NCBI GenBank assembly: GCA_029881255.1
Contig: JAOUMY010000017.1
Coordinates: forward strand, 1-50,266
Length of the DNA stretch: 50,266 bases
From: Gammaproteobacteria bacterium
Lineage (GTDB): Bacteria > Pseudomonadota > Gammaproteobacteria > S012-40
Direction of reading: 5' to 3'
Positions 1 to 50,266 of the stretch are shown here, in pieces. Position 1 is the stretch's first letter; every line of letters begins with the position of its first letter. The translations under genes were made by a program, and so were the position numbers. Below the pieces are notes generated by a model that saw nothing but the letters and a program-made list of their open reading frames with translations, made no database searches and was not told where the DNA came from.

Positions 1-636
1 CAGCCTCTTGCCCGCTTCCTGGCGATTTTGCGTGGCGTAACAAATATCGTCTTTCTTCGGCCCCACGATATTGGGGAAACGCTCGCGCAAGGCAGAGATG
101 ACACCGGCGGTATCATCCATTGACAACGTCGTCTGTGTCACAAAGGCGAGATTTTCAGGATCACCTACCGCAAGCTGGGCAACATCGCTTTCATCCTCAA
201 CCAGATAAATACGCCCTTTACCCAGGGATTGGTCGTATTGCCCCAAGGTGCCTTCCACTTCCGGGTGCCCCTGGTGGCCGATTAGGATCACATCGCGCCC
301 GGATTTCTGGTGGCGCACGACTTCCATATGAACCTTGGTTACCAATGGACAGGTCGCATCGAAAACCTTCAAACCACGGCGATCGGCTTCATCGCGCACA
401 CTACGGGCAACGCCGTGCGCACTGAAAATAACAGTCTGATCGTCAGGCACCTCGTCCAGTTCTTCGACGAATATGGCGCCTTTTTCTTTCAGATTGCCGA
501 CCACGAATTTATTGTGGACAACCTCATGACGAACATAGATAGGTGGACCAAACATCTCAAGCGCTCGTTCGACAATCTCGATTGCACGATCGACGCCTGC
601 ACAAAAACCGCGGGGATTGGCCAATTCTACCTGCAT
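1..636 (-). CDS. ispH: 4-hydroxy-3-methylbut-2-enyl diphosphate reductase, 3' end cut by window edge
   Basis: IspH is the [4Fe-4S] enzyme of the last step of the MEP pathway, reducing HMBPP to IPP and DMAPP in the cytoplasm. Reading leftward from ATG at 634-636 the protein begins [20 protein letters not shown], with the first cluster cysteine at about residue 12. The second cysteine lies in DATCPLV and the third in [11 protein letters not shown], so all three cluster ligands are inside the window. The HGVARSV and [10 protein letters not shown] stretches are also family signatures. About 212 codons are visible of the roughly 310 usual; the C-terminus lies left of base 1. It follows fkpB by 13 bp on the same strand, an fkpB-ispH order common in Gammaproteobacteria, so co-transcription is likely. 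Confidence 0.95.
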
Positions 637-649
637 AACAACCTTCTTC

Positions 650-1090
650 TCATTCAATCGATATCAGTTTGACATCGAAGATTATGTCCTTACCCGCCAG
701 GGGGTGATTAAAATCAACGGTAACCGACGATTCGCCGATTTCGCGTATCATACCGGCCACGTCTTCGCCGGAGGGGGAAGTAAACCCGATAATCTGACCC
801 TTTTCAATAGCCATTTCTGCGGGGAATTCCTCACGATCCATGTCCATAATGCGTTCCAGGTCGGGCATGCCAAACGCCTGTTCGGGTCCAAGCTCTACCG
901 TTTTCTCCTCGCCAGCCGCCATCCCGAGTAACACTTGTTCCAAACCTGCGATCAGCTCGCCTTGTCCAAGCGTCAGCGTTAAAGGCTCCTCGTCGAAGGT
1001 GTCCTCCAGGATAATTCCTTCCGCGGAAGCCAAACGACAGTGAACAATCACTGTGCTGCCAGTCTGCGCGACTTTCCCAGTAGAGACCAC
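650..1090 (-). CDS. fkpB: FKBP-type peptidyl-prolyl cis-trans isomerase, SlpA/FkpB type
   Basis: A 146-residue FKBP-fold prolyl isomerase and chaperone of the SlyD/SlpA group. The N-terminal FKBP half includes [19 protein letters not shown], followed by the inserted-flap region with [13 protein letters not shown], and a C-terminal stretch [18 protein letters not shown], the typical ending of SlpA proteins. No histidine-rich tail is present, which favours FkpB over SlyD. The start is GTG at 1088-1090; its first base is shared with the argJ stop (TAGTG), implying translational coupling to argJ. ispH follows 13 bp downstream. Cytoplasmic; no signal peptide. Confidence 0.92.
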
Positions 1091-2310
1091 TAGCTTCGAT
1101 ACTCCGCGTTGATGGTGACATAGTCATGGGAAAAATCCGTGGTCCACACCGTAGCCGATTCATCGCCACGTCTCAATTCGATACGCACCGTGATTTCACT
1201 CTGATTCATGACGTTTTGACCTTGTTCTTCCGTATAGCCTGACGCACGACAGCCGTGCTCAACGATACAAACTTCATTTAGATAGACGTCGATTTTGTCG
1301 ACATTCAGACCGGGAACATTGGAGCGACCGATGGCCGCCAGAATTCTCCCCCAATTGGGATCACTGGCATAAAACGCCGTCTTCACCAAAGGCGAATGAG
1401 CAACGGTAAACGCCACGTCTTCACATTCCAGCAGATTCGCTCCGCTGTTGACCTCTATCGTCATAAACTTAGTAGCGCCTTCTCCATCGCGCACCAGCAT
1501 TTGCGCCAGGCGCTGACAATGACTGATAACCGCCATGCGAAACATTGCATATTCTGCGGAAGTCGCATCGTCAATGATAGGCATTTCTGCCTTCTGAGTC
1601 GCTATCAAAACACAACTGTCATTAGTCGAAGTATCTGAATCGATAGTGATGCGATTGAAAGAAAGATCTACAGCCTCGGACAGACACTGCTGTAATAGTT
1701 CTGGATCAATCCGCGCATCAGTCGCAACAAAAGCCAGCATCGTCGCCATATTAGGGCGTATCATGCCCGCCCCTTTGCAAATCCCTGTTATCTGAATCTG
1801 CGCGCCACCGATTTCGATTTGATCGCTAATCCCTTTGGGCAAGGTGTCCGTCGTCATAATACCCTTGGCGGCTTCTACCCACGCATCCGCGTTTAGTGCC
1901 GACAAGGCTTTGCCGATACCGGATTCCAACTTTTCCATCGGTAAAAACTCACCGATTACACCGGTGGAAAAAGGTAAAACCTGCTCGCTTGCGATCCCTG
2001 TTTGCTGTGCAAGTATCTCGCAACTGCGCTGGGCATCGGCATAACCCCGTTCTCCCGTGCCCGCATTGGCGTTGCCCGTATTGATCAACAAATATCGTGG
2101 AGTATTAGAGGCTAAGTGTTCTCGCGCGACTTGAACCGGTGCGGCGCAAAATGCATTGCGTGTAAATGTCGCCGCCACCGCTGCATTTTCTGAAATCTCA
2201 AACACCACCAGATCGCGTCGGTTTTTATAGCGGATTCCCGCTTCACAGACACCAATACGAATACCGTTCACGGCCTCCAAAGAAGATACCGCTTGCAGAC
2301 CAACCGCCAT
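1090..2310 (-). CDS. argJ: Bifunctional ornithine acetyltransferase / N-acetylglutamate synthase
   Basis: ArgJ recycles the acetyl group from N-acetylornithine to glutamate in arginine synthesis, and in bifunctional forms also uses acetyl-CoA. The 406 residues match the family length. The autocleavage and nucleophile site is visible in RPNMATMLAFVATDA, where the Thr after Ala-Thr-Met context becomes the beta-chain N-terminus. The conserved KGAGMI, SFNRITIDSDTSTNDSC and DPNWGRILAAIGRS motifs are present. It starts at ATG 2308-2310 and its stop overlaps the fkpB GTG start by one base. argB lies far away at 38.2 kb, so arginine genes are dispersed. Confidence 0.96.
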   Translation of the reverse strand: MAVGLQAVSSLEAVNGIRIGVCEAGIRYKNRRDLVVFEISENAAVAATFTRNAFCAAPVQVAREHLASNTPRYLLINTGNANAGTGERGYADAQRSCEILAQQTGIASEQVLPFSTGVIGEFLPMEKLESGIGKALSALNADAWVEAAKGIMTTDTLPKGISDQIEIGGAQIQITGICKGAGMIRPNMATMLAFVATDARIDPELLQQCLSEAVDLSFNRITIDSDTSTNDSCVLIATQKAEMPIIDDATSAEYAMFRMAVISHCQRLAQMLVRDGEGATKFMTIEVNSGANLLECEDVAFTVAHSPLVKTAFYASDPNWGRILAAIGRSNVPGLNVDKIDVYLNEVCIVEHGCRASGYTEEQGQNVMNQSEITVRIELRRGDESATVWTTDFSHDYVTINAEYRS

Positions 2311-2414
2311 AGCGCCACACCACCTCGAATAAGTTACACAAGGGCACTATCCTAGCGGGATAGCCAAAGAAAACAAGTGGAAAAGTGATGAAAGCAATAC
2401 CGGACTGAATGAAG

Positions 2415-2771
2415 CTAAAACGCTTCGCCAAAATCATCAATGAATTCGCGTAGCGTCATAAACAGCATAACATTGGCATCCAGATCCTCGGCGGAAAAGC
2501 TAACCCCGATACGGGTTTCCTTTTCATCGATCAAACACCAGACGACAACCGCATTGATGCAAACATTGAATTCGTCGGATACATACTTGATCTGAACCTC
2601 TTTGCCGACGTCAATAGCTTGGGATACAGTCAGGCCCATACCAGAAATAGACACATCGGAAACCAGCGAAAATCCCTGACTGTTGCCTTCGCATTCAATC
2701 AGAAATTGCCCCGGAATATCAGCCTTCGCCAGACTTTCCCGGTCATGACCACGTCGTTCAAGCGTCATCAT
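2415..2771 (-). CDS. PilZ domain protein (probable c-di-GMP receptor)
   Basis: A 118-residue single-domain PilZ protein. The N-terminal arginine-rich patch (RRGHDRESL) and the DVSISGMG segment correspond to the RxxxR and [D/N]xSxxG c-di-GMP binding motifs of the family. No other domain or signal peptide is seen. It sits between argJ (105 bp away) and the glycerate kinase gene (about 100 bp away) on the same strand, with no evident functional link to either. Ligand binding is inferred from the motifs; the target process cannot be told from context. Confidence 0.85.
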   Translation of the reverse strand: MMTLERRGHDRESLAKADIPGQFLIECEGNSQGFSLVSDVSISGMGLTVSQAIDVGKEVQIKYVSDEFNVCINAVVVWCLIDEKETRIGVSFSAEDLDANVMLFMTLREFIDDFGEAF

Positions 2772-2869
2772 TACACCTCACTGTCCCGTTTCCCCCAATC
2801 TATCCCTAAATTCATTCCGCGTATAAAAATTTATCACAGAAAACAGCGTATTGTCCGAAGATACCTAAA

Positions 2870-4105
2870 TCATATCGGCTGATAAATCGGCTGTTTAAAC
2901 ACAATAATCAGATCTGTGACATTGGTTCCAGTGATTCGTTTGGGTAGCAAGGAATCGATTACTCCTAGACATTCCCCACTGCGCGCCTGGCAAATATACT
3001 CTTTAATATCAATCCCCTGCGCACGCAGCGCATGCGCACTATGGCAATCGACTATCGCCCCTGCTGCATCCGCATTTCCATCGACGCCATCGGTACTTGC
3101 ACAAAGCGCCGTCCAGGCGAATTTAGACACATTTTGCGACTCTACCGCCAGCAATTTAATAAGATGCAAGGCCAGCGCTGTCATGCGACCGCCGCGCCCC
3201 GGCGTCGTGGGCAGGCTCACTGTAGGTTCGCCGCTCCAGATGTGCATGCCATCGCCAGACGCCCGCAGCGTTTCCACTATCTCTGCTGCAACTTCGGCCA
3301 CATCACCATCAAGATAGGAGCTATGCAATGTCACTTCAAAGTCTGGATTTACGAAACTGCTAGCCGCGCTACGCGCCGTAGATGCGCTCGCTAATATGCG
3401 CGCATCTCTACAGCATGGCTCAGTATTTGTGGGTAAAGTGCTAAATAAACGCGCTATCGACGCTGGTAAACCCTCCACTTCGCTAGCGACACCAGAGGGA
3501 AACAACAAGCCCGAGCCTATCACCGAAGGGTCGTCCCCAGGGACATCAGAGATATACCACGCTCGACATTCCGCAACGCGGAAAAAATGGCACAAACCAC
3601 CCCCTTTGATCCGCGACAAGCGCCGTCGTACTTCGTTAATCTCGGTTATGCTATAACCATTGGCCAGTAGCCACTGATTGGTCGTCTGCAAATCCAACAG
3701 CGTGACACCAGAAGCCAAGCTCTCGACCATAGCAGAACTCCCCCCAGAAAGCAGAAACAGAAGCTTCGCATCCTCAGGCAATTCACGCAGAAAACCAATC
3801 AAGCGCTCGCCTGCCTGCAAACTGCCCTGGTTGGGTATCGGGTGTCCGCTGTATAAAATCTCTACAAAATCAGGGAAGGATTTCTCACCGAGATAATCAG
3901 GCGCCGTAATGAGCAAGGCTTTTTCTGGAAGACCGGAAAGCGCCCCTTGCATCATGCTCGCCGCTGCCTTGCCTATGGCGATGACCGCATTTGGTCGATA
4001 ACCACTGCTCGATAGCGCATCTGCCACACAGACCTGGCCATTCACCTGGCGGAGTATGTGCTCGTACAACCCCATGATCATGGCGCGCGGGTCATTCACG
4101 AACAA
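2870..4105 (-). CDS. Glycerate 2-kinase (MOFRL/DUF4147 family)
   Basis: Phosphorylates D-glycerate to 2-phosphoglycerate, feeding lower glycolysis. The 411-residue protein has the DUF4147 N-terminal domain, including IAIGKAAASMMQGAL (nucleotide-binding loop), LFLLSGGSSAM and IKGGGLCHF motifs. The C-terminal MOFRL domain contains WTALCASTDGVDGNADAAGA. Homologues are called GckA or TtuD. Start ATG at 4103-4105. The gene stands alone: upstream is a long intergenic region and downstream the PilZ gene. No glyoxylate or tartrate pathway gene lies nearby. Confidence 0.88.
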   Translation of the reverse strand: MFVNDPRAMIMGLYEHILRQVNGQVCVADALSSSGYRPNAVIAIGKAAASMMQGALSGLPEKALLITAPDYLGEKSFPDFVEILYSGHPIPNQGSLQAGERLIGFLRELPEDAKLLFLLSGGSSAMVESLASGVTLLDLQTTNQWLLANGYSITEINEVRRRLSRIKGGGLCHFFRVAECRAWYISDVPGDDPSVIGSGLLFPSGVASEVEGLPASIARLFSTLPTNTEPCCRDARILASASTARSAASSFVNPDFEVTLHSSYLDGDVAEVAAEIVETLRASGDGMHIWSGEPTVSLPTTPGRGGRMTALALHLIKLLAVESQNVSKFAWTALCASTDGVDGNADAAGAIVDCHSAHALRAQGIDIKEYICQARSGECLGVIDSLLPKRITGTNVTDLIIVFKQPIYQPI

Positions 4106-4414
4106 GTCTCCTAAGAAAGCGTCAAGGAATTATCGACAGGAATTAAGACTTCGTCAAAATTTCGTAAGGCCATCGCTTTTGCGACGTTGTTTTGCCGCTT
4201 TCTCGGCGCGATTTCGCCATATACCGGAATGCAAACTGGCATATGTCCACCAATCACCTTTCATGCATATTGAAACCTATAACAATACAGTCAGTTAACA
4301 CGTCCACAAAAGAAAAGATAAAAACTGGCACAAGCAATGCAATTACTACTATGTCTCGATTGAGCAGTACGAGACGGACGCTATTTTCATTTTTCTCTCA
4401 TCCTCCCTATAGGA
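4106..4414. other. Intergenic stretch upstream of the orphan terminator
   Basis: About 310 bp between the divergent glycerate kinase start and the terminator at 4415. It should contain the glycerate kinase promoter. I found no convincing -35/-10 pair, no conserved riboswitch-like motif and no credible coding sequence; the open frames here lack ribosome sites and family resemblance. It could encode a short RNA ending at the terminator. Confidence 0.4.
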
Positions 4415-4448
4415 AGGGATGCCCCAAAAGGGCATCCCTCTTTTTTTT
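4415..4448 (+). terminator. Strong intrinsic terminator with no coding gene upstream on its strand
   Basis: Stem GGGATGCCC (4416-4424) pairs with GGGCATCCC (4430-4438) around a CAAAA loop, followed at once by TC and a run of eight T. The T-run is only on the plus strand, so it ends plus-strand transcripts. The nearest gene upstream (glycerate kinase) runs the other way. It therefore terminates an unannotated plus-strand transcript or acts as a leader attenuator for the DUF1566 pair that begins about 130 bp downstream. Confidence 0.85.
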
Positions 4449-4575
4449 ACCCTGCGTTTTACTCAGCTTTGTCATTATATTTTAAGCAAATACATGTTAG
4501 TTTGTGCGCTATGTCCGGTATTCAAAAAATGACTTAACAGCACGGACATTCACACTCTACGTGGGCAGGGAATAT

Positions 4576-5211
4576 ATGTATAAACTCATCACTCTCGGCG
4601 CGTGGCTGATCACATTGAGTTTTCCGATCATTGCTGACGCTGCCTGTAAAACTGATCTGCCATACCATATCATGGATCGTTACGTTGATAATGGCGATGG
4701 TACCGTCAACGACTCACTGACTGGCCTGACCTGGATGCGATGCCCGTTGGGACGTAACTGGGACCAGGAAAAACGTATCTGTGATACGCCTTATGAAGGC
4801 ACCACGCGTCTCGATATACAAGATACCTGGAACCGCGTCTTGGTTGAGACGCAAAATCTCAATCAAAATGGTGGCTATGCCGGTATCACTACCTGGCGCG
4901 TGCCCAATATCAAGGAGCTGGCGTCGCTTATCATGCTGCACTGCTATCCACCGATCGACACCTCGATCTTCCCTGATGCTGCATCAAAAACTGGCGCAAC
5001 AAAATTCTGGAGCTCGACGCCCTCTCGCAAGATTGCACAGATCAATATTAACAAAGACAAAAATGCGACACCGATCTATCAATATCACACCCAGGCCTGG
5101 ACATTTTCACTCGTCGATAATCAGGCCGCTGGCAAAGCCGCGGAAACCCCGACCCACGAAAAACATCATGTCATGTTGATAAGTGGTGATTCCGCCACCG
5201 GGGGGAGATAG
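4576..5211 (+). CDS. Exported DUF1566 (Lcl C-terminal-like) protein
   Basis: A 211-residue protein with a Sec signal peptide (MYKLITLGAWLITLSFPIIADA, cleavage near ADA-A). The body carries the DUF1566 hallmarks: NGDGTVNDSLTGLTWMRC near the start of the mature protein, TTWRVPNIKELASLI in the middle and a tryptophan-rich WSSTPS segment. The domain is related to the Legionella collagen-like adhesin C-terminus; its function is not firmly known. I chose ATG 4576 rather than 4504 because it directly precedes the signal peptide and has a GGGAA site upstream. It abuts the next gene, also DUF1566, with no gap, so the two form an operon. Confidence 0.8.
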   Translation: MYKLITLGAWLITLSFPIIADAACKTDLPYHIMDRYVDNGDGTVNDSLTGLTWMRCPLGRNWDQEKRICDTPYEGTTRLDIQDTWNRVLVETQNLNQNGGYAGITTWRVPNIKELASLIMLHCYPPIDTSIFPDAASKTGATKFWSSTPSRKIAQININKDKNATPIYQYHTQAWTFSLVDNQAAGKAAETPTHEKHHVMLISGDSATGGR

Positions 5212-6114
5212 ATGAAATACATGTCGCGCTATACGTTAGTGGGAGCTGTAACATGTGTACTGGTTTTGAGTGCATGTGAACCATATGTTGGTGATAGAGG
5301 AACTGACGGTGATCGACGAGGGGGTATAAAAGGCTCGACAACTCGCCTGGTCCTCAATGACACTGGCGTCGATTTTTACCAGCAACACATGGTCGCCGAT
5401 TCTCCATATGAGATTATTCCGGCCTCGCCTATCAAAGGTTCTGCCGCAGCTCCTGGCCAGGATGCTGACAGTGGGCGTGACGTTTCAGACGCCAATCCTG
5501 CTGATGGCAAAGGCGGATTCAGTTTTACCAAACTGGATGGCGCGACAGGCGCTGAGCTGCCTGACGATGCACAGGTATGGGGGTGTGTTCGCGACAATGT
5601 CACCAACTTGATATGGGAAACCAAAACGGTTTCAGGTGAACACGACGCCGGACATATGTACACATGGTATGAACCCGACGCCACTAAAAATGGTGGCGAT
5701 CCAGGCATGGCCGCCGTAGAGGGAGACTGCGCGGGAATCAAATTCCTCAAAGGTAATACCAACGAATTCATTTCCAAAGTGAACAACTTTGAGAAACTAT
5801 GTGGTTTTAGCGATTGGCGCCTACCTAAACGTGAGGAATTTCGATCACTAATTGACTACGGCGTAGAATTGAATTGGTACATAGACGGCGGCGGTGTGCT
5901 GCGTTACGAAAACGCGGTTTATATTGATGAAAAATATTTCCCCAATCTTCACATGCGTCGACATCGTTGGACCGCAGAGACCAGCTATTATAACCCGGCG
6001 CAGGCATGGTCTATACATCCCAATGACGGCAAAAGTGAAGTGCATTCCAAAGCCTGCAGCTCCAATGGCCAAGGCTTTACTAACGGCATTATGCTGGTCA
6101 GAAGTCCCAACTAA
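5212..6114 (+). CDS. DUF1566 domain lipoprotein
   Basis: A 300-residue lipoprotein: the N-terminus MKYMSRYTLVGAVTCVLVLSAC ends in an LSAC lipobox. After a low-complexity, Gly/Asp-rich linker the DUF1566 domain starts about residue 120 with WGCVRDNVTNLIWETKT; later CGFSDWRLPKREEFRSLI gives the characteristic WRLP motif and RWTAETSYYNPAQAW the closing Trp-rich region. The start codon directly follows the stop of the previous DUF1566 gene, so translation is coupled. Surface or periplasmic-face localisation is inferred from the lipobox. Substrate or partner unknown. Confidence 0.82.
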   Translation: MKYMSRYTLVGAVTCVLVLSACEPYVGDRGTDGDRRGGIKGSTTRLVLNDTGVDFYQQHMVADSPYEIIPASPIKGSAAAPGQDADSGRDVSDANPADGKGGFSFTKLDGATGAELPDDAQVWGCVRDNVTNLIWETKTVSGEHDAGHMYTWYEPDATKNGGDPGMAAVEGDCAGIKFLKGNTNEFISKVNNFEKLCGFSDWRLPKREEFRSLIDYGVELNWYIDGGGVLRYENAVYIDEKYFPNLHMRRHRWTAETSYYNPAQAWSIHPNDGKSEVHSKACSSNGQGFTNGIMLVRSPN

Positions 6115-6119
6115 TCACA

Positions 6120-6147
6120 ACAGCGGCGGCAACTCGCCGCTGTTTTA
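6120..6147 (+). terminator. Intrinsic terminator after the DUF1566 pair
   Basis: ACAGCGGCG (6120-6128) pairs with CGCCGCTGT (6135-6143) around GCAACT, followed by TTTTA. It lies 6 bp after the DUF1566 lipoprotein stop and before the convergent ZIP gene. Confidence 0.75.
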
Positions 6148-6166
6148 TTCTTTTCAAAAAATCTGC

Positions 6167-6973
6167 TTAGTGCAACGTTGAGTGCGCAAAATAAATCACC
6201 AGCACGCCGGCCAGTATCAAACTGATCTGTTGCACGCTGGTCTTTAAATCGACTTTTTGATGTAGTCCGGGAATTAAATCGGCAACCGCCACATAGATAA
6301 AACTCGACGCCGCTACTGCCAGAATATACGGCACAAAGTCCTGCACTGGGCCCAAGCTGTAATAAGCCAGAACACCACCAACGACGGTTGTCAGGCTGGA
6401 TAGGATATTGAAAGCCAGCGCTTTGGCACGAGAAAAACCACTTTGCAACAAGATCGCAAAATCACCAACCTCTTGCGGGATCTCGTGGGCCGCAACTGCT
6501 AAGGCGGTAACTATCCCAAGTTCAATATCCATCATGAAGGCAGCCGCGATCAGAACGCCATCAACAAAGTTGTGGACCGCATCGCCGATCAATACCAGGT
6601 TTGCCGCCGGTACGCTCGCCGGTTGGTGATGATGGTGGTGGTGATGTTCGTGGATATCTTCAGGCGCGTGCACTTCACAGTCACTGTGATGACAATGCCT
6701 CCACAACACCAGTTTCTCCAGCACAAAGAACCCAAGCAGTCCCATCAATACGGTCAAAGAAATATTGTGCACGTCAGTTACCCCGGCGCCGATGGCATGG
6801 GGTAGTAGCGCCAATAAGGCCGCGCTCAATAAAGCACCAATGGCGAAGCTCACCAGATGGGGTATTAGACGTGTGCGCCACAATGCCGGAAGCAACAGAA
6901 AAACAGCGGCTGCCATAACGCTAAGGACGCCACCCACCAGGCTGAAGATGATGATCCAGGTTAGCGTGCTCAC
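6167..6973 (-). CDS. ZIP family metal transporter
   Basis: A 268-residue inner-membrane ZIP (ZupT/GufA-like) divalent metal importer. Several hydrophobic segments flank a histidine-rich cytoplasmic loop at about residues 96-118 (HSDCEVHAPEDIHEHHHHHH). The metal-site helices carry HNFVDGVLIAAAF (TM4) and HEIPQEVGDFAILL (TM5), the family signature. Substrate is most likely zinc or another divalent ion, but this cannot be settled from sequence. It converges on the DUF1566 operon, with a terminator between, and its start is about 60 bp from the pgeF stop. Confidence 0.9.
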   Translation of the reverse strand: MSTLTWIIIFSLVGGVLSVMAAAVFLLLPALWRTRLIPHLVSFAIGALLSAALLALLPHAIGAGVTDVHNISLTVLMGLLGFFVLEKLVLWRHCHHSDCEVHAPEDIHEHHHHHHHQPASVPAANLVLIGDAVHNFVDGVLIAAAFMMDIELGIVTALAVAAHEIPQEVGDFAILLQSGFSRAKALAFNILSSLTTVVGGVLAYYSLGPVQDFVPYILAVAASSFIYVAVADLIPGLHQKVDLKTSVQQISLILAGVLVIYFAHSTLH

Positions 6974-7032
6974 GCAAAGACCTTGTTTGGGGAAAGTTGG
7001 CGAATCATACTGGATTCACGGCCCATATCCAA

Positions 7033-7776
7033 TTAGTCAGCCATCCAGATCAGACTAACCATGCGTCCCGTCCTGCCGTCACGGCGAAAAGAGAAGAACC
7101 GAGATCTATCGGTATAAGTACAATACCCGCCACCATGGATCGCAGTAACACCCGCATTTGTCAGACGCAAACGCGCGAGGGCGTAAATATCCGCGAAGTA
7201 TTTTCCAGGTCCGCCGGGCTTAAATGCCCCGGCGCTACAGGCATCGTGCTCCACAAATCCGGCATAAACGTCCTCACCAACCTCAAAGGCCTCGGGACCA
7301 ATAGCAGGCCCAAGCCAGGCAACAATATCTTTTCCAACGGCCGGCAAAGCGGATATTGTCGCCTCGAGCACGCCAGACAGCAGACCGCGCCATCCCGCAT
7401 GGGCGGCAGCCACACAGCTGCCATCGCGGGAACAGAACAATACCGGCAGGCAATCCGCGGTCATCACTGCGCACACCACGCCAGGAGTTGTGCTGTAGCT
7501 GGCGTCGGCGGCGGTTCCCATCGGAGCGCGCGCTGCATCAACAACGGCGATTCCGTGAATCTGCTGCAACCATCTGGGTTCAGACGGTAGATGCACCTGT
7601 TCTATCAAACGTTGCCGATTGGCAGCCACATGTTGCGGACGATCCTCGACATGATCTCCAAAATTGAAACTATCAAAGGGAGGCTCGCTGACACCGCCAG
7701 TTCGCAATGTCGACAAAGCCAATACATTAGCAGGTGCTGGCCACTCCGGGACTATCCAGTCACTCCTTGTGCTCAC
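7033..7776 (-). CDS. pgeF: Peptidoglycan editing factor (purine nucleoside phosphorylase YfiH/LACC1 family)
   Basis: A 247-residue YfiH/PgeF protein. Family members correct mis-incorporated residues in peptidoglycan precursors and have purine nucleoside phosphorylase or adenosine deaminase activity. The metal-site residues appear in TADCLPVLF (Cys), AAAHAGWRGLLSG (His) and the LGPAIGPEAFEVGEDV motif. The C-terminus has GGGYCTYTDRSRFFSFRRDG. It overlaps the rluD stop by 17 bp; rluD-pgeF is a conserved pair in Gammaproteobacteria, indicating one transcript. Confidence 0.93.
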   Translation of the reverse strand: MSTRSDWIVPEWPAPANVLALSTLRTGGVSEPPFDSFNFGDHVEDRPQHVAANRQRLIEQVHLPSEPRWLQQIHGIAVVDAARAPMGTAADASYSTTPGVVCAVMTADCLPVLFCSRDGSCVAAAHAGWRGLLSGVLEATISALPAVGKDIVAWLGPAIGPEAFEVGEDVYAGFVEHDACSAGAFKPGGPGKYFADIYALARLRLTNAGVTAIHGGGYCTYTDRSRFFSFRRDGRTGRMVSLIWMAD

Positions 7777-8731
7777 GATAATCCTCCCTCATCGCCGATA
7801 TCAGCGCTTTCAGATCCTCAGGTATCGGTGATTCCCACGACATATACTCACCGGTGATCGGATGCTCCAGTCCCAGTCGTTGCGCGTGCAAAGCCTGGCG
7901 CTTAAAGCCACGCAAACACTCGGCAAAATGCGCACTCGCAGCCGGCGGAATTTTCAGGCGACCGCCATACACAGGATCGCCGACGATTGGGTGTTTGATA
8001 TAGGCCATGTGCACGCGAATCTGGTGAGTACGCCCGGTGTCCAACTTTACCCGCAACAAGGTATGGGCGCGAAAGCGTTCCTCCAGTCGGTAATGCGTCA
8101 GCGCAGGCTTGCCGCTATGTGAAACAGCCTGGCGGGTTCGCACCGAGGGATGGCGACCAATGGGCTCATCAATCATACCGCCGGCTGTCATCTCACCCCA
8201 CACCAATGCCAGATACTCGCGATCAAAATCCCGGTCTTGCAGAGCCTCGACCAGACGGGTGTGCGCGGCGATGGTTCGCGCCACTACTAACAAGCCGGTG
8301 GTTTCTTTATCCAGTCGGTGTACCACCCCCGCGCGCGGCACTTTAGCCAACGCAGCATCATGGTGGACCAGTGCATTCACCATCGTGTTATCCGGGTTGC
8401 CCGCACCAGGATGCACTACCAGTCCCGAAGGCTTGTCTATCACCATGATGTGTTCGTCTTCGTAGACGACATCAAGCGGTATCGGCTGCGCATCCCAGTT
8501 TTCTGTCTCCACGGCTTCCAAAGCCGCCTCAACATTCACCTGGACCTCGCCACCCACCTTGAGTTTCTCGCGTCCAGGTACGACCTCGCCATTGAGGGTA
8601 ACGAGTCCGTCCTTGATCCACTTTTGTATGCGGCTGCGCGAGTAATCTGGCAACTCCCGTGCAAGAAACTGATCCAGCCGAAGGCCGTAATCGAGATGTG
8701 AAATCTTCAGATGCAGTATTTTTTCAGACAT
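7760..8731 (-). CDS. rluD: 23S rRNA pseudouridine synthase RluD
   Basis: Makes pseudouridines 1911, 1915 and 1917 in helix 69 of 23S rRNA. The 323-residue protein has an N-terminal S4 RNA-binding domain (about 14-75: GLRLDQFLARELPDYSRSRI, then IKDGLVTLNG) and the RluA-type catalytic domain, with the catalytic Asp in VVHRLDKETTGLLVVA and the TGRTHQIRVHMAYIKHPIVGD motif. It diverges from bamD with about 120 bp between them, a widely conserved arrangement, and overlaps pgeF downstream. Confidence 0.95.
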   Translation of the reverse strand: MSEKILHLKISHLDYGLRLDQFLARELPDYSRSRIQKWIKDGLVTLNGEVVPGREKLKVGGEVQVNVEAALEAVETENWDAQPIPLDVVYEDEHIMVIDKPSGLVVHPGAGNPDNTMVNALVHHDAALAKVPRAGVVHRLDKETTGLLVVARTIAAHTRLVEALQDRDFDREYLALVWGEMTAGGMIDEPIGRHPSVRTRQAVSHSGKPALTHYRLEERFRAHTLLRVKLDTGRTHQIRVHMAYIKHPIVGDPVYGGRLKIPPAASAHFAECLRGFKRQALHAQRLGLEHPITGEYMSWESPIPEDLKALISAMREDYREHKE

Positions 8732-8848
8732 TTTCCGTCCAGGTGGGTTGTGGCCAAGCGCGCCATTATAACCAAATCAGGGAATTGGCTTATAGCAGAC
8801 GAGAAGCTGTTATATACTAGGCCTCTTTCAGACTGCATCCGAGACCAC

Positions 8849-9664
8849 ATGAGCTTTATCCAACGAATTGTACTCCTGGTTGTCATCGCCATGCTGAGCG
8901 CATGTTCGAACAATCCCCAGCGCTCACAAAGCATTATCGGCATGGACGACGCTGACAAGAGTGCCGCCACGCTTTACCAGGATGCCCGCAATGCCCTTGA
9001 CCGAGGCGACTACGAAACCGCTATACAAAAGCTGGAGTCTCTGGAAGCGCGATTCCCATTTGGAAAATTCGCACAACAGGCACAACTGGACAAGGCCTAT
9101 TCCTATTACAAATTTGAAGAGCCGGAAACCGCCGTTGCGCAGGCCGACAGCTTTATCAAACTCTATCCTCGTCACCCGCGCGTCGACTACGCCTACTATC
9201 TAAAAGGCGTTATTCGTTTTAATCAAGGTATCAGCGCGTTTGACGAGATTGCCAAAATGGACCCGGCCACGCGTGACTCGGGAACAGCACGACAGGCGTT
9301 TCAGTATTTCTCGGAATTACTCGAACGCTTCCCTGAAAGCCCCTATGCCCAGGATGCCGCGCAACGCATGGCCTATTTGCGCAATAGCATTGCACGTAGC
9401 GAACTGTATTCGGCGCGTTATTACATAAAAATGAATGCCTATATTGCTGCCGCCAATCGCGCCAAGTATATCGTCGAAAACCTTTATCAGACGCCATCAT
9501 TGCCCGAGGCATTAAACATTATGGTCAAAGCCTACCGTAAACTGCGCCTGGACGATCTGGCGGCTGACGCAGAACGAGTACTCAAAACCAATTTTCCCAA
9601 ACACCCCCAAACATTAGCTCTGAACGACAGCAAGTTGTTTGGTTTGAACGATACCGGAGAGTAA
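8849..9664 (+). CDS. bamD: Outer membrane assembly lipoprotein BamD
   Basis: Lipoprotein subunit of the BAM complex that folds and inserts outer-membrane proteins. The 271-residue form begins MSFIQRIVLLVVIAMLSAC, with an LSAC lipobox. TPR repeats follow, including LYQDARNALDRGDYETAIQK, YPRHPRVDYAYYLKGV and RFPESPYAQDA. I chose ATG 8849 rather than the upstream ATG at 8711 because the longer form would bury the signal peptide and would overlap rluD. A TATACT hexamer lies about 35 bp upstream in the rluD-bamD gap, but no good -35 is spaced from it. Confidence 0.95.
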   Translation: MSFIQRIVLLVVIAMLSACSNNPQRSQSIIGMDDADKSAATLYQDARNALDRGDYETAIQKLESLEARFPFGKFAQQAQLDKAYSYYKFEEPETAVAQADSFIKLYPRHPRVDYAYYLKGVIRFNQGISAFDEIAKMDPATRDSGTARQAFQYFSELLERFPESPYAQDAAQRMAYLRNSIARSELYSARYYIKMNAYIAAANRAKYIVENLYQTPSLPEALNIMVKAYRKLRLDDLAADAERVLKTNFPKHPQTLALNDSKLFGLNDTGE

Positions 9665-9670
9665 AACCTC

Positions 9671-10189
9671 ATGTGGGACTTTTTCGCGACAGTACGAAAC
9701 CGCCATTCAATACGTAAATACCAGAGCGATATGCCGGTAGAAAAGGAAAAACTGCACGCTATTATCGAAACCGCCTGTTCAGCGCCATCCGCAGGGGATT
9801 TGCAGTCTTACCAGATCGTTGTGGTTTCCAGCAATGAAAGTCGTGATGCGCTGTGCGCAGCCATGAAAACACAGAACTTCATCTCACAAGCGCCGGTATG
9901 CCTGGTGTTTTGCAGCAAGGATAAAAAGTCCGAAGAACGTTATGGTGAAAAAGGCAGTCTTTTCGCGCTCCAGGATGCCACGATTGCCTGCGCCTATGCG
10001 CAACTGGCCGTTGTTGCGGCGGGACTGGGCTCTACCTGGATCGGTGAATTTGACGCCGTATCGATTAGAAAGGCCTTACGACTCGAGGATGACCTGACGC
10101 CAGTAGCTATTTTAAGTCTTGGTTATCCCGCGGAAATCCCCGAGCCAACTTCGCGTCTACCTATCGACGAAGTCCTTATACAACGTTAA
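9671..10189 (+). CDS. Nitroreductase family FMN protein
   Basis: A compact 172-residue nitroreductase-like flavoprotein. It has the N-terminal FMN-phosphate patch RNRHSIRKYQ, the family ACSAPSAGDLQSYQIVVV segment and the C-terminal GLGSTWIGEFD and ILSLGYPAEIPEP regions. Such small members often act as NAD(P)H-dependent dehydrogenases or dehalogenase-like enzymes; the substrate cannot be predicted. It starts 6 bp after the bamD stop, so it is probably read from the bamD transcript. It converges on glnB with a 29-bp gap. Confidence 0.85.
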   Translation: MWDFFATVRNRHSIRKYQSDMPVEKEKLHAIIETACSAPSAGDLQSYQIVVVSSNESRDALCAAMKTQNFISQAPVCLVFCSKDKKSEERYGEKGSLFALQDATIACAYAQLAVVAAGLGSTWIGEFDAVSIRKALRLEDDLTPVAILSLGYPAEIPEPTSRLPIDEVLIQR

Positions 10190-10218
10190 TCGAAAACCTT
10201 TAGCGAATCCGGGAACAC

Positions 10219-12206
<1,988 letters not shown>

Positions 12207-12211
12207 GTCGC

Positions 12212-13084
12212 TTATCCTTCGAAAAAGTCCAGCATACGCGTACCCATTTCAGCGGGTGAACGTACGACTGTGACTCCCGCTGTTTCAAAAGCCGCAAACT
12301 TTTCTCTTGCCGTACCCTGACCACCCGAAATAATTGCGCCTGCGTGTCCCATACGTTTATCCGTAGGTGCAGTAACGCCTGCCACATAAGCCACAACGGG
12401 CTTTTTCACATGCTTTCGAATATAGGCGGCAAGCTCTTGCTCAGCATTTCCACCAATTTCACCAACGACTATCATGCCCTTGGTCTTGCGATCCTCTTCG
12501 AACATGCGTATGCAGTCAACAAAACTCAAGCCTTGTAAGGCATCGCCGCCGATACCGACCACGGTCGATTGGCCAAGGCCAACGGCCGTCGTCTGCTTTA
12601 CCGCTTCGTAGGTCAGGGTGCCGGAACGAGAAACAATTCCGATGATACCCGGTTTAAAGATTTCACCCGGCATTACCCCGGCGAGACATTGTTCCGGTGT
12701 TACGATGCCGGGGCTATTGGGCCCTATCAGTATTGTGCCGTGATTGGCGAGAGAGCCTTTCAGTTTAAGCACATCGTGTACAGGCACACCCTCACTTACG
12801 CAAATAATCAAACCAATCCCTGCTTCGGCGGCTTCAACTATCGCGTCTGTTGCCATGTTTGCAGGAACAAAAACCAGGCTGACATTCGCCCGGGTTGCCG
12901 CTACTGCATCGTCAACGGTATTAAATACCGGCAGGCCTAAATGCGTGCTACCACCTTTTCCCGGCGTCACGCCACCAACGATGTGCGTGCCATATTCCAG
13001 CATACGCTGTGCATGGAAACTGCCTCTGTTTCCGGTGAATCCTTGTATCAAAACTTTGGAATTTTTATCGAGTAAAATTGCCAC
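12212..13084 (-). CDS. sucD: Succinate-CoA ligase, alpha subunit
   Basis: TCA-cycle enzyme interconverting succinyl-CoA and succinate with substrate-level phosphorylation. The 290-residue protein has the CoA-binding Rossmann domain at the N-terminus ([19 protein letters not shown]), the [11 protein letters not shown] motif and the phospho-histidine loop [14 protein letters not shown]. The start is GTG at 13082-13084, two bases after the sucC stop. The frame stays open much further upstream, but that extension lies inside sucC and matches nothing. The genes are not next to sucAB here. Confidence 0.94.
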
Positions 13085-13086
13085 GT

Positions 13087-14250
13087 TTACACCTGTGTGT
13101 ATTGGACGATAGCTCTCACCGATTCGACAAAATCGTCTTTTATATCGAATTTGAATGGGGAGCCCCGCAGCAACGTGCAGGCTTCTTCTGAAAATGTTCC
13201 TGAAAATCTCACTACGACGGGAAGTTCGACATGGAGCTCTGCCACTGCACGCACCAATCCGCGGGCAACAACGTCGCACTGAACGATTCCGCCAAAGATG
13301 TTTACCAGGATGCCAGTGATATTTGACGCAGAAAGTATCAGACGCACAGCTTCAATCACGGTATCTTCATCGAGTCGCCCGCCGAGATCAAGAAAATTGG
13401 CGGGTTCTCCACCGTGCAATTTCAGCAAATCGGTTGTCGCCATAGCCAAACCTGCGCCATTGACGATGCAGCCAATATTCCCTTTCAAGGAAACGTAGTG
13501 CAGACCGTGTTGCTCAGCAAAATTCTCGCGTTCGTCCTCTTGCTCCACGTCGCGTATTTCACTTAGATATTCATGTCTATGCAGCGCATTGTCATCCACG
13601 ACTAGCTTTGCATCGAGTGCAACCAGCTCGCCCTTGTGATTGACTGCGATGGGATTGATTTCCAGCAACACCAGATCCTTGTCTCGAAACAGACGATAGA
13701 GCTTATAAATAATTTGCGCCAGTTCGGTTTCCTGGCGTTTATCCAAGCCCAGTTTGAGCGCCAGCCGACGCGCGTGATTGGGTAGCAATCCTAGCACCAG
13801 ATCGGCAGCAACAGTGTGGACGCTCTCCGGCTTTTCTATAGAAAGCTCTTCGATATCGACGCCACCATAAACCGAGGCAACTACGACAATGCGATCGAGA
13901 CTCCGATCAATCAGCATAGCGAGGTATAGCTCCTGTCGGATATCAACAACCTGTTCGATTAGCAGGCGTCTAATAGGCTGGCCCGCTGGTCCTGTCTGCT
14001 TCGTGATCAGGCTGCGATTTAGTAAATCCTCACAAATCCGTCGCAGCTCATCAATACTGCGCACAATGCACACGCCACCCGCCGGTCCTCGACCGCGACT
14101 ATGCACCTGCGCCTTTACCACCCAGCTATCACCACCGAGCCGTTGCGCCGCTTCCACAGCAGCCTCTGTCGATTCCACCAAACTGCCTTGCGGCGTTGGA
14201 ATCTGATAGTCCTGAAAAAGCTGTTTTGACTGGTATTCGTGCAGTTTCAT
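13087..14250 (-). CDS. sucC: Succinate-CoA ligase (ADP-forming), beta subunit
   Basis: The 387-residue beta subunit carries an ATP-grasp domain ([18 protein letters not shown] start, [38 protein letters not shown]) and the CoA-ligase domain with [18 protein letters not shown] and [15 protein letters not shown]. Length and motifs are those of the family, but the ATP-grasp part is somewhat divergent: a QVHSRGRG stretch stands where many SucC proteins read QVHAGGRG. The divergent Sel1-ankyrin gene starts about 90 bp upstream. Confidence 0.92.
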
Positions 14251-14342
14251 TAAAGATTCACGTCGAAAGGCTATTCAAACCTGGAGTTCGTGTTCCGATA
14301 CCTATGGTAGGTAATCCTGAGACATCCATGGCGCTGAGCAGA

Positions 14343-16007
14343 ATGAAGTTTAAAAACATATACTTATTCGCTTCCTCACTAATATTCGCGGCTACACTGG
14401 AAGCCGCTACCGTACTTGAGCAAGGTAAGGACGCTGCTCGAATCGGCGATTATGCCCAAGCCCTGGCGCTTTGGAAACCCCTGGCCGAAAAGGGTGACGC
14501 CGAAGCGCAATATCTATTAGGCCGACTTTACCGCAATGGCAAAGGCGTAGAGCAATCTGAAAAACAGGCTTTTGAGTGGTTTGAAAAAGCGGCAAAGGGC
14601 GGGCATGCTCGCGCACAATATTTAACCGCATACTTTTTACACCACGGTCGTGGCGCCCCACGCCAGTTCGATGCCGCAACCCAGTGGTATAAAACCGCGG
14701 CAAAAAATGAAGACCGTGTCGCCAGGGAAAAACTCGAAAGCGTTCCCACAGAAACCATGGGATTGACCAAGGCCATCAAAGATGCGAACCAATTGCTTTC
14801 CCCAGAACAGGCCCTGCGCATAGCCGCTCACAACGGTAACAATATCGCAATACATGAACTCCTCAAATTGAATGTTAACGTCAATCTTGCTGACGAGAAC
14901 GGCTATACGCCATTAATGGAAGCGGTTCTTCAGCAGCATACTCACACGGTTAGCGCGCTCCTGAGCTCGGGTAGTCGAGTCAACCTGAGTAATAATGGCA
15001 ATGATACCGCGCTACATCTGGCAACACAGTTGGGCAACATCAATTTGGTAAAGATGCTGCTCAAGCAGGGAGCTAATATTAATCAACGCAATCTAAATGG
15101 CGATACTCCGCTACATATTGCCGTCAACAACGGCTATACGGAGATTGTCGACTTTTTGATTAATTCACGAGCAGATGTTGACGAGCGTGAAGCCAATGGA
15201 CGAACTCCATTGGTTCTGGCTGCGATCAAGGGGCGCACGCCAGAAGTAGAACTACTGGTACGCGCAGGCGCCAAAACTGAGATACGTGACATCAATGGCT
15301 ATACCGCACTACACATTGCCGCCAAAGAGGGTAGAAGCGCGATTGCCAAAACATTGCTCAGCAATGGTGCGAAAAACAATACCCGTTTGACACGTACTGA
15401 TGATACTCCCCTGACTCTGGCAATAAAACAAAACCGTCCTTCAACCGTGTCACTGTTGCTGACATCGGGTGCCAACCCCGATGAAAAAGATGGTAACAAC
15501 AGCACGCCACTGATGATTGCCGCCAAACACGGATACTCACGTATTATTGCGCAGTTGTTGCGTCACAAGGCTAATCCTAATGAAGGTGACAGCCGTGGAA
15601 TGACCCCGCTTATGGTGGCTGCTACCAATGGACATCGAAATATTTGCGTAGCGCTGCTAACCAACGGTGCCGACGTTAGTAAAACCACACGGCTCGGCTG
15701 GAGCGCACTGATGTTTGCCACCGACCGAAGCCACCACAATATTGTTTCTTATTTTCTGCAACAAAGCGCCAACAAAGATCAAACCAGCCACGCCGGCTGG
15801 ACGCCACTCATGATTGCCGCCCAGGCGGGAGATTTGCGAATTGTAGAATTGTTGCTTGAGAGCGGCGCTGCAACTTACAAAAAAAACCGGGACGGTGAAG
15901 ACGTTTTATTTATTGCCAGTCGCAACAACCAGGAAAAAGTCGTGCAATTACTATTGAAATTTGGCGTCCCGGCATTAACATTCGAACTCCCCAAGGGACA
16001 AGTGTAA
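14343..16007 (+). CDS. Exported Sel1-repeat plus ankyrin-repeat protein
   Basis: About 554 residues. The N-terminus MKFKNIYLFASSLIFAATLEA is a signal peptide. Residues roughly 25-120 hold about three Sel1 repeats (AEAQYLLGRLYRNGKGV, ARAQYLTAYFLHHGRGA). From about 165 to the end some twelve ankyrin repeats follow, recognisable by the recurrent TPLHIA / TPLMIAA helix starts and LLLKQGA-type helix ends. Both modules bind proteins, so a periplasmic scaffold is likely; no enzyme domain is seen. ATG 14343 is preferred over 14328 and 14196 because it opens directly on the signal peptide; the longest frame would overlap sucC. Confidence 0.8.
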   Translation: MKFKNIYLFASSLIFAATLEAATVLEQGKDAARIGDYAQALALWKPLAEKGDAEAQYLLGRLYRNGKGVEQSEKQAFEWFEKAAKGGHARAQYLTAYFLHHGRGAPRQFDAATQWYKTAAKNEDRVAREKLESVPTETMGLTKAIKDANQLLSPEQALRIAAHNGNNIAIHELLKLNVNVNLADENGYTPLMEAVLQQHTHTVSALLSSGSRVNLSNNGNDTALHLATQLGNINLVKMLLKQGANINQRNLNGDTPLHIAVNNGYTEIVDFLINSRADVDEREANGRTPLVLAAIKGRTPEVELLVRAGAKTEIRDINGYTALHIAAKEGRSAIAKTLLSNGAKNNTRLTRTDDTPLTLAIKQNRPSTVSLLLTSGANPDEKDGNNSTPLMIAAKHGYSRIIAQLLRHKANPNEGDSRGMTPLMVAATNGHRNICVALLTNGADVSKTTRLGWSALMFATDRSHHNIVSYFLQQSANKDQTSHAGWTPLMIAAQAGDLRIVELLLESGAATYKKNRDGEDVLFIASRNNQEKVVQLLLKFGVPALTFELPKGQV

Positions 16008-16126
16008 AATTTTTTGTTACGCACTCTCCTGTGTTAGCGAAAGAACTACCGCTGGAACATGTGTTGCTTAACAATATCCTTTAAAACACATAGAATGCGG
16101 CATTACTAACCGAGCCCCCAAAACTT

Positions 16127-16663
16127 ATGCGTAAATATCTTGCTTTGCTCTCGTTCTGCCTGATTGTCAGCGCGTGTACACCCATACCCGAAGGGCTCAA
16201 AGCAGTTGACGGTTTTGAACTCGAACGTTTTCTCGGCAAATGGCATGAAATAGCCCGACTCGATAACACATTCGAAAGAGGACTGGAGAATATTACCGCC
16301 ACCTATTCAAAAAGGGATGACGGCGGAGTAAGAGTTGTCAATCGCGGATACAATGTAAAGAGAAAACGCTGGGAAGACGCGGAAGGTCGTGGATATCCGA
16401 TTGAGTCGACAAATATCGGACGTCTGAAGGTCACATTTTTCGGACCTATCTATGGCGCATTTAACATCATTGCATTGGACAAAACGCACTATCAATACGC
16501 TGTCATCTGCGGTAACACCAGAGACAGCCTGTGGATAATGTCGCGAACCACAACCATCGACGACCAATTGTTTTCAGAGATTCGTGGTCGTTTGGCAGAA
16601 CAGGGTTTTGCCACAGACAAGCTTATAATGGTTGATCATTCGGCGGCACCGCCTGCATTATAG
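16127..16663 (+). CDS. blc: Outer membrane lipocalin (Blc family lipoprotein)
   Basis: A 178-residue bacterial lipocalin. The signal MRKYLALLSFCLIVSAC ends in a VSAC lipobox. The lipocalin signature FLGKWHEIARLDNTFERGL (GxW motif) is followed by NITATYSKRDDGGVRVVNRGY and by YAVICGNTRDSLWIMSRT, the Blc-type second and third motifs. Blc proteins bind fatty acids or lysophospholipids at the outer membrane, often under envelope stress. Start ATG at 16127. The barrel gene at 16697 is 33 bp downstream, so co-transcription is plausible. Confidence 0.92.
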   Translation: MRKYLALLSFCLIVSACTPIPEGLKAVDGFELERFLGKWHEIARLDNTFERGLENITATYSKRDDGGVRVVNRGYNVKRKRWEDAEGRGYPIESTNIGRLKVTFFGPIYGAFNIIALDKTHYQYAVICGNTRDSLWIMSRTTTIDDQLFSEIRGRLAEQGFATDKLIMVDHSAAPPAL

Positions 16664-16696
16664 AGCTCTGAAAACAAACTCACGCTTCACAACGAT

Positions 16697-17818
16697 ATGC
16701 TTACGTTTTTACGTTTATCAATCTGCCTATTTATTGCACTTTTTTCTCAGACCACAGTGGCGACTTTTAAAACCGAGGGTAGTGACCTGCTTATGGGCGT
16801 AGGCCCCGCGCATATTGCGCAAGCGGGCGCAGTCAGCGCTGACGTGGACGGCATCTATGCACTTTTCTGGAACCCCGCGGGTCTCGCTCGGTCCACAACG
16901 GGGCAAATTGCCATTTCGAGACAGTTAGATGCATCGCTCGAGACGTTCAACTTTATCGGCATTAGTCATAGCGCGAAGTTTACCCTACTCTCCGATATGA
17001 GAGTCGCCTATGCGTTTGCGTGGCTGCCACGTTTGCATGTTGCCACGTCTGGCGCATTCTCCAACGACAGTTTTGAAAACCTGTTTTTACGGTTTGCCTT
17101 ACCTGCGGTACCGGATGATTTCAATGGAGACAGCCGTTCTAAAACCAGAGACTTTCGTTTCGGCCTGGCTGTCGCGCCAGGCGCGGCTAGCCGATGGTCA
17201 GTAGGTGCCAGCATTGGCGTGGTACGTTGCGTTTCTCACTTGTGTGGCTCGACGCTCAGCGCCCCGGAGTTGAACTACACGGCACAAACAGAGGCAATCG
17301 CCATCGCGGTGAATCTAGGCACGCAGGTTCAACTCACATCAGATTTGAAATTTGCGCTCAACGTTAGAGACATCAATACGCGTCTGCACGTAGACACGAC
17401 GGTGACTCAAGGTGATCAGATCGACACACAGGTCTTCGACACAAATTTTCCACGTGACATTGTTGCAGGTTTTTCGTGGCAGGCGCACAAGACCTGGAAA
17501 CTATCCGCAGATTATCAGTCACTTTCCGGTCTCTACGGACAATATGCCATTAACCTGCAATTACTGCGCATGGGTGTAAACTATGATTCAAATCCATTTA
17601 CATGGCGTGGAGGAGTTTTGATACCGATCATACTTCGCACCGGATTGAGCCAAAATCTAAGACAGGACCTCCCTGCGCCACTAGTACCCAGCGCCGGCCT
17701 GACATGGCGTATCAGGTCATTTATCGTTGACCTTGCGCTTTACCCTCACCCTGTGATGAGCTATCACTACAAACGTTTAAGCCCGTCCGCGGACGCATCA
17801 ATTACTTTACATTTCTAA
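16697..17818 (+). CDS. PorV/FadL-like outer membrane beta-barrel protein
   Basis: A 373-residue predicted barrel. After a signal peptide ending near TTVATF, the mature start MGVGPAHIAQAGAVSADVDG followed by ALFWNPAGLA matches the PorV/PorQ (UPF0164) and FadL-superfamily N-terminus. The rest alternates aromatic and polar residues, as expected of strands, and ends ASITLHF, a typical barrel C-terminus with terminal Phe. In Bacteroidetes PorV works with type IX secretion, but no such system is visible here, so transport or an unknown barrel role is more likely. It ends one base before the next gene. Confidence 0.7.
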   Translation: MLTFLRLSICLFIALFSQTTVATFKTEGSDLLMGVGPAHIAQAGAVSADVDGIYALFWNPAGLARSTTGQIAISRQLDASLETFNFIGISHSAKFTLLSDMRVAYAFAWLPRLHVATSGAFSNDSFENLFLRFALPAVPDDFNGDSRSKTRDFRFGLAVAPGAASRWSVGASIGVVRCVSHLCGSTLSAPELNYTAQTEAIAIAVNLGTQVQLTSDLKFALNVRDINTRLHVDTTVTQGDQIDTQVFDTNFPRDIVAGFSWQAHKTWKLSADYQSLSGLYGQYAINLQLLRMGVNYDSNPFTWRGGVLIPIILRTGLSQNLRQDLPAPLVPSAGLTWRIRSFIVDLALYPHPVMSYHYKRLSPSADASITLHF

Positions 17819-17819
17819 A

Positions 17820-18215
17820 ATGGAAATACAACAAAAACGACGCATCAACGCGCATTTTTTGAGCGCTAGTTTGATAATGGGAGGATTACAGATTGCAGAT
17901 GGGATGAGTTTTCTCGTACATCAACAAAGCAATTTCAATATCGCCTTTTCGTGGCTGCAGCTATGCTGGTTTATCATCACACTACTCTGTGCATTTCTGC
18001 TTTGGGAATTCTCTGAAACACGCAAAATCATCGCCACTTTTCTTAGCTATATTCTATGCAATATCGCACTGGCAACAAGCATTTTTGAACAGAATCATTC
18101 GGCGTTTGGCTACTCAATTCCCGCCTGGTTCTCACTAATAACTGTTCTAACCGGGTTTCTATTGCTGTATTGGAGTTATCGCAGCATACGCCGCTCAGCC
18201 GCCAATCTGTCCTGA
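17820..18215 (+). CDS. Small integral membrane protein of unknown function
   Basis: A 131-residue protein with about four hydrophobic segments (for example SASLIMGGLQIADGMSFL, LCWFIITLLCAFLLW, SYILCNIALATSIF and SLITVLTGFLLLYW). I do not recognise the family. It begins two bases after the preceding barrel gene stop, so it is translationally linked to it. Its 3' end overlaps a possible small minus-strand gene. Confidence 0.55.
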   Translation: MEIQQKRRINAHFLSASLIMGGLQIADGMSFLVHQQSNFNIAFSWLQLCWFIITLLCAFLLWEFSETRKIIATFLSYILCNIALATSIFEQNHSAFGYSIPAWFSLITVLTGFLLLYWSYRSIRRSAANLS

Positions 18216-18338
18216 AAACAACACCACGCATACTGCAAGGTTGAACAGATTAATCGCGCCTATGATGCCAAATACCGTTACCAGGCGTGACTGGTAGCCC
18301 TGATGACCGAATGACCGTTTATTGTTGACCTCTAACAT
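18195..18338 (-). CDS. Possible 47-residue single-pass membrane protein
   Basis: Starting at ATG 18336-18338, with GGGG seven bases upstream, the frame encodes MLEVNNKRSFGHQ, then a hydrophobic segment (VTVFGIIGAINLFNLAVCVV) and the tail LFSGQIGG. A basic N-terminus plus one membrane segment is typical of small membrane proteins. It overlaps the end of the convergent membrane protein gene by about 20 bp. No homologue is recognised, so the call rests on the ribosome site and the hydrophobic segment only. Confidence 0.35.
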   Translation of the reverse strand: MLEVNNKRSFGHQGYQSRLVTVFGIIGAINLFNLAVCVVLFSGQIGG

Positions 18339-18531
18339 GATGCACCCCTATAAGACCGTCCGTTATGCATCCTCTATAACGTCCGTTCCTTGATGGATTT
18401 AACATTTCGAGTGCAAGAAAATGCCAACTTTACTGTATTTCTTTTAATTCCTTACCCGAAAGTAGTATGCGCTTACAATCATTCCAGGGCAAAACACTTG
18501 GACTGGAAGGGGAAATAAAACTGCCATTCGC

Positions 18532-19155
18532 TTAGAGTTGACCCGTTTTAAGAAACTGTACAGCCCTGCTGGCCACATGTGGGGAAAACAACATTCCGGT
18601 ATGACTGCTACGCATCACAACATGTTGTGTCAACCATGGGGCACAAGTTTCCGACACAGATACCGCCCCATCACATGGTTTTTCCAGGTTTGTCACCAGA
18701 CGCCCCAATCCAAGAGGACTTTCACCTGAAATCAAGCCGATATCATAGCCCTCCAACGGCGTTACGCCGTTGACGAGTATATCCGCACTTCTACCAAGCA
18801 TTGTTCTGCCAATGGAAGAACGATTTAGCGTTTGCGCGGCTTTGCTACCCTGTAGCGGCGAGCCCAGCATTAGCACTCTGCGCAGATTTTCCGGGTGATA
18901 TTGACGAATATATTGCGTGGCAATAAGACCACCAAGGCTATGAGCCACGATTGAAAAAGACTTTCCATTTAAACTGGTAATCGCTTGGTGCAGAGCAAGT
19001 ACATTTGCCTCAGGTGAACGTCTTACAGTTCGATAAGAGAAGTTGATAACATCGTAACCAGCTCGACGGAAAAAACGGGCCAAAAAACGCATGACTCCGG
19101 CGCGTGTCCAGATTCCGTGAATCAGCACAACGATCGGCTTTTCAGCTTTTTTCAT
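18532..19155 (-). CDS. Alpha/beta hydrolase, lipase-like (PGAP1-type)
   Basis: A 207-residue alpha/beta hydrolase. The oxyanion segment VVLIHGIWTRAG and nucleophile elbow IVAHSLGGLIA are clear. DGAVSVSE and RSSHTGMLF supply plausible catalytic Asp and His, as in lipase/PGAP1-like esterases. No signal peptide is evident, so it is probably cytoplasmic. It is the last gene of the long minus-strand operon, 9 bp after the AgmX/TonB-like gene, which suggests co-expression with the envelope machine, but a functional link is unproven. Confidence 0.8.
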   Translation of the reverse strand: MKKAEKPIVVLIHGIWTRAGVMRFLARFFRRAGYDVINFSYRTVRRSPEANVLALHQAITSLNGKSFSIVAHSLGGLIATQYIRQYHPENLRRVLMLGSPLQGSKAAQTLNRSSIGRTMLGRSADILVNGVTPLEGYDIGLISGESPLGLGRLVTNLEKPCDGAVSVSETCAPWLTQHVVMRSSHTGMLFSPHVASRAVQFLKTGQL

Positions 19156-19164
19156 ATCAGATTT

Positions 19165-20127
19165 CTATGAGGGAACAAAATTGATCGGATAGGTAACCAT
19201 GGTTTCTTCAACATCTCGTTCCCCAAAATCGACCGATTTAAGTTTGACGACGAGCTTACGTTCCAACTGGGGTGAATTTAGCTCGCTCTGCATGACTTTG
19301 CAACTTGTTACTTTGCCAGAAGGCGCGATGACCAGTTCAAACAATACCGTACCGCGTAATGACAGATTATTGCGTCGTTCCCTATTGTATAGAATTTGGA
19401 AACTGCCTTTCACTCGCTCCAGTACGAGCTCAATTTCTTCCATACTACGTCGGGCAACACGCGAGCTACCTTTACCATCTTTTTCAGATTCAGTGACTAT
19501 GGTTGATTTGACTTTGGTAAGCTCCCGCTCATTTAAGGCTGTCTGAACAGTGTCGCGAGTCAAGTGATCAGTACTTACGCCGCCACTACCTTTGTTAACC
19601 ACTCTTGTTACCGGCTTGCTTTCTTTTACTGCCGCTACGCTACCTTCGTTACTCAGCTTGCGTCTGGGATTAGTCATACGCTTCAGCTCAGGCGTGTCTC
19701 TCAGTGCCGCCAACTCGTCGCGCATGGCTAGCAAACCCACTTTGGCCACACGCTCCTTGGCACTGGGTTGCCGCTTTGGCGTAGGAGGAACTGGCTTTGG
19801 CTTTTCCGCCTTCGCGACTTGCTTCTTCGGTGGTGGTTCCTTCGGCTTCTCCGGTTGAGGCGCAGGAGGTAAGGGAAGAGGCTTGGGTTCTGGTGGCTTT
19901 TCAATCTTTTGTTTGCGTTCCATCATGACCTTGGCCACGCGCTCAGGTACTTTGATTTGTTGCTCGCGCGGTATTTCGCGTACCGGCAAGAATGGTACAA
20001 CAATACTGACGATAGCAAATACTGCGACCACACGTAACACAATGCGCTGGAATCGACTATCCAGTTCATCCGGTTGTGTATTTGCAAAACCACGCCAGCG
20101 TATTGCAGCCATCATACTACGACTCAC
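19165..20127 (-). CDS. TonB-like protein with AgmX/PglI C-terminal domain
   Basis: A 320-residue TonB-like energy transducer. One membrane segment lies near residues 29-49 (VLRVVAVFAIVSIVVPFLPV). A Pro/Lys-rich, periplasm-spanning stretch follows at about 70-125 (EKPPEPKPLPLPPAPQPEKP and PKPVPPTPKRQP). The C-terminal domain at about 235-320 contains FQILYNRERRNNLSLRGTVL, VIAPSGKVTSCKVM and VTYPINFVP, which is the AgmX/PglI-type C-terminus rather than classical TonB_C. It overlaps the adjacent ExbD-like gene by 11 bp, so it should be energised by the ExbB/ExbD pair encoded just upstream. AgmX-type proteins (GltG/GltJ) belong to the Myxococcus gliding apparatus. Confidence 0.82.
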   Translation of the reverse strand: MSRSMMAAIRWRGFANTQPDELDSRFQRIVLRVVAVFAIVSIVVPFLPVREIPREQQIKVPERVAKVMMERKQKIEKPPEPKPLPLPPAPQPEKPKEPPPKKQVAKAEKPKPVPPTPKRQPSAKERVAKVGLLAMRDELAALRDTPELKRMTNPRRKLSNEGSVAAVKESKPVTRVVNKGSGGVSTDHLTRDTVQTALNERELTKVKSTIVTESEKDGKGSSRVARRSMEEIELVLERVKGSFQILYNRERRNNLSLRGTVLFELVIAPSGKVTSCKVMQSELNSPQLERKLVVKLKSVDFGERDVEETMVTYPINFVPS

Positions 20128-20638
20128 TTACTGCCTTTTTTTGTACTGCGAGCGAGATATTGCCAAAATTGGCATCTGCGCAAGTCATCATTATTTTCTT
20201 TAAGAGACGATACGGGATTTCTCTATCCCCCATGATCGTAATCGCGCCAGTCTCTACTTTGTCACCCAATGCGCCATAAAGACGCTTATACTGAATCTGC
20301 AATTCTGTTTGCAATGGAACGATCAACGATTGATTGAGTTTTTCAACATCTGCGATAGAGGCAATTTTTCTCCCCTGTACTAACAGATCACTGCTGTTAA
20401 CCAGCAAAACCAGCGTTTCATCCGGACGTTTGCTCGAGATGGACTCAGGCAGCTTGACTGAAGACTTGCTCGATATCGTTTCTACATCCGATGAATTAAC
20501 CAAAAGAAAAAACACCAGGATAGTAAAAATATCCATGAGTGATACAAGATTTAGTGACGCACTTCCCCAACGGTTGCGTTTATCCCGATCACGTTTCCTC
20601 AATCCACGCGCGCCTAAACTTTCGCCACCAAGACTCAT
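20117..20638 (-). CDS. ExbD/TolR-like motor subunit, with conserved membrane Asp
   Basis: A 173-residue ExbD/TolR family protein: short basic cytoplasmic N-terminus (RKRDRDKRNRWG), one membrane helix (LNLVSLMDIFTILVFFLLV) and a periplasmic domain. Asp36 in SLMDIF aligns with the proton-carrying Asp25 of E. coli ExbD. Periplasmic features include LLVNSSDLLVQGRKIAS and ITIMGDREIPYRLLKKIMMT. It overlaps the second ExbD-like gene (4 bp, ATGA) upstream and the TonB-like gene downstream. With its paralogue it would sit inside the TolQ-like pentamer in the inner membrane. Confidence 0.88.
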   Translation of the reverse strand: MSLGGESLGARGLRKRDRDKRNRWGSASLNLVSLMDIFTILVFFLLVNSSDVETISSKSSVKLPESISSKRPDETLVLLVNSSDLLVQGRKIASIADVEKLNQSLIVPLQTELQIQYKRLYGALGDKVETGAITIMGDREIPYRLLKKIMMTCADANFGNISLAVQKKAVSES

Positions 20639-21135
20639 GAAGCCCCTCCTGGCGCGTCACCGATAGAAATGTCGGGAAACATTTCTTCAAACGCTGACTC
20701 ACTTCCTCTGGGATTTGCTCGCATACGCACCGCATCCATGACCTGTACCAGGGTGTCATATTCAGTATCCGGTTCAGCCAGAATCGTGGCATCACGACGC
20801 GCTGGAAAACGTTGCTTTAGGGTCGCCATAGTATCGGCCAATGCTTTGAAGTCGTACCCATTCTTGTTGCTTTCTATTTTTCTAGTAAAGCGACTACCAC
20901 GTTCGTGTATGACAACGTCGTCTTTATGAATCACGATTTCCAACTGAAAACGGTTTTGCGTTAATGATTCACCGCTCGACTCCGGCGGAAGATATAAGTC
21001 GAGCACTGTCACACGCGAAAACACCGCTGTGATCAATAGAAACGGTACTAGTATGACCATTAGATTCATAAATGCCGTAATATCCAGCTCTGTGGAACTG
21101 GCCTTACGTCTACGGCGTCTGATTCTAGCCAACAT
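20635..21135 (-). CDS. ExbD/TolR-like motor subunit, with Asn in place of the membrane Asp
   Basis: A 166-residue second ExbD/TolR-like protein: basic N-terminus (ARIRRRRRK), membrane helix LDITAFMNLMVILVPFLLIT, periplasmic domain with LYLPPESSGE and TILAEPDTEYDTLVQVMDA. By alignment of TPFID in ExbD with TAFMN here, the functional aspartate is replaced by Asn24, whereas the neighbouring paralogue keeps Asp. Its start overlaps the TolQ-like stop by one base. Two unequal TolR-like subunits with one TolQ-like protein is the composition of the AglR-AglQ-AglS motor. Whether Asn is usual in this subfamily I cannot check. Confidence 0.87.
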   Translation of the reverse strand: MLARIRRRRRKASSTELDITAFMNLMVILVPFLLITAVFSRVTVLDLYLPPESSGESLTQNRFQLEIVIHKDDVVIHERGSRFTRKIESNKNGYDFKALADTMATLKQRFPARRDATILAEPDTEYDTLVQVMDAVRMRANPRGSESAFEEMFPDISIGDAPGGAS

Positions 21136-21776
21136 TACTCATGCCCATTCTGTGAAGAAATAATATTGAGAAATTTCACGCCGACCATTTCCTGCCCATC
21201 TACAATCTCATTAGTTTTGGTTTGTAGGTAGGTGTATATCAGTAGCAGTGGTATAGCCACCATCAGGCCAAATGCAGTTGTATTCATGGCTACAGAGATA
21301 CTTGAAGACAATAGGTCTGCTTTCTCGGCTGGATCGGCATTGGACACTGCGGTAAAGGCCTGTATCAGACCAATAATCGTACCAAGCAGGCCCATCAGGG
21401 TTGCGACGTTGGCAAATGTCGAGAGATAGTGCGTCCGCTTTTCAAGCTTGGGCAAAGACTCCATCAAGCCCTCTTCCATTGCGGCTTCAATCTCCTGAAC
21501 CCTGCGATTATTATGCGCCCGAGCTAAACCATATGACAGCATCTGTCCAATTCCATAGACATTTTGCGACGTCAGTGAAAATGCCTCACGAAAACGCTTA
21601 CTGCTGACCAGGGGCTCAACTTCTTTCCACAAGGAGACATTTTCGCGTCTTACTTTTGATAAAAACAGAAAACGCTCAATCGTGATGGCAACACCAATCG
21701 CAAACACCAGCATGAGCGGATACATAAACACTCCACCGCTCTGAAAAAATTTCACAATTACTGAATATGTTTCCAT
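21135..21776 (-). CDS. MotA/TolQ/ExbB family proton channel protein
   Basis: A 213-residue TolQ/ExbB-like inner-membrane protein. TM1 lies near residues 13-35 (SGGVFMYPLMLVFAIGVAIT). The signature TM2 reads LMGLLGTIIGLIQAF, and TM3 SISVAMNTTAFGLMVAIPLLL. ATG 21776 is chosen over 21797 because a GGAGGG ribosome site lies five bases before it. It forms the stator-like channel for the two ExbD-like proteins that follow with 1-bp and 4-bp overlaps, and would drive the TonB-like protein with the proton gradient. Confidence 0.9.
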   Translation of the reverse strand: METYSVIVKFFQSGGVFMYPLMLVFAIGVAITIERFLFLSKVRRENVSLWKEVEPLVSSKRFREAFSLTSQNVYGIGQMLSYGLARAHNNRRVQEIEAAMEEGLMESLPKLEKRTHYLSTFANVATLMGLLGTIIGLIQAFTAVSNADPAEKADLLSSSISVAMNTTAFGLMVAIPLLLIYTYLQTKTNEIVDGQEMVGVKFLNIISSQNGHE

Positions 21777-21859
21777 ATACCCTCCGCCTAAAAACAATTA
21801 CTACTAATACCATTGACTCTTTTTCGGCCAAGCGATGGCATAGGCAACTCCCATGGAGT

Positions 21860-22129
21860 CTACTTAACGCTCGCCGCTTGCTTTATTTTGTATAACTCAA
21901 CTTTTCTCTTAAAATCATTCGGATCAACCAGTTCAAGTTCCTCATCGAGCATGCTCTCTATTTCAAGACCTGCCGCTGTAACAGGCTGAAGCGGACGCCA
22001 AGGCACAACATATAAGGCCTTAGGAGCCTCTTCATTTCCGATAACATTATCTGTATCCAGCTGAATCTTTTCTTCAGCTACGACTGATGAAACTGTCAAG
22101 GCCAGCAACACAAATACACGTTTTATCAT
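21860..22129 (-). CDS. Small exported protein of the motor operon, unknown function
   Basis: An 89-residue protein with a signal peptide (MIKRVFVLLALTVSSVVAEE). The mature part includes DNVIGNEEAPKALYVVPWRP and ends in a charged helix (DPNDFKRKVELYKIKQA). I do not recognise a named family. It lies between the TPR gene (8 bp away) and the TolQ-like gene, with about 80 bp before the latter, so a role in the same envelope complex is a fair inference. The APKALYVVPW segment is the best candidate conserved core. Confidence 0.75.
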   Translation of the reverse strand: MIKRVFVLLALTVSSVVAEEKIQLDTDNVIGNEEAPKALYVVPWRPLQPVTAAGLEIESMLDEELELVDPNDFKRKVELYKIKQAASVK

Positions 22130-22137
22130 AACGCCTC

Positions 22138-22749
22138 CTAATTACTCGCCTGTGCGCGCTGTAACATATCGGCCAACCAGGCATTCACCTGTTTTTCCTG
22201 ATCCGGTTCCAACTCGGCCAGCGCACGATAATGGCGTTTCGCTTTTTCGTAATCGAGCAGATAAATATCGTACAAAATCGCAATATTCATGTGCGCGCCA
22301 GCGTAGCGACTATCTATCTGTAATGCATACTTATAGGCGGTCTCTGCCTCTGCAAACCGACCCTGCTGTCTTAACACCACACCGAGAAGATTGTATGCCT
22401 CAGGACGTCGCGAATTCTTTTTCAATACTTCTCTTACCATTGACTCTGCTTCGAGCAGTCGCTCCTGTTGCAAATAAATCAAGGCGAGATTCATATTCGG
22501 TACGAGCAACTGGGGATTGGCCTTAGCCAAATTCAGAAAGATACTCTCCGCCTTGCCGTATTGGCGCGCCCTTAATAGCTTTGCCCCTTCCGCCAGAGAT
22601 TTTTTTGTTTCAGGAGAAACTGACTGTTGAAACATACCCATATTCTGTGACGGCCTGGGAATATTTGCCTGCTTACCGGCACAAGATAGCGTCAACAAGA
22701 ATATGAAAACCAAAGACGCACTAGTAAATACCGTCGAATGCACTTTCAA
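22138..22749 (-). CDS. TPR protein, probable lipoprotein (GltE/PilF-like)
   Basis: About 203 residues with four or so TPR units (AEGAKLLRARQYGKAESIFL, PEAYNLLGVVLRQQGRFAEA, AGAHMNIAILYDIYLLDYEK). The N-terminus is a hydrophobic signal ending in LTLSCAG, a weak lipobox. I place the start at TTG 22747-22749 because a perfect AGGAGG lies six bases before it; the ATG at 22767 lies upstream of that site. The gene overlaps the preceding large TPR gene by 29 bp. Likely periplasmic, anchored to the outer membrane if lipidated. Confidence 0.78.
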   Translation of the reverse strand: MKVHSTVFTSASLVFIFLLTLSCAGKQANIPRPSQNMGMFQQSVSPETKKSLAEGAKLLRARQYGKAESIFLNLAKANPQLLVPNMNLALIYLQQERLLEAESMVREVLKKNSRRPEAYNLLGVVLRQQGRFAEAETAYKYALQIDSRYAGAHMNIAILYDIYLLDYEKAKRHYRALAELEPDQEKQVNAWLADMLQRAQASN

Positions 22750-25555
22750 TGCGCTCCTCCTTGCCATATCGTGTCGGTTGAAGTCGACTTAGAGAAGCAA
22801 GGCTTTGCTTTATCCAGTCGTCGTACAAGCCATCTTTAATGCGTATGGCGTTTACCTGATACAATTCTATTGCCTTCTCTTCAAACGGATAGGCCTGTTC
22901 TTCAAGCTCCAGATTATAGGCTTCCAATTCGTCACCCTTCAGACCTTTAGGACGAACAGAATTCATTACTGATTTTGCGAAGTCTGCATACACCTCTGCC
23001 ACCCGGTGCGTCGATGCAGTACTGTATTCCGCTACTGAATAAGACGTTACTTTTTCAAAGTCGTTCAAAACTCGCTTCATCGACTTCTGCTTACGTGCCA
23101 AACTCTTCTTTAGAGGAAGGGTCAAAAGTATCTTTTTGTAGGCGGCCAGTGATTTCTCAGCTCGCACAAACATCGCCTGCGCGGCAAGATACTGACCTCT
23201 TGAGGTATTCTTCAAACTGGAAGAATCAACATATTTGACAATATCAGAATAAAGATCCGACACTGCTCTTCTGTTTTTCAGCCTACGCTGAAGTGCGACC
23301 ATTTCATTTAGTGCTTCTAAACCGCGCTCATCTGCCTGTTTGAAGGTAGCCAAATATCTCTCATAGACTTCAACAGCTTTTTGTAAATTTTCCGCCTGCT
23401 TGTATGTTTCTGCTACTGCCCACAACAAAGTGCGCTGCTGTTCTATATTACGCTCACGCATTGCCAGCCAATACATTGACTCAACAGCCTCTTTGGGCTG
23501 CTGCAATTCCTGATAGACCAGCACACGCTTTTCATGAATCTGGCTAATCAGATCATGTTTAGGAAATTCGCTGAGAAATCGATCTAGCAGAGGAATTGCG
23601 TCTTTCCATGATTTTTGATTGATAAATGCCGTTGCAGCATCAAATACTGCCTTGGCTTTCACATCAGAACTTGTCGCTGTCTCAGCGGAACGAAGAAATG
23701 TATTCGCTGCCAGACTAAAGTCACCACTCTGCTGTTGCATTTCAGCCATTTTGAAATTGGCAAGGGAAATTCGTTCGCGTATTGTCTGTTGGTTTGTTTT
23801 TCCAGCCCCGAGACTTAAAACCTTTTCGTAGCTACTAATTGCTTCCTGAAAACGCTGCTTGTCAAACGCAATATGACCTATAACTAAGTAGGCTGACGAC
23901 AAGACACTCTTGGAAGCCCGCTTATCCATGCGAACTATTTCCTTTGCTTGCAACAAGGCCTCATCAAACCGAGACAGAGCAAAGAGTCGCTCAGCAAGAC
24001 TGGAGCGTATAGTCATGATACGTTGATCATCGGGAAACCAGGTAATGAAGCGTAATGCACTCTCAGTATAGCCCGACTTCATCTCATTCTCGTTCGTCCT
24101 GGATGCGCGTTTAATTAGGTGGTCATAGCTCAAAAGAGCAGAATAAGCGGCGTCAGATGATCGATCCCGCTTAGGAAGATCGTAGGCAACGACTTCAAAA
24201 CGCTTTAGGGCTTTAAGGTAATCTCCCTGTTGATAATACAGCTCAGCAAGCAGTATCTGCTGCTCAATCGTATCCTCACCGGGGAACAGTCGGACCAACA
24301 TTTCATACCAGTTTGTGGCTAAAACGTAATCTTCATTCTTTTTCGTCTTTTGTGCGCGGGCATGATAGTGCTTGGTCAATTCCAATAAAAGGTCTCGGGA
24401 CTTAAGCCCAAATGTGCGACGTTGCTTTAAGGACAATGAGTCCCAGAATCGTTGTTGTGAGGCAAACAATTTGACGAATTCTTCCCTCGCCTGTATTGAG
24501 CGTTGAGAAAACTTTCCTTGCATATAGGCGTGTAGTCGAAGCAGTTGCATTTCCGCAGCGCGAACCTCTCCTGGGTGTCGACTTACATAAAGCCCGTAAG
24601 TTTCCGCCGCATCTTCAATACGTTCTGCCGCCATATAGAATTCCCCGAGGCGGGAGAACACTTCGAATTCGAGGCGCGGATCAGGATTACGCTGAAAAAA
24701 GGCGACCACACCTCTCTCGCCTCCTAAATACGAGAAACACAAGTTAACCGCACGGAAAACGTCGTTCAATAAATCACGTTGTAACTGAGATAGCCCATTG
24801 CTCTGAATACGATCGTCCTCGCCATAAACCACTGGCAATAGCTTTAGTTCTATAAAGAAATATTGCAGCGCATTCTCGTATTTTTCTTGCTTAAACAGGG
24901 CCCATCCAAGTTTGTAGACTGCCTTGTCATAAAAAGGCGTATTACTCCCCAATTCTAAAACCCGCGAATATGCATTTCCTGCCGCTTCATAATCCCGAAG
25001 AACGTATAGCAACTCTGCGAGTCTGAAGCGCGATTCAGGCATATACTGACTACGGGGATATTTTGCTAACAGCCTTTGCAACGTTAGCGCGGCCCCCTCC
25101 AGGTTTCCGCTTTGCTCGTATGCGCGTGACAATTGATACATAATCCAGTCAGCACGCCGGTCTTTTGGTTTAGCCTTGAGAAGGTTTTCGTAAAGCGCAA
25201 TCGCATTTTCGTAGTTCTTTGTACCATCGATATCCAGCGGATCCGTCATGGCCTCAACAGCCTCAGCGTATTGCTGTTCCTGATCGATAAACTGTTTGCG
25301 GTCACCCTCAATCATTTCTAAATCTGCGAGACGATTTAATGCGTCAGAGTAGAGAGGATGATTTACCGGCGCATCGTCGAGAAACTGGCGATATCTTTTC
25401 ATAACACGCCCGGTTTCGACTTTTTCGACTTTGGTCTTCTCAACATCTAATGGCTTATGACTCAGGCCTTTTAGCGTACCCTGGCCTCTTGCTGTACATC
25501 CACTGATGATCAACGTACCAATAGCGCCTAAGACAATTAGAGACCTCAATTTCAT
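22721..25555 (-). CDS. Large TPR lipoprotein of the envelope machine
   Basis: A 944-residue protein with a lipoprotein signal (MKLRSLIVLGAIGTLIISGC, lipobox ISGC) followed by TPR-like helical repeats almost throughout, for example FRLAELLYVLRDYEAAGNAY, AVYKLGWALFKQEKYENAL, LLAELYYQQGDYLKALKRF and AYLVIGHIAFDKQRFQEAI. No catalytic domain is seen. Such giant TPR proteins serve as scaffolds, and similar TPR proteins belong to the Agl-Glt gliding cluster of Myxococcus. Its start overlaps the preceding TPR gene stop by 4 bp (ATGA-type). Confidence 0.85.
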   Translation of the reverse strand: MKLRSLIVLGAIGTLIISGCTARGQGTLKGLSHKPLDVEKTKVEKVETGRVMKRYRQFLDDAPVNHPLYSDALNRLADLEMIEGDRKQFIDQEQQYAEAVEAMTDPLDIDGTKNYENAIALYENLLKAKPKDRRADWIMYQLSRAYEQSGNLEGAALTLQRLLAKYPRSQYMPESRFRLAELLYVLRDYEAAGNAYSRVLELGSNTPFYDKAVYKLGWALFKQEKYENALQYFFIELKLLPVVYGEDDRIQSNGLSQLQRDLLNDVFRAVNLCFSYLGGERGVVAFFQRNPDPRLEFEVFSRLGEFYMAAERIEDAAETYGLYVSRHPGEVRAAEMQLLRLHAYMQGKFSQRSIQAREEFVKLFASQQRFWDSLSLKQRRTFGLKSRDLLLELTKHYHARAQKTKKNEDYVLATNWYEMLVRLFPGEDTIEQQILLAELYYQQGDYLKALKRFEVVAYDLPKRDRSSDAAYSALLSYDHLIKRASRTNENEMKSGYTESALRFITWFPDDQRIMTIRSSLAERLFALSRFDEALLQAKEIVRMDKRASKSVLSSAYLVIGHIAFDKQRFQEAISSYEKVLSLGAGKTNQQTIRERISLANFKMAEMQQQSGDFSLAANTFLRSAETATSSDVKAKAVFDAATAFINQKSWKDAIPLLDRFLSEFPKHDLISQIHEKRVLVYQELQQPKEAVESMYWLAMRERNIEQQRTLLWAVAETYKQAENLQKAVEVYERYLATFKQADERGLEALNEMVALQRRLKNRRAVSDLYSDIVKYVDSSSLKNTSRGQYLAAQAMFVRAEKSLAAYKKILLTLPLKKSLARKQKSMKRVLNDFEKVTSYSVAEYSTASTHRVAEVYADFAKSVMNSVRPKGLKGDELEAYNLELEEQAYPFEEKAIELYQVNAIRIKDGLYDDWIKQSLASLSRLQPTRYGKEERIESAFDGIY

Positions 25556-27012
25556 CTTCGCGGCACCTGCTCGTCCAGCAATTGCGCTACAGCATAGCGT
25601 GCCTGACTCAAGTAGTTACTAACAAATAGATGCTGCTTGTCCAGAGCCTCAACCATTAATCTCTGAATTGAAAGCTCATAGTCTTTCAATAATGATTCGA
25701 GCCGCTTTCCTCTTTCCTCGAGGCGTTGCCACAATATATCCGGGTTAACAGCAGGACCATTCGATTGCGCCGTTTGGTTCCTGCTGTTTCTTAAACCGAC
25801 ATAAGGACGAACCTGTTGCTTCCAGTTTTGGAGTCTTACGGAAAGATCTCGCAGATCACGATATTGTCGAAAGGCTTTCTGAAAGTGTGTCTCTTGCAAC
25901 AGTTTACCTAATAAGTGGCCTTGGTCGCGTTTTAGCACTGTGGCGAGTCGGTCGGAAATGGCGGCATCACTAAAATCTTCACCTTGAATCAGCGCAGAGG
26001 TAATTTCACCATTGCGAATTTTGTGCGTGGTAATCTGAATGTTATCTTTGAGCATCTGGTAAATGGCGATGGCGTTCTCATAGTTATTTAGCGCATCCTG
26101 TTGAGCGCCGATTTTCTGTAACGCAAACGCAGAGGCTAAAACACCCTCTTGCACTGTAGTCTCGTGTACGGCGCCACGGGCAAGTTGCAGCCAAGGCGTG
26201 AGTGCATGTTCGTAGTCTTTTTGCTGTGAGTATGCCCAACCCAATCCCAGCATGGCTTTATGTGAGTATGGTCCATCGAGTTTTACACGTTGAAAATAGT
26301 TCACTGCCTGCTCAGGTTGATTCACTTTTAAAAAGTGAAATCCCAACGCGGTATTTGCCTTATCCGCGAGCGCTCGCATCTCCAGGCTCTTACTCTCATC
26401 TTCGCCAACTTCATTCAGGAAACTGATACCGTGTTGCAAGTCGCCAGCTTTGATTAGAGAGGCACCATGATTATAGGCCGCGTATTGATACCAGTACGGG
26501 TAGTTCTTTAGTTTCTTTAACGCATCTTCACTTTGTGTTGATCTGCCTAATTGCGCCATCAAAAAGAAATTCAGATATAGCGACTGTGATACAAGAAACT
26601 CCGGCAGTTCTCCATCCGTTTTCGATAACAACGACAAAGCACGTTCCGCTTGTCCATCTTCATAGTACTGGCGAGCAAGATAGAATCGAGCCGAATTAAG
26701 TCTGACTCTATTTTTCGCGCTTTTGGTTACCTGAGTCAGCATAGCTTCGGCATCATTTTTCAGACCGTAGCCCGAGTAAAGCAGACCCAGCAACAAGTCA
26801 AAGTCACGTTTATCCGTCGCAAGGCGCTGCATCTCCTGCTCAGCTAGCCCTCTGGTTATCGCGGTAAAATAGTCCCTCGAGTAATAGTGAAAATACACAT
26901 CACGATAACGAAGCTCGTATTCCTGAGCTGTAGTGGCAGCTATCGCCTGTTCTGAAACACTCAGGACCAAAGCAAATACAGACAGCAGAACTTTACGCTT
27001 CACTATTACCAT
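25552..27012 (-). CDS. Exported TPR protein
   Basis: A 486-residue periplasmic TPR protein: signal peptide ending SEQAIAATT, then repeats such as LLGLLYSGYGLKNDAEAML, SARFYLARQYYEDGQAERAL, HFLKVNQPEQAVNYFQRV and MLGLGWAYSQQKDYEHALTP. A C-terminal predicted coiled-coil or helical stretch starts near residue 380 (LRDLSVRLQNWKQQV). It overlaps its neighbours by 4 bp downstream and 7 bp upstream. Role inferred as scaffold in the same complex as the 944-residue TPR lipoprotein. Confidence 0.82.
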   Translation of the reverse strand: MVIVKRKVLLSVFALVLSVSEQAIAATTAQEYELRYRDVYFHYYSRDYFTAITRGLAEQEMQRLATDKRDFDLLLGLLYSGYGLKNDAEAMLTQVTKSAKNRVRLNSARFYLARQYYEDGQAERALSLLSKTDGELPEFLVSQSLYLNFFLMAQLGRSTQSEDALKKLKNYPYWYQYAAYNHGASLIKAGDLQHGISFLNEVGEDESKSLEMRALADKANTALGFHFLKVNQPEQAVNYFQRVKLDGPYSHKAMLGLGWAYSQQKDYEHALTPWLQLARGAVHETTVQEGVLASAFALQKIGAQQDALNNYENAIAIYQMLKDNIQITTHKIRNGEITSALIQGEDFSDAAISDRLATVLKRDQGHLLGKLLQETHFQKAFRQYRDLRDLSVRLQNWKQQVRPYVGLRNSRNQTAQSNGPAVNPDILWQRLEERGKRLESLLKDYELSIQRLMVEALDKQHLFVSNYLSQARYAVAQLLDEQVPRR

Positions 27013-27536
27013 TGCTTTACCAACATTTCCGGCTGCAATCTCGATTCTTTATCTCGCAAACGTAGCTCCAAGAATACGGGGGGCGCACCTTTCATAAATT
27101 TATACCGCAAAGCTTTCTTGTAAGGTTGATTGCGTGGACCGACACCTTCTATAAAGGCTGTCATCCGGTGTTCTCCCTGAGCAAAATTTCCGATATAAAC
27201 ACGGTTAGCTGCTCCCTTCTCCAATCCGTCAGTTTCGTGATCGTGATAGTCTCTCTGCGCTACAGTTTCATTGTCGATCACTATCTTGAGCGAATGTAGG
27301 CGGAAAAATTCGCCAACGTCAACGGTTAGAAATACAGACACCCGTTGTTCGTCAGGAAACGTATTCTGGCGTTCAAATATATGCATGTCTTTTCCGATAT
27401 CAATAAACTCACGTTTGATTTCGATCGCCCTGTCATCAAGAAACTGCAATTCAATATCAGCGCTCTCTGCGTACGCAAAGCCCGAAACAAGCATATGCAA
27501 GACAATTAATACAATTCTTTTCATTACAAAATACAT
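27006..27536 (-). CDS. Exported protein of unknown function in the motor operon
   Basis: A 176-residue protein with a signal peptide (MKRIVLIVLHMLVSGFAYAE). The mature part has VFLTVDVGEFFRLHSLKIVI, then FAQGEHRMTAFIEGVGPRNQ and a closing VFLELRLRDKES, which suggests a beta-sandwich-like periplasmic domain. I do not recognise the family and see no DNA-binding motif. A second start at 27524 opens directly on the signal peptide; neither ATG has a clear ribosome site. It overlaps the next TPR gene by 7 bp, so it is part of the operon. Confidence 0.7.
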   Translation of the reverse strand: MYFVMKRIVLIVLHMLVSGFAYAESADIELQFLDDRAIEIKREFIDIGKDMHIFERQNTFPDEQRVSVFLTVDVGEFFRLHSLKIVIDNETVAQRDYHDHETDGLEKGAANRVYIGNFAQGEHRMTAFIEGVGPRNQPYKKALRYKFMKGAPPVFLELRLRDKESRLQPEMLVKQW

Positions 27537-27547
27537 TCGCTTAAGAC

Positions 27548-28231
27548 CTAGAAAAACACATTCACGCCTAATGTGGATTCAAAGTTATGGCTGGTTTTAT
27601 TAAAACCAAACACATCCGATTCATATTCACTTCCGAGTACTTCAGCGCGCAGAGAGAGCCAGTCCACTGGCATCACTCGAACACCCATACCCAGGGAGAT
27701 TGTAAAAAAGTTTTTATTACCAAACCGCAGGTCACCTGCTCCAGCGAGCATGTAAACCGATGTACTCAAAGTCCATGCCTTTCCAAGATACAGCTCACCC
27801 GGCAGGACATTCCAGCCCAGCAACACATTGTAGTATTGAAGTTCCCGCGTACTCTTGTTTCCAAACAAAGGCAGACCCAGGCGGCGAAAAACATTATCGT
27901 TAACTTGAGACAGCCCGCCATTTAGCTCGAGAAATATCGATCGTGTTGCGTGTATCGAAACTTTCGCTCCATAGGAAAAATGCGAACCAAAATCCTCTAC
28001 ACTCAGCGTACCTGCGTTTAGCCCTAATTCGACGAATTCTGTATCAATGCTGGGCACTTTTACGTCACGTCTCTGCACATCCGGCTCTATGTCAGGCAAA
28101 CTACCTGACAACTCGAATAGTGCTTCTCGTTCCTCTTGCGCCGCAGCGACCGGAACGATTAGTAACATCAGAACCACAATTATCAGTCTGGACAATATAA
28201 CCACCACTACATCTAAAAGGCGTTTTCCCAC
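27548..28231 (-). CDS. Outer membrane beta-barrel protein, Myxococcus-type small barrel family
   Basis: A 227-residue predicted outer-membrane barrel. A hydrophobic signal (VLMLLIVPVAAAQ) is followed by a short linker and by strands such as SYGAKVSIHATRSIFLELNG, YNVLLGWNVLPGELYLGKAW and LGMGVRVMPVDWLSLRAEVL, ending NVFF. The pattern resembles the small OMP_myx_plus type barrel that accompanies Agl/Glt-like clusters; this assignment is by pattern only. It overlaps the SH3-barrel gene upstream by 19 bp and would form, with it, the outer-membrane part of the machine. Confidence 0.72.
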   Translation of the reverse strand: MGKRLLDVVVVILSRLIIVVLMLLIVPVAAAQEEREALFELSGSLPDIEPDVQRRDVKVPSIDTEFVELGLNAGTLSVEDFGSHFSYGAKVSIHATRSIFLELNGGLSQVNDNVFRRLGLPLFGNKSTRELQYYNVLLGWNVLPGELYLGKAWTLSTSVYMLAGAGDLRFGNKNFFTISLGMGVRVMPVDWLSLRAEVLGSEYESDVFGFNKTSHNFESTLGVNVFF

Positions 28232-28926
28232 TCAATGCGAACACCGAAGTGCTGGCTAGGTGTCTTACTCTGGATTGTACTGCCACCAACAAGCACATTG
28301 AAAAATAACGCGGACGAAGAATAGTATCTTACGCCTACAGCGTAGCTCGCGATCTGAGCACGAGCCGCTCTGGCACCGACCACACTTCTTTCAGGAACAT
28401 TGTCCATGACGCCGAAACCGGCAACGATCAGCGGATTGAAACGAGCGTATTCAAACATCTGAATATCTATGCGAGGCTGCAATACATTACTGACTGACAT
28501 CCCGCTGATAATTCTCGCAACGTGCACTCCGAAGCCAACACGTGACGAAAACCGATAACCCGCCCCGATACCATAAACCCCGCTGCCATCCAGCCAACCA
28601 AATCCTGCAATGATTTTCTTTTGTCCCAGCGGCGCATTTAGCAAATTGACAGGGCGGCGATAAACGGCACTGAGCACGTCTTCTACTTGCAACCAGCCTT
28701 GGACATCGTCATTTAGTCTCACCAACATCCACTCATTTTGTTGCCGGATCAGAGTAACTGTTTCACCTTTTTCAACAACGTAGAATATTGGATACGCTTC
28801 ACCAGGGCCTTTACGCATTTCAACGAACTCAGCGCCGATCGTAATACTCTCCTGGGCGTCGCTGGCCGTGCCCCACATTGCAATGGCGAAAAACAGGCTA
28901 AGGATTATTGCTGGGCGATAATGCAT
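28213..28926 (-). CDS. SH3-domain plus beta-barrel outer membrane protein
   Basis: A 237-residue fusion. After a signal peptide (LSLFFAIAMWGTASDAQ) a bacterial SH3 domain spans about residues 28-90 (AEFVEMRKGPGEAYPIFYVV, VTLIRQQNEWMLVRLND, GWLQVEDV). A small beta-barrel domain follows (AGFGWLDGSGVYGIGAGYRF, VRYYSSSALFFNVLVGGSTI). SH3 domains of this type often bind peptidoglycan or peptide stems, so the protein could tie wall to outer membrane. ATG 28926 (MHYRPA) is preferred; ATG 28935 is an alternative. It overlaps the cytochrome gene upstream. Confidence 0.75.
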   Translation of the reverse strand: MHYRPAIILSLFFAIAMWGTASDAQESITIGAEFVEMRKGPGEAYPIFYVVEKGETVTLIRQQNEWMLVRLNDDVQGWLQVEDVLSAVYRRPVNLLNAPLGQKKIIAGFGWLDGSGVYGIGAGYRFSSRVGFGVHVARIISGMSVSNVLQPRIDIQMFEYARFNPLIVAGFGVMDNVPERSVVGARAARAQIASYAVGVRYYSSSALFFNVLVGGSTIQSKTPSQHFGVRIEWENAF

Positions 28927-31819
28927 AGGGCACACTCAACTGCAAGGTCGTACCATTTGCCTGTTGGCCTGTGGCAATCCAATCAACCAGAATATTGTAA
29001 AAACTATCCCCTTCGTTCACGTAAGGAAAGCCGGAAGGATTTAACGGATGGAGTTCTGACAACATGGGTACAGCAATTATCGGATTATTCGGTGGATTCG
29101 TTACGTCATTTACATATGATGCAACCATATTGAAATCGGCGTTGACCTCCCCGATCAAATCAAAACGCGATTCCGGTGCTGACGCATGTGATCCATTGGG
29201 TTCTCCAGAAGCAAGATATGGCGAATGGCAACGTATACAACGAGCCTCAAACGCTTGCTTTACAGTTTGCCCAAACATCACAAAATCTAGCGTGGGAAGC
29301 GCGCTACGGATATTCCCGTTTTCATCAAATGGCGAATTTACAAATTGCGCACCCATGTCCACCCATTCGCTTAGGAGACGTTTTTCAACCGCTGTCATCA
29401 TTCCACTGTGGTCGAGTCCGTGGTCCGGCAAGCCACGATCAGCAAACAGTTCCTGATTAAATATTTTTTCGATCAAATAACTTCCGCGGGCATATCCAGG
29501 CGTAACAAGAGGCAGTTGTCTATGAGGAATTCGCACGCCCTCAACGTCTTTAAACATCGGATATCCATCGGTATCGTACATGACTTCGCCCATTAACAGC
29601 TTTTCATAGGAAAAACTACGACCGGACGTCGAATCACCGTTACCGAGAGTAAGACCACTGGGATTATTTTCGCTAAAGTCACCATTGTGACAAAAACTAC
29701 ACGTCGCGTTTTGCCCATCGCTTCCCGTTCTTTCACGGGTGAACAGCGGGGCTATATGTTCTTTGAAGTTAATCACGCCATTTGTAGGCGCCGGGGTTAA
29801 TAGCTGAGCATAACTAAGATCAACTATCTGATCACGAGGTCGTACGCCATCATCTGTCCAAACGTCGGAAAAAATCATTTCCTGGCGAAGTTCGACACTG
29901 GCAGGATCAAGACGTGCGCGTGTTTCCGCCATTGATTCCCCTTGAATAGCAGCACCAATAATCTGCGAACCATTTACGTCGCGCAAACTCGTGTTTCTAT
30001 GACTACCAGCAACAGGAGACTGGTTAATCGACGTGTTATCTCGCGGAGAGTGACAACCTTTACATTGCAGCGTTTCTCCGGGCAGAACATGCAACCAACT
30101 GCTCTGCGCTTGAAATGCTCGGCCATACCTGTCGACCACCTGCAACGTAAAGGACCGGTTGGCAGGAACCTTCACTTGCACCGATCCATCGGGTTCGATA
30201 GGCGCATAACCGCTAATACGGCGCATACCATAACCAGTTTCGCCTATCGCGGTTCTTGAAATTCCAGGGGGTGTAAACTGTGATTCAATCACGCGCAAGA
30301 ACCACGCGGGTCTTTGCGCGGCTGTAGTCACTGCAGGATCTTTAAGTTTTGCCAGATCAGGTATTTTTTCTCGATTGTCTTCCAGCGGGTTGAATGGCGA
30401 AGTCAATGGTATCGGGCTTAATGCGCGCTCTTCATGACTCAATGCTTCAGTGCCCATGTAGCCCAGACGGTCTGTGTCGTAGACACTGCGAATATTGATC
30501 AATCCTTCGTCTTTTTCTGGGGAAAACAAACCAGGATTTGTTTGCCCGCCCGCAATACTGGTTTGCGGTTTACTACGCACACTCAAAGCGATTGGTTCCA
30601 GGATTATTGACTCCGAACTCGCCTGCACCAACGGCAACAAACTTTTGTCCTGAATATTGAGCATATACAAGCCATATTTTGGTGCCACTTCCTGCTTTTT
30701 GATTTCAAACTGATCGTTCTCGTTCAAATTGATGTCGACACTTTCCGAGTAAAAACTGTAACTGACCAAAACGTTATTCTTTCCGTCTCGAATAGGAAAC
30801 GGCGTACTGTAGCGCCCATATCGGGAGACACGATCATCTATTGGTACACGATGTATGGTAGCGCTCGTCTGTCCGGACTGACTTCGTAACTGTTCATTCA
30901 AACCAGGTGCGGGGCTATCTTCTTCAGAAAAATTTTTAACATCGAGCAGCATAATCGCACCGCCTTCCCAGGCGCTCTTAGTCGGCAGAACGGTAGCAAT
31001 GACACGACCGTCGGCAAGTTGTCTCGCATGCAATATGGCTTCAGACGTTCCATGTGCACCATAAAGAGACGCAAGACCACCGCCGTCTGGATGAATGGTA
31101 AACAAACTGTAGCGACTATTGTTTGTGGACTCGTCCCAACGGCTAAACATAATGCGACCGTCATCCATCACCACCGGATTTCGTTCATGACTTTGGCTGA
31201 AAGACAGCTGCTCGATTCGAGTACCATCACGATTCATCACATGTAATACGACAGCAGGCAAACTGCCATTGTCCTCTACATAGCGATAACCAAGTTTGTC
31301 CTGACTCGCTTGCTGGCGATTGGAGATAAAAGCGATACGACCATCCGGCAAAAACACGGGATCGAGGTCATCACCCATATTTCGCACGGTAAAATCACTG
31401 ATTACCGGATTGAGCTGTTCTGTATTCAGATCATAAGTCCAGATATTCCAGGTATCGTCGTTGGCGCACTCTTGCGCCGCTTGCGAAGAACAGCGCATGG
31501 AAAAAACTATCGTTCTTCCATCATAAGAAGGCTCTGGACCGGAAACATCACCAACGCCTTTTGTTAGCAGGCCGGTGATATTTTTTTCTTTACCGCCAAT
31601 GATCGCCAGGTCACGTAGAAATAGATCACTTCCGGGATGATATTGAACCGGATTGTTGAGACTGGCGACACTGCCTGCGTTTTGTTGGTAGGGACGCTTT
31701 ATATAGGCAATAGGACGGCTTTCGTCGACCAGAACAGGTTCTTCGCCGCCGAAATAACGACAACCTGTCGCTGGTATCGAGAGCAGTATGCAAAATGCAA
31801 CCACGAACGCGGCACGCAT
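28898..31819 (-). CDS. HzsA-like beta-propeller and triheme c-type cytochrome, probable lipoprotein
   Basis: A 973-residue exported protein. The signal (VVAFCILLSIPATGC) suggests lipidation at Cys20. Residues about 50-300 hold PD40/WD40-like propeller blades (DLDPVFLPDGRIAFISNRQQ, ERNPVVMDDGRIMFSRWDES). The C-terminal half carries three heme c CXXCH motifs: CKGCH (586-590), CSFCH (707-711) and CIRCH (861-865). This architecture resembles the HzsA-related family, named after the hydrazine synthase alpha subunit, but hydrazine chemistry is not implied. It is the first gene of the 13-gene operon and overlaps the SH3-barrel gene. A redox or metal-binding periplasmic role is inferred; substrate unknown. 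Confidence 0.8.
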   Translation of the reverse strand: MRAAFVVAFCILLSIPATGCRYFGGEEPVLVDESRPIAYIKRPYQQNAGSVASLNNPVQYHPGSDLFLRDLAIIGGKEKNITGLLTKGVGDVSGPEPSYDGRTIVFSMRCSSQAAQECANDDTWNIWTYDLNTEQLNPVISDFTVRNMGDDLDPVFLPDGRIAFISNRQQASQDKLGYRYVEDNGSLPAVVLHVMNRDGTRIEQLSFSQSHERNPVVMDDGRIMFSRWDESTNNSRYSLFTIHPDGGGLASLYGAHGTSEAILHARQLADGRVIATVLPTKSAWEGGAIMLLDVKNFSEEDSPAPGLNEQLRSQSGQTSATIHRVPIDDRVSRYGRYSTPFPIRDGKNNVLVSYSFYSESVDINLNENDQFEIKKQEVAPKYGLYMLNIQDKSLLPLVQASSESIILEPIALSVRSKPQTSIAGGQTNPGLFSPEKDEGLINIRSVYDTDRLGYMGTEALSHEERALSPIPLTSPFNPLEDNREKIPDLAKLKDPAVTTAAQRPAWFLRVIESQFTPPGISRTAIGETGYGMRRISGYAPIEPDGSVQVKVPANRSFTLQVVDRYGRAFQAQSSWLHVLPGETLQCKGCHSPRDNTSINQSPVAGSHRNTSLRDVNGSQIIGAAIQGESMAETRARLDPASVELRQEMIFSDVWTDDGVRPRDQIVDLSYAQLLTPAPTNGVINFKEHIAPLFTRERTGSDGQNATCSFCHNGDFSENNPSGLTLGNGDSTSGRSFSYEKLLMGEVMYDTDGYPMFKDVEGVRIPHRQLPLVTPGYARGSYLIEKIFNQELFADRGLPDHGLDHSGMMTAVEKRLLSEWVDMGAQFVNSPFDENGNIRSALPTLDFVMFGQTVKQAFEARCIRCHSPYLASGEPNGSHASAPESRFDLIGEVNADFNMVASYVNDVTNPPNNPIIAVPMLSELHPLNPSGFPYVNEGDSFYNILVDWIATGQQANGTTLQLSVPYALSPSNNP

Positions 31820-31947
31820 CCGACCTCCTTCCCATCACATCCAGACAGTCTTCCTGTGCCTGGAATCCCACATTCAGGTATTTTGGTTCTATTGATTTTG
31901 TCTTGTAATGATTACCCAAGTTCCGAGGAAAAACCTAAGTCCCCGCC

Positions 31948-32001
31948 GATTACGTCGTAACAAGTGAGAATTGCCGCTATCACTCGTCAAATGACGTAAT
32001 C
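31948..32001. promoter_or_regulatory. Long inverted repeat upstream of the HzsA-like operon
   Basis: GATTACGTC (31948-31956) is perfectly repeated inverted as GACGTAATC (31993-32001), with a weaker inner GTGA/TCAC pair. No T-run follows on either strand, so it is not an intrinsic terminator. It lies about 130 bp before the first gene of the envelope-machine operon and about 85 bp after the small barrel gene, where an operator or leader structure would be expected. Binding factor unknown. Confidence 0.5.
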
Positions 32002-32084
32002 AGAGAATTCCTAAACAAGACGGCCATAAAAGAGTACAGCCTATATTGAGTAGCTTAGCTTGGGATTAATTTTTTGAGTCGTAG

Positions 32085-32657
32085 TTAAAACATGAACTTA
32101 ACGCCGAGCCGGAATGCACTGTCGAAATACTCTTTGCCAGCGCCATTTTTCAGCTCTACGCCGTATTGGCGATAGCTAACGTAGACATCCGCTTGATCTT
32201 GCAAGATCTTGTAGCCGATTAATCCAGCCACTTCCCATAACCAATCAGCATCAAGCCCCGTTACAACAGGGGGTGCACCGTAGGCGTCCATACCGACGAA
32301 AACACGATTTGCCGCTGGCAGGGTGTAATTGAGATTAAAACCCAGTCCAAGAGCAGCGGCGCTTACGCCAGGTTTAAATCCCAGGTAAATCTTACTTCCC
32401 AGCCCTAGCACCAGACCTGGCGCCCGGGTTCCGAGTTCGTCAATGACGTGAAACGATCCTTCAATGAGATAAGAACGGCTGTCGTTAAAAAGCAACCCCA
32501 TACCCGCTTCACTACGACCAAAACTCTGACCACCAACCCACAAGTTGAATTTCATCAAGGCACTATGGTCACTCAAACTGATAAGCGCATTCGCTGCGTG
32601 AGCAGTTCCGCCCCACCCAGATATCGCCAACAACAAAAGAAGTACTGACTTTTTCAT
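32085..32657 (-). CDS. Small outer membrane beta-barrel protein (YfaZ-like)
   Basis: A 190-residue protein: signal peptide MKKSVLLLLLAISGWGGTAHA, then alternating strands (MKFNLWVGGQSFGRSEAGMG, LVLGLGSKIYLGFKPGV, LGLGFNLNYTLP) and a final Phe (RLGVKFMF), as in outer-membrane barrels. The pattern resembles the YfaZ family, but I am not certain. It lies about 270 bp upstream of the HzsA-like operon on the same strand, with a dyad in between, and behind the rpmG terminator, so it probably has its own promoter. Confidence 0.65.
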   Translation of the reverse strand: MKKSVLLLLLAISGWGGTAHAANALISLSDHSALMKFNLWVGGQSFGRSEAGMGLLFNDSRSYLIEGSFHVIDELGTRAPGLVLGLGSKIYLGFKPGVSAAALGLGFNLNYTLPAANRVFVGMDAYGAPPVVTGLDADWLWEVAGLIGYKILQDQADVYVSYRQYGVELKNGAGKEYFDSAFRLGVKFMF

Positions 32658-32739
32658 TCATCGACTCCGTAAAATTTTGCCTAATTTAACATATTGGCAA
32701 AAATAGAAAAATTACTTAGACAACAACTTTCTGCAGGCA

Positions 32740-32766
32740 TAAAAAAACCCGCCTGTCAGCGGGTTT
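32740..32766 (-). terminator. Intrinsic terminator of the rpmB-rpmG operon
   Basis: AAACCCGC (32745-32752) pairs with GCGGGTTT (32759-32766) around CTGTCA. On the minus strand the stem ends in a run of seven T. It lies about 22 bp after the rpmG stop. Confidence 0.85.
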
Positions 32767-32788
32767 CTCAAAAGGCGAAAAACACACC

Positions 32789-32944
32789 TTATTTAATTTT
32801 AGCTTCTTTATATGTCACGTGCTTACGAACAACGGGATCAAACTTCTTGATCTCCATTTTTTCAGGCATCGTGCGCTTGTTCTTGGTCGTTGTGTAGAAA
32901 TGACCAGTCCCAGCTGAAGAAACCAAACGGATTTTCTCACGCAT
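32789..32944 (-). CDS. rpmG: 50S ribosomal protein L33
   Basis: A 51-residue L33, too short for the usual ORF cut-off: [20 protein letters not shown] at the start and [13 protein letters not shown] at the end, matching the proteobacterial, zinc-free form (no CxxC pairs). ATG 32942-32944 lies 17 bp after the rpmB stop; a terminator follows. Structural component of the large ribosomal subunit. Confidence 0.96.
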
Positions 32945-32961
32945 GTTGAACTCCTAAACCT

Positions 32962-33198
32962 TTATACCGTTTCGCCACGCTTGCGCATATCAGTCAGAAC
33001 CTGCTCGATTCCAACCTTATCGATAACGCGCATACCCTTGGTGCTGACACGCAGTCTTACCCAGCGGCTTTCACTCTGTACCCAAAAACGACGGTCCTGC
33101 AGATTGGGCAGAAAACGACGCTTGGTCTTGTTATTCGCGTGAGATACGTTGTTACCCGTCATCGGGCGCTTTCCTGTAACCTGACAAACTTTAGACAT
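32962..33198 (-). CDS. rpmB: 50S ribosomal protein L28
   Basis: A 78-residue L28: [20 protein letters not shown], with the [12 protein letters not shown] and [14 protein letters not shown] motifs. It has an AGGAGA ribosome site eight bases before ATG 33196-33198 and a strong sigma70-type promoter 57 bp upstream. The rpmB-rpmG order and position next to radC and coaBC are those of most Gammaproteobacteria. Confidence 0.97.
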
Positions 33199-33254
33199 CG
33201 CTCTATTCTCCTAAAACCCTGCAACGCCTCGTTCTTCCGGGCGAAGGGGCGCAT

Positions 33255-33283
33255 TTTATACCAGAAATCCTCGAACGATTCAA
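33255..33283 (-). promoter_or_regulatory. Sigma70-type promoter of rpmB-rpmG
   Basis: On the minus strand TTGAAT (33278-33283) is followed after 17 bp by TATAAA (33255-33260), with a TG extended -10 element (TGGTATAAA). Spacing and sequence are close to consensus, as expected for ribosomal protein genes. Confidence 0.75.
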
Positions 33284-33306
33284 ACCCCATACCGCAAATA
33301 CTTGAG

Positions 33307-34140
33307 CTATCCATCAGTATCCCGCTGATCGACGTGTACCATGACCTTGGAACGCAGGAACCACCAGGTCAGAATAGCCCCTCCCGCGAGATAGCGACGG
33401 GTTTCCACCAGGGGGCTATCGGCAAAGGTAGCGCCTTCCATAAAATCGTAACGGACATAAAGCGTTAACTCGAAATTTCCGACTTGTTTGTACATCGCCA
33501 GGGAGTTCCACCAGCCGCCATACCCGCCAGAAGCCTGGTAAACATCAGGCACGCCGTAGTAAAAATTCTGAAACGACTGGTTGCTATAGCGGAACCCACT
33601 GGCCGCGCCAACCCGGAAACGCCCACCATCCCAATGTTGGTATAAATAGTAGAGATAAGGCGAGGCCAACCAGCCCTGGTAGTAAACCCCGCTAAAATCC
33701 GCGGCTACCCCAAAACGAAGGGGAAGCTTCAAATCCAGATTATGTTTTCCTTTGCGCGTTAACCGAATAGACAGCTTCGGCCCAAACTCCAGAGAAGGCG
33801 GCAATCCGTCCAAGTCCTTACGCGCCCCTGTCGATTCCTTAGGCACAGGCAGCCCCCAACCCAGACTCATCGACAGGGTCATACGATCACTGAGATGAAA
33901 CCAGCGTCTGGCACTATCGCGAGAGTCCACCGAATATTTATCGCCTCGGACCCGCAATATCGGATAGGGCAAAAACAGATTACGCGATTTGGCCGCACCG
34001 CGGTAATACGGGAGATGCACGCCAAACAATCCGCCGCCAATCTCCCAACGGGGCAAGGTTTGCGCCGCAGTAGAGGCGCTGGCCAGCAGTAGTATTCCTA
34101 TCAGGCTAAATCTGACCGTGCTCCGCAAAGGAATGAACAA
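33307..34140 (-). CDS. MipA/OmpV family outer membrane protein
   Basis: About 277 residues. The signal ([20 protein letters not shown]) is followed by [19 protein letters not shown], the MipA/OmpV opening, and by [20 protein letters not shown] and [13 protein letters not shown] strands. MipA in E. coli is a scaffold for murein enzymes; other members are porin-like. I place the start at TTG 34138-34140, with GGGAG six bases upstream, instead of the far upstream ATG at 34197, which would put the signal peptide internal. The 5' end overlaps radC by about 35 bp. Confidence 0.75.
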
Positions 34141-34780
34141 TCCCGTCTCCCACAATAAAGTGATCCAATACCCGGATATCGACCAGGGCGAGACCATCCT
34201 TCAGGCGCTGGGTCAGCGACAGATCCGAACGACTCGGCTCGGCAATCCCCGATGGATGATTGTGCGCAAAAATAATCGCTGCGGCATTATAGTGCAATGC
34301 ACGCTTGACCACCTCCCGCGGATGGACACTGGCGCCATCTATGGTCCCGCGGAACATCTCCTCGAAACGGATCACCCGGTGTCGATTATCCAGAAATAGA
34401 CACACAAATACTTCATGGGGAATATCCCGTAGTTGAGCCAGCAGATAGCGTTTGACACTTTCCGGGTTACTAAACGCATCCCCTCGATCGAGCGCTTCCA
34501 GAAGATGTCGCCTCCCCATCTCCAGCACCGCCTGCAACTGCGCGTATTTGGCTAGGCCCAAACCTCTCGCAGCACAAAAATCCTGCTCTCCCGCCGCCAT
34601 CAGGTTTCTCAGACCGCCAAAATGCTGCAATAACTCTCTGGCAAGATCGACCGCCGTCTTACCTGCAATACCGGTTCGAAGAAAAATCGCCAGAAGTTCG
34701 GCGTCAGACAGGGCATGCGGCCCCTTTTTGACAAGCTTTTCCCGTGGCCGCTCATCGGCAGGCCAGTCCATAATAGGCAT
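34106..34780 (-). CDS. radC: RadC/JAB-domain DNA repair-like protein
   Basis: A 224-residue RadC. N-terminal helix-hairpin-helix region ([40 protein letters not shown]) and a C-terminal JAB1/MPN metalloprotease-like domain with the metal ligands in [16 protein letters not shown]. Real function is unsettled despite the name. It diverges from coaBC with 74 bp between the starts, as in most Gammaproteobacteria, and overlaps the MipA-like gene downstream. Confidence 0.95.
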
Positions 34781-34854
34781 ATCACCGCTCCTTTCTCATT
34801 CTTGTAATGCGGAATCTTTGTTGAAAACGGCGAGTACGGTAAACTTCAACGCTT

Positions 34855-36078
34855 ATGAATGAATTAACGCAAAAAAAGGTCTTACTCGGCATCACCGGCG
34901 GCATTGCAGCATATAAAACTGCAGAGCTGGTGCGTCTATTGGTGAAGGCAGGTGCGCAAGTCAAAGTCGTGATGACACAAGGCGCGCAGCAATTCGTCAC
35001 CGCGACGACATTCCAGGCGCTATCTGGCTATCCGGTCTACCACGATCACTATCAAAGCCCCGACGATGGCATGGAACATATCAGCCTGGCGCGCTGGGCA
35101 GACGTGTTATTGATTGCGCCAGCGAGCACTGACTTCATCGCCAAGATGGCGCATGGCCTGGCCAACGATCTTTTGTCTACCCTATATATGGCCACTCGCG
35201 GTATACCCGTCGCTGTTGCACCGGCGATGAATAACGCGATGTGGGCACACCCGGCCAACCAGAACAACATCACCCTGCTACGTGCGCAAGGCGTACATAT
35301 CTTCGGCCCGGGAAGCGGCGACCAGGCCTGTGGCGAGACCGGCGAAGGGCGCATGTTAGAAGCAGAAGACCTGGCCAATGCCACCGCTGCCTTATTCAGT
35401 CCGAAAATACTCCAGGGCAAAACCGTCATGATCACCGCCGGTCCAACCCGCGAGGCCATCGACCCGGTGCGTTACTTGAGCAATCACAGCTCCGGCAAAA
35501 TGGGCTACGCCCTGGCCCGCGCCGCCCATGACATGGGTGCCAACGTCGTATTAGTCAGTGGACCGGTTTCGCCTATAGTGTTACCCAAAGAAATCCAGAC
35601 CTATCGCGTAACCAGTGCACAGGAGATGTTTGATACAGTCCGCAGTCATATTTCACGTGTTAACATCTTCATCGGCGCAGCGGCAGTCGCAGACTATCGG
35701 CCCAAGACGGTTGCTGACGACAAAATCAAGAAACACGACGCCAGCCTGGAAATCGAACTCGTGCGTAATCCCGATATCCTTGCCCATATTGCCGCGATGA
35801 AGCCGCGGCCGTTTTGCGTAGGCTTTGCCGCTGAAACAGAAAACCTGGACACCAATGCCCAGGAAAAACTGGTGCGCAAAGATCTGGATATGATCGCCGC
35901 CAATTGGGTGGGCGATAAAGCGGCGCAGAACAATACGGGATTTGATTCAGACGAAAATGCATTACACGTCTACACCCGGGAAAACGACACGTTGTTGCGC
36001 AAATCGAGCAAGCAACGACTAGCCAGACAATTACTCGAACTCATCGCAGAAAGGTACCATGAAACAGATACAGCTTAA
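34855..36078 (+). CDS. coaBC: Bifunctional phosphopantothenoylcysteine decarboxylase / synthetase
   Basis: Two successive steps of coenzyme A synthesis. The 407 residues comprise an N-terminal FMN decarboxylase (Coa[49 protein letters not shown]) and a C-terminal CTP-dependent synthetase (CoaB, from about 185; [30 protein letters not shown]). The 3' end overlaps dut by 20 bp, so translation is coupled. Confidence 0.96.
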
Positions 36079-36514
36079 GATCGTCGATCCACGCATCGGC
36101 ACTGAATTCCCTTTACCGGCATACGCGACTCCCGGTTCAGCAGGCATGGACTTACGCGCCTGTCTCGATGTTCCATTGGAAATTCAGCCGGGCGAAACGC
36201 ATTTAATCCCCACGGGCATTGCCATCCATATTGAAGACCCGAAGCTAGCGGCGGTGATTCTGCCACGCTCTGGTCTAGGCCATAAGCACGGCATCGTGTT
36301 GGGCAATCTGGTCGGATTGATCGACTCGGATTATCAGGGACAGTTGATGGTTTCCTGCTGGAATCGTAACTCCAAGCCTTTCACCGTTGAAGTTGGCGAA
36401 CGCCTGGCACAGTTGGTATTCGTACCGGTTGTACAAGCATCGTTTGAGATTGTTGATGAGTTTGATGCAAGCCAGCGTGGTGAAGGTGGCTTTGGTCATT
36501 CTGGGACGAAGTAG
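36059..36514 (+). CDS. dut: Deoxyuridine 5'-triphosphate nucleotidohydrolase
   Basis: Hydrolyses dUTP to dUMP, keeping uracil out of DNA and feeding dTMP synthesis. The 151-residue trimeric-type dUTPase shows the five motifs, including [30 protein letters not shown] (substrate loop), [21 protein letters not shown] and the C-terminal [13 protein letters not shown] lies within the coaBC 3' end. The hairpin pair begins 9 bp after its stop. Confidence 0.96.
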
Positions 36515-36522
36515 TTTGAAGT

Positions 36523-36644
36523 AGCAGCATAAAGGTCGGGAGTTTGCTTTTTGAAACTCGCCGTGAACACGTCCGTGTGGGCTCGAAGGCGCCGTCCATG
36601 GCGCCTACGGTTTCAAAAAGCAAACTCCCGACCTTTATGCTGCT
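36523..36644 (+). repeat. Long perfect hairpin element, copy A
   Basis: A 35-bp left arm (36523-36557) is repeated exactly inverted at 36610-36644 around a 52-nt loop. The loop contains AACACGTCCGTGT, a small internal stem, and GGCGCCGTCCATGGCGCC, a second internal stem, so the element can fold as a three-way junction. Copy B nearby shares 46 of 52 loop bases in opposite orientation. No protein is encoded. Confidence 0.9.
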
Positions 36645-36681
36645 GCTGTTTTGGATAGCACGAATTTGAATTCAAGCACGA

Positions 36682-36797
36682 GCTGCATTGGGAGGGGATG
36701 GCCTTTTGAAAACCGTAGGCGCCATGGACGGCGCCTTCGAGCGTACAGGGAAGTATTCACAGCGAGTTTTCAAAAGGCCATCCCCTCCCAATGCAGC
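36682..36797 (-). repeat. Long perfect hairpin element, copy B (inverted relative to copy A)
   Basis: A 32-bp arm (36682-36713) is repeated exactly inverted at 36766-36797 around a 52-nt loop. Read on the minus strand the loop matches that of copy A at 46 of 52 positions, including the GGCGCCGTCCATGGCGCC stem. The arms share only parts (TTTTGAAA near the loop, GGGAG further out) with copy A, yet are fully complementary to each other. It ends 23 bp before the algC start. Confidence 0.9.
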
Positions 36798-36820
36798 GGA
36801 CTAGTTAAGGACACGAACCC

Positions 36821-39132
<2,312 letters not shown>

Positions 39133-39250
39133 TGTCTTTGCAATTTCACTATTTATGGACTAGTTTTATTAGAGCATCCGGCCGGGTGTCAGAAATCGGA
39201 CGTAACTGGCTGATTGGATGCGCTAACTTCAGCTTTTAGGAGCGCTCATC

Positions 39251-39856
39251 TTGACAACTGCAGTAGCGAAAACCTCACGTCGCCAACAAATCCTCGAAGC
39301 GTTGGCGAGAGAACTGGAACTCCACCCTGGAACACCGATTACCACAGCTGGCCTTGCCAAGGCCGTGGGAATTTCGGAGGCTGCGCTTTATCGTCACTTC
39401 CCGAGCAAGGCAAAGATGTTCGAAGCCTTGATCGAATTCAGCGAAGACACGATATTTGGTCTGTGCACCCGCATTGCCAATGATGAAAAAGGTGCAGCCA
39501 GCCGTTGCGATAAACTCTTGCGGGTATTACTCGGCTTTGCCGACAAAAATCCCGGCATTACACGCATATTGATGGGTGATGCACTCGTCGGTGAGCACGA
39601 GCGTTTACGTACACGTGTGGCTCAGTTCTACGAAAGACTGGAGACTCAAATCAAGCAATTCGTACGTGAAGGCGTGATGCATGAAGAATTGGCAGAAGAT
39701 ACGCCGATCAACGCCGTCGCCAACCTGTTGCTGGCTTCTGCAGAAGGTCGAATGAACCAATTTGTGCGTAGCGGATTTACCCGTAGACCTACGGAGATGT
39801 GGGACCAACAGTGGCAGACAATCTCTGACGCGCTGTTTGAACTATCGCTGGCGTGA
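39251..39856 (+). CDS. slmA: Nucleoid occlusion factor SlmA (TetR family)
   Basis: SlmA binds chromosomal sites and blocks FtsZ assembly over the nucleoid. The 201-residue protein has an N-terminal TetR HTH (AKAVGISEAALYRHFPSKAK) followed by FEALIEFSEDTIFGL, matching SlmA closely. The C-terminal VANLLLASAEGRMNQFVRSG also fits. The start is TTG at 39251, with AGGAG upstream. Its 3' end overlaps the convergent DUF4124 gene by 15 bp. Confidence 0.93.
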   Translation: MTTAVAKTSRRQQILEALARELELHPGTPITTAGLAKAVGISEAALYRHFPSKAKMFEALIEFSEDTIFGLCTRIANDEKGAASRCDKLLRVLLGFADKNPGITRILMGDALVGEHERLRTRVAQFYERLETQIKQFVREGVMHEELAEDTPINAVANLLLASAEGRMNQFVRSGFTRRPTEMWDQQWQTISDALFELSLA

Positions 39857-40447
39857 TTGCTTCTGGATAACCTTGAAACGCGCGATATCTTTTTGGTAAC
39901 TGGTAGATAACTGCGTATGCTCCGAGCGCTTGCGCTCCATGTATTCGCGGTTTTTCACAATCAGTTCTTTTACCAGGACGATATCTTTGATCAGCTTTTC
40001 ATCGACCGGTAACCCAGCCGCCAGAAGTCGACGTTTGCGTTGCTGCATAAATTCCAGATTGTGTTCAAACGCGCGGATATTGTTCTCGGTGCTGTTGATG
40101 ATCTCACTTAGTTGCATGAGATTATTGTCACGCGCCGACTCGATGTCATGCACGCTCGCGTACGACTGTAATAACCTGACATCGTCAGGCTGCAACTCGT
40201 TTTCCGCGAAATCTGGTTGGCTTTTAGGCTGCGGTGGCACTACTTCCAGGGTAACGCCGTTAGCATTAACGATCTTATAACCCTTATGCTTCATTTCAGG
40301 CGGAATCTGGTCCTGGATAAGCGTTTTACCTCGTGAATCTTTGAACACGTAGTAAATGTCATTTGATGCGAAAACGCTCGGACTGCTTGCGCCTAGCAGC
40401 ACTACTAATATAAATACGAATATTCCGTTTTCCTTAATCACGTTCAT
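39842..40447 (-). CDS. Exported DUF4124 domain protein with coiled coil
   Basis: A 201-residue protein: signal peptide (IFVFILVVLLGASSPSVFAS), an N-terminal DUF4124 domain (DIYYVFKDSRGKTLIQDQIP, then GYKIVNANG), a proline-rich linker and a charged, probably coiled-coil C-terminal half (SEIINSTENNIRAFEHNLEF and onward). DUF4124 proteins are common periplasmic proteins of Gammaproteobacteria with unknown function. It diverges from the TSUP permease gene and converges on slmA. Confidence 0.82.
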   Translation of the reverse strand: MNVIKENGIFVFILVVLLGASSPSVFASNDIYYVFKDSRGKTLIQDQIPPEMKHKGYKIVNANGVTLEVVPPQPKSQPDFAENELQPDDVRLLQSYASVHDIESARDNNLMQLSEIINSTENNIRAFEHNLEFMQQRKRRLLAAGLPVDEKLIKDIVLVKELIVKNREYMERKRSEHTQLSTSYQKDIARFKVIQKQSRQR

Positions 40448-40516
40448 ACCCTGAGAAATACATCTTGCAACTCTTTAGGTGACACAGATATAGTCCCCGC
40501 GTCCTCCCCCCAACTA

Positions 40517-41281
40517 TTGCAGACAATCATGGATTGGTGGCAACAAGGTCTATTGTTCTTCATCTCCCTGATCGCCAATATCCTCTCGGCATTCGCCGGT
40601 GGTGGCGCAGGTCTGCTGCAATTGCCTGCCCTGATTTTTCTGGGTTTGGCCTTCAGCACCGCACTGGCGACCCACAAGTTAGCCAGCGTCTTTCTAGGTA
40701 TCGGCGCAACTGTGCGGAATTTGAAGGAAGATGTCGTGGAAAAACAATTTGTTTTTCTCATTCTCGCCAGTGGGCTACCCGGCGTTTTCATAGGCGCCAA
40801 TATCATATTGAATATAAAGGATAATTATGCCGAAGCCGCCTTAGGTGTTTTAACCCTTAGTTTAGGCCTGTATTCCAGATTCAGACCCGAACTTGGACAA
40901 AAACAGCAGCCTATTCACCGAAATCTGCGCGGTTTTAGTATTGGCGCTGGCGTGCTATTTCTAATTGGCGTTCTCAATGGCTCACTTACCTCAGGTACGG
41001 GCTTGTTTGTCACCTTGTGGCTGGTACGTTGGTTTGGGCTAGAGTACAAACGCGCAGTCGCCTATACCTTAATCCTGGTCGGCTTGTTCTGGAACGGTAC
41101 AGGCGCTGCCACACTCGGACTACTTGGCGAGGTCGCCTGGGATTGGCTGCCAGCGCTGATATTAGGCTCAATCATTGGCGGCTATACCGGTGCCCATCTT
41201 GCGATTGTAAAAGGCAACCGATTGATAAAAAAAACATACGAAGTCATCACTATCGTTACCGGATTGGCGTTAATTTTCTAG
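40517..41281 (+). CDS. TSUP/TauE family sulfite exporter-like permease
   Basis: A 254-residue inner-membrane protein with about eight hydrophobic helices and the family repeats LLFFISLIANILSAFAGGGA near the N-terminus and FLIGVLNGSLTSGTGLFVTL in the second half, a duplicated GGGxG-like motif of TSUP proteins. Substrates of this family are sulfite, sulfoacetate or other small organosulfur anions; which one applies here is unknown. An alternative start (MDWWQQ) lies at 40529. Confidence 0.87.
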   Translation: MQTIMDWWQQGLLFFISLIANILSAFAGGGAGLLQLPALIFLGLAFSTALATHKLASVFLGIGATVRNLKEDVVEKQFVFLILASGLPGVFIGANIILNIKDNYAEAALGVLTLSLGLYSRFRPELGQKQQPIHRNLRGFSIGAGVLFLIGVLNGSLTSGTGLFVTLWLVRWFGLEYKRAVAYTLILVGLFWNGTGAATLGLLGEVAWDWLPALILGSIIGGYTGAHLAIVKGNRLIKKTYEVITIVTGLALIF

Positions 41282-41327
41282 AAAAACAATATTCAGTCCA
41301 GTTCGACTTTTGCCGACTATATAAGGA

Positions 41328-43343
41328 ATGGAAACCCTGTACTTCGCTCGAAAGTTCACCCTAACCCCGCGCGTGTTTAAGTTACTCGTGGGCATCTGTT
41401 TGTTGTTTTCTGCGAGTTTAAGTCAGGCAAAAGTCGATGTCAGTGGCAGCGAAGTCCCCTTAGTCCCTCAATCACTGCTCATCGAAGACCCGGAAAATAC
41501 ATTAAGCCTCGCCGACGTGGCGCAAAGAGTACCCGAACAAAAACCCCATGGCGCGCGTACCGCGAGTTTTGGATTCACGGATTCCACTCACTGGTTTCTG
41601 GTTACTTTAAATAACCCGGAGGCAAACACGCTACAAAGGTTACTGGTCTTTTCCCCAACCTGGCTCGACTCACTGGATATCACATTAATAACGCCCGATG
41701 GGCACCAGCGTAATATCCAGGCAGGCGACTATTACCCGTTTTCGAATCGCACTCTCGACCACCGCAACATCAATTTCGAATTAATGCTACCACCTGGTGA
41801 TAGCCAGCTCATCGTCCATACCAAAACATCAGATCCCTATCTGGTCGACATGACGTTATGGAAACTAGACGCCTTTCTTGAAAACGAAGCAGAAGACATC
41901 CTATACATTGGCCTGTTGTACGGCGCTGTCCTGGCTATGCTGCTATACAATTTAACGCTGTATATTTCTGTAAGAGAAAAGGTGTACGCCGCCTATATCG
42001 GCTATCTATTTTTCTTTTTAATCATGCATGCGACCTACAACGGTCATCTGTATCCCTTGCTCTGGCCAGATTCGCCAGTTTGGGGAAATTGGGCACATTC
42101 CACATTTATTTATCTGTTCGTTATCTCTGGCGTCGTATTCGCAATCAATTTTCTTGAATTACGTCAACGCCAACCTCGCGCATGGCGATGGGCGGTTGGG
42201 CTCGCCATCACGCTCAGCGCGTCTTTTTTATTGACCGCGCTTGGTGGTTACAGCCTGCATGTACGGACATCGATACTCTGGGTGGTATTTTATGCGCCAT
42301 ATGTTTTGGTACTCGGTGTTATATCACTCAAAGCCGGAAACCGGGCCGCGCGATTCTTTCTTACCGCCGCCCTCGCCGGGTTTGTGGGCTCGTTTATAAC
42401 TGCGATTACGGTTAGCGGATTTATCCCTTATTCCTACCTGAGCTACCATGCCGTGGATATCGGTATGTTGATAGACGCTATACTGTTATCCATCGCACTG
42501 GCCGATAGATTGCGAATCGCGCGAGACGAAATTGAACGCGCTAAAGCCGAACTACTTACAACTAATCAGCGCTATACCGCAAAACTTGAAGAAACCGTGA
42601 CTCAACGAACCTCCGAACTGCGTCAAGCCAACCTCGATAAAGATACGTTCTATTCGATCGTCGCACACGATCTTCGCGGACCAATTGGGGGGCTTGATAC
42701 GCTATTCAATCAACTGGTCAAAAAACCGGGGGATATCGATGATGAAACATTGAAAGAAGCGCGTATGGCCACGCGGAGAACAAAAAATCTTCTCGAAGAA
42801 TTGCTATCGTGGGCACGTAGCCAGAAAGGCGAAATGACACTCGTGTTTGAATGGGTCGATGTAAAACAAATATTACTACAGATGCAAGACCTTTTCTCTA
42901 TGCAAGCACAAAACAAGTCCATCACGCTAGATTTGAAAATTGAAGATAGCTGCATGGTTAACGTCGATGCAAGCCTGTTAAATACCATTTTACGCAACCT
43001 GGTTGGCAACGCTTTGAAATTCACACCGCCCGGCGGACACATACACGCCTATCTAAGCGAGGAAATCGACACCTACAAGTTTCATATCGTTGATAGTGGT
43101 GTCGGCATATCTTCAGAGACACAGGAAAAACTATTTCGACCGGAAGAAAAAGTTTCATCCAAGACAGGTACCGGTGGTGAAGCCGGAACCGGTCTTGGAT
43201 TAATTCTTTGTGCCGAATTCGTTCATAAACTTGGAGGCGAAATTGGCGCGACAAGTAAACTGGGAGAAGGATCTACCTTCTGGTTTACGCTGCAAAAACC
43301 TAAAACCATGCCTGCGCAACAAACTGCCGCTGGACACAGATAA
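41328..43343 (+). CDS. 7TMR-DISM sensor histidine kinase
   Basis: A 671-residue inner-membrane kinase. After a signal sequence (LLVGICLLFSASLSQA) a periplasmic 7TMR-DISMED2 domain covers about residues 50-190 (FGFTDSTHWFLVTLNNPEAN). Seven membrane helices follow at about 195-395, then a coiled coil with the H box SIVAHDLRGPIGGL and an ATPase domain: N box NLVGNALKFTPPGG, G1 DSGVGISSETQEKLF, G2 GTGLGLILCAEF. No receiver domain is fused and no response-regulator gene lies next to it, so its partner is elsewhere. DISMED2 often binds carbohydrates or similar ligands. Confidence 0.92.
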   Translation: METLYFARKFTLTPRVFKLLVGICLLFSASLSQAKVDVSGSEVPLVPQSLLIEDPENTLSLADVAQRVPEQKPHGARTASFGFTDSTHWFLVTLNNPEANTLQRLLVFSPTWLDSLDITLITPDGHQRNIQAGDYYPFSNRTLDHRNINFELMLPPGDSQLIVHTKTSDPYLVDMTLWKLDAFLENEAEDILYIGLLYGAVLAMLLYNLTLYISVREKVYAAYIGYLFFFLIMHATYNGHLYPLLWPDSPVWGNWAHSTFIYLFVISGVVFAINFLELRQRQPRAWRWAVGLAITLSASFLLTALGGYSLHVRTSILWVVFYAPYVLVLGVISLKAGNRAARFFLTAALAGFVGSFITAITVSGFIPYSYLSYHAVDIGMLIDAILLSIALADRLRIARDEIERAKAELLTTNQRYTAKLEETVTQRTSELRQANLDKDTFYSIVAHDLRGPIGGLDTLFNQLVKKPGDIDDETLKEARMATRRTKNLLEELLSWARSQKGEMTLVFEWVDVKQILLQMQDLFSMQAQNKSITLDLKIEDSCMVNVDASLLNTILRNLVGNALKFTPPGGHIHAYLSEEIDTYKFHIVDSGVGISSETQEKLFRPEEKVSSKTGTGGEAGTGLGLILCAEFVHKLGGEIGATSKLGEGSTFWFTLQKPKTMPAQQTAAGHR

Positions 43344-43375
43344 ACGCTTTCCATCACCTAAATACTTATGCGTTA

Positions 43376-44155
43376 CTAACTCACGATGTCGTGTGACGCT
43401 AGAAACTCATCAGGCACATCGGCCGTTTTTCGGCCTGCAATCGCAAAATAATACAGAGGCTCGCCTTCAATCGACAACCTATGCCTGTATCGTTCGATAT
43501 GGTAAACATCGAGATATTTTGAAAATATCAACTCTCGCATCATTCTCGAAAATCCCGATTTGACGTTGGCATCGAAGAACGTGTCCTTAATATTAAACGC
43601 TATCCAGCCTTGTGCTTTAATAATATTGAACGCCTCGATGAACGCCTTTGTCGGTATATCTCCGAAACCTAAGGCCGCAACGGTGTCCATACAATCACAC
43701 TGCCAGGAGCTAATATCCGCTTTCTTTTCTTCATCAAGATGAATGAAGTCCTCGACATAATACGCATCATATAATCCAGGTCTATCACGCACAGTGGCCT
43801 CATATGCCTCTGAAATGATATCTACACCAATGAGGCGTGACACGCCTTGCTTCTTAAGTGCCTCTCCCATCATTCCATTACCAGCACCAAAGTCCAAAAC
43901 TCGTAGCTCAGACAAGTTATCTTCGGACTGCTCTAACGATGCCTGGAGTATCGTAGCCACTTTATCAGGCGATGTGCATTTCAGGCGATCATAGAAAATT
44001 TGCTCGTACAAACCCTGCACTTGATAAATTTTGTCATAATCATGAAACCGGATCTTACGCTGTTGATCATCTTTCTGAAGATAAAAATATGCCTCATCTT
44101 GATTGAGATTAGATGATTCGGGTTTTGGAAATTGTATTCTGTGTCGTCGTAACAT
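43376..44155 (-). CDS. Class I SAM-dependent methyltransferase
   Basis: A 259-residue Rossmann-fold methyltransferase. Motif I reads LRVLDFGAGNGMMGEALKKQ, followed by LIGVDIISEAYEATVRDRPG with the acidic end of strand 2. A central DTVAALGFGDIPTKAFIEAF and later GWIAFNIKDTFFD complete the core. The substrate is not predictable. It converges on the histidine kinase gene and is the last ordinary chromosomal gene before the transposase remnant and the cassette array. Confidence 0.82.
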   Translation of the reverse strand: MLRRHRIQFPKPESSNLNQDEAYFYLQKDDQQRKIRFHDYDKIYQVQGLYEQIFYDRLKCTSPDKVATILQASLEQSEDNLSELRVLDFGAGNGMMGEALKKQGVSRLIGVDIISEAYEATVRDRPGLYDAYYVEDFIHLDEEKKADISSWQCDCMDTVAALGFGDIPTKAFIEAFNIIKAQGWIAFNIKDTFFDANVKSGFSRMMRELIFSKYLDVYHIERYRHRLSIEGEPLYYFAIAGRKTADVPDEFLASHDIVS

Positions 44156-44369
44156 AAGACTCCTGATTCCAGTTGAATGGATTAGCGCAGCCAGCTCAAC
44201 AGAAGTTAAACCGGCCGATAATGATCGGGCGCATTTCTTGAATACGATGATAAAACTGATAAAGAATAACTATGTAGATTTCGTCAGCAGAACCAAAAGT
44301 TTCAGATAAAAATAATTATCGGCTGAAAAACGCAAATACTAATATTGCTAGTGAGGCACACATTATAAC

Positions 44370-44657
44370 CTATTCCTGAGATTTCTCATGCCGAGTTGCC
44401 CACTTTATGGGGAAGCTTACGGTAATACCCTTTGAGTAGGCAAACAAAATAATCCTTAACAAAATCGCCGGATGGTAAGCAGGACGTCTACCGTCATTGT
44501 TTTGATAGCGGGGATAAAATATCGACAGATCAAGTTTCTCGTCGAGAAGATGATGCATGGTGAATTCAAACGTCCCTGGCTGTAGTTGATCCTTGAAATT
44601 AACTACCACCATCGACGTTTGATCGCAATTTTTACCTATGAATTTCGGCATCAGCAT
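44370..44657 (-). pseudogene. Truncated IS1182-like transposase (N-terminal DUF772 part)
   Basis: A 95-residue fragment. The DUF772-type N-terminus of IS1182/IS4-like transposases is clear (FKDQLQPGTFEFTMHHLLDE, RRPAYHPAILLRIILFAYSK, GIT). Homology then stops abruptly and a short unrelated tail (VSFPIKWATRHEKSQE) leads to a stop. Full-length enzymes are several hundred residues with a DDE domain; none of that is present. The remnant lies about 60 bp left of the distal-most attC site. No terminal inverted repeat was recognised. Confidence 0.75.
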
Positions 44658-44718
44658 GTTTCCCTATGCGCGCTGCCAGTTTATCAGTTAAAAACACGAG
44701 AATGGGGGTTTTCTACAG

Positions 44719-44793
44719 CCCCAACGTTAAGAGCAGCGGGCGAGTGTAGCGAGGTCCGGCCCCATAGGGGCAAGCTTGATCTTTTTGTTATAC
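44719..44793 (-). repeat. attC site 1 (distal end of array)
   Basis: CCCCAAC box at 44719-44725 and GTTATAC at 44787-44793, with the inner GAGGTCCGGCCCC segment typical of this array. It closes the higBA cassette; no further site is seen to its left. Confidence 0.82.
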
Positions 44794-44796
44794 GTT

Positions 44797-45081
44797 TTAC
44801 GCAACTAGCTTCTTCACATTGAGGTTCTTGCGTTCTTTTTCCGCAAACCAGAGATCATATTGAATTTGCTGATTGAGCCAACTTTCTGCCGTTGTATCAA
44901 ACGCGATAGATAATCGAACAGCCATTTCGGGGCTTATGCCCGCTCTTCCATTCAGAATATTGGAAAGCGTTTTACGGCTCACCCCCAAAGCTTCTGCAGC
45001 CTCGGTTACAGACAAGCCAAGTGGCTCAATACACAGCTCTCTAATTACTTCGCCAGGATGTGGCGGATTATGCATTTGCAT
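44797..45081 (-). CDS. higA: HigA-type antitoxin (XRE family)
   Basis: A 94-residue HTH antitoxin: [20 protein letters not shown] is the HigA/VapI opening, followed by the helix-turn-helix [20 protein letters not shown] and the [20 protein letters not shown] and [11 protein letters not shown] segments. It lies 12 bp after its toxin higB on the same strand, in the toxin-first order typical of higBA. It should neutralise HigB and repress the shared promoter. It is in the distal-most cassette; its stop is four bases from attC 1. Confidence 0.93.
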
Positions 45082-45093
45082 AGCGTCTATTTC

Positions 45094-45372
45094 CTAATGA
45101 TAATCTTCGTAGTCAACAACATAGGCATCCTCACCTCGAAATTCAAAAGTAACTCGCCAGTTTCCGTCAACACGAACTGACCAAATACCTTTCCTATTTC
45201 CTGTTAGTTCATGCAATCTAAGTCCAGGCAAATCCATATCTTTTGCACCGGTCGCTGCGTGAAGTCTACCTAGAATGATTCTTAGTCGGGGCGCGTGTTT
45301 AGCCTGCACACCAGCTTTCGTTCCTTTTAAAAAGAACTTCTCCAGGCCCTTGTGCATAAATTCCTTTATCAT
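45094..45372 (-). CDS. higB: HigB/GraT-type mRNA interferase toxin (RelE superfamily)
   Basis: A 92-residue toxin of the HigB/RelE superfamily that cleaves mRNA on the ribosome. The opening MIKEFMHKGLEKFFLKGTKA, the LRIILGRLHAATGAKDMDLP segment, and the ending WSVRVDGNWRVTFEFRG with VDYEDYH are the family signature. ATG 45372 is preferred from homologue length; an ATG five codons in has an AAGGA site. A sigma70-type promoter ends just upstream, giving an almost leaderless mRNA. Confidence 0.93.
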   Translation of the reverse strand: MIKEFMHKGLEKFFLKGTKAGVQAKHAPRLRIILGRLHAATGAKDMDLPGLRLHELTGNRKGIWSVRVDGNWRVTFEFRGEDAYVVDYEDYH

Positions 45373-45381
45373 ACGCCGAGC

Positions 45382-45410
45382 AGTGTAACCTGTTACGTTA
45401 CAGGTGTCAA
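45382..45410 (-). promoter_or_regulatory. higBA promoter with operator palindrome in the spacer
   Basis: On the minus strand TTGACA (45405-45410) and TACACT (45382-45387) are 17 bp apart. The spacer and -35 edge hold an inverted repeat, ACCTGT (45388-45393) and ACAGGT (45400-45405), well placed for HigA autorepression. The start codon lies only about ten bases downstream of the -10. Confidence 0.75.
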
Positions 45411-45428
45411 TCTACGGAGTGGAGGGAC

Positions 45429-45501
45429 GTATAACGTTCAGAGCAGTGAGCGGAGGGAGGTCCGGCCCTGAAAGGGGCTTCACTGACTTGTATTGTTATG
45501 T
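45429..45501 (-). repeat. attC site 2
   Basis: GTATAAC at 45429-45435 and GTTATGT at 45495-45501; inner GAGGTCCGGCCCTGAAAGG close to sites 1, 4 and 7. The TAA stop of the frameshifted toxin cassette lies inside the right box. Confidence 0.88.
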
Positions 45502-45788
45502 GCGATTTTGCCATGTTGATGGCCTTTGTCGATTGTGAAGTACGGCTATTACACTTATTGATGTTTCTTTTTCTATGAAATAGACTGCGTAAGGAAAGCG
45601 CTTTATGAACGTACGGCGGATAGGGCGAAGAACTTCAGGAAATTGCCTTGGGTTCCTCCCTATTCTTGCAAGTCCCTCTTCTATGCAAAGTAAAAAATGG
45701 CTACCGAGTCCTTCTCGTTTTACTCGTACCATGAATAAGATTCCGATATTTCTGATTCTGCTTCTTCTCGAATTTCGAGTTGTTTCAT
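45496..45788 (-). pseudogene. ParE/RelE-family toxin inactivated by a -1 frameshift
   Basis: Starting at ATG 45786-45788, which overlaps the antitoxin stop (ATGA), the frame reads MKQLEIREEAESEISESYSW then YE and hits TAA at 45720-45722. Shifting by one base at that point continues as VKREGLGSHFLLCIEEGLAR and RIGRNPRQFPEVLRPIRRTF and ends NRQRPSTWQNRT. Together they make a 97-residue ParE/RelE-type toxin, WYE(x)KREGLG being the family junction. The 293-nt span is one base short of a whole number of codons, consistent with a 1-nt deletion. Programmed frameshifting or an assembly error are alternatives. Confidence 0.82.
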
Positions 45789-45991
45789 TTAGAATCCATT
45801 ATTCTTTTCTTCACTTCATCCCATGAAGAACCGCTGTTTGGGTTTAACTCGTAGGCTTTTAGCCGTTCTTCGAGTATTTTTCTATGTTCATCTGATAACG
45901 GAATTGACGATTCATCTTCAAGCGCACTATCCCAAAGCTCTTCGGCTAGAAGCATCTTTTCAGCAGCGCTAAGATTCTGAAATTTAGACAT
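45785..45991 (-). CDS. Addiction-module component antitoxin (PF09720/TIGR02574 type)
   Basis: A 68-residue antitoxin: MSKFQNLSAAEKMLLAEELW, then a DSALEDES segment and LSDEHRKILEERLKAYELNP, ending SWDEVKKRIMDSK. This is the small antitoxin partner of ParE/RelE toxins. A GGAG ribosome site precedes the ATG. Its TGA stop overlaps the toxin ATG (ATGA), so the two were translationally coupled before the toxin frameshifted. The gene itself looks intact. Confidence 0.85.
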   Translation of the reverse strand: MSKFQNLSAAEKMLLAEELWDSALEDESSIPLSDEHRKILEERLKAYELNPNSGSSWDEVKKRIMDSK

Positions 45992-46079
45992 AATTCAGCT
46001 CCAAAGAGTATTTATAGACCTTATTCTAGCCGAAATCTCGGGAGGCGCCTACTAGGTCTAATTTGGCACTAAATCAAGC

Positions 46080-46151
46080 ACATAACATTAAAGCTGTGCG
46101 GCGCAAACGAAACGCAGCGTAGTTTGCGTCCAAACGATCGACTTGTTATGC
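46080..46151 (-). repeat. attC site 3
   Basis: ACATAAC at 46080-46086 and GTTATGC at 46145-46151. The centre differs from sites 1, 2, 4 and 7 and is built on GCGCAAACGAAACGCAGCG and AGTTTGCGTC, an imperfect inverted pair. Confidence 0.85.
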
Positions 46152-46529
46152 ATTTATGTTTATCTCGTAATTTGCCCTTCCGGCCTCACCAGATTTAAAT
46201 GAGCCAGATCCTTCAATATTGGTAAGCTCTCCAGTTCCTGAGCCTGGAACTACTACAAAGCTACTGCTAGCTACACCATTCTCAAATTTTCCATTGTGTT
46301 GAAGTGTGAAGCTTCCTGATTTTCCATTGACTGTACCAGCAACAACCTCAAAACCAACAAATAGTGCTTGAGCTTCTGACTGATATGACATCAAGTATTG
46401 AGTTTCGCTAGAGCCTTCAATGGCTCCTGTATATGTTTGGGTAATTTTTGCATGACTTTTCTTGGTTCCACCTTCCCCCTCATTATATGGAGTTTCGTTC
46501 CATCCTGTGATCTGAAAAGTTCCTTCCAT
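46146..46529 (-). CDS. DUF3224 domain protein
   Basis: A 127-residue protein of the DUF3224 family, an allene-oxide-cyclase-like barrel: MEGTFQITGWNETPYNEGEG at the start, FVGFEVVAGTVNGKSGSFTL with HNGKFENG in the middle, and VVVPGSGTGELTNIEGSGSF near the end. Family members are cytoplasmic, of unproven function. Its TAA stop lies inside attC 3. It fills its cassette alone, with about 30 bp between its start and attC 4. Confidence 0.85.
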   Translation of the reverse strand: MEGTFQITGWNETPYNEGEGGTKKSHAKITQTYTGAIEGSSETQYLMSYQSEAQALFVGFEVVAGTVNGKSGSFTLQHNGKFENGVASSSFVVVPGSGTGELTNIEGSGSFKSGEAGRANYEININA

Positions 46530-46558
46530 TTTTATCCTCCTCTAATTGATGGGTGAAT

Positions 46559-46634
46559 GCATAACGCTGTGAGCAGCATCCGAGCGGAGCGTGGTCCGGC
46601 CCCGAAGGGGCTTTACTGGCTTGCATTGTTATGC
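46559..46634 (-). repeat. attC site 4
   Basis: GCATAAC at 46559-46565 and GTTATGC at 46628-46634, perfect inverted ends. Inner GTGGTCCGGCCCCGAAGGG. The closest to a textbook site in this array. Confidence 0.92.
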
Positions 46635-46889
46635 GGCTGACTCTTGTTCGATATCCCAACCAGGAAATACAAGTACCGCTGGATGGCAAGCCAACGCTCT
46701 AGCGAGTACTTTTGCGCGCTCAACACCAAGCTGTACTCGATCGTTTTCTATCGCCGAAATAGTGGACTGGGGAATTCCTGTTAGCTCCGCGAGATCATTT
46801 TGGCTCATCTCCTGAAACTCGCGCATTATTCTTACCGATTCACCAACAGTAACTGTAATCCGCTTTTTAGACTTGATGTAATCTTTCAT
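46629..46889 (-). CDS. XRE-family antitoxin of a RelE-type module
   Basis: An 86-residue protein with an HTH of the XRE type: VGESVRIMREFQEMSQNDLA, LTGIPQSTISAIENDRVQLG. The C-terminus ends VLVFPGWDIEQESAA. The ATG overlaps the toxin stop (ATGA), so toxin comes first, as in higBA. It should neutralise the RelE-like protein and repress the promoter at 47179. TAA lies within attC 4. Confidence 0.88.
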   Translation of the reverse strand: MKDYIKSKKRITVTVGESVRIMREFQEMSQNDLAELTGIPQSTISAIENDRVQLGVERAKVLARALACHPAVLVFPGWDIEQESAA

Positions 46890-47173
46890 ATTTTTTTCCT
46901 CTGATAGTCGTGAGGAGTTACTTTTACTACCTTAACTAGTATTTCTTCTTTTTCCACTTTATAGATAACTCTGTACTGCAAATTGAGCCTAGATGAGCGG
47001 TATCCCTTCCATTCTCCCTTTAAAGCTTCGTCACGTAACCCCTTGATTTTGAGAAGTCCTTCAGGGCCAGACATCGATACAATGTCCTTCCACTTCTCGT
47101 AACGCTTTATGACATCTTTTGGCACGCCAGAAAGCTGCTTCGTAAGTGCCTTATGTTCATATATTGACCACAT
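46886..47173 (-). CDS. RelE/StbE-type mRNA interferase toxin
   Basis: A 95-residue RelE superfamily toxin: MWSIYEHKALTKQLSGVPKD, then IKGLRDEALKGEWKGYRSSR and LNLQYRVIYKVEKEEILVKV, ending VTPHDYQRKK; the GEWKGYRSSRL...YRVIY core is characteristic. It precedes its XRE antitoxin by a 4-bp overlap. The start codon lies five bases after a perfect TATAAT, so the mRNA would be leaderless. No frameshift is seen, unlike the other ParE/RelE cassette. Confidence 0.88.
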   Translation of the reverse strand: MWSIYEHKALTKQLSGVPKDVIKRYEKWKDIVSMSGPEGLLKIKGLRDEALKGEWKGYRSSRLNLQYRVIYKVEKEEILVKVVKVTPHDYQRKKI

Positions 47174-47178
47174 ACCGA

Positions 47179-47208
47179 ATTATAGATATATCATATATGG
47201 TATGTCTA
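47179..47208 (-). promoter_or_regulatory. Promoter of the RelE/XRE module with flanking palindrome
   Basis: On the minus strand TAGACA (47203-47208), 18 bp, then TATAAT (47179-47184). CATACC (47171-47176) and GGTATG (47199-47204) form an inverted pair that brackets the -10, a likely XRE antitoxin operator. Confidence 0.65.
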
Positions 47209-47217
47209 TTAGCGGAC

Positions 47218-47295
47218 GCATAACGTGATAGCTAAGGGGCCGAGCGGTGTCCGCGAGGTCCCGTGCGAAGCATATACTTGAGCGCCATGTTAGGT
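47218..47295 (-). repeat. attC site 5
   Basis: GCATAAC at 47218-47224 and GTTAGGT at 47289-47295; 78 bp, with a centre (GGTGTCCGCGAGGTCCCGTG) distinct from the main group. TAA stop of its cassette gene lies in the right box. Confidence 0.82.
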
Positions 47296-47622
47296 GTCAT
47301 TACTACTTTTCCTAAAATACATAGCACCAAGATCGTTAATTCTATGCCCGATAATTTTCTTTCTGGGCTTGTCTACTAAAACAATTAAATATTTATCATC
47401 TTCTGGGACAGCAATACCAATATGTTGATATTGGCCATCTGCACTTTCATAAATATGATTTACTTTCCAGTCCCAAGCAGAGCAATTGTGATATTCGGCC
47501 TCAATTATGGGATCGGCATAGCCCCATAGATCAACAATCTCATCAGCTGTTTCAGTGATGTTTTTCATGGGAGGAGTGAATGTTATTTCGTACTCTTCCT
47601 TTGTTAATTCACGTATTTCCAA
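47290..47622 (-). CDS. Cassette protein of unknown function
   Basis: A 110-residue acidic protein, no signal peptide: ITETADEIVDLWGYADPIIE, AWDWKVNHIYESADGQYQHI and KYLIVLVDKPRKKIIGHRIN are its most ordered parts. I do not recognise a family. The start is TTG at 47620-47622, preceded by AGGTG, which lies within the right-hand attC; an in-frame ATG 18 codons in is an alternative. TAA lies in attC 5. A single-gene cassette with no room for a promoter. Confidence 0.65.
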   Translation of the reverse strand: MEIRELTKEEYEITFTPPMKNITETADEIVDLWGYADPIIEAEYHNCSAWDWKVNHIYESADGQYQHIGIAVPEDDKYLIVLVDKPRKKIIGHRINDLGAMYFRKSSNDT

Positions 47623-47627
47623 TTTAC

Positions 47628-47700
47628 ACCTAACGCCAAGGTGAACAGCCGAGCAAAGCGAGGTCTGAGCCGATAGGCGAATTCAACCTTTTTGTTATTC
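47628..47700 (-). repeat. attC site 6
   Basis: ACCTAAC at 47628-47634 and GTTATTC at 47694-47700; centre GAGCAAAGCGAGGTCTGAGC. Boxes less symmetrical than in site 4. Confidence 0.8.
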
Positions 47701-47708
47701 GTCCAAGG

Positions 47709-48137
47709 CTAGAACCTGACACGATACCCCACCATCATATGTTCATATTGATAAACTATCCCATAGCCAACGGCACCACCAACTAGAGAACCAAATACAA
47801 TAGCGGGTACATTAAAGAGGCTACAGTTTCTGCTACTAAATGGACTAAATGCATCGGTGCAAAATGTAAAGATTGCTGCTGCTAACGCTCCAATACTCGC
47901 CCCCATTCCAGTCGCAGTTCCCCGATCTACTAACTTCGCCTGCGACTGAATCAATATCTGCGGTATTCGATCTCTCTTAACGATTGGAATTAAGTTGATT
48001 GAGTTCCCTAGATCTCGATTTTCTTCGATGTTTAGCGCAAAATGATGCGGGTCGGCAGCATTACTGGCGAAACTATAAGAATGTTGGAATAGCACACTTA
48101 CGATGAATACTTTTATTACAATATTGACATTTTTCAT
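47709..48137 (-). CDS. Exported glycine-zipper-like cassette protein
   Basis: A 142-residue protein with a signal peptide (VIKVFIVSVLFQHSYSFASN) and two small-residue-rich hydrophobic stretches (ATGMGASIGALAAAIFTF and VPAIVFGSLVGGAVGYGIVY), a glycine-zipper-like pattern of membrane-associated proteins. Function unknown. The start is ATG 48137, about 24 bp from attC 7, so there is little room for a promoter. AT-rich base use is typical of the array. Confidence 0.65.
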   Translation of the reverse strand: MKNVNIVIKVFIVSVLFQHSYSFASNAADPHHFALNIEENRDLGNSINLIPIVKRDRIPQILIQSQAKLVDRGTATGMGASIGALAAAIFTFCTDAFSPFSSRNCSLFNVPAIVFGSLVGGAVGYGIVYQYEHMMVGYRVRF

Positions 48138-48160
48138 ATATGCATCAACTCAAGTAGTGC

Positions 48161-48235
48161 GAATAACGCTCAGAGCAGCGGCCGAGCGGAGCGAGGTCCG
48201 GCCCCGCAGGGGCAAGCTGGCTCTGCTTGTTATGC
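48161..48235 (-). repeat. attC site 7
   Basis: GAATAAC at 48161-48167 and GTTATGC at 48229-48235; inner GCGAGGTCCGGCCCCGCAGG, same group as sites 1, 2 and 4. Confidence 0.9.
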
Positions 48236-48236
48236 G

Positions 48237-48932
48237 CTACTTTGGATGGCATTTCACTCCTTTTTTACCATAGTGCTTTTCGCCATACCAAGTTTCCCAG
48301 TCATAGCCTAGAACTATAGATGTTTTGAAATCCTGTCGTCCTTCAGTTACTTTTCCGCTACAGTAGTAGTTTCGCGCTCGAACATAATACGCTTGAGCCT
48401 TGTTTTCTTGAAATCTACTAATATACCTGCTGCAAACATCTACACCCAACTCATACTCTTCAACATACTCAAGAGTCGTACAGTAGCTCATTAGATAACC
48501 AGGCTCTTTAGATTTTTCCACTAGGTCAAGAGACTCCTCAATTAAACCAACAGCCTTTTTCCATTTTCCGGAATTCGATAGCGTTTGCACGACATAAAAA
48601 TATGCCAATGCTTCTGCTTGGTCTTGCTTTTTTAAACGATTAAGAACTACTACGGCTGCCTCATCTAAAGAAAATGCATTACTAAACTCTAGAATTCCAA
48701 TAAGAGTTTCTTCTTTTAATTTACAATCGCCAGGCTCAACAAGGCGAACAATGGGGTCTATGACCTTTAAAGCAAAATCTCGATCGGCGTATCTATATAT
48801 ATCTTCTCCCTTAATCATAGCTCTGAGCATTACCACCAAATTATCTTCACCTTCGCTACAAGAGTCCTCCGCGAATAGCACTTCTCCATATGCAATACTA
48901 AGAGCGACTAAAATGAGACAAAGTAATTTCAT
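48237..48932 (-). CDS. Exported TPR-like cassette protein of unknown function
   Basis: About 231 residues. ATG 48932 is chosen over 48968 because it opens on a signal peptide (MKLLCLILVALSIAYGEVLF). The mature part has helical-pair segments (ALAYFYVVQTLSNSGKWKKA, AQAYYVRARNYYCSGKVTEG) resembling divergent TPR, and several cysteines (about six in the mature protein) that could form disulfides. Periplasmic or secreted. Low GC for the window. Its stop lies two bases from attC 7. Confidence 0.65.
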   Translation of the reverse strand: MKLLCLILVALSIAYGEVLFAEDSCSEGEDNLVVMLRAMIKGEDIYRYADRDFALKVIDPIVRLVEPGDCKLKEETLIGILEFSNAFSLDEAAVVVLNRLKKQDQAEALAYFYVVQTLSNSGKWKKAVGLIEESLDLVEKSKEPGYLMSYCTTLEYVEEYELGVDVCSRYISRFQENKAQAYYVRARNYYCSGKVTEGRQDFKTSIVLGYDWETWYGEKHYGKKGVKCHPK

Positions 48933-48944
48933 AGTTCTATAGGC

Positions 48945-49016
48945 GCATAACGCTTGTAGCACAGGCAAAGTTGAAGCGTAGCGAAAACTTTGTCCTTGTG
49001 GCTACACTTGTTATGT
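48945..49016 (-). repeat. attC site 8
   Basis: GCATAAC at 48945-48951 and GTTATGT at 49010-49016; the arms TTGTAGCACAGGCAAAGTT and AACTTTGTCCTTGTGGCTAC are largely inverted, as in folded attC. Confidence 0.88.
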
Positions 49017-49643
49017 TCTTCCTGTTTTAACTAACGTATAACATTTATCTTTGGCCGACGGCACCCTAACCAAATATACAAACCGATACCACATCGCAAT
49101 TTTGCTGAGAATCAATTTATGTATTAGCTCATTTGCGCAAAATGCATGCTTTGATACCAATTTCATGTCATTAGATATGTTACGTATTTTTCCGTTAAAT
49201 ACATCGATGCTCACAGGCAACTTATCAGTGGAGTCCAATACATTTAGATATTCTTTAATTTCATCTATTCTTTCACACAATATCGGGTATATTTTATCGA
49301 TCATGCTAAGGTGAGTAGCTAACGAGATATTCACAGGCAAAATTCTAGACATAGACATTGTGTACATTGGCGAAAGTTTTGGTTTTTGTTTTACTAGCAA
49401 AGTAGCATACAACAAATCCCATTTTGCTTTTGGGACGCGCTTACTTGCCGCAATTTCTGCTATGCGTGACCTAGCTGCAAATATATGCAGCAAATCTGGA
49501 ACAATCACCATAGCAGAAACTATTTCGTCTCGGTTCTTTGCATTCCATGCCACGTACATGGCAACTAAAAGCGCAAATACACCGCCAAGAAAAGATCCGG
49601 CCAGAGTCTGCCACTTATCCATAAAATTTACTAGATCATTCAT
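49011..49643 (-). CDS. Single-pass membrane cassette protein of unknown function
   Basis: A 210-residue protein with one hydrophobic segment at about residues 14-33 (AGSFLGGVFALLVAMYVAWN) and a largely helical cytoplasmic or periplasmic body (SLATHLSMIDKIYPILCERI). No family recognised. The first ATG is about 20 bp from attC 9, and the TAA stop lies in attC 8. Base use is strongly AT-rich compared with the chromosome, indicating foreign origin. Confidence 0.65.
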   Translation of the reverse strand: MNDLVNFMDKWQTLAGSFLGGVFALLVAMYVAWNAKNRDEIVSAMVIVPDLLHIFAARSRIAEIAASKRVPKAKWDLLYATLLVKQKPKLSPMYTMSMSRILPVNISLATHLSMIDKIYPILCERIDEIKEYLNVLDSTDKLPVSIDVFNGKIRNISNDMKLVSKHAFCANELIHKLILSKIAMWYRFVYLVRVPSAKDKCYTLVKTGRT

Positions 49644-49663
49644 TGCAAGTTATTACCAAGTGA

Positions 49664-49741
49664 ACATAACGCCAAGCCAAGAGGCGCTGAGCGCAGCGAA
49701 GCGTCCGAGGGAGCGTAGCGACCTTGGGCGACTGGTTATAA
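49664..49741 (-). repeat. attC site 9
   Basis: ACATAAC at 49664-49670 and GTTATAA at 49735-49741; 78 bp with inverted arms CCAAGCCAAGAGGCGC and GCGTAGCGACCTTGGGCG. Confidence 0.85.
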
Positions 49742-50128
49742 GCCTTGTTTGTTGTGCCACTCATGACTACAACCACCTTTACATTCCATTTCTCTTCTTC
49801 GATTATCCGCCGCAGCGAAGATGGCTACAAAAAGCTGAAAGGCTCGATATTGATCTAAACCTGTCATACTCAGTACTTTTTGCCTAGCCTCATTAAACGG
49901 TTTCGACCTAATGAGAACGCAGGGAGAATATGTTTCCTTCAGCCCTGAATTTTGCATACCCAGATCGATATCTTCAACCGTTGGATGCGATTGAAAGATA
50001 CACATATCTAGGGAACGCATAATATCCATCTTTTGATTTTCGTCAGAATCTTCAAACCATTTCAGCCCATCATCAACAGATATGAGATTCTGCGCAATCT
50101 TGTTAATAGTTAGTTCTCGATCATTCAT
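49736..50128 (-). CDS. DUF5958-like cassette protein with Cys/His motif
   Basis: A 130-residue cytoplasmic protein. The opening MNDRELTINKIAQNLISVDD with GLKWFEDSDENQ, the HPTVEDIDLGMQNSGLKETY middle, and the AADNRRREMECKGGCSHEWH ending match the DUF5958 pattern as I remember it. The C-terminal CKGGCSHEWH could bind a metal. Function unknown. TAA lies in attC 9; the start is nine bases from attC 10. Confidence 0.72.
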   Translation of the reverse strand: MNDRELTINKIAQNLISVDDGLKWFEDSDENQKMDIMRSLDMCIFQSHPTVEDIDLGMQNSGLKETYSPCVLIRSKPFNEARQKVLSMTGLDQYRAFQLFVAIFAAADNRRREMECKGGCSHEWHNKQGL

Positions 50129-50136
50129 TCTTGTGC

Positions 50137-50208
50137 TTATAACGCTCGCTTTTGCGGCGGGTTTGAAGCGCAGCGGAAAACCTGTCCGCCAAGAAGCGCT
50201 TGTTAAGT
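50137..50208 (-). repeat. attC site 10
   Basis: TTATAAC at 50137-50143 and GTTAAGT at 50202-50208, with inverted arms around CGGCGGGTTTGAAGCGCAGC. Last site in the window. Confidence 0.85.
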
Positions 50209-50265
50209 TTTATTTGGCACCCCAAAATATCGCGGCACTCTTGTTTTATAACTTAGATACTCCTC
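50203..50265 (-). CDS. C-terminal end of a further cassette gene, cut by window edge
   Basis: The frame open from the right edge reads EEYLSYKTRVPRYFGVPNKT and stops with TAA at 50203-50205, inside attC 10. The EEYLxYKxRVPRY stretch resembles the tail of isoprenylcysteine methyltransferase-like membrane proteins, but 20 residues are too few for an assignment. Confidence 0.5.
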   Translation of the reverse strand, partial: EEYLSYKTRVPRYFGVPNKT

Positions 50266-50266
50266 A

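Follow-up and report, generated by a model that had tools for sequence, protein, structure and literature searches.

Inspection of the window (the whole 50,266-nt stretch of gammaproteobacterial DNA analysed) revealed 13 intact open reading frames (ORFs), all on the minus strand, at positions 18532-31819. The ORFs overlap or nearly touch: gaps at 11 of the 12 junctions range from -47 to +11 nt, and the remaining one, before the AglR-like gene, measures 62 nt. The interval between 21797 and 22138 holds an 89-aa ORF (21860-22129) with a signal-peptide-like start. Read 5′ to 3′, the series starts with genes for an HzsA-like predicted lipoprotein, an SH3 protein and a TIGR04565 barrel, and an Agl/Glt core follows:

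28898..31819, minus strand: HzsA-like triheme c-type cytochrome with beta-propeller, 973 aa, predicted lipoprotein (PF18582, 67.5 bits)
28213..28935, minus strand: SH3bb, signal peptide, bacterial SH3 domain and putative C-terminal barrel-like part, 240 aa (SH3_3, 30.9 bits, cut-off 27)
27548..28231, minus strand: OMP, outer-membrane barrel, 227 aa (TIGR04565, OMP_myx_plus, 110 bits, cut-off 60)
27006..27536, minus strand: X176, predicted secreted protein, core component of the gammaproteobacterial Glt unit (no family match)
25552..27012, minus strand: GltC-like periplasmic TPR protein, 486 aa (TPR matches; position and similarity across loci)
22721..25555, minus strand: GltD-like TPR protein, 944 aa, predicted lipoprotein (TPR matches; comparison across loci)
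22138..22767, minus strand: GltE-like TPR protein, 209 aa, predicted lipoprotein (TPR matches; NF033758, 31 bits, cut-off 225)
21860..22129, minus strand: F89, 89-aa predicted secreted protein in the gltF position (ORF)
21135..21797, minus strand: AglR-like TolQ/ExbB-type proton-channel subunit (PF01618, MotA/ExbB, 102.8 bits)
20635..21135, minus strand: AglQ-like TolR/ExbD subunit, Asn24 where AglS has Asp (PF02472, 60.4 bits)
20117..20638, minus strand: AglS-like TolR/ExbD subunit, conserved membrane Asp36 (PF02472, 61.2 bits)
19165..20127, minus strand: GltG-like TonB-type force transducer with AgmX/PglI C-terminal domain (NF033768, 59.1 bits, cut-off 40)
18532..19155, minus strand: alpha/beta hydrolase, co-directional, 9 nt after GltG, outside the conserved unit (PF00561, 36.1 bits)

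Promoter-like sites (16 observed, 20.1 in shuffled sequences) and terminator-like sites (15 observed, 14.0 in shuffles) were not above chance, so the 13 genes are likely read as a single transcript, as far as the DNA itself indicates. The strand-uniform, overlapping 13-gene series of the preliminary description was thus found again. The conserved unit, however, has 12 members: none of the other 33 loci with a visible GltG (among 40 fetched) has the hydrolase gene, and the hydrolase was rejected as a part of the machine. The block is a gammaproteobacterial Agl/Glt core, comprising GltC-, GltD- and GltE-like proteins, a small protein, AglR-AglQ-AglS and a GltG-like protein, plus the undescribed protein X176.

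Three features of this core are present: one TolQ-like and two TolR-like subunits, an AgmX/PglI-type transducer and three TPR proteins beside the motor. HMM comparison upheld each of these assignments of the preliminary description, down to the TPR matches in the GltC-, GltD- and GltE-like products. The AglR-like protein shares 43-65% identity with other motor-clade matches. Scores for the Tol-Pal equivalogs fell below their cut-offs (TolQ, 73.4 bits against 221; TolR, 24.8 and 24.7 against 127.3; TolB, 14.6 against 343.15). The NCBIfam GltE and GltG models matched far below cut-off (for the GltG-like protein, 24.7 bits against 650 with NF033760 and, with the GltJ model NF033761, 24.1 against 450), the comparison being one with models rather than with Myxococcus sequences. 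In TolR-type subunits the membrane Asp is the proton carrier. This residue was Asp in 39 of 39 rows at AglS position 36, while AglQ position 24 was Asn in 38 of 39; the two TolR-like subunits thus differ in a conserved way.

Two further core parts can be named, X176 and the gltF-position protein. Among 321 genomes, 72 carry X176, and of the 72 that carry AglR, 69 have it. Its predicted structure (pLDDT 87) consists of one long helix and a beta-sandwich; profile searches gave no family match and a fold search gave no PDB match at E ≤ 0.001, so that 'Ig-like' would be our own reading of the strand pattern in the model. F89, placed in the gltF slot by its position, precedes AglR in 33 of the 34 fetched loci with AglR (L144 lacks it; L141 and L142 overlap). 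The preliminary description also counted two outer-membrane barrels. OMP was borne out by its TIGR04565 score; the second is an SH3-domain protein by HMM, with a barrel part suggested by its sequence. Judged by position, OMP may fill a GltA/GltB-like slot. The Myxococcus proteins GltA, GltB and GltC are reported to contact each other directly, so the barrels would fit beside GltC.

The HzsA-like protein scored well above the cut-off of the HZS_alpha family (26.6 bits) and carries three CXXCH motifs. Its Cys20 was invariant in 40 rows, and it is probably a lipoprotein. Its predicted structure (pLDDT 84) had the alpha subunit of hydrazine synthase (HZS; 5c2v) as top PDB match, with a Z score of 35.5 over 590 residues; the propeller, the middle heme domain and a second heme domain are common to both. 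TolB propellers also matched (Z about 26-28). The protein differs from HZS alpha in its third heme motif, its predicted lipoprotein nature and the absence of the Tyr591 ligand. Hydrazine synthase has an active-site Tyr four residues beyond the heme alphaI His, according to the parts of the reports consulted (PMC12758564, PMC12607021); its equivalent was found in none of the 40 rows. The hydrazine synthase equivalog NF052339 gave 59.6 bits against a cut-off of 800, and no gene for a beta or gamma subunit was recognised by HMM among the 13 genes of the block. The label 'HzsA-like' given earlier therefore holds for the fold and not for the function, and hydrazine synthesis was rejected on the NF052339 score and the missing Tyr. 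The gene reads as two ORFs in Panacagrimonas perspica (L045). A plasmid search with the protein returned four records, all from Bacteroidota, and in none did a single region account for 80% of the query.

The association of motor and cytochrome was analysed in 321 genomes of Gammaproteobacteria, with kinship handled by family counts only. The motor was present in 42 of the 46 genomes with an HzsA-like gene and in 30 of the 275 without; these 30 indicate that the core has other uses. AglR occurred in 25 of the 28 families with HzsA, and in the family of the window the HzsA-like gene and the motor were found in the same four of 13 genomes. Within 20 kb of HzsA, AglR was found in 19 of the 46 genomes, X176 in 31 and neither in 14. 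AglR was present but not within this distance in 23 genomes, 12 of which have X176 near HzsA; eleven of these 12 loci were read on, and showed GltC, no AglRQS following, and AglR elsewhere in the genome. The preliminary description had held that rare adjacency of cytochrome and motor genes would speak against their linkage; these counts do not show such rarity.

In 21 of 80 loci X176 is oriented divergently to HzsA, and Glt cores lacking redox genes upstream also occur. In an X176 tree, where 14 of the 82 rows bore the plain label, these plain cores are nearly separated from the redox type (3 changes; 13.2 in shuffles). In a GltD tree the two types were clustered, not separate (9 changes against 16.2). 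The label 'plain' there was also given to clusters that belong to HzsA genomes but are cut off from the redox genes (L151-L154, L156), and to the second cluster that some HzsA genomes have (L138, L139, L155).

The window shows only part of the redox side. Among 80 named HzsA loci, counting for each neighbour only loci with room downstream, HzsA was followed by SH3bb (69/70), OMP (64/65), TlpA (59/63), DUF4266 (58/61) and DUF3570 (53/56); ApbE lay inside the locus in 34 of the 80. DUF3570 was found within 20 kb of HzsA in 39 of the 46 genomes. Many relatives add a divergent cytochrome operon whose cytochrome contains a LamG domain. The block in the window lacks TlpA (thioredoxin-like), DUF4266, DUF3570, ApbE and the divergent operon. 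It has probably lost the flavin cassette; its own genome carries DUF4266-DUF3570-ApbE elsewhere, on C1, and gives only a 42.9-bit partial match to the LamG cytochrome. The arrangement varies further: on one complete chromosome (L084), HzsA and SH3bb occur without OMP, TlpA, DUF3570 or X176 in the 9.9 kb downstream, and five genomes (G029, G047, G104, G189, G295) have DUF3570 within 20 kb of X176 and no HzsA match.

In the sections consulted of Meheust et al. 2021 (PMC8238504), ApbE flavinylates DUF3570, with thioredoxin-like and DUF4266 partners. The TlpA-DUF4266-DUF3570 set, often with ApbE, has thus been described as a flavin redox system, which makes the redox link a real one. Flavinylation of DUF3570 at the related loci is less certain because the published [ST]GA[ST] motif was found in only 18 of 76 rows, and two motifs in 0 of 76, the prevailing form being DxxSSASxD. 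The redox partner proposed in the preliminary description is thus supported by the cytochrome accompanying the motor and by the set added in relatives; no evidence was found for a metal-linked one.

The interpretation builds on the observed gene content and order, co-occurrence, HzsA-like fold class and heme motifs. We consider it reasonably probable that the block encodes a proton-driven trans-envelope machine of the Glt family. Its most likely role would be to power or move an electron-transfer complex of the outer membrane that acts on something extracellular. In the topology envisaged, GltG would bring force into the periplasm, and GltE, GltD, GltC, the 89-aa protein and X176 would pass it on to the outer membrane. 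There, the SH3bb/OMP pair would join the heme-bearing propeller lipoprotein and, in most relatives, also the DUF3570 barrel (flavinylation is known in this family), the thioredoxin-like protein and DUF4266; the redox proteins would be the cargo, and electrons would flow through them. In some HzsA genomes AglRQS would be supplied from another locus, as in the Myxococcus Nfs system. Several observations speak against this reading: AglR lies near HzsA in only 19 of the 46 genomes, the window has no flavin cassette, the DUF3570 motif leaves flavinylation uncertain, ApbE is inside the locus in 34 of 80, and L084, the five genomes with DUF3570 near X176 and no HzsA match and the 30 motor genomes without HzsA depart from the pattern. 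Mechanically powered electron transfer, in which the proton motor drives, repositions or energises the outer-membrane heme/flavin complex, is put forward tentatively. If true, the cell surface would be a place where force and electrons act jointly, for instance to reach or process a polymeric or insoluble substrate. To our knowledge, no Tol/Agl motor has been described as coupled to a redox complex.

The motor may instead move barrels that handle an extracellular polymer, the hemes and flavins belonging to a cross-linking or maturation oxidoreductase. Such Nfs-type surface assembly has a precedent in Myxococcus (PMC3858216, as far as consulted) and would suit the LamG domain of the relatives' divergent cytochrome, but no polysaccharide or coat gene was recognised among the gene groups found in at least six of the 80 loci, and we regard it as somewhat unlikely. 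It is unlikely that a redox/cytochrome operon and a general Glt machine do separate work side by side and merely share a regulon or niche. The lack of AglR within 20 kb of HzsA in 27 of the 46 genomes, and of both AglR and X176 in 14, would fit such a pair, as would the plain cores and the 21 loci with divergent X176, where separate transcription is possible. It accords poorly, however, with the co-occurrence (42/46 against 30/275, and the same four of 13 genomes in one family), with the GltC found in the 11 loci picked for X176 near HzsA without AglR, and with the X176 tree, the GltD tree giving the weaker signal.

Gliding motility appears very improbable. The core genes are of the same kind as those of the Myxococcus motor, but Luciano et al. 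(PMC3169522), in the parts consulted, describe the core as insufficient for gliding and gliding as undocumented in most hosts. Moreover, the genome of the window has one roadblock gene (MglB-type, Robl_LC7) with no MglA-sized P-loop ORF within 5 kb; the sole G-x4-GK[ST] ORF in that range lies on the opposite strand and encodes 948 aa. There is almost no probability that the protein is a hydrazine synthase, or another enzyme of the nitrogen cycle, whose neighbours are there by accident: the fold matches HZS alpha, but the NF052339 score, the Tyr591 equivalent missing from all 40 rows and the lack of a beta or gamma subunit gene speak against it.

For the favoured reading, a powered electron-transfer complex, the repeated pairing of the Glt core with a defined heme/flavin set offers a lead towards a redox phenotype, and strain-named hosts of HzsA-like loci include Thioalkalivibrio sp. 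XN8 (L040), where the stretch fetched does not contain the motor, and Pseudomaricurvus alcaniphilus MEBiC06469 (L108). The pairing also suggests that electron-transfer complexes of the outer membrane may be served by motors of the Tol/Ton type. In the open-access literature, no publication was found linking the Glt core to a redox module. A biocathode paper on Ca. Tenderia electrophaga (PMC5371394) gave no matches for hydrazine, TolQ, gliding, WD40, thioredoxin or PccH, and the TolQ and ExbD genes in the available portion of an Allochromatium pyrite paper could not be linked to this block.

The relatives resemble the DsbD-type/DUF3570 systems in the sections consulted of Meheust et al. 2021 (PMC8238504) in sharing DUF3570, DUF4266 with its CXC end, a thioredoxin-like protein and ApbE. 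They differ in that the cassette lies within a Glt locus and the motif is mostly SSAS instead of SGAS, while the block in the window lacks the cassette; the portion of that paper's main text consulted has no match for gliding, TolQ or hydrazine. The Agl-Nfs spore-coat machine of Myxococcus (PMC3858216, as far as consulted) likewise has a Glt-like chain, two outer-membrane barrels and AglRQS suppliable by another locus, but its cargo is a coat polymer, whereas here the outer-membrane part holds redox proteins. The closest precedent is the Agl-Glt core (AglRQS with GltC, D, E and G) described in Gammaproteobacteria, with function unknown, by Luciano et al. 2011 (PMC3169522, in the parts consulted), which also unites motor, TPR proteins and a GltG-like transducer in one cluster. 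The extra gene without myxobacterial homologue mentioned there may be X176. Two barrels and gltF are limited to Myxococcales and Bdellovibrionales in that account, the counterparts here being assigned by position only. The trans-envelope machine of undescribed kind proposed in the preliminary description is therefore Agl/Glt-like with a redox partner, as expected, but not new in kind. To the published core the block adds the HzsA-like cytochrome and the SH3bb/OMP pair, and most relatives the flavin cassette; the core has been known since 2011, whereas no published account of its redox coupling was found.

The thirteen genes that the preliminary description had placed in one single-strand series are all intact and run on the minus strand from 31819 down to 18532. 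HMM searches confirmed, among their products, one TolQ-like and two TolR-like subunits (AglR, and AglQ and AglS), an AgmX/PglI-tailed TonB-like protein (GltG) and three TPR proteins, plus a TIGR04565 barrel (OMP), an SH3 protein (SH3bb) and an HZS_alpha/propeller protein (HzsA-like) in which CXXCH occurs three times. The small gene in a gap of the block codes for F89, a protein of 89 aa that begins like a signal peptide. Eleven of the twelve gene junctions are spaced by -47 to +11 nt; the remaining one, before aglR, measures 62 nt. The features referred to by position are:

18532-31819, minus strand: the thirteen-gene block
20117-20638, minus strand: AglS, TolR-like
20635-21135, minus strand: AglQ, TolR-like
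16697-17818, opposite strand, near the operon end: PorV/PorQ-like protein (22.5 bits, below the cut-off of 90)

AglQ and AglS make up a conserved asymmetric TolR pair. Asp36 of AglS was kept in 39 of 39 rows, while the corresponding place in AglQ, matched by motif with the two subunits aligned by eye, was Asn24 in 38 of 39. In Myxococcus, the AglQ change D28N is reported to abolish proton conductance and function. Proton transport here thus probably falls to a single member of the TolR-like pair.

Among the 80 best of the 463 places that one scan confirmed, nearly all titles named Gammaproteobacteria or its subgroups, a few being wider (Proteobacteria, Pseudomonadota, ‘Bacterium MnTg04’). With counts restricted to those of the 80 that extend far enough, the genes downstream of HzsA were SH3bb in 69/70 (miss: L075), OMP in 64/65 (L084), the thioredoxin-like TlpA in 59/63 (L046, L058, L078, L084), and DUF4266 and DUF3570 in 58/61 and 53/56, respectively (both L046, L058, L084). 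ApbE was present at 34 of the 80. The secreted protein X176 lay on the same strand as HzsA at 28, was divergent at 21 and was not seen at 31; it was missing from 6 of the 38 loci that extend 7.5 kb to either side. Its predicted structure (pLDDT 87), a helix plus a beta-sandwich, had no significant PDB match. SH3bb-OMP-TlpA-DUF3570 cassettes without HzsA occur at L127 and L145, and at the latter a 289-aa protein resembling a small lipoprotein of triheme loci takes the HzsA slot. In Panacagrimonas perspica (L045:8540-12724) the HzsA-like gene appears as two ORFs.

DUF3570 has been shown to be flavinylated by ApbE, and clusters with a thioredoxin-like protein and a DUF4266 ending in CXC have been reported (Meheust et al., PMC8238504). 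At the loci studied here, 82 of the 83 DUF4266 rows terminated in CGCN or CGCD, and TlpA carried WCxPC in 89 of 97. The published flavinylation is not simply transferable, since the DUF3570 motif was mostly DxxSSASxD, and [ST]GA[ST] was found once in 18 of 76 rows and twice in none; DUF3570 at these loci is thus a candidate for flavinylation. The window's own genome holds a DUF4266-DUF3570-ApbE set (G000:C1:892923-894107, L033) whose neighbours are a DUF1501 protein and a predicted lipoprotein of 513 aa. It also holds a further DUF3570, carrying SGAT once (G000:C5:179599-180597, L032), which adjoins a DUF4266-like gene and a predicted lipoprotein of 518 aa.

The HzsA-like protein occurs in two main types. 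These were compared in 61 of 81 rows, those whose ORF reaches at least 780 aa and has 4 kb of sequence upstream; the other 20 were left out. A divergent operon encoding a 408-aa protein with one heme site, a diheme cytochrome with LamG and a Tat-type protein was represented beside 44 of 45 rows with two CXXCH, by all three genes in 42, and beside none of the 15 with three. The odd diheme row, L046, is the same gene as L023, whose third site reads CX3CH; L061 has one heme site and lacks the operon. The Tat-type protein itself had no Pfam match, and its label as DUF1501 comes from its likeness to an own-genome protein that has one. In the HzsA tree, the window's protein grouped (85) with L038, L046 (by layout the same place as G003 of the window's family) and L058, beside 20 other triheme-type rows; 55 further rows were of the diheme type, among them L061 with its one site. 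L058, too, lacks the flavin cassette. Since both other HzsA groups carry the cassette, loss by the lineage of the window is the most parsimonious reading, a tentative one given the long branches and arbitrary root. The predicted structure (pLDDT 84) matched HZS alpha (Z 35.5, 590 residues, rmsd 3.3), its propeller also matching TolB (Z about 26–28). Identity as a hydrazine synthase was rejected: the NF052339 score was far below cut-off, and the Tyr ligand described four residues past the heme alphaI His of HZS (PMC12758564, PMC12607021) was absent from the matching position in all 40 rows.

Co-occurrence was surveyed in 321 genomes drawn evenly across the class, own genome included (AglR, E ≤ 1e-30; HzsA profile, 1e-20; DUF3570, 1e-10; X176 profile, 1e-8). 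Matches were found in 72, 46, 83 and 72 genomes, respectively; the X176 profile may favour the HzsA-linked type, because it was built from four HzsA-linked rows. AglR was present in 42 of 46 HzsA genomes versus 30 of 275 without HzsA, and DUF3570 and X176 each in 45 of 46 (one-sided Fisher 2e-28, 1e-30 and 1e-34, the genomes not being independent). HzsA was found in 28 families, AglR in 40 and both in 25. Within 20 kb of HzsA lay DUF3570 in 39 of the 46 genomes, X176 in 31 and AglR in 19; 14 had neither X176 nor AglR there. HzsA occurs without an AglR match in four genomes; three of them are fragmented and have X176 (G078, G087, G198). The fourth, G046 (L029/L146), is one contig without a match for X176, DUF3570 or AglR in these searches; its HzsA-like gene consists of two short pieces adjoining 408-aa and LamG cytochrome genes. 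Five genomes (G029, G047, G104, G189, G295) had DUF3570 within 20 kb of X176, yet no HzsA match; G104 shares its genus with G224, which has HzsA.

GltG could be identified at 33 of the 40 loci fetched, and the order F89-AglR-AglQ-AglS-GltG was kept in 31 of the 34 having AglR. Of the other three, L144 has no F89, and L141 and L142 share a place at which AglR is split in two. In the listed Glt clusters without redox genes, X176 had unrelated genes or none upstream, except at L138 (a TlpA-like gene). The Glt core and the redox module are each conserved, and the two co-occur. Two observations weaken the commonest alternative, in which they are separate systems with a niche in common. Within the 13 genomes of the window's family, HzsA and AglR were both present in exactly the same four (G000, G003, G006, G010). 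Further, X176 lay near HzsA in 12 of the 23 HzsA genomes whose AglR does not lie within 20 kb, and the 11 of these motor-less loci that were inspected further (G048, G067, G075, G088, G092, G207, G214, G216, G310, G316, G319; G139 left out) all still have GltC, 10 of them with GltD.

In Myxococcus, GltA, GltB and GltC are reported to bind one another; the SH3bb/OMP pair would lie near that place, so that the redox proteins would be attached to the Glt chain at its outer end. The Glt core of Gammaproteobacteria is already known (Luciano et al., PMC3169522); full-text searches of an open-access collection found no paper tying it to HzsA-like or flavinylated proteins.

The own genome encodes a lone roadblock (MglB-type) protein (G000:C2:179058-179309; L171, L172) adjoining a 443-aa predicted outer-membrane protein, with no MglA-sized P-loop ORF found within 5 kb. 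One motor-less HzsA locus has a PccH-type cytochrome (L024:3959-4498, 183.8 bits) downstream of X176-GltC. No AglRQS was found in the next about 4 kb or more at the 11 inspected loci, and each genome has AglR elsewhere; in G088, one AglRQS-GltG set lies apart from other Glt genes (L165). The motor-less HzsA-X176-GltC loci thereby resemble Nfs of Myxococcus, which is reported to draw on AglRQS encoded at another locus (PMC3858216).
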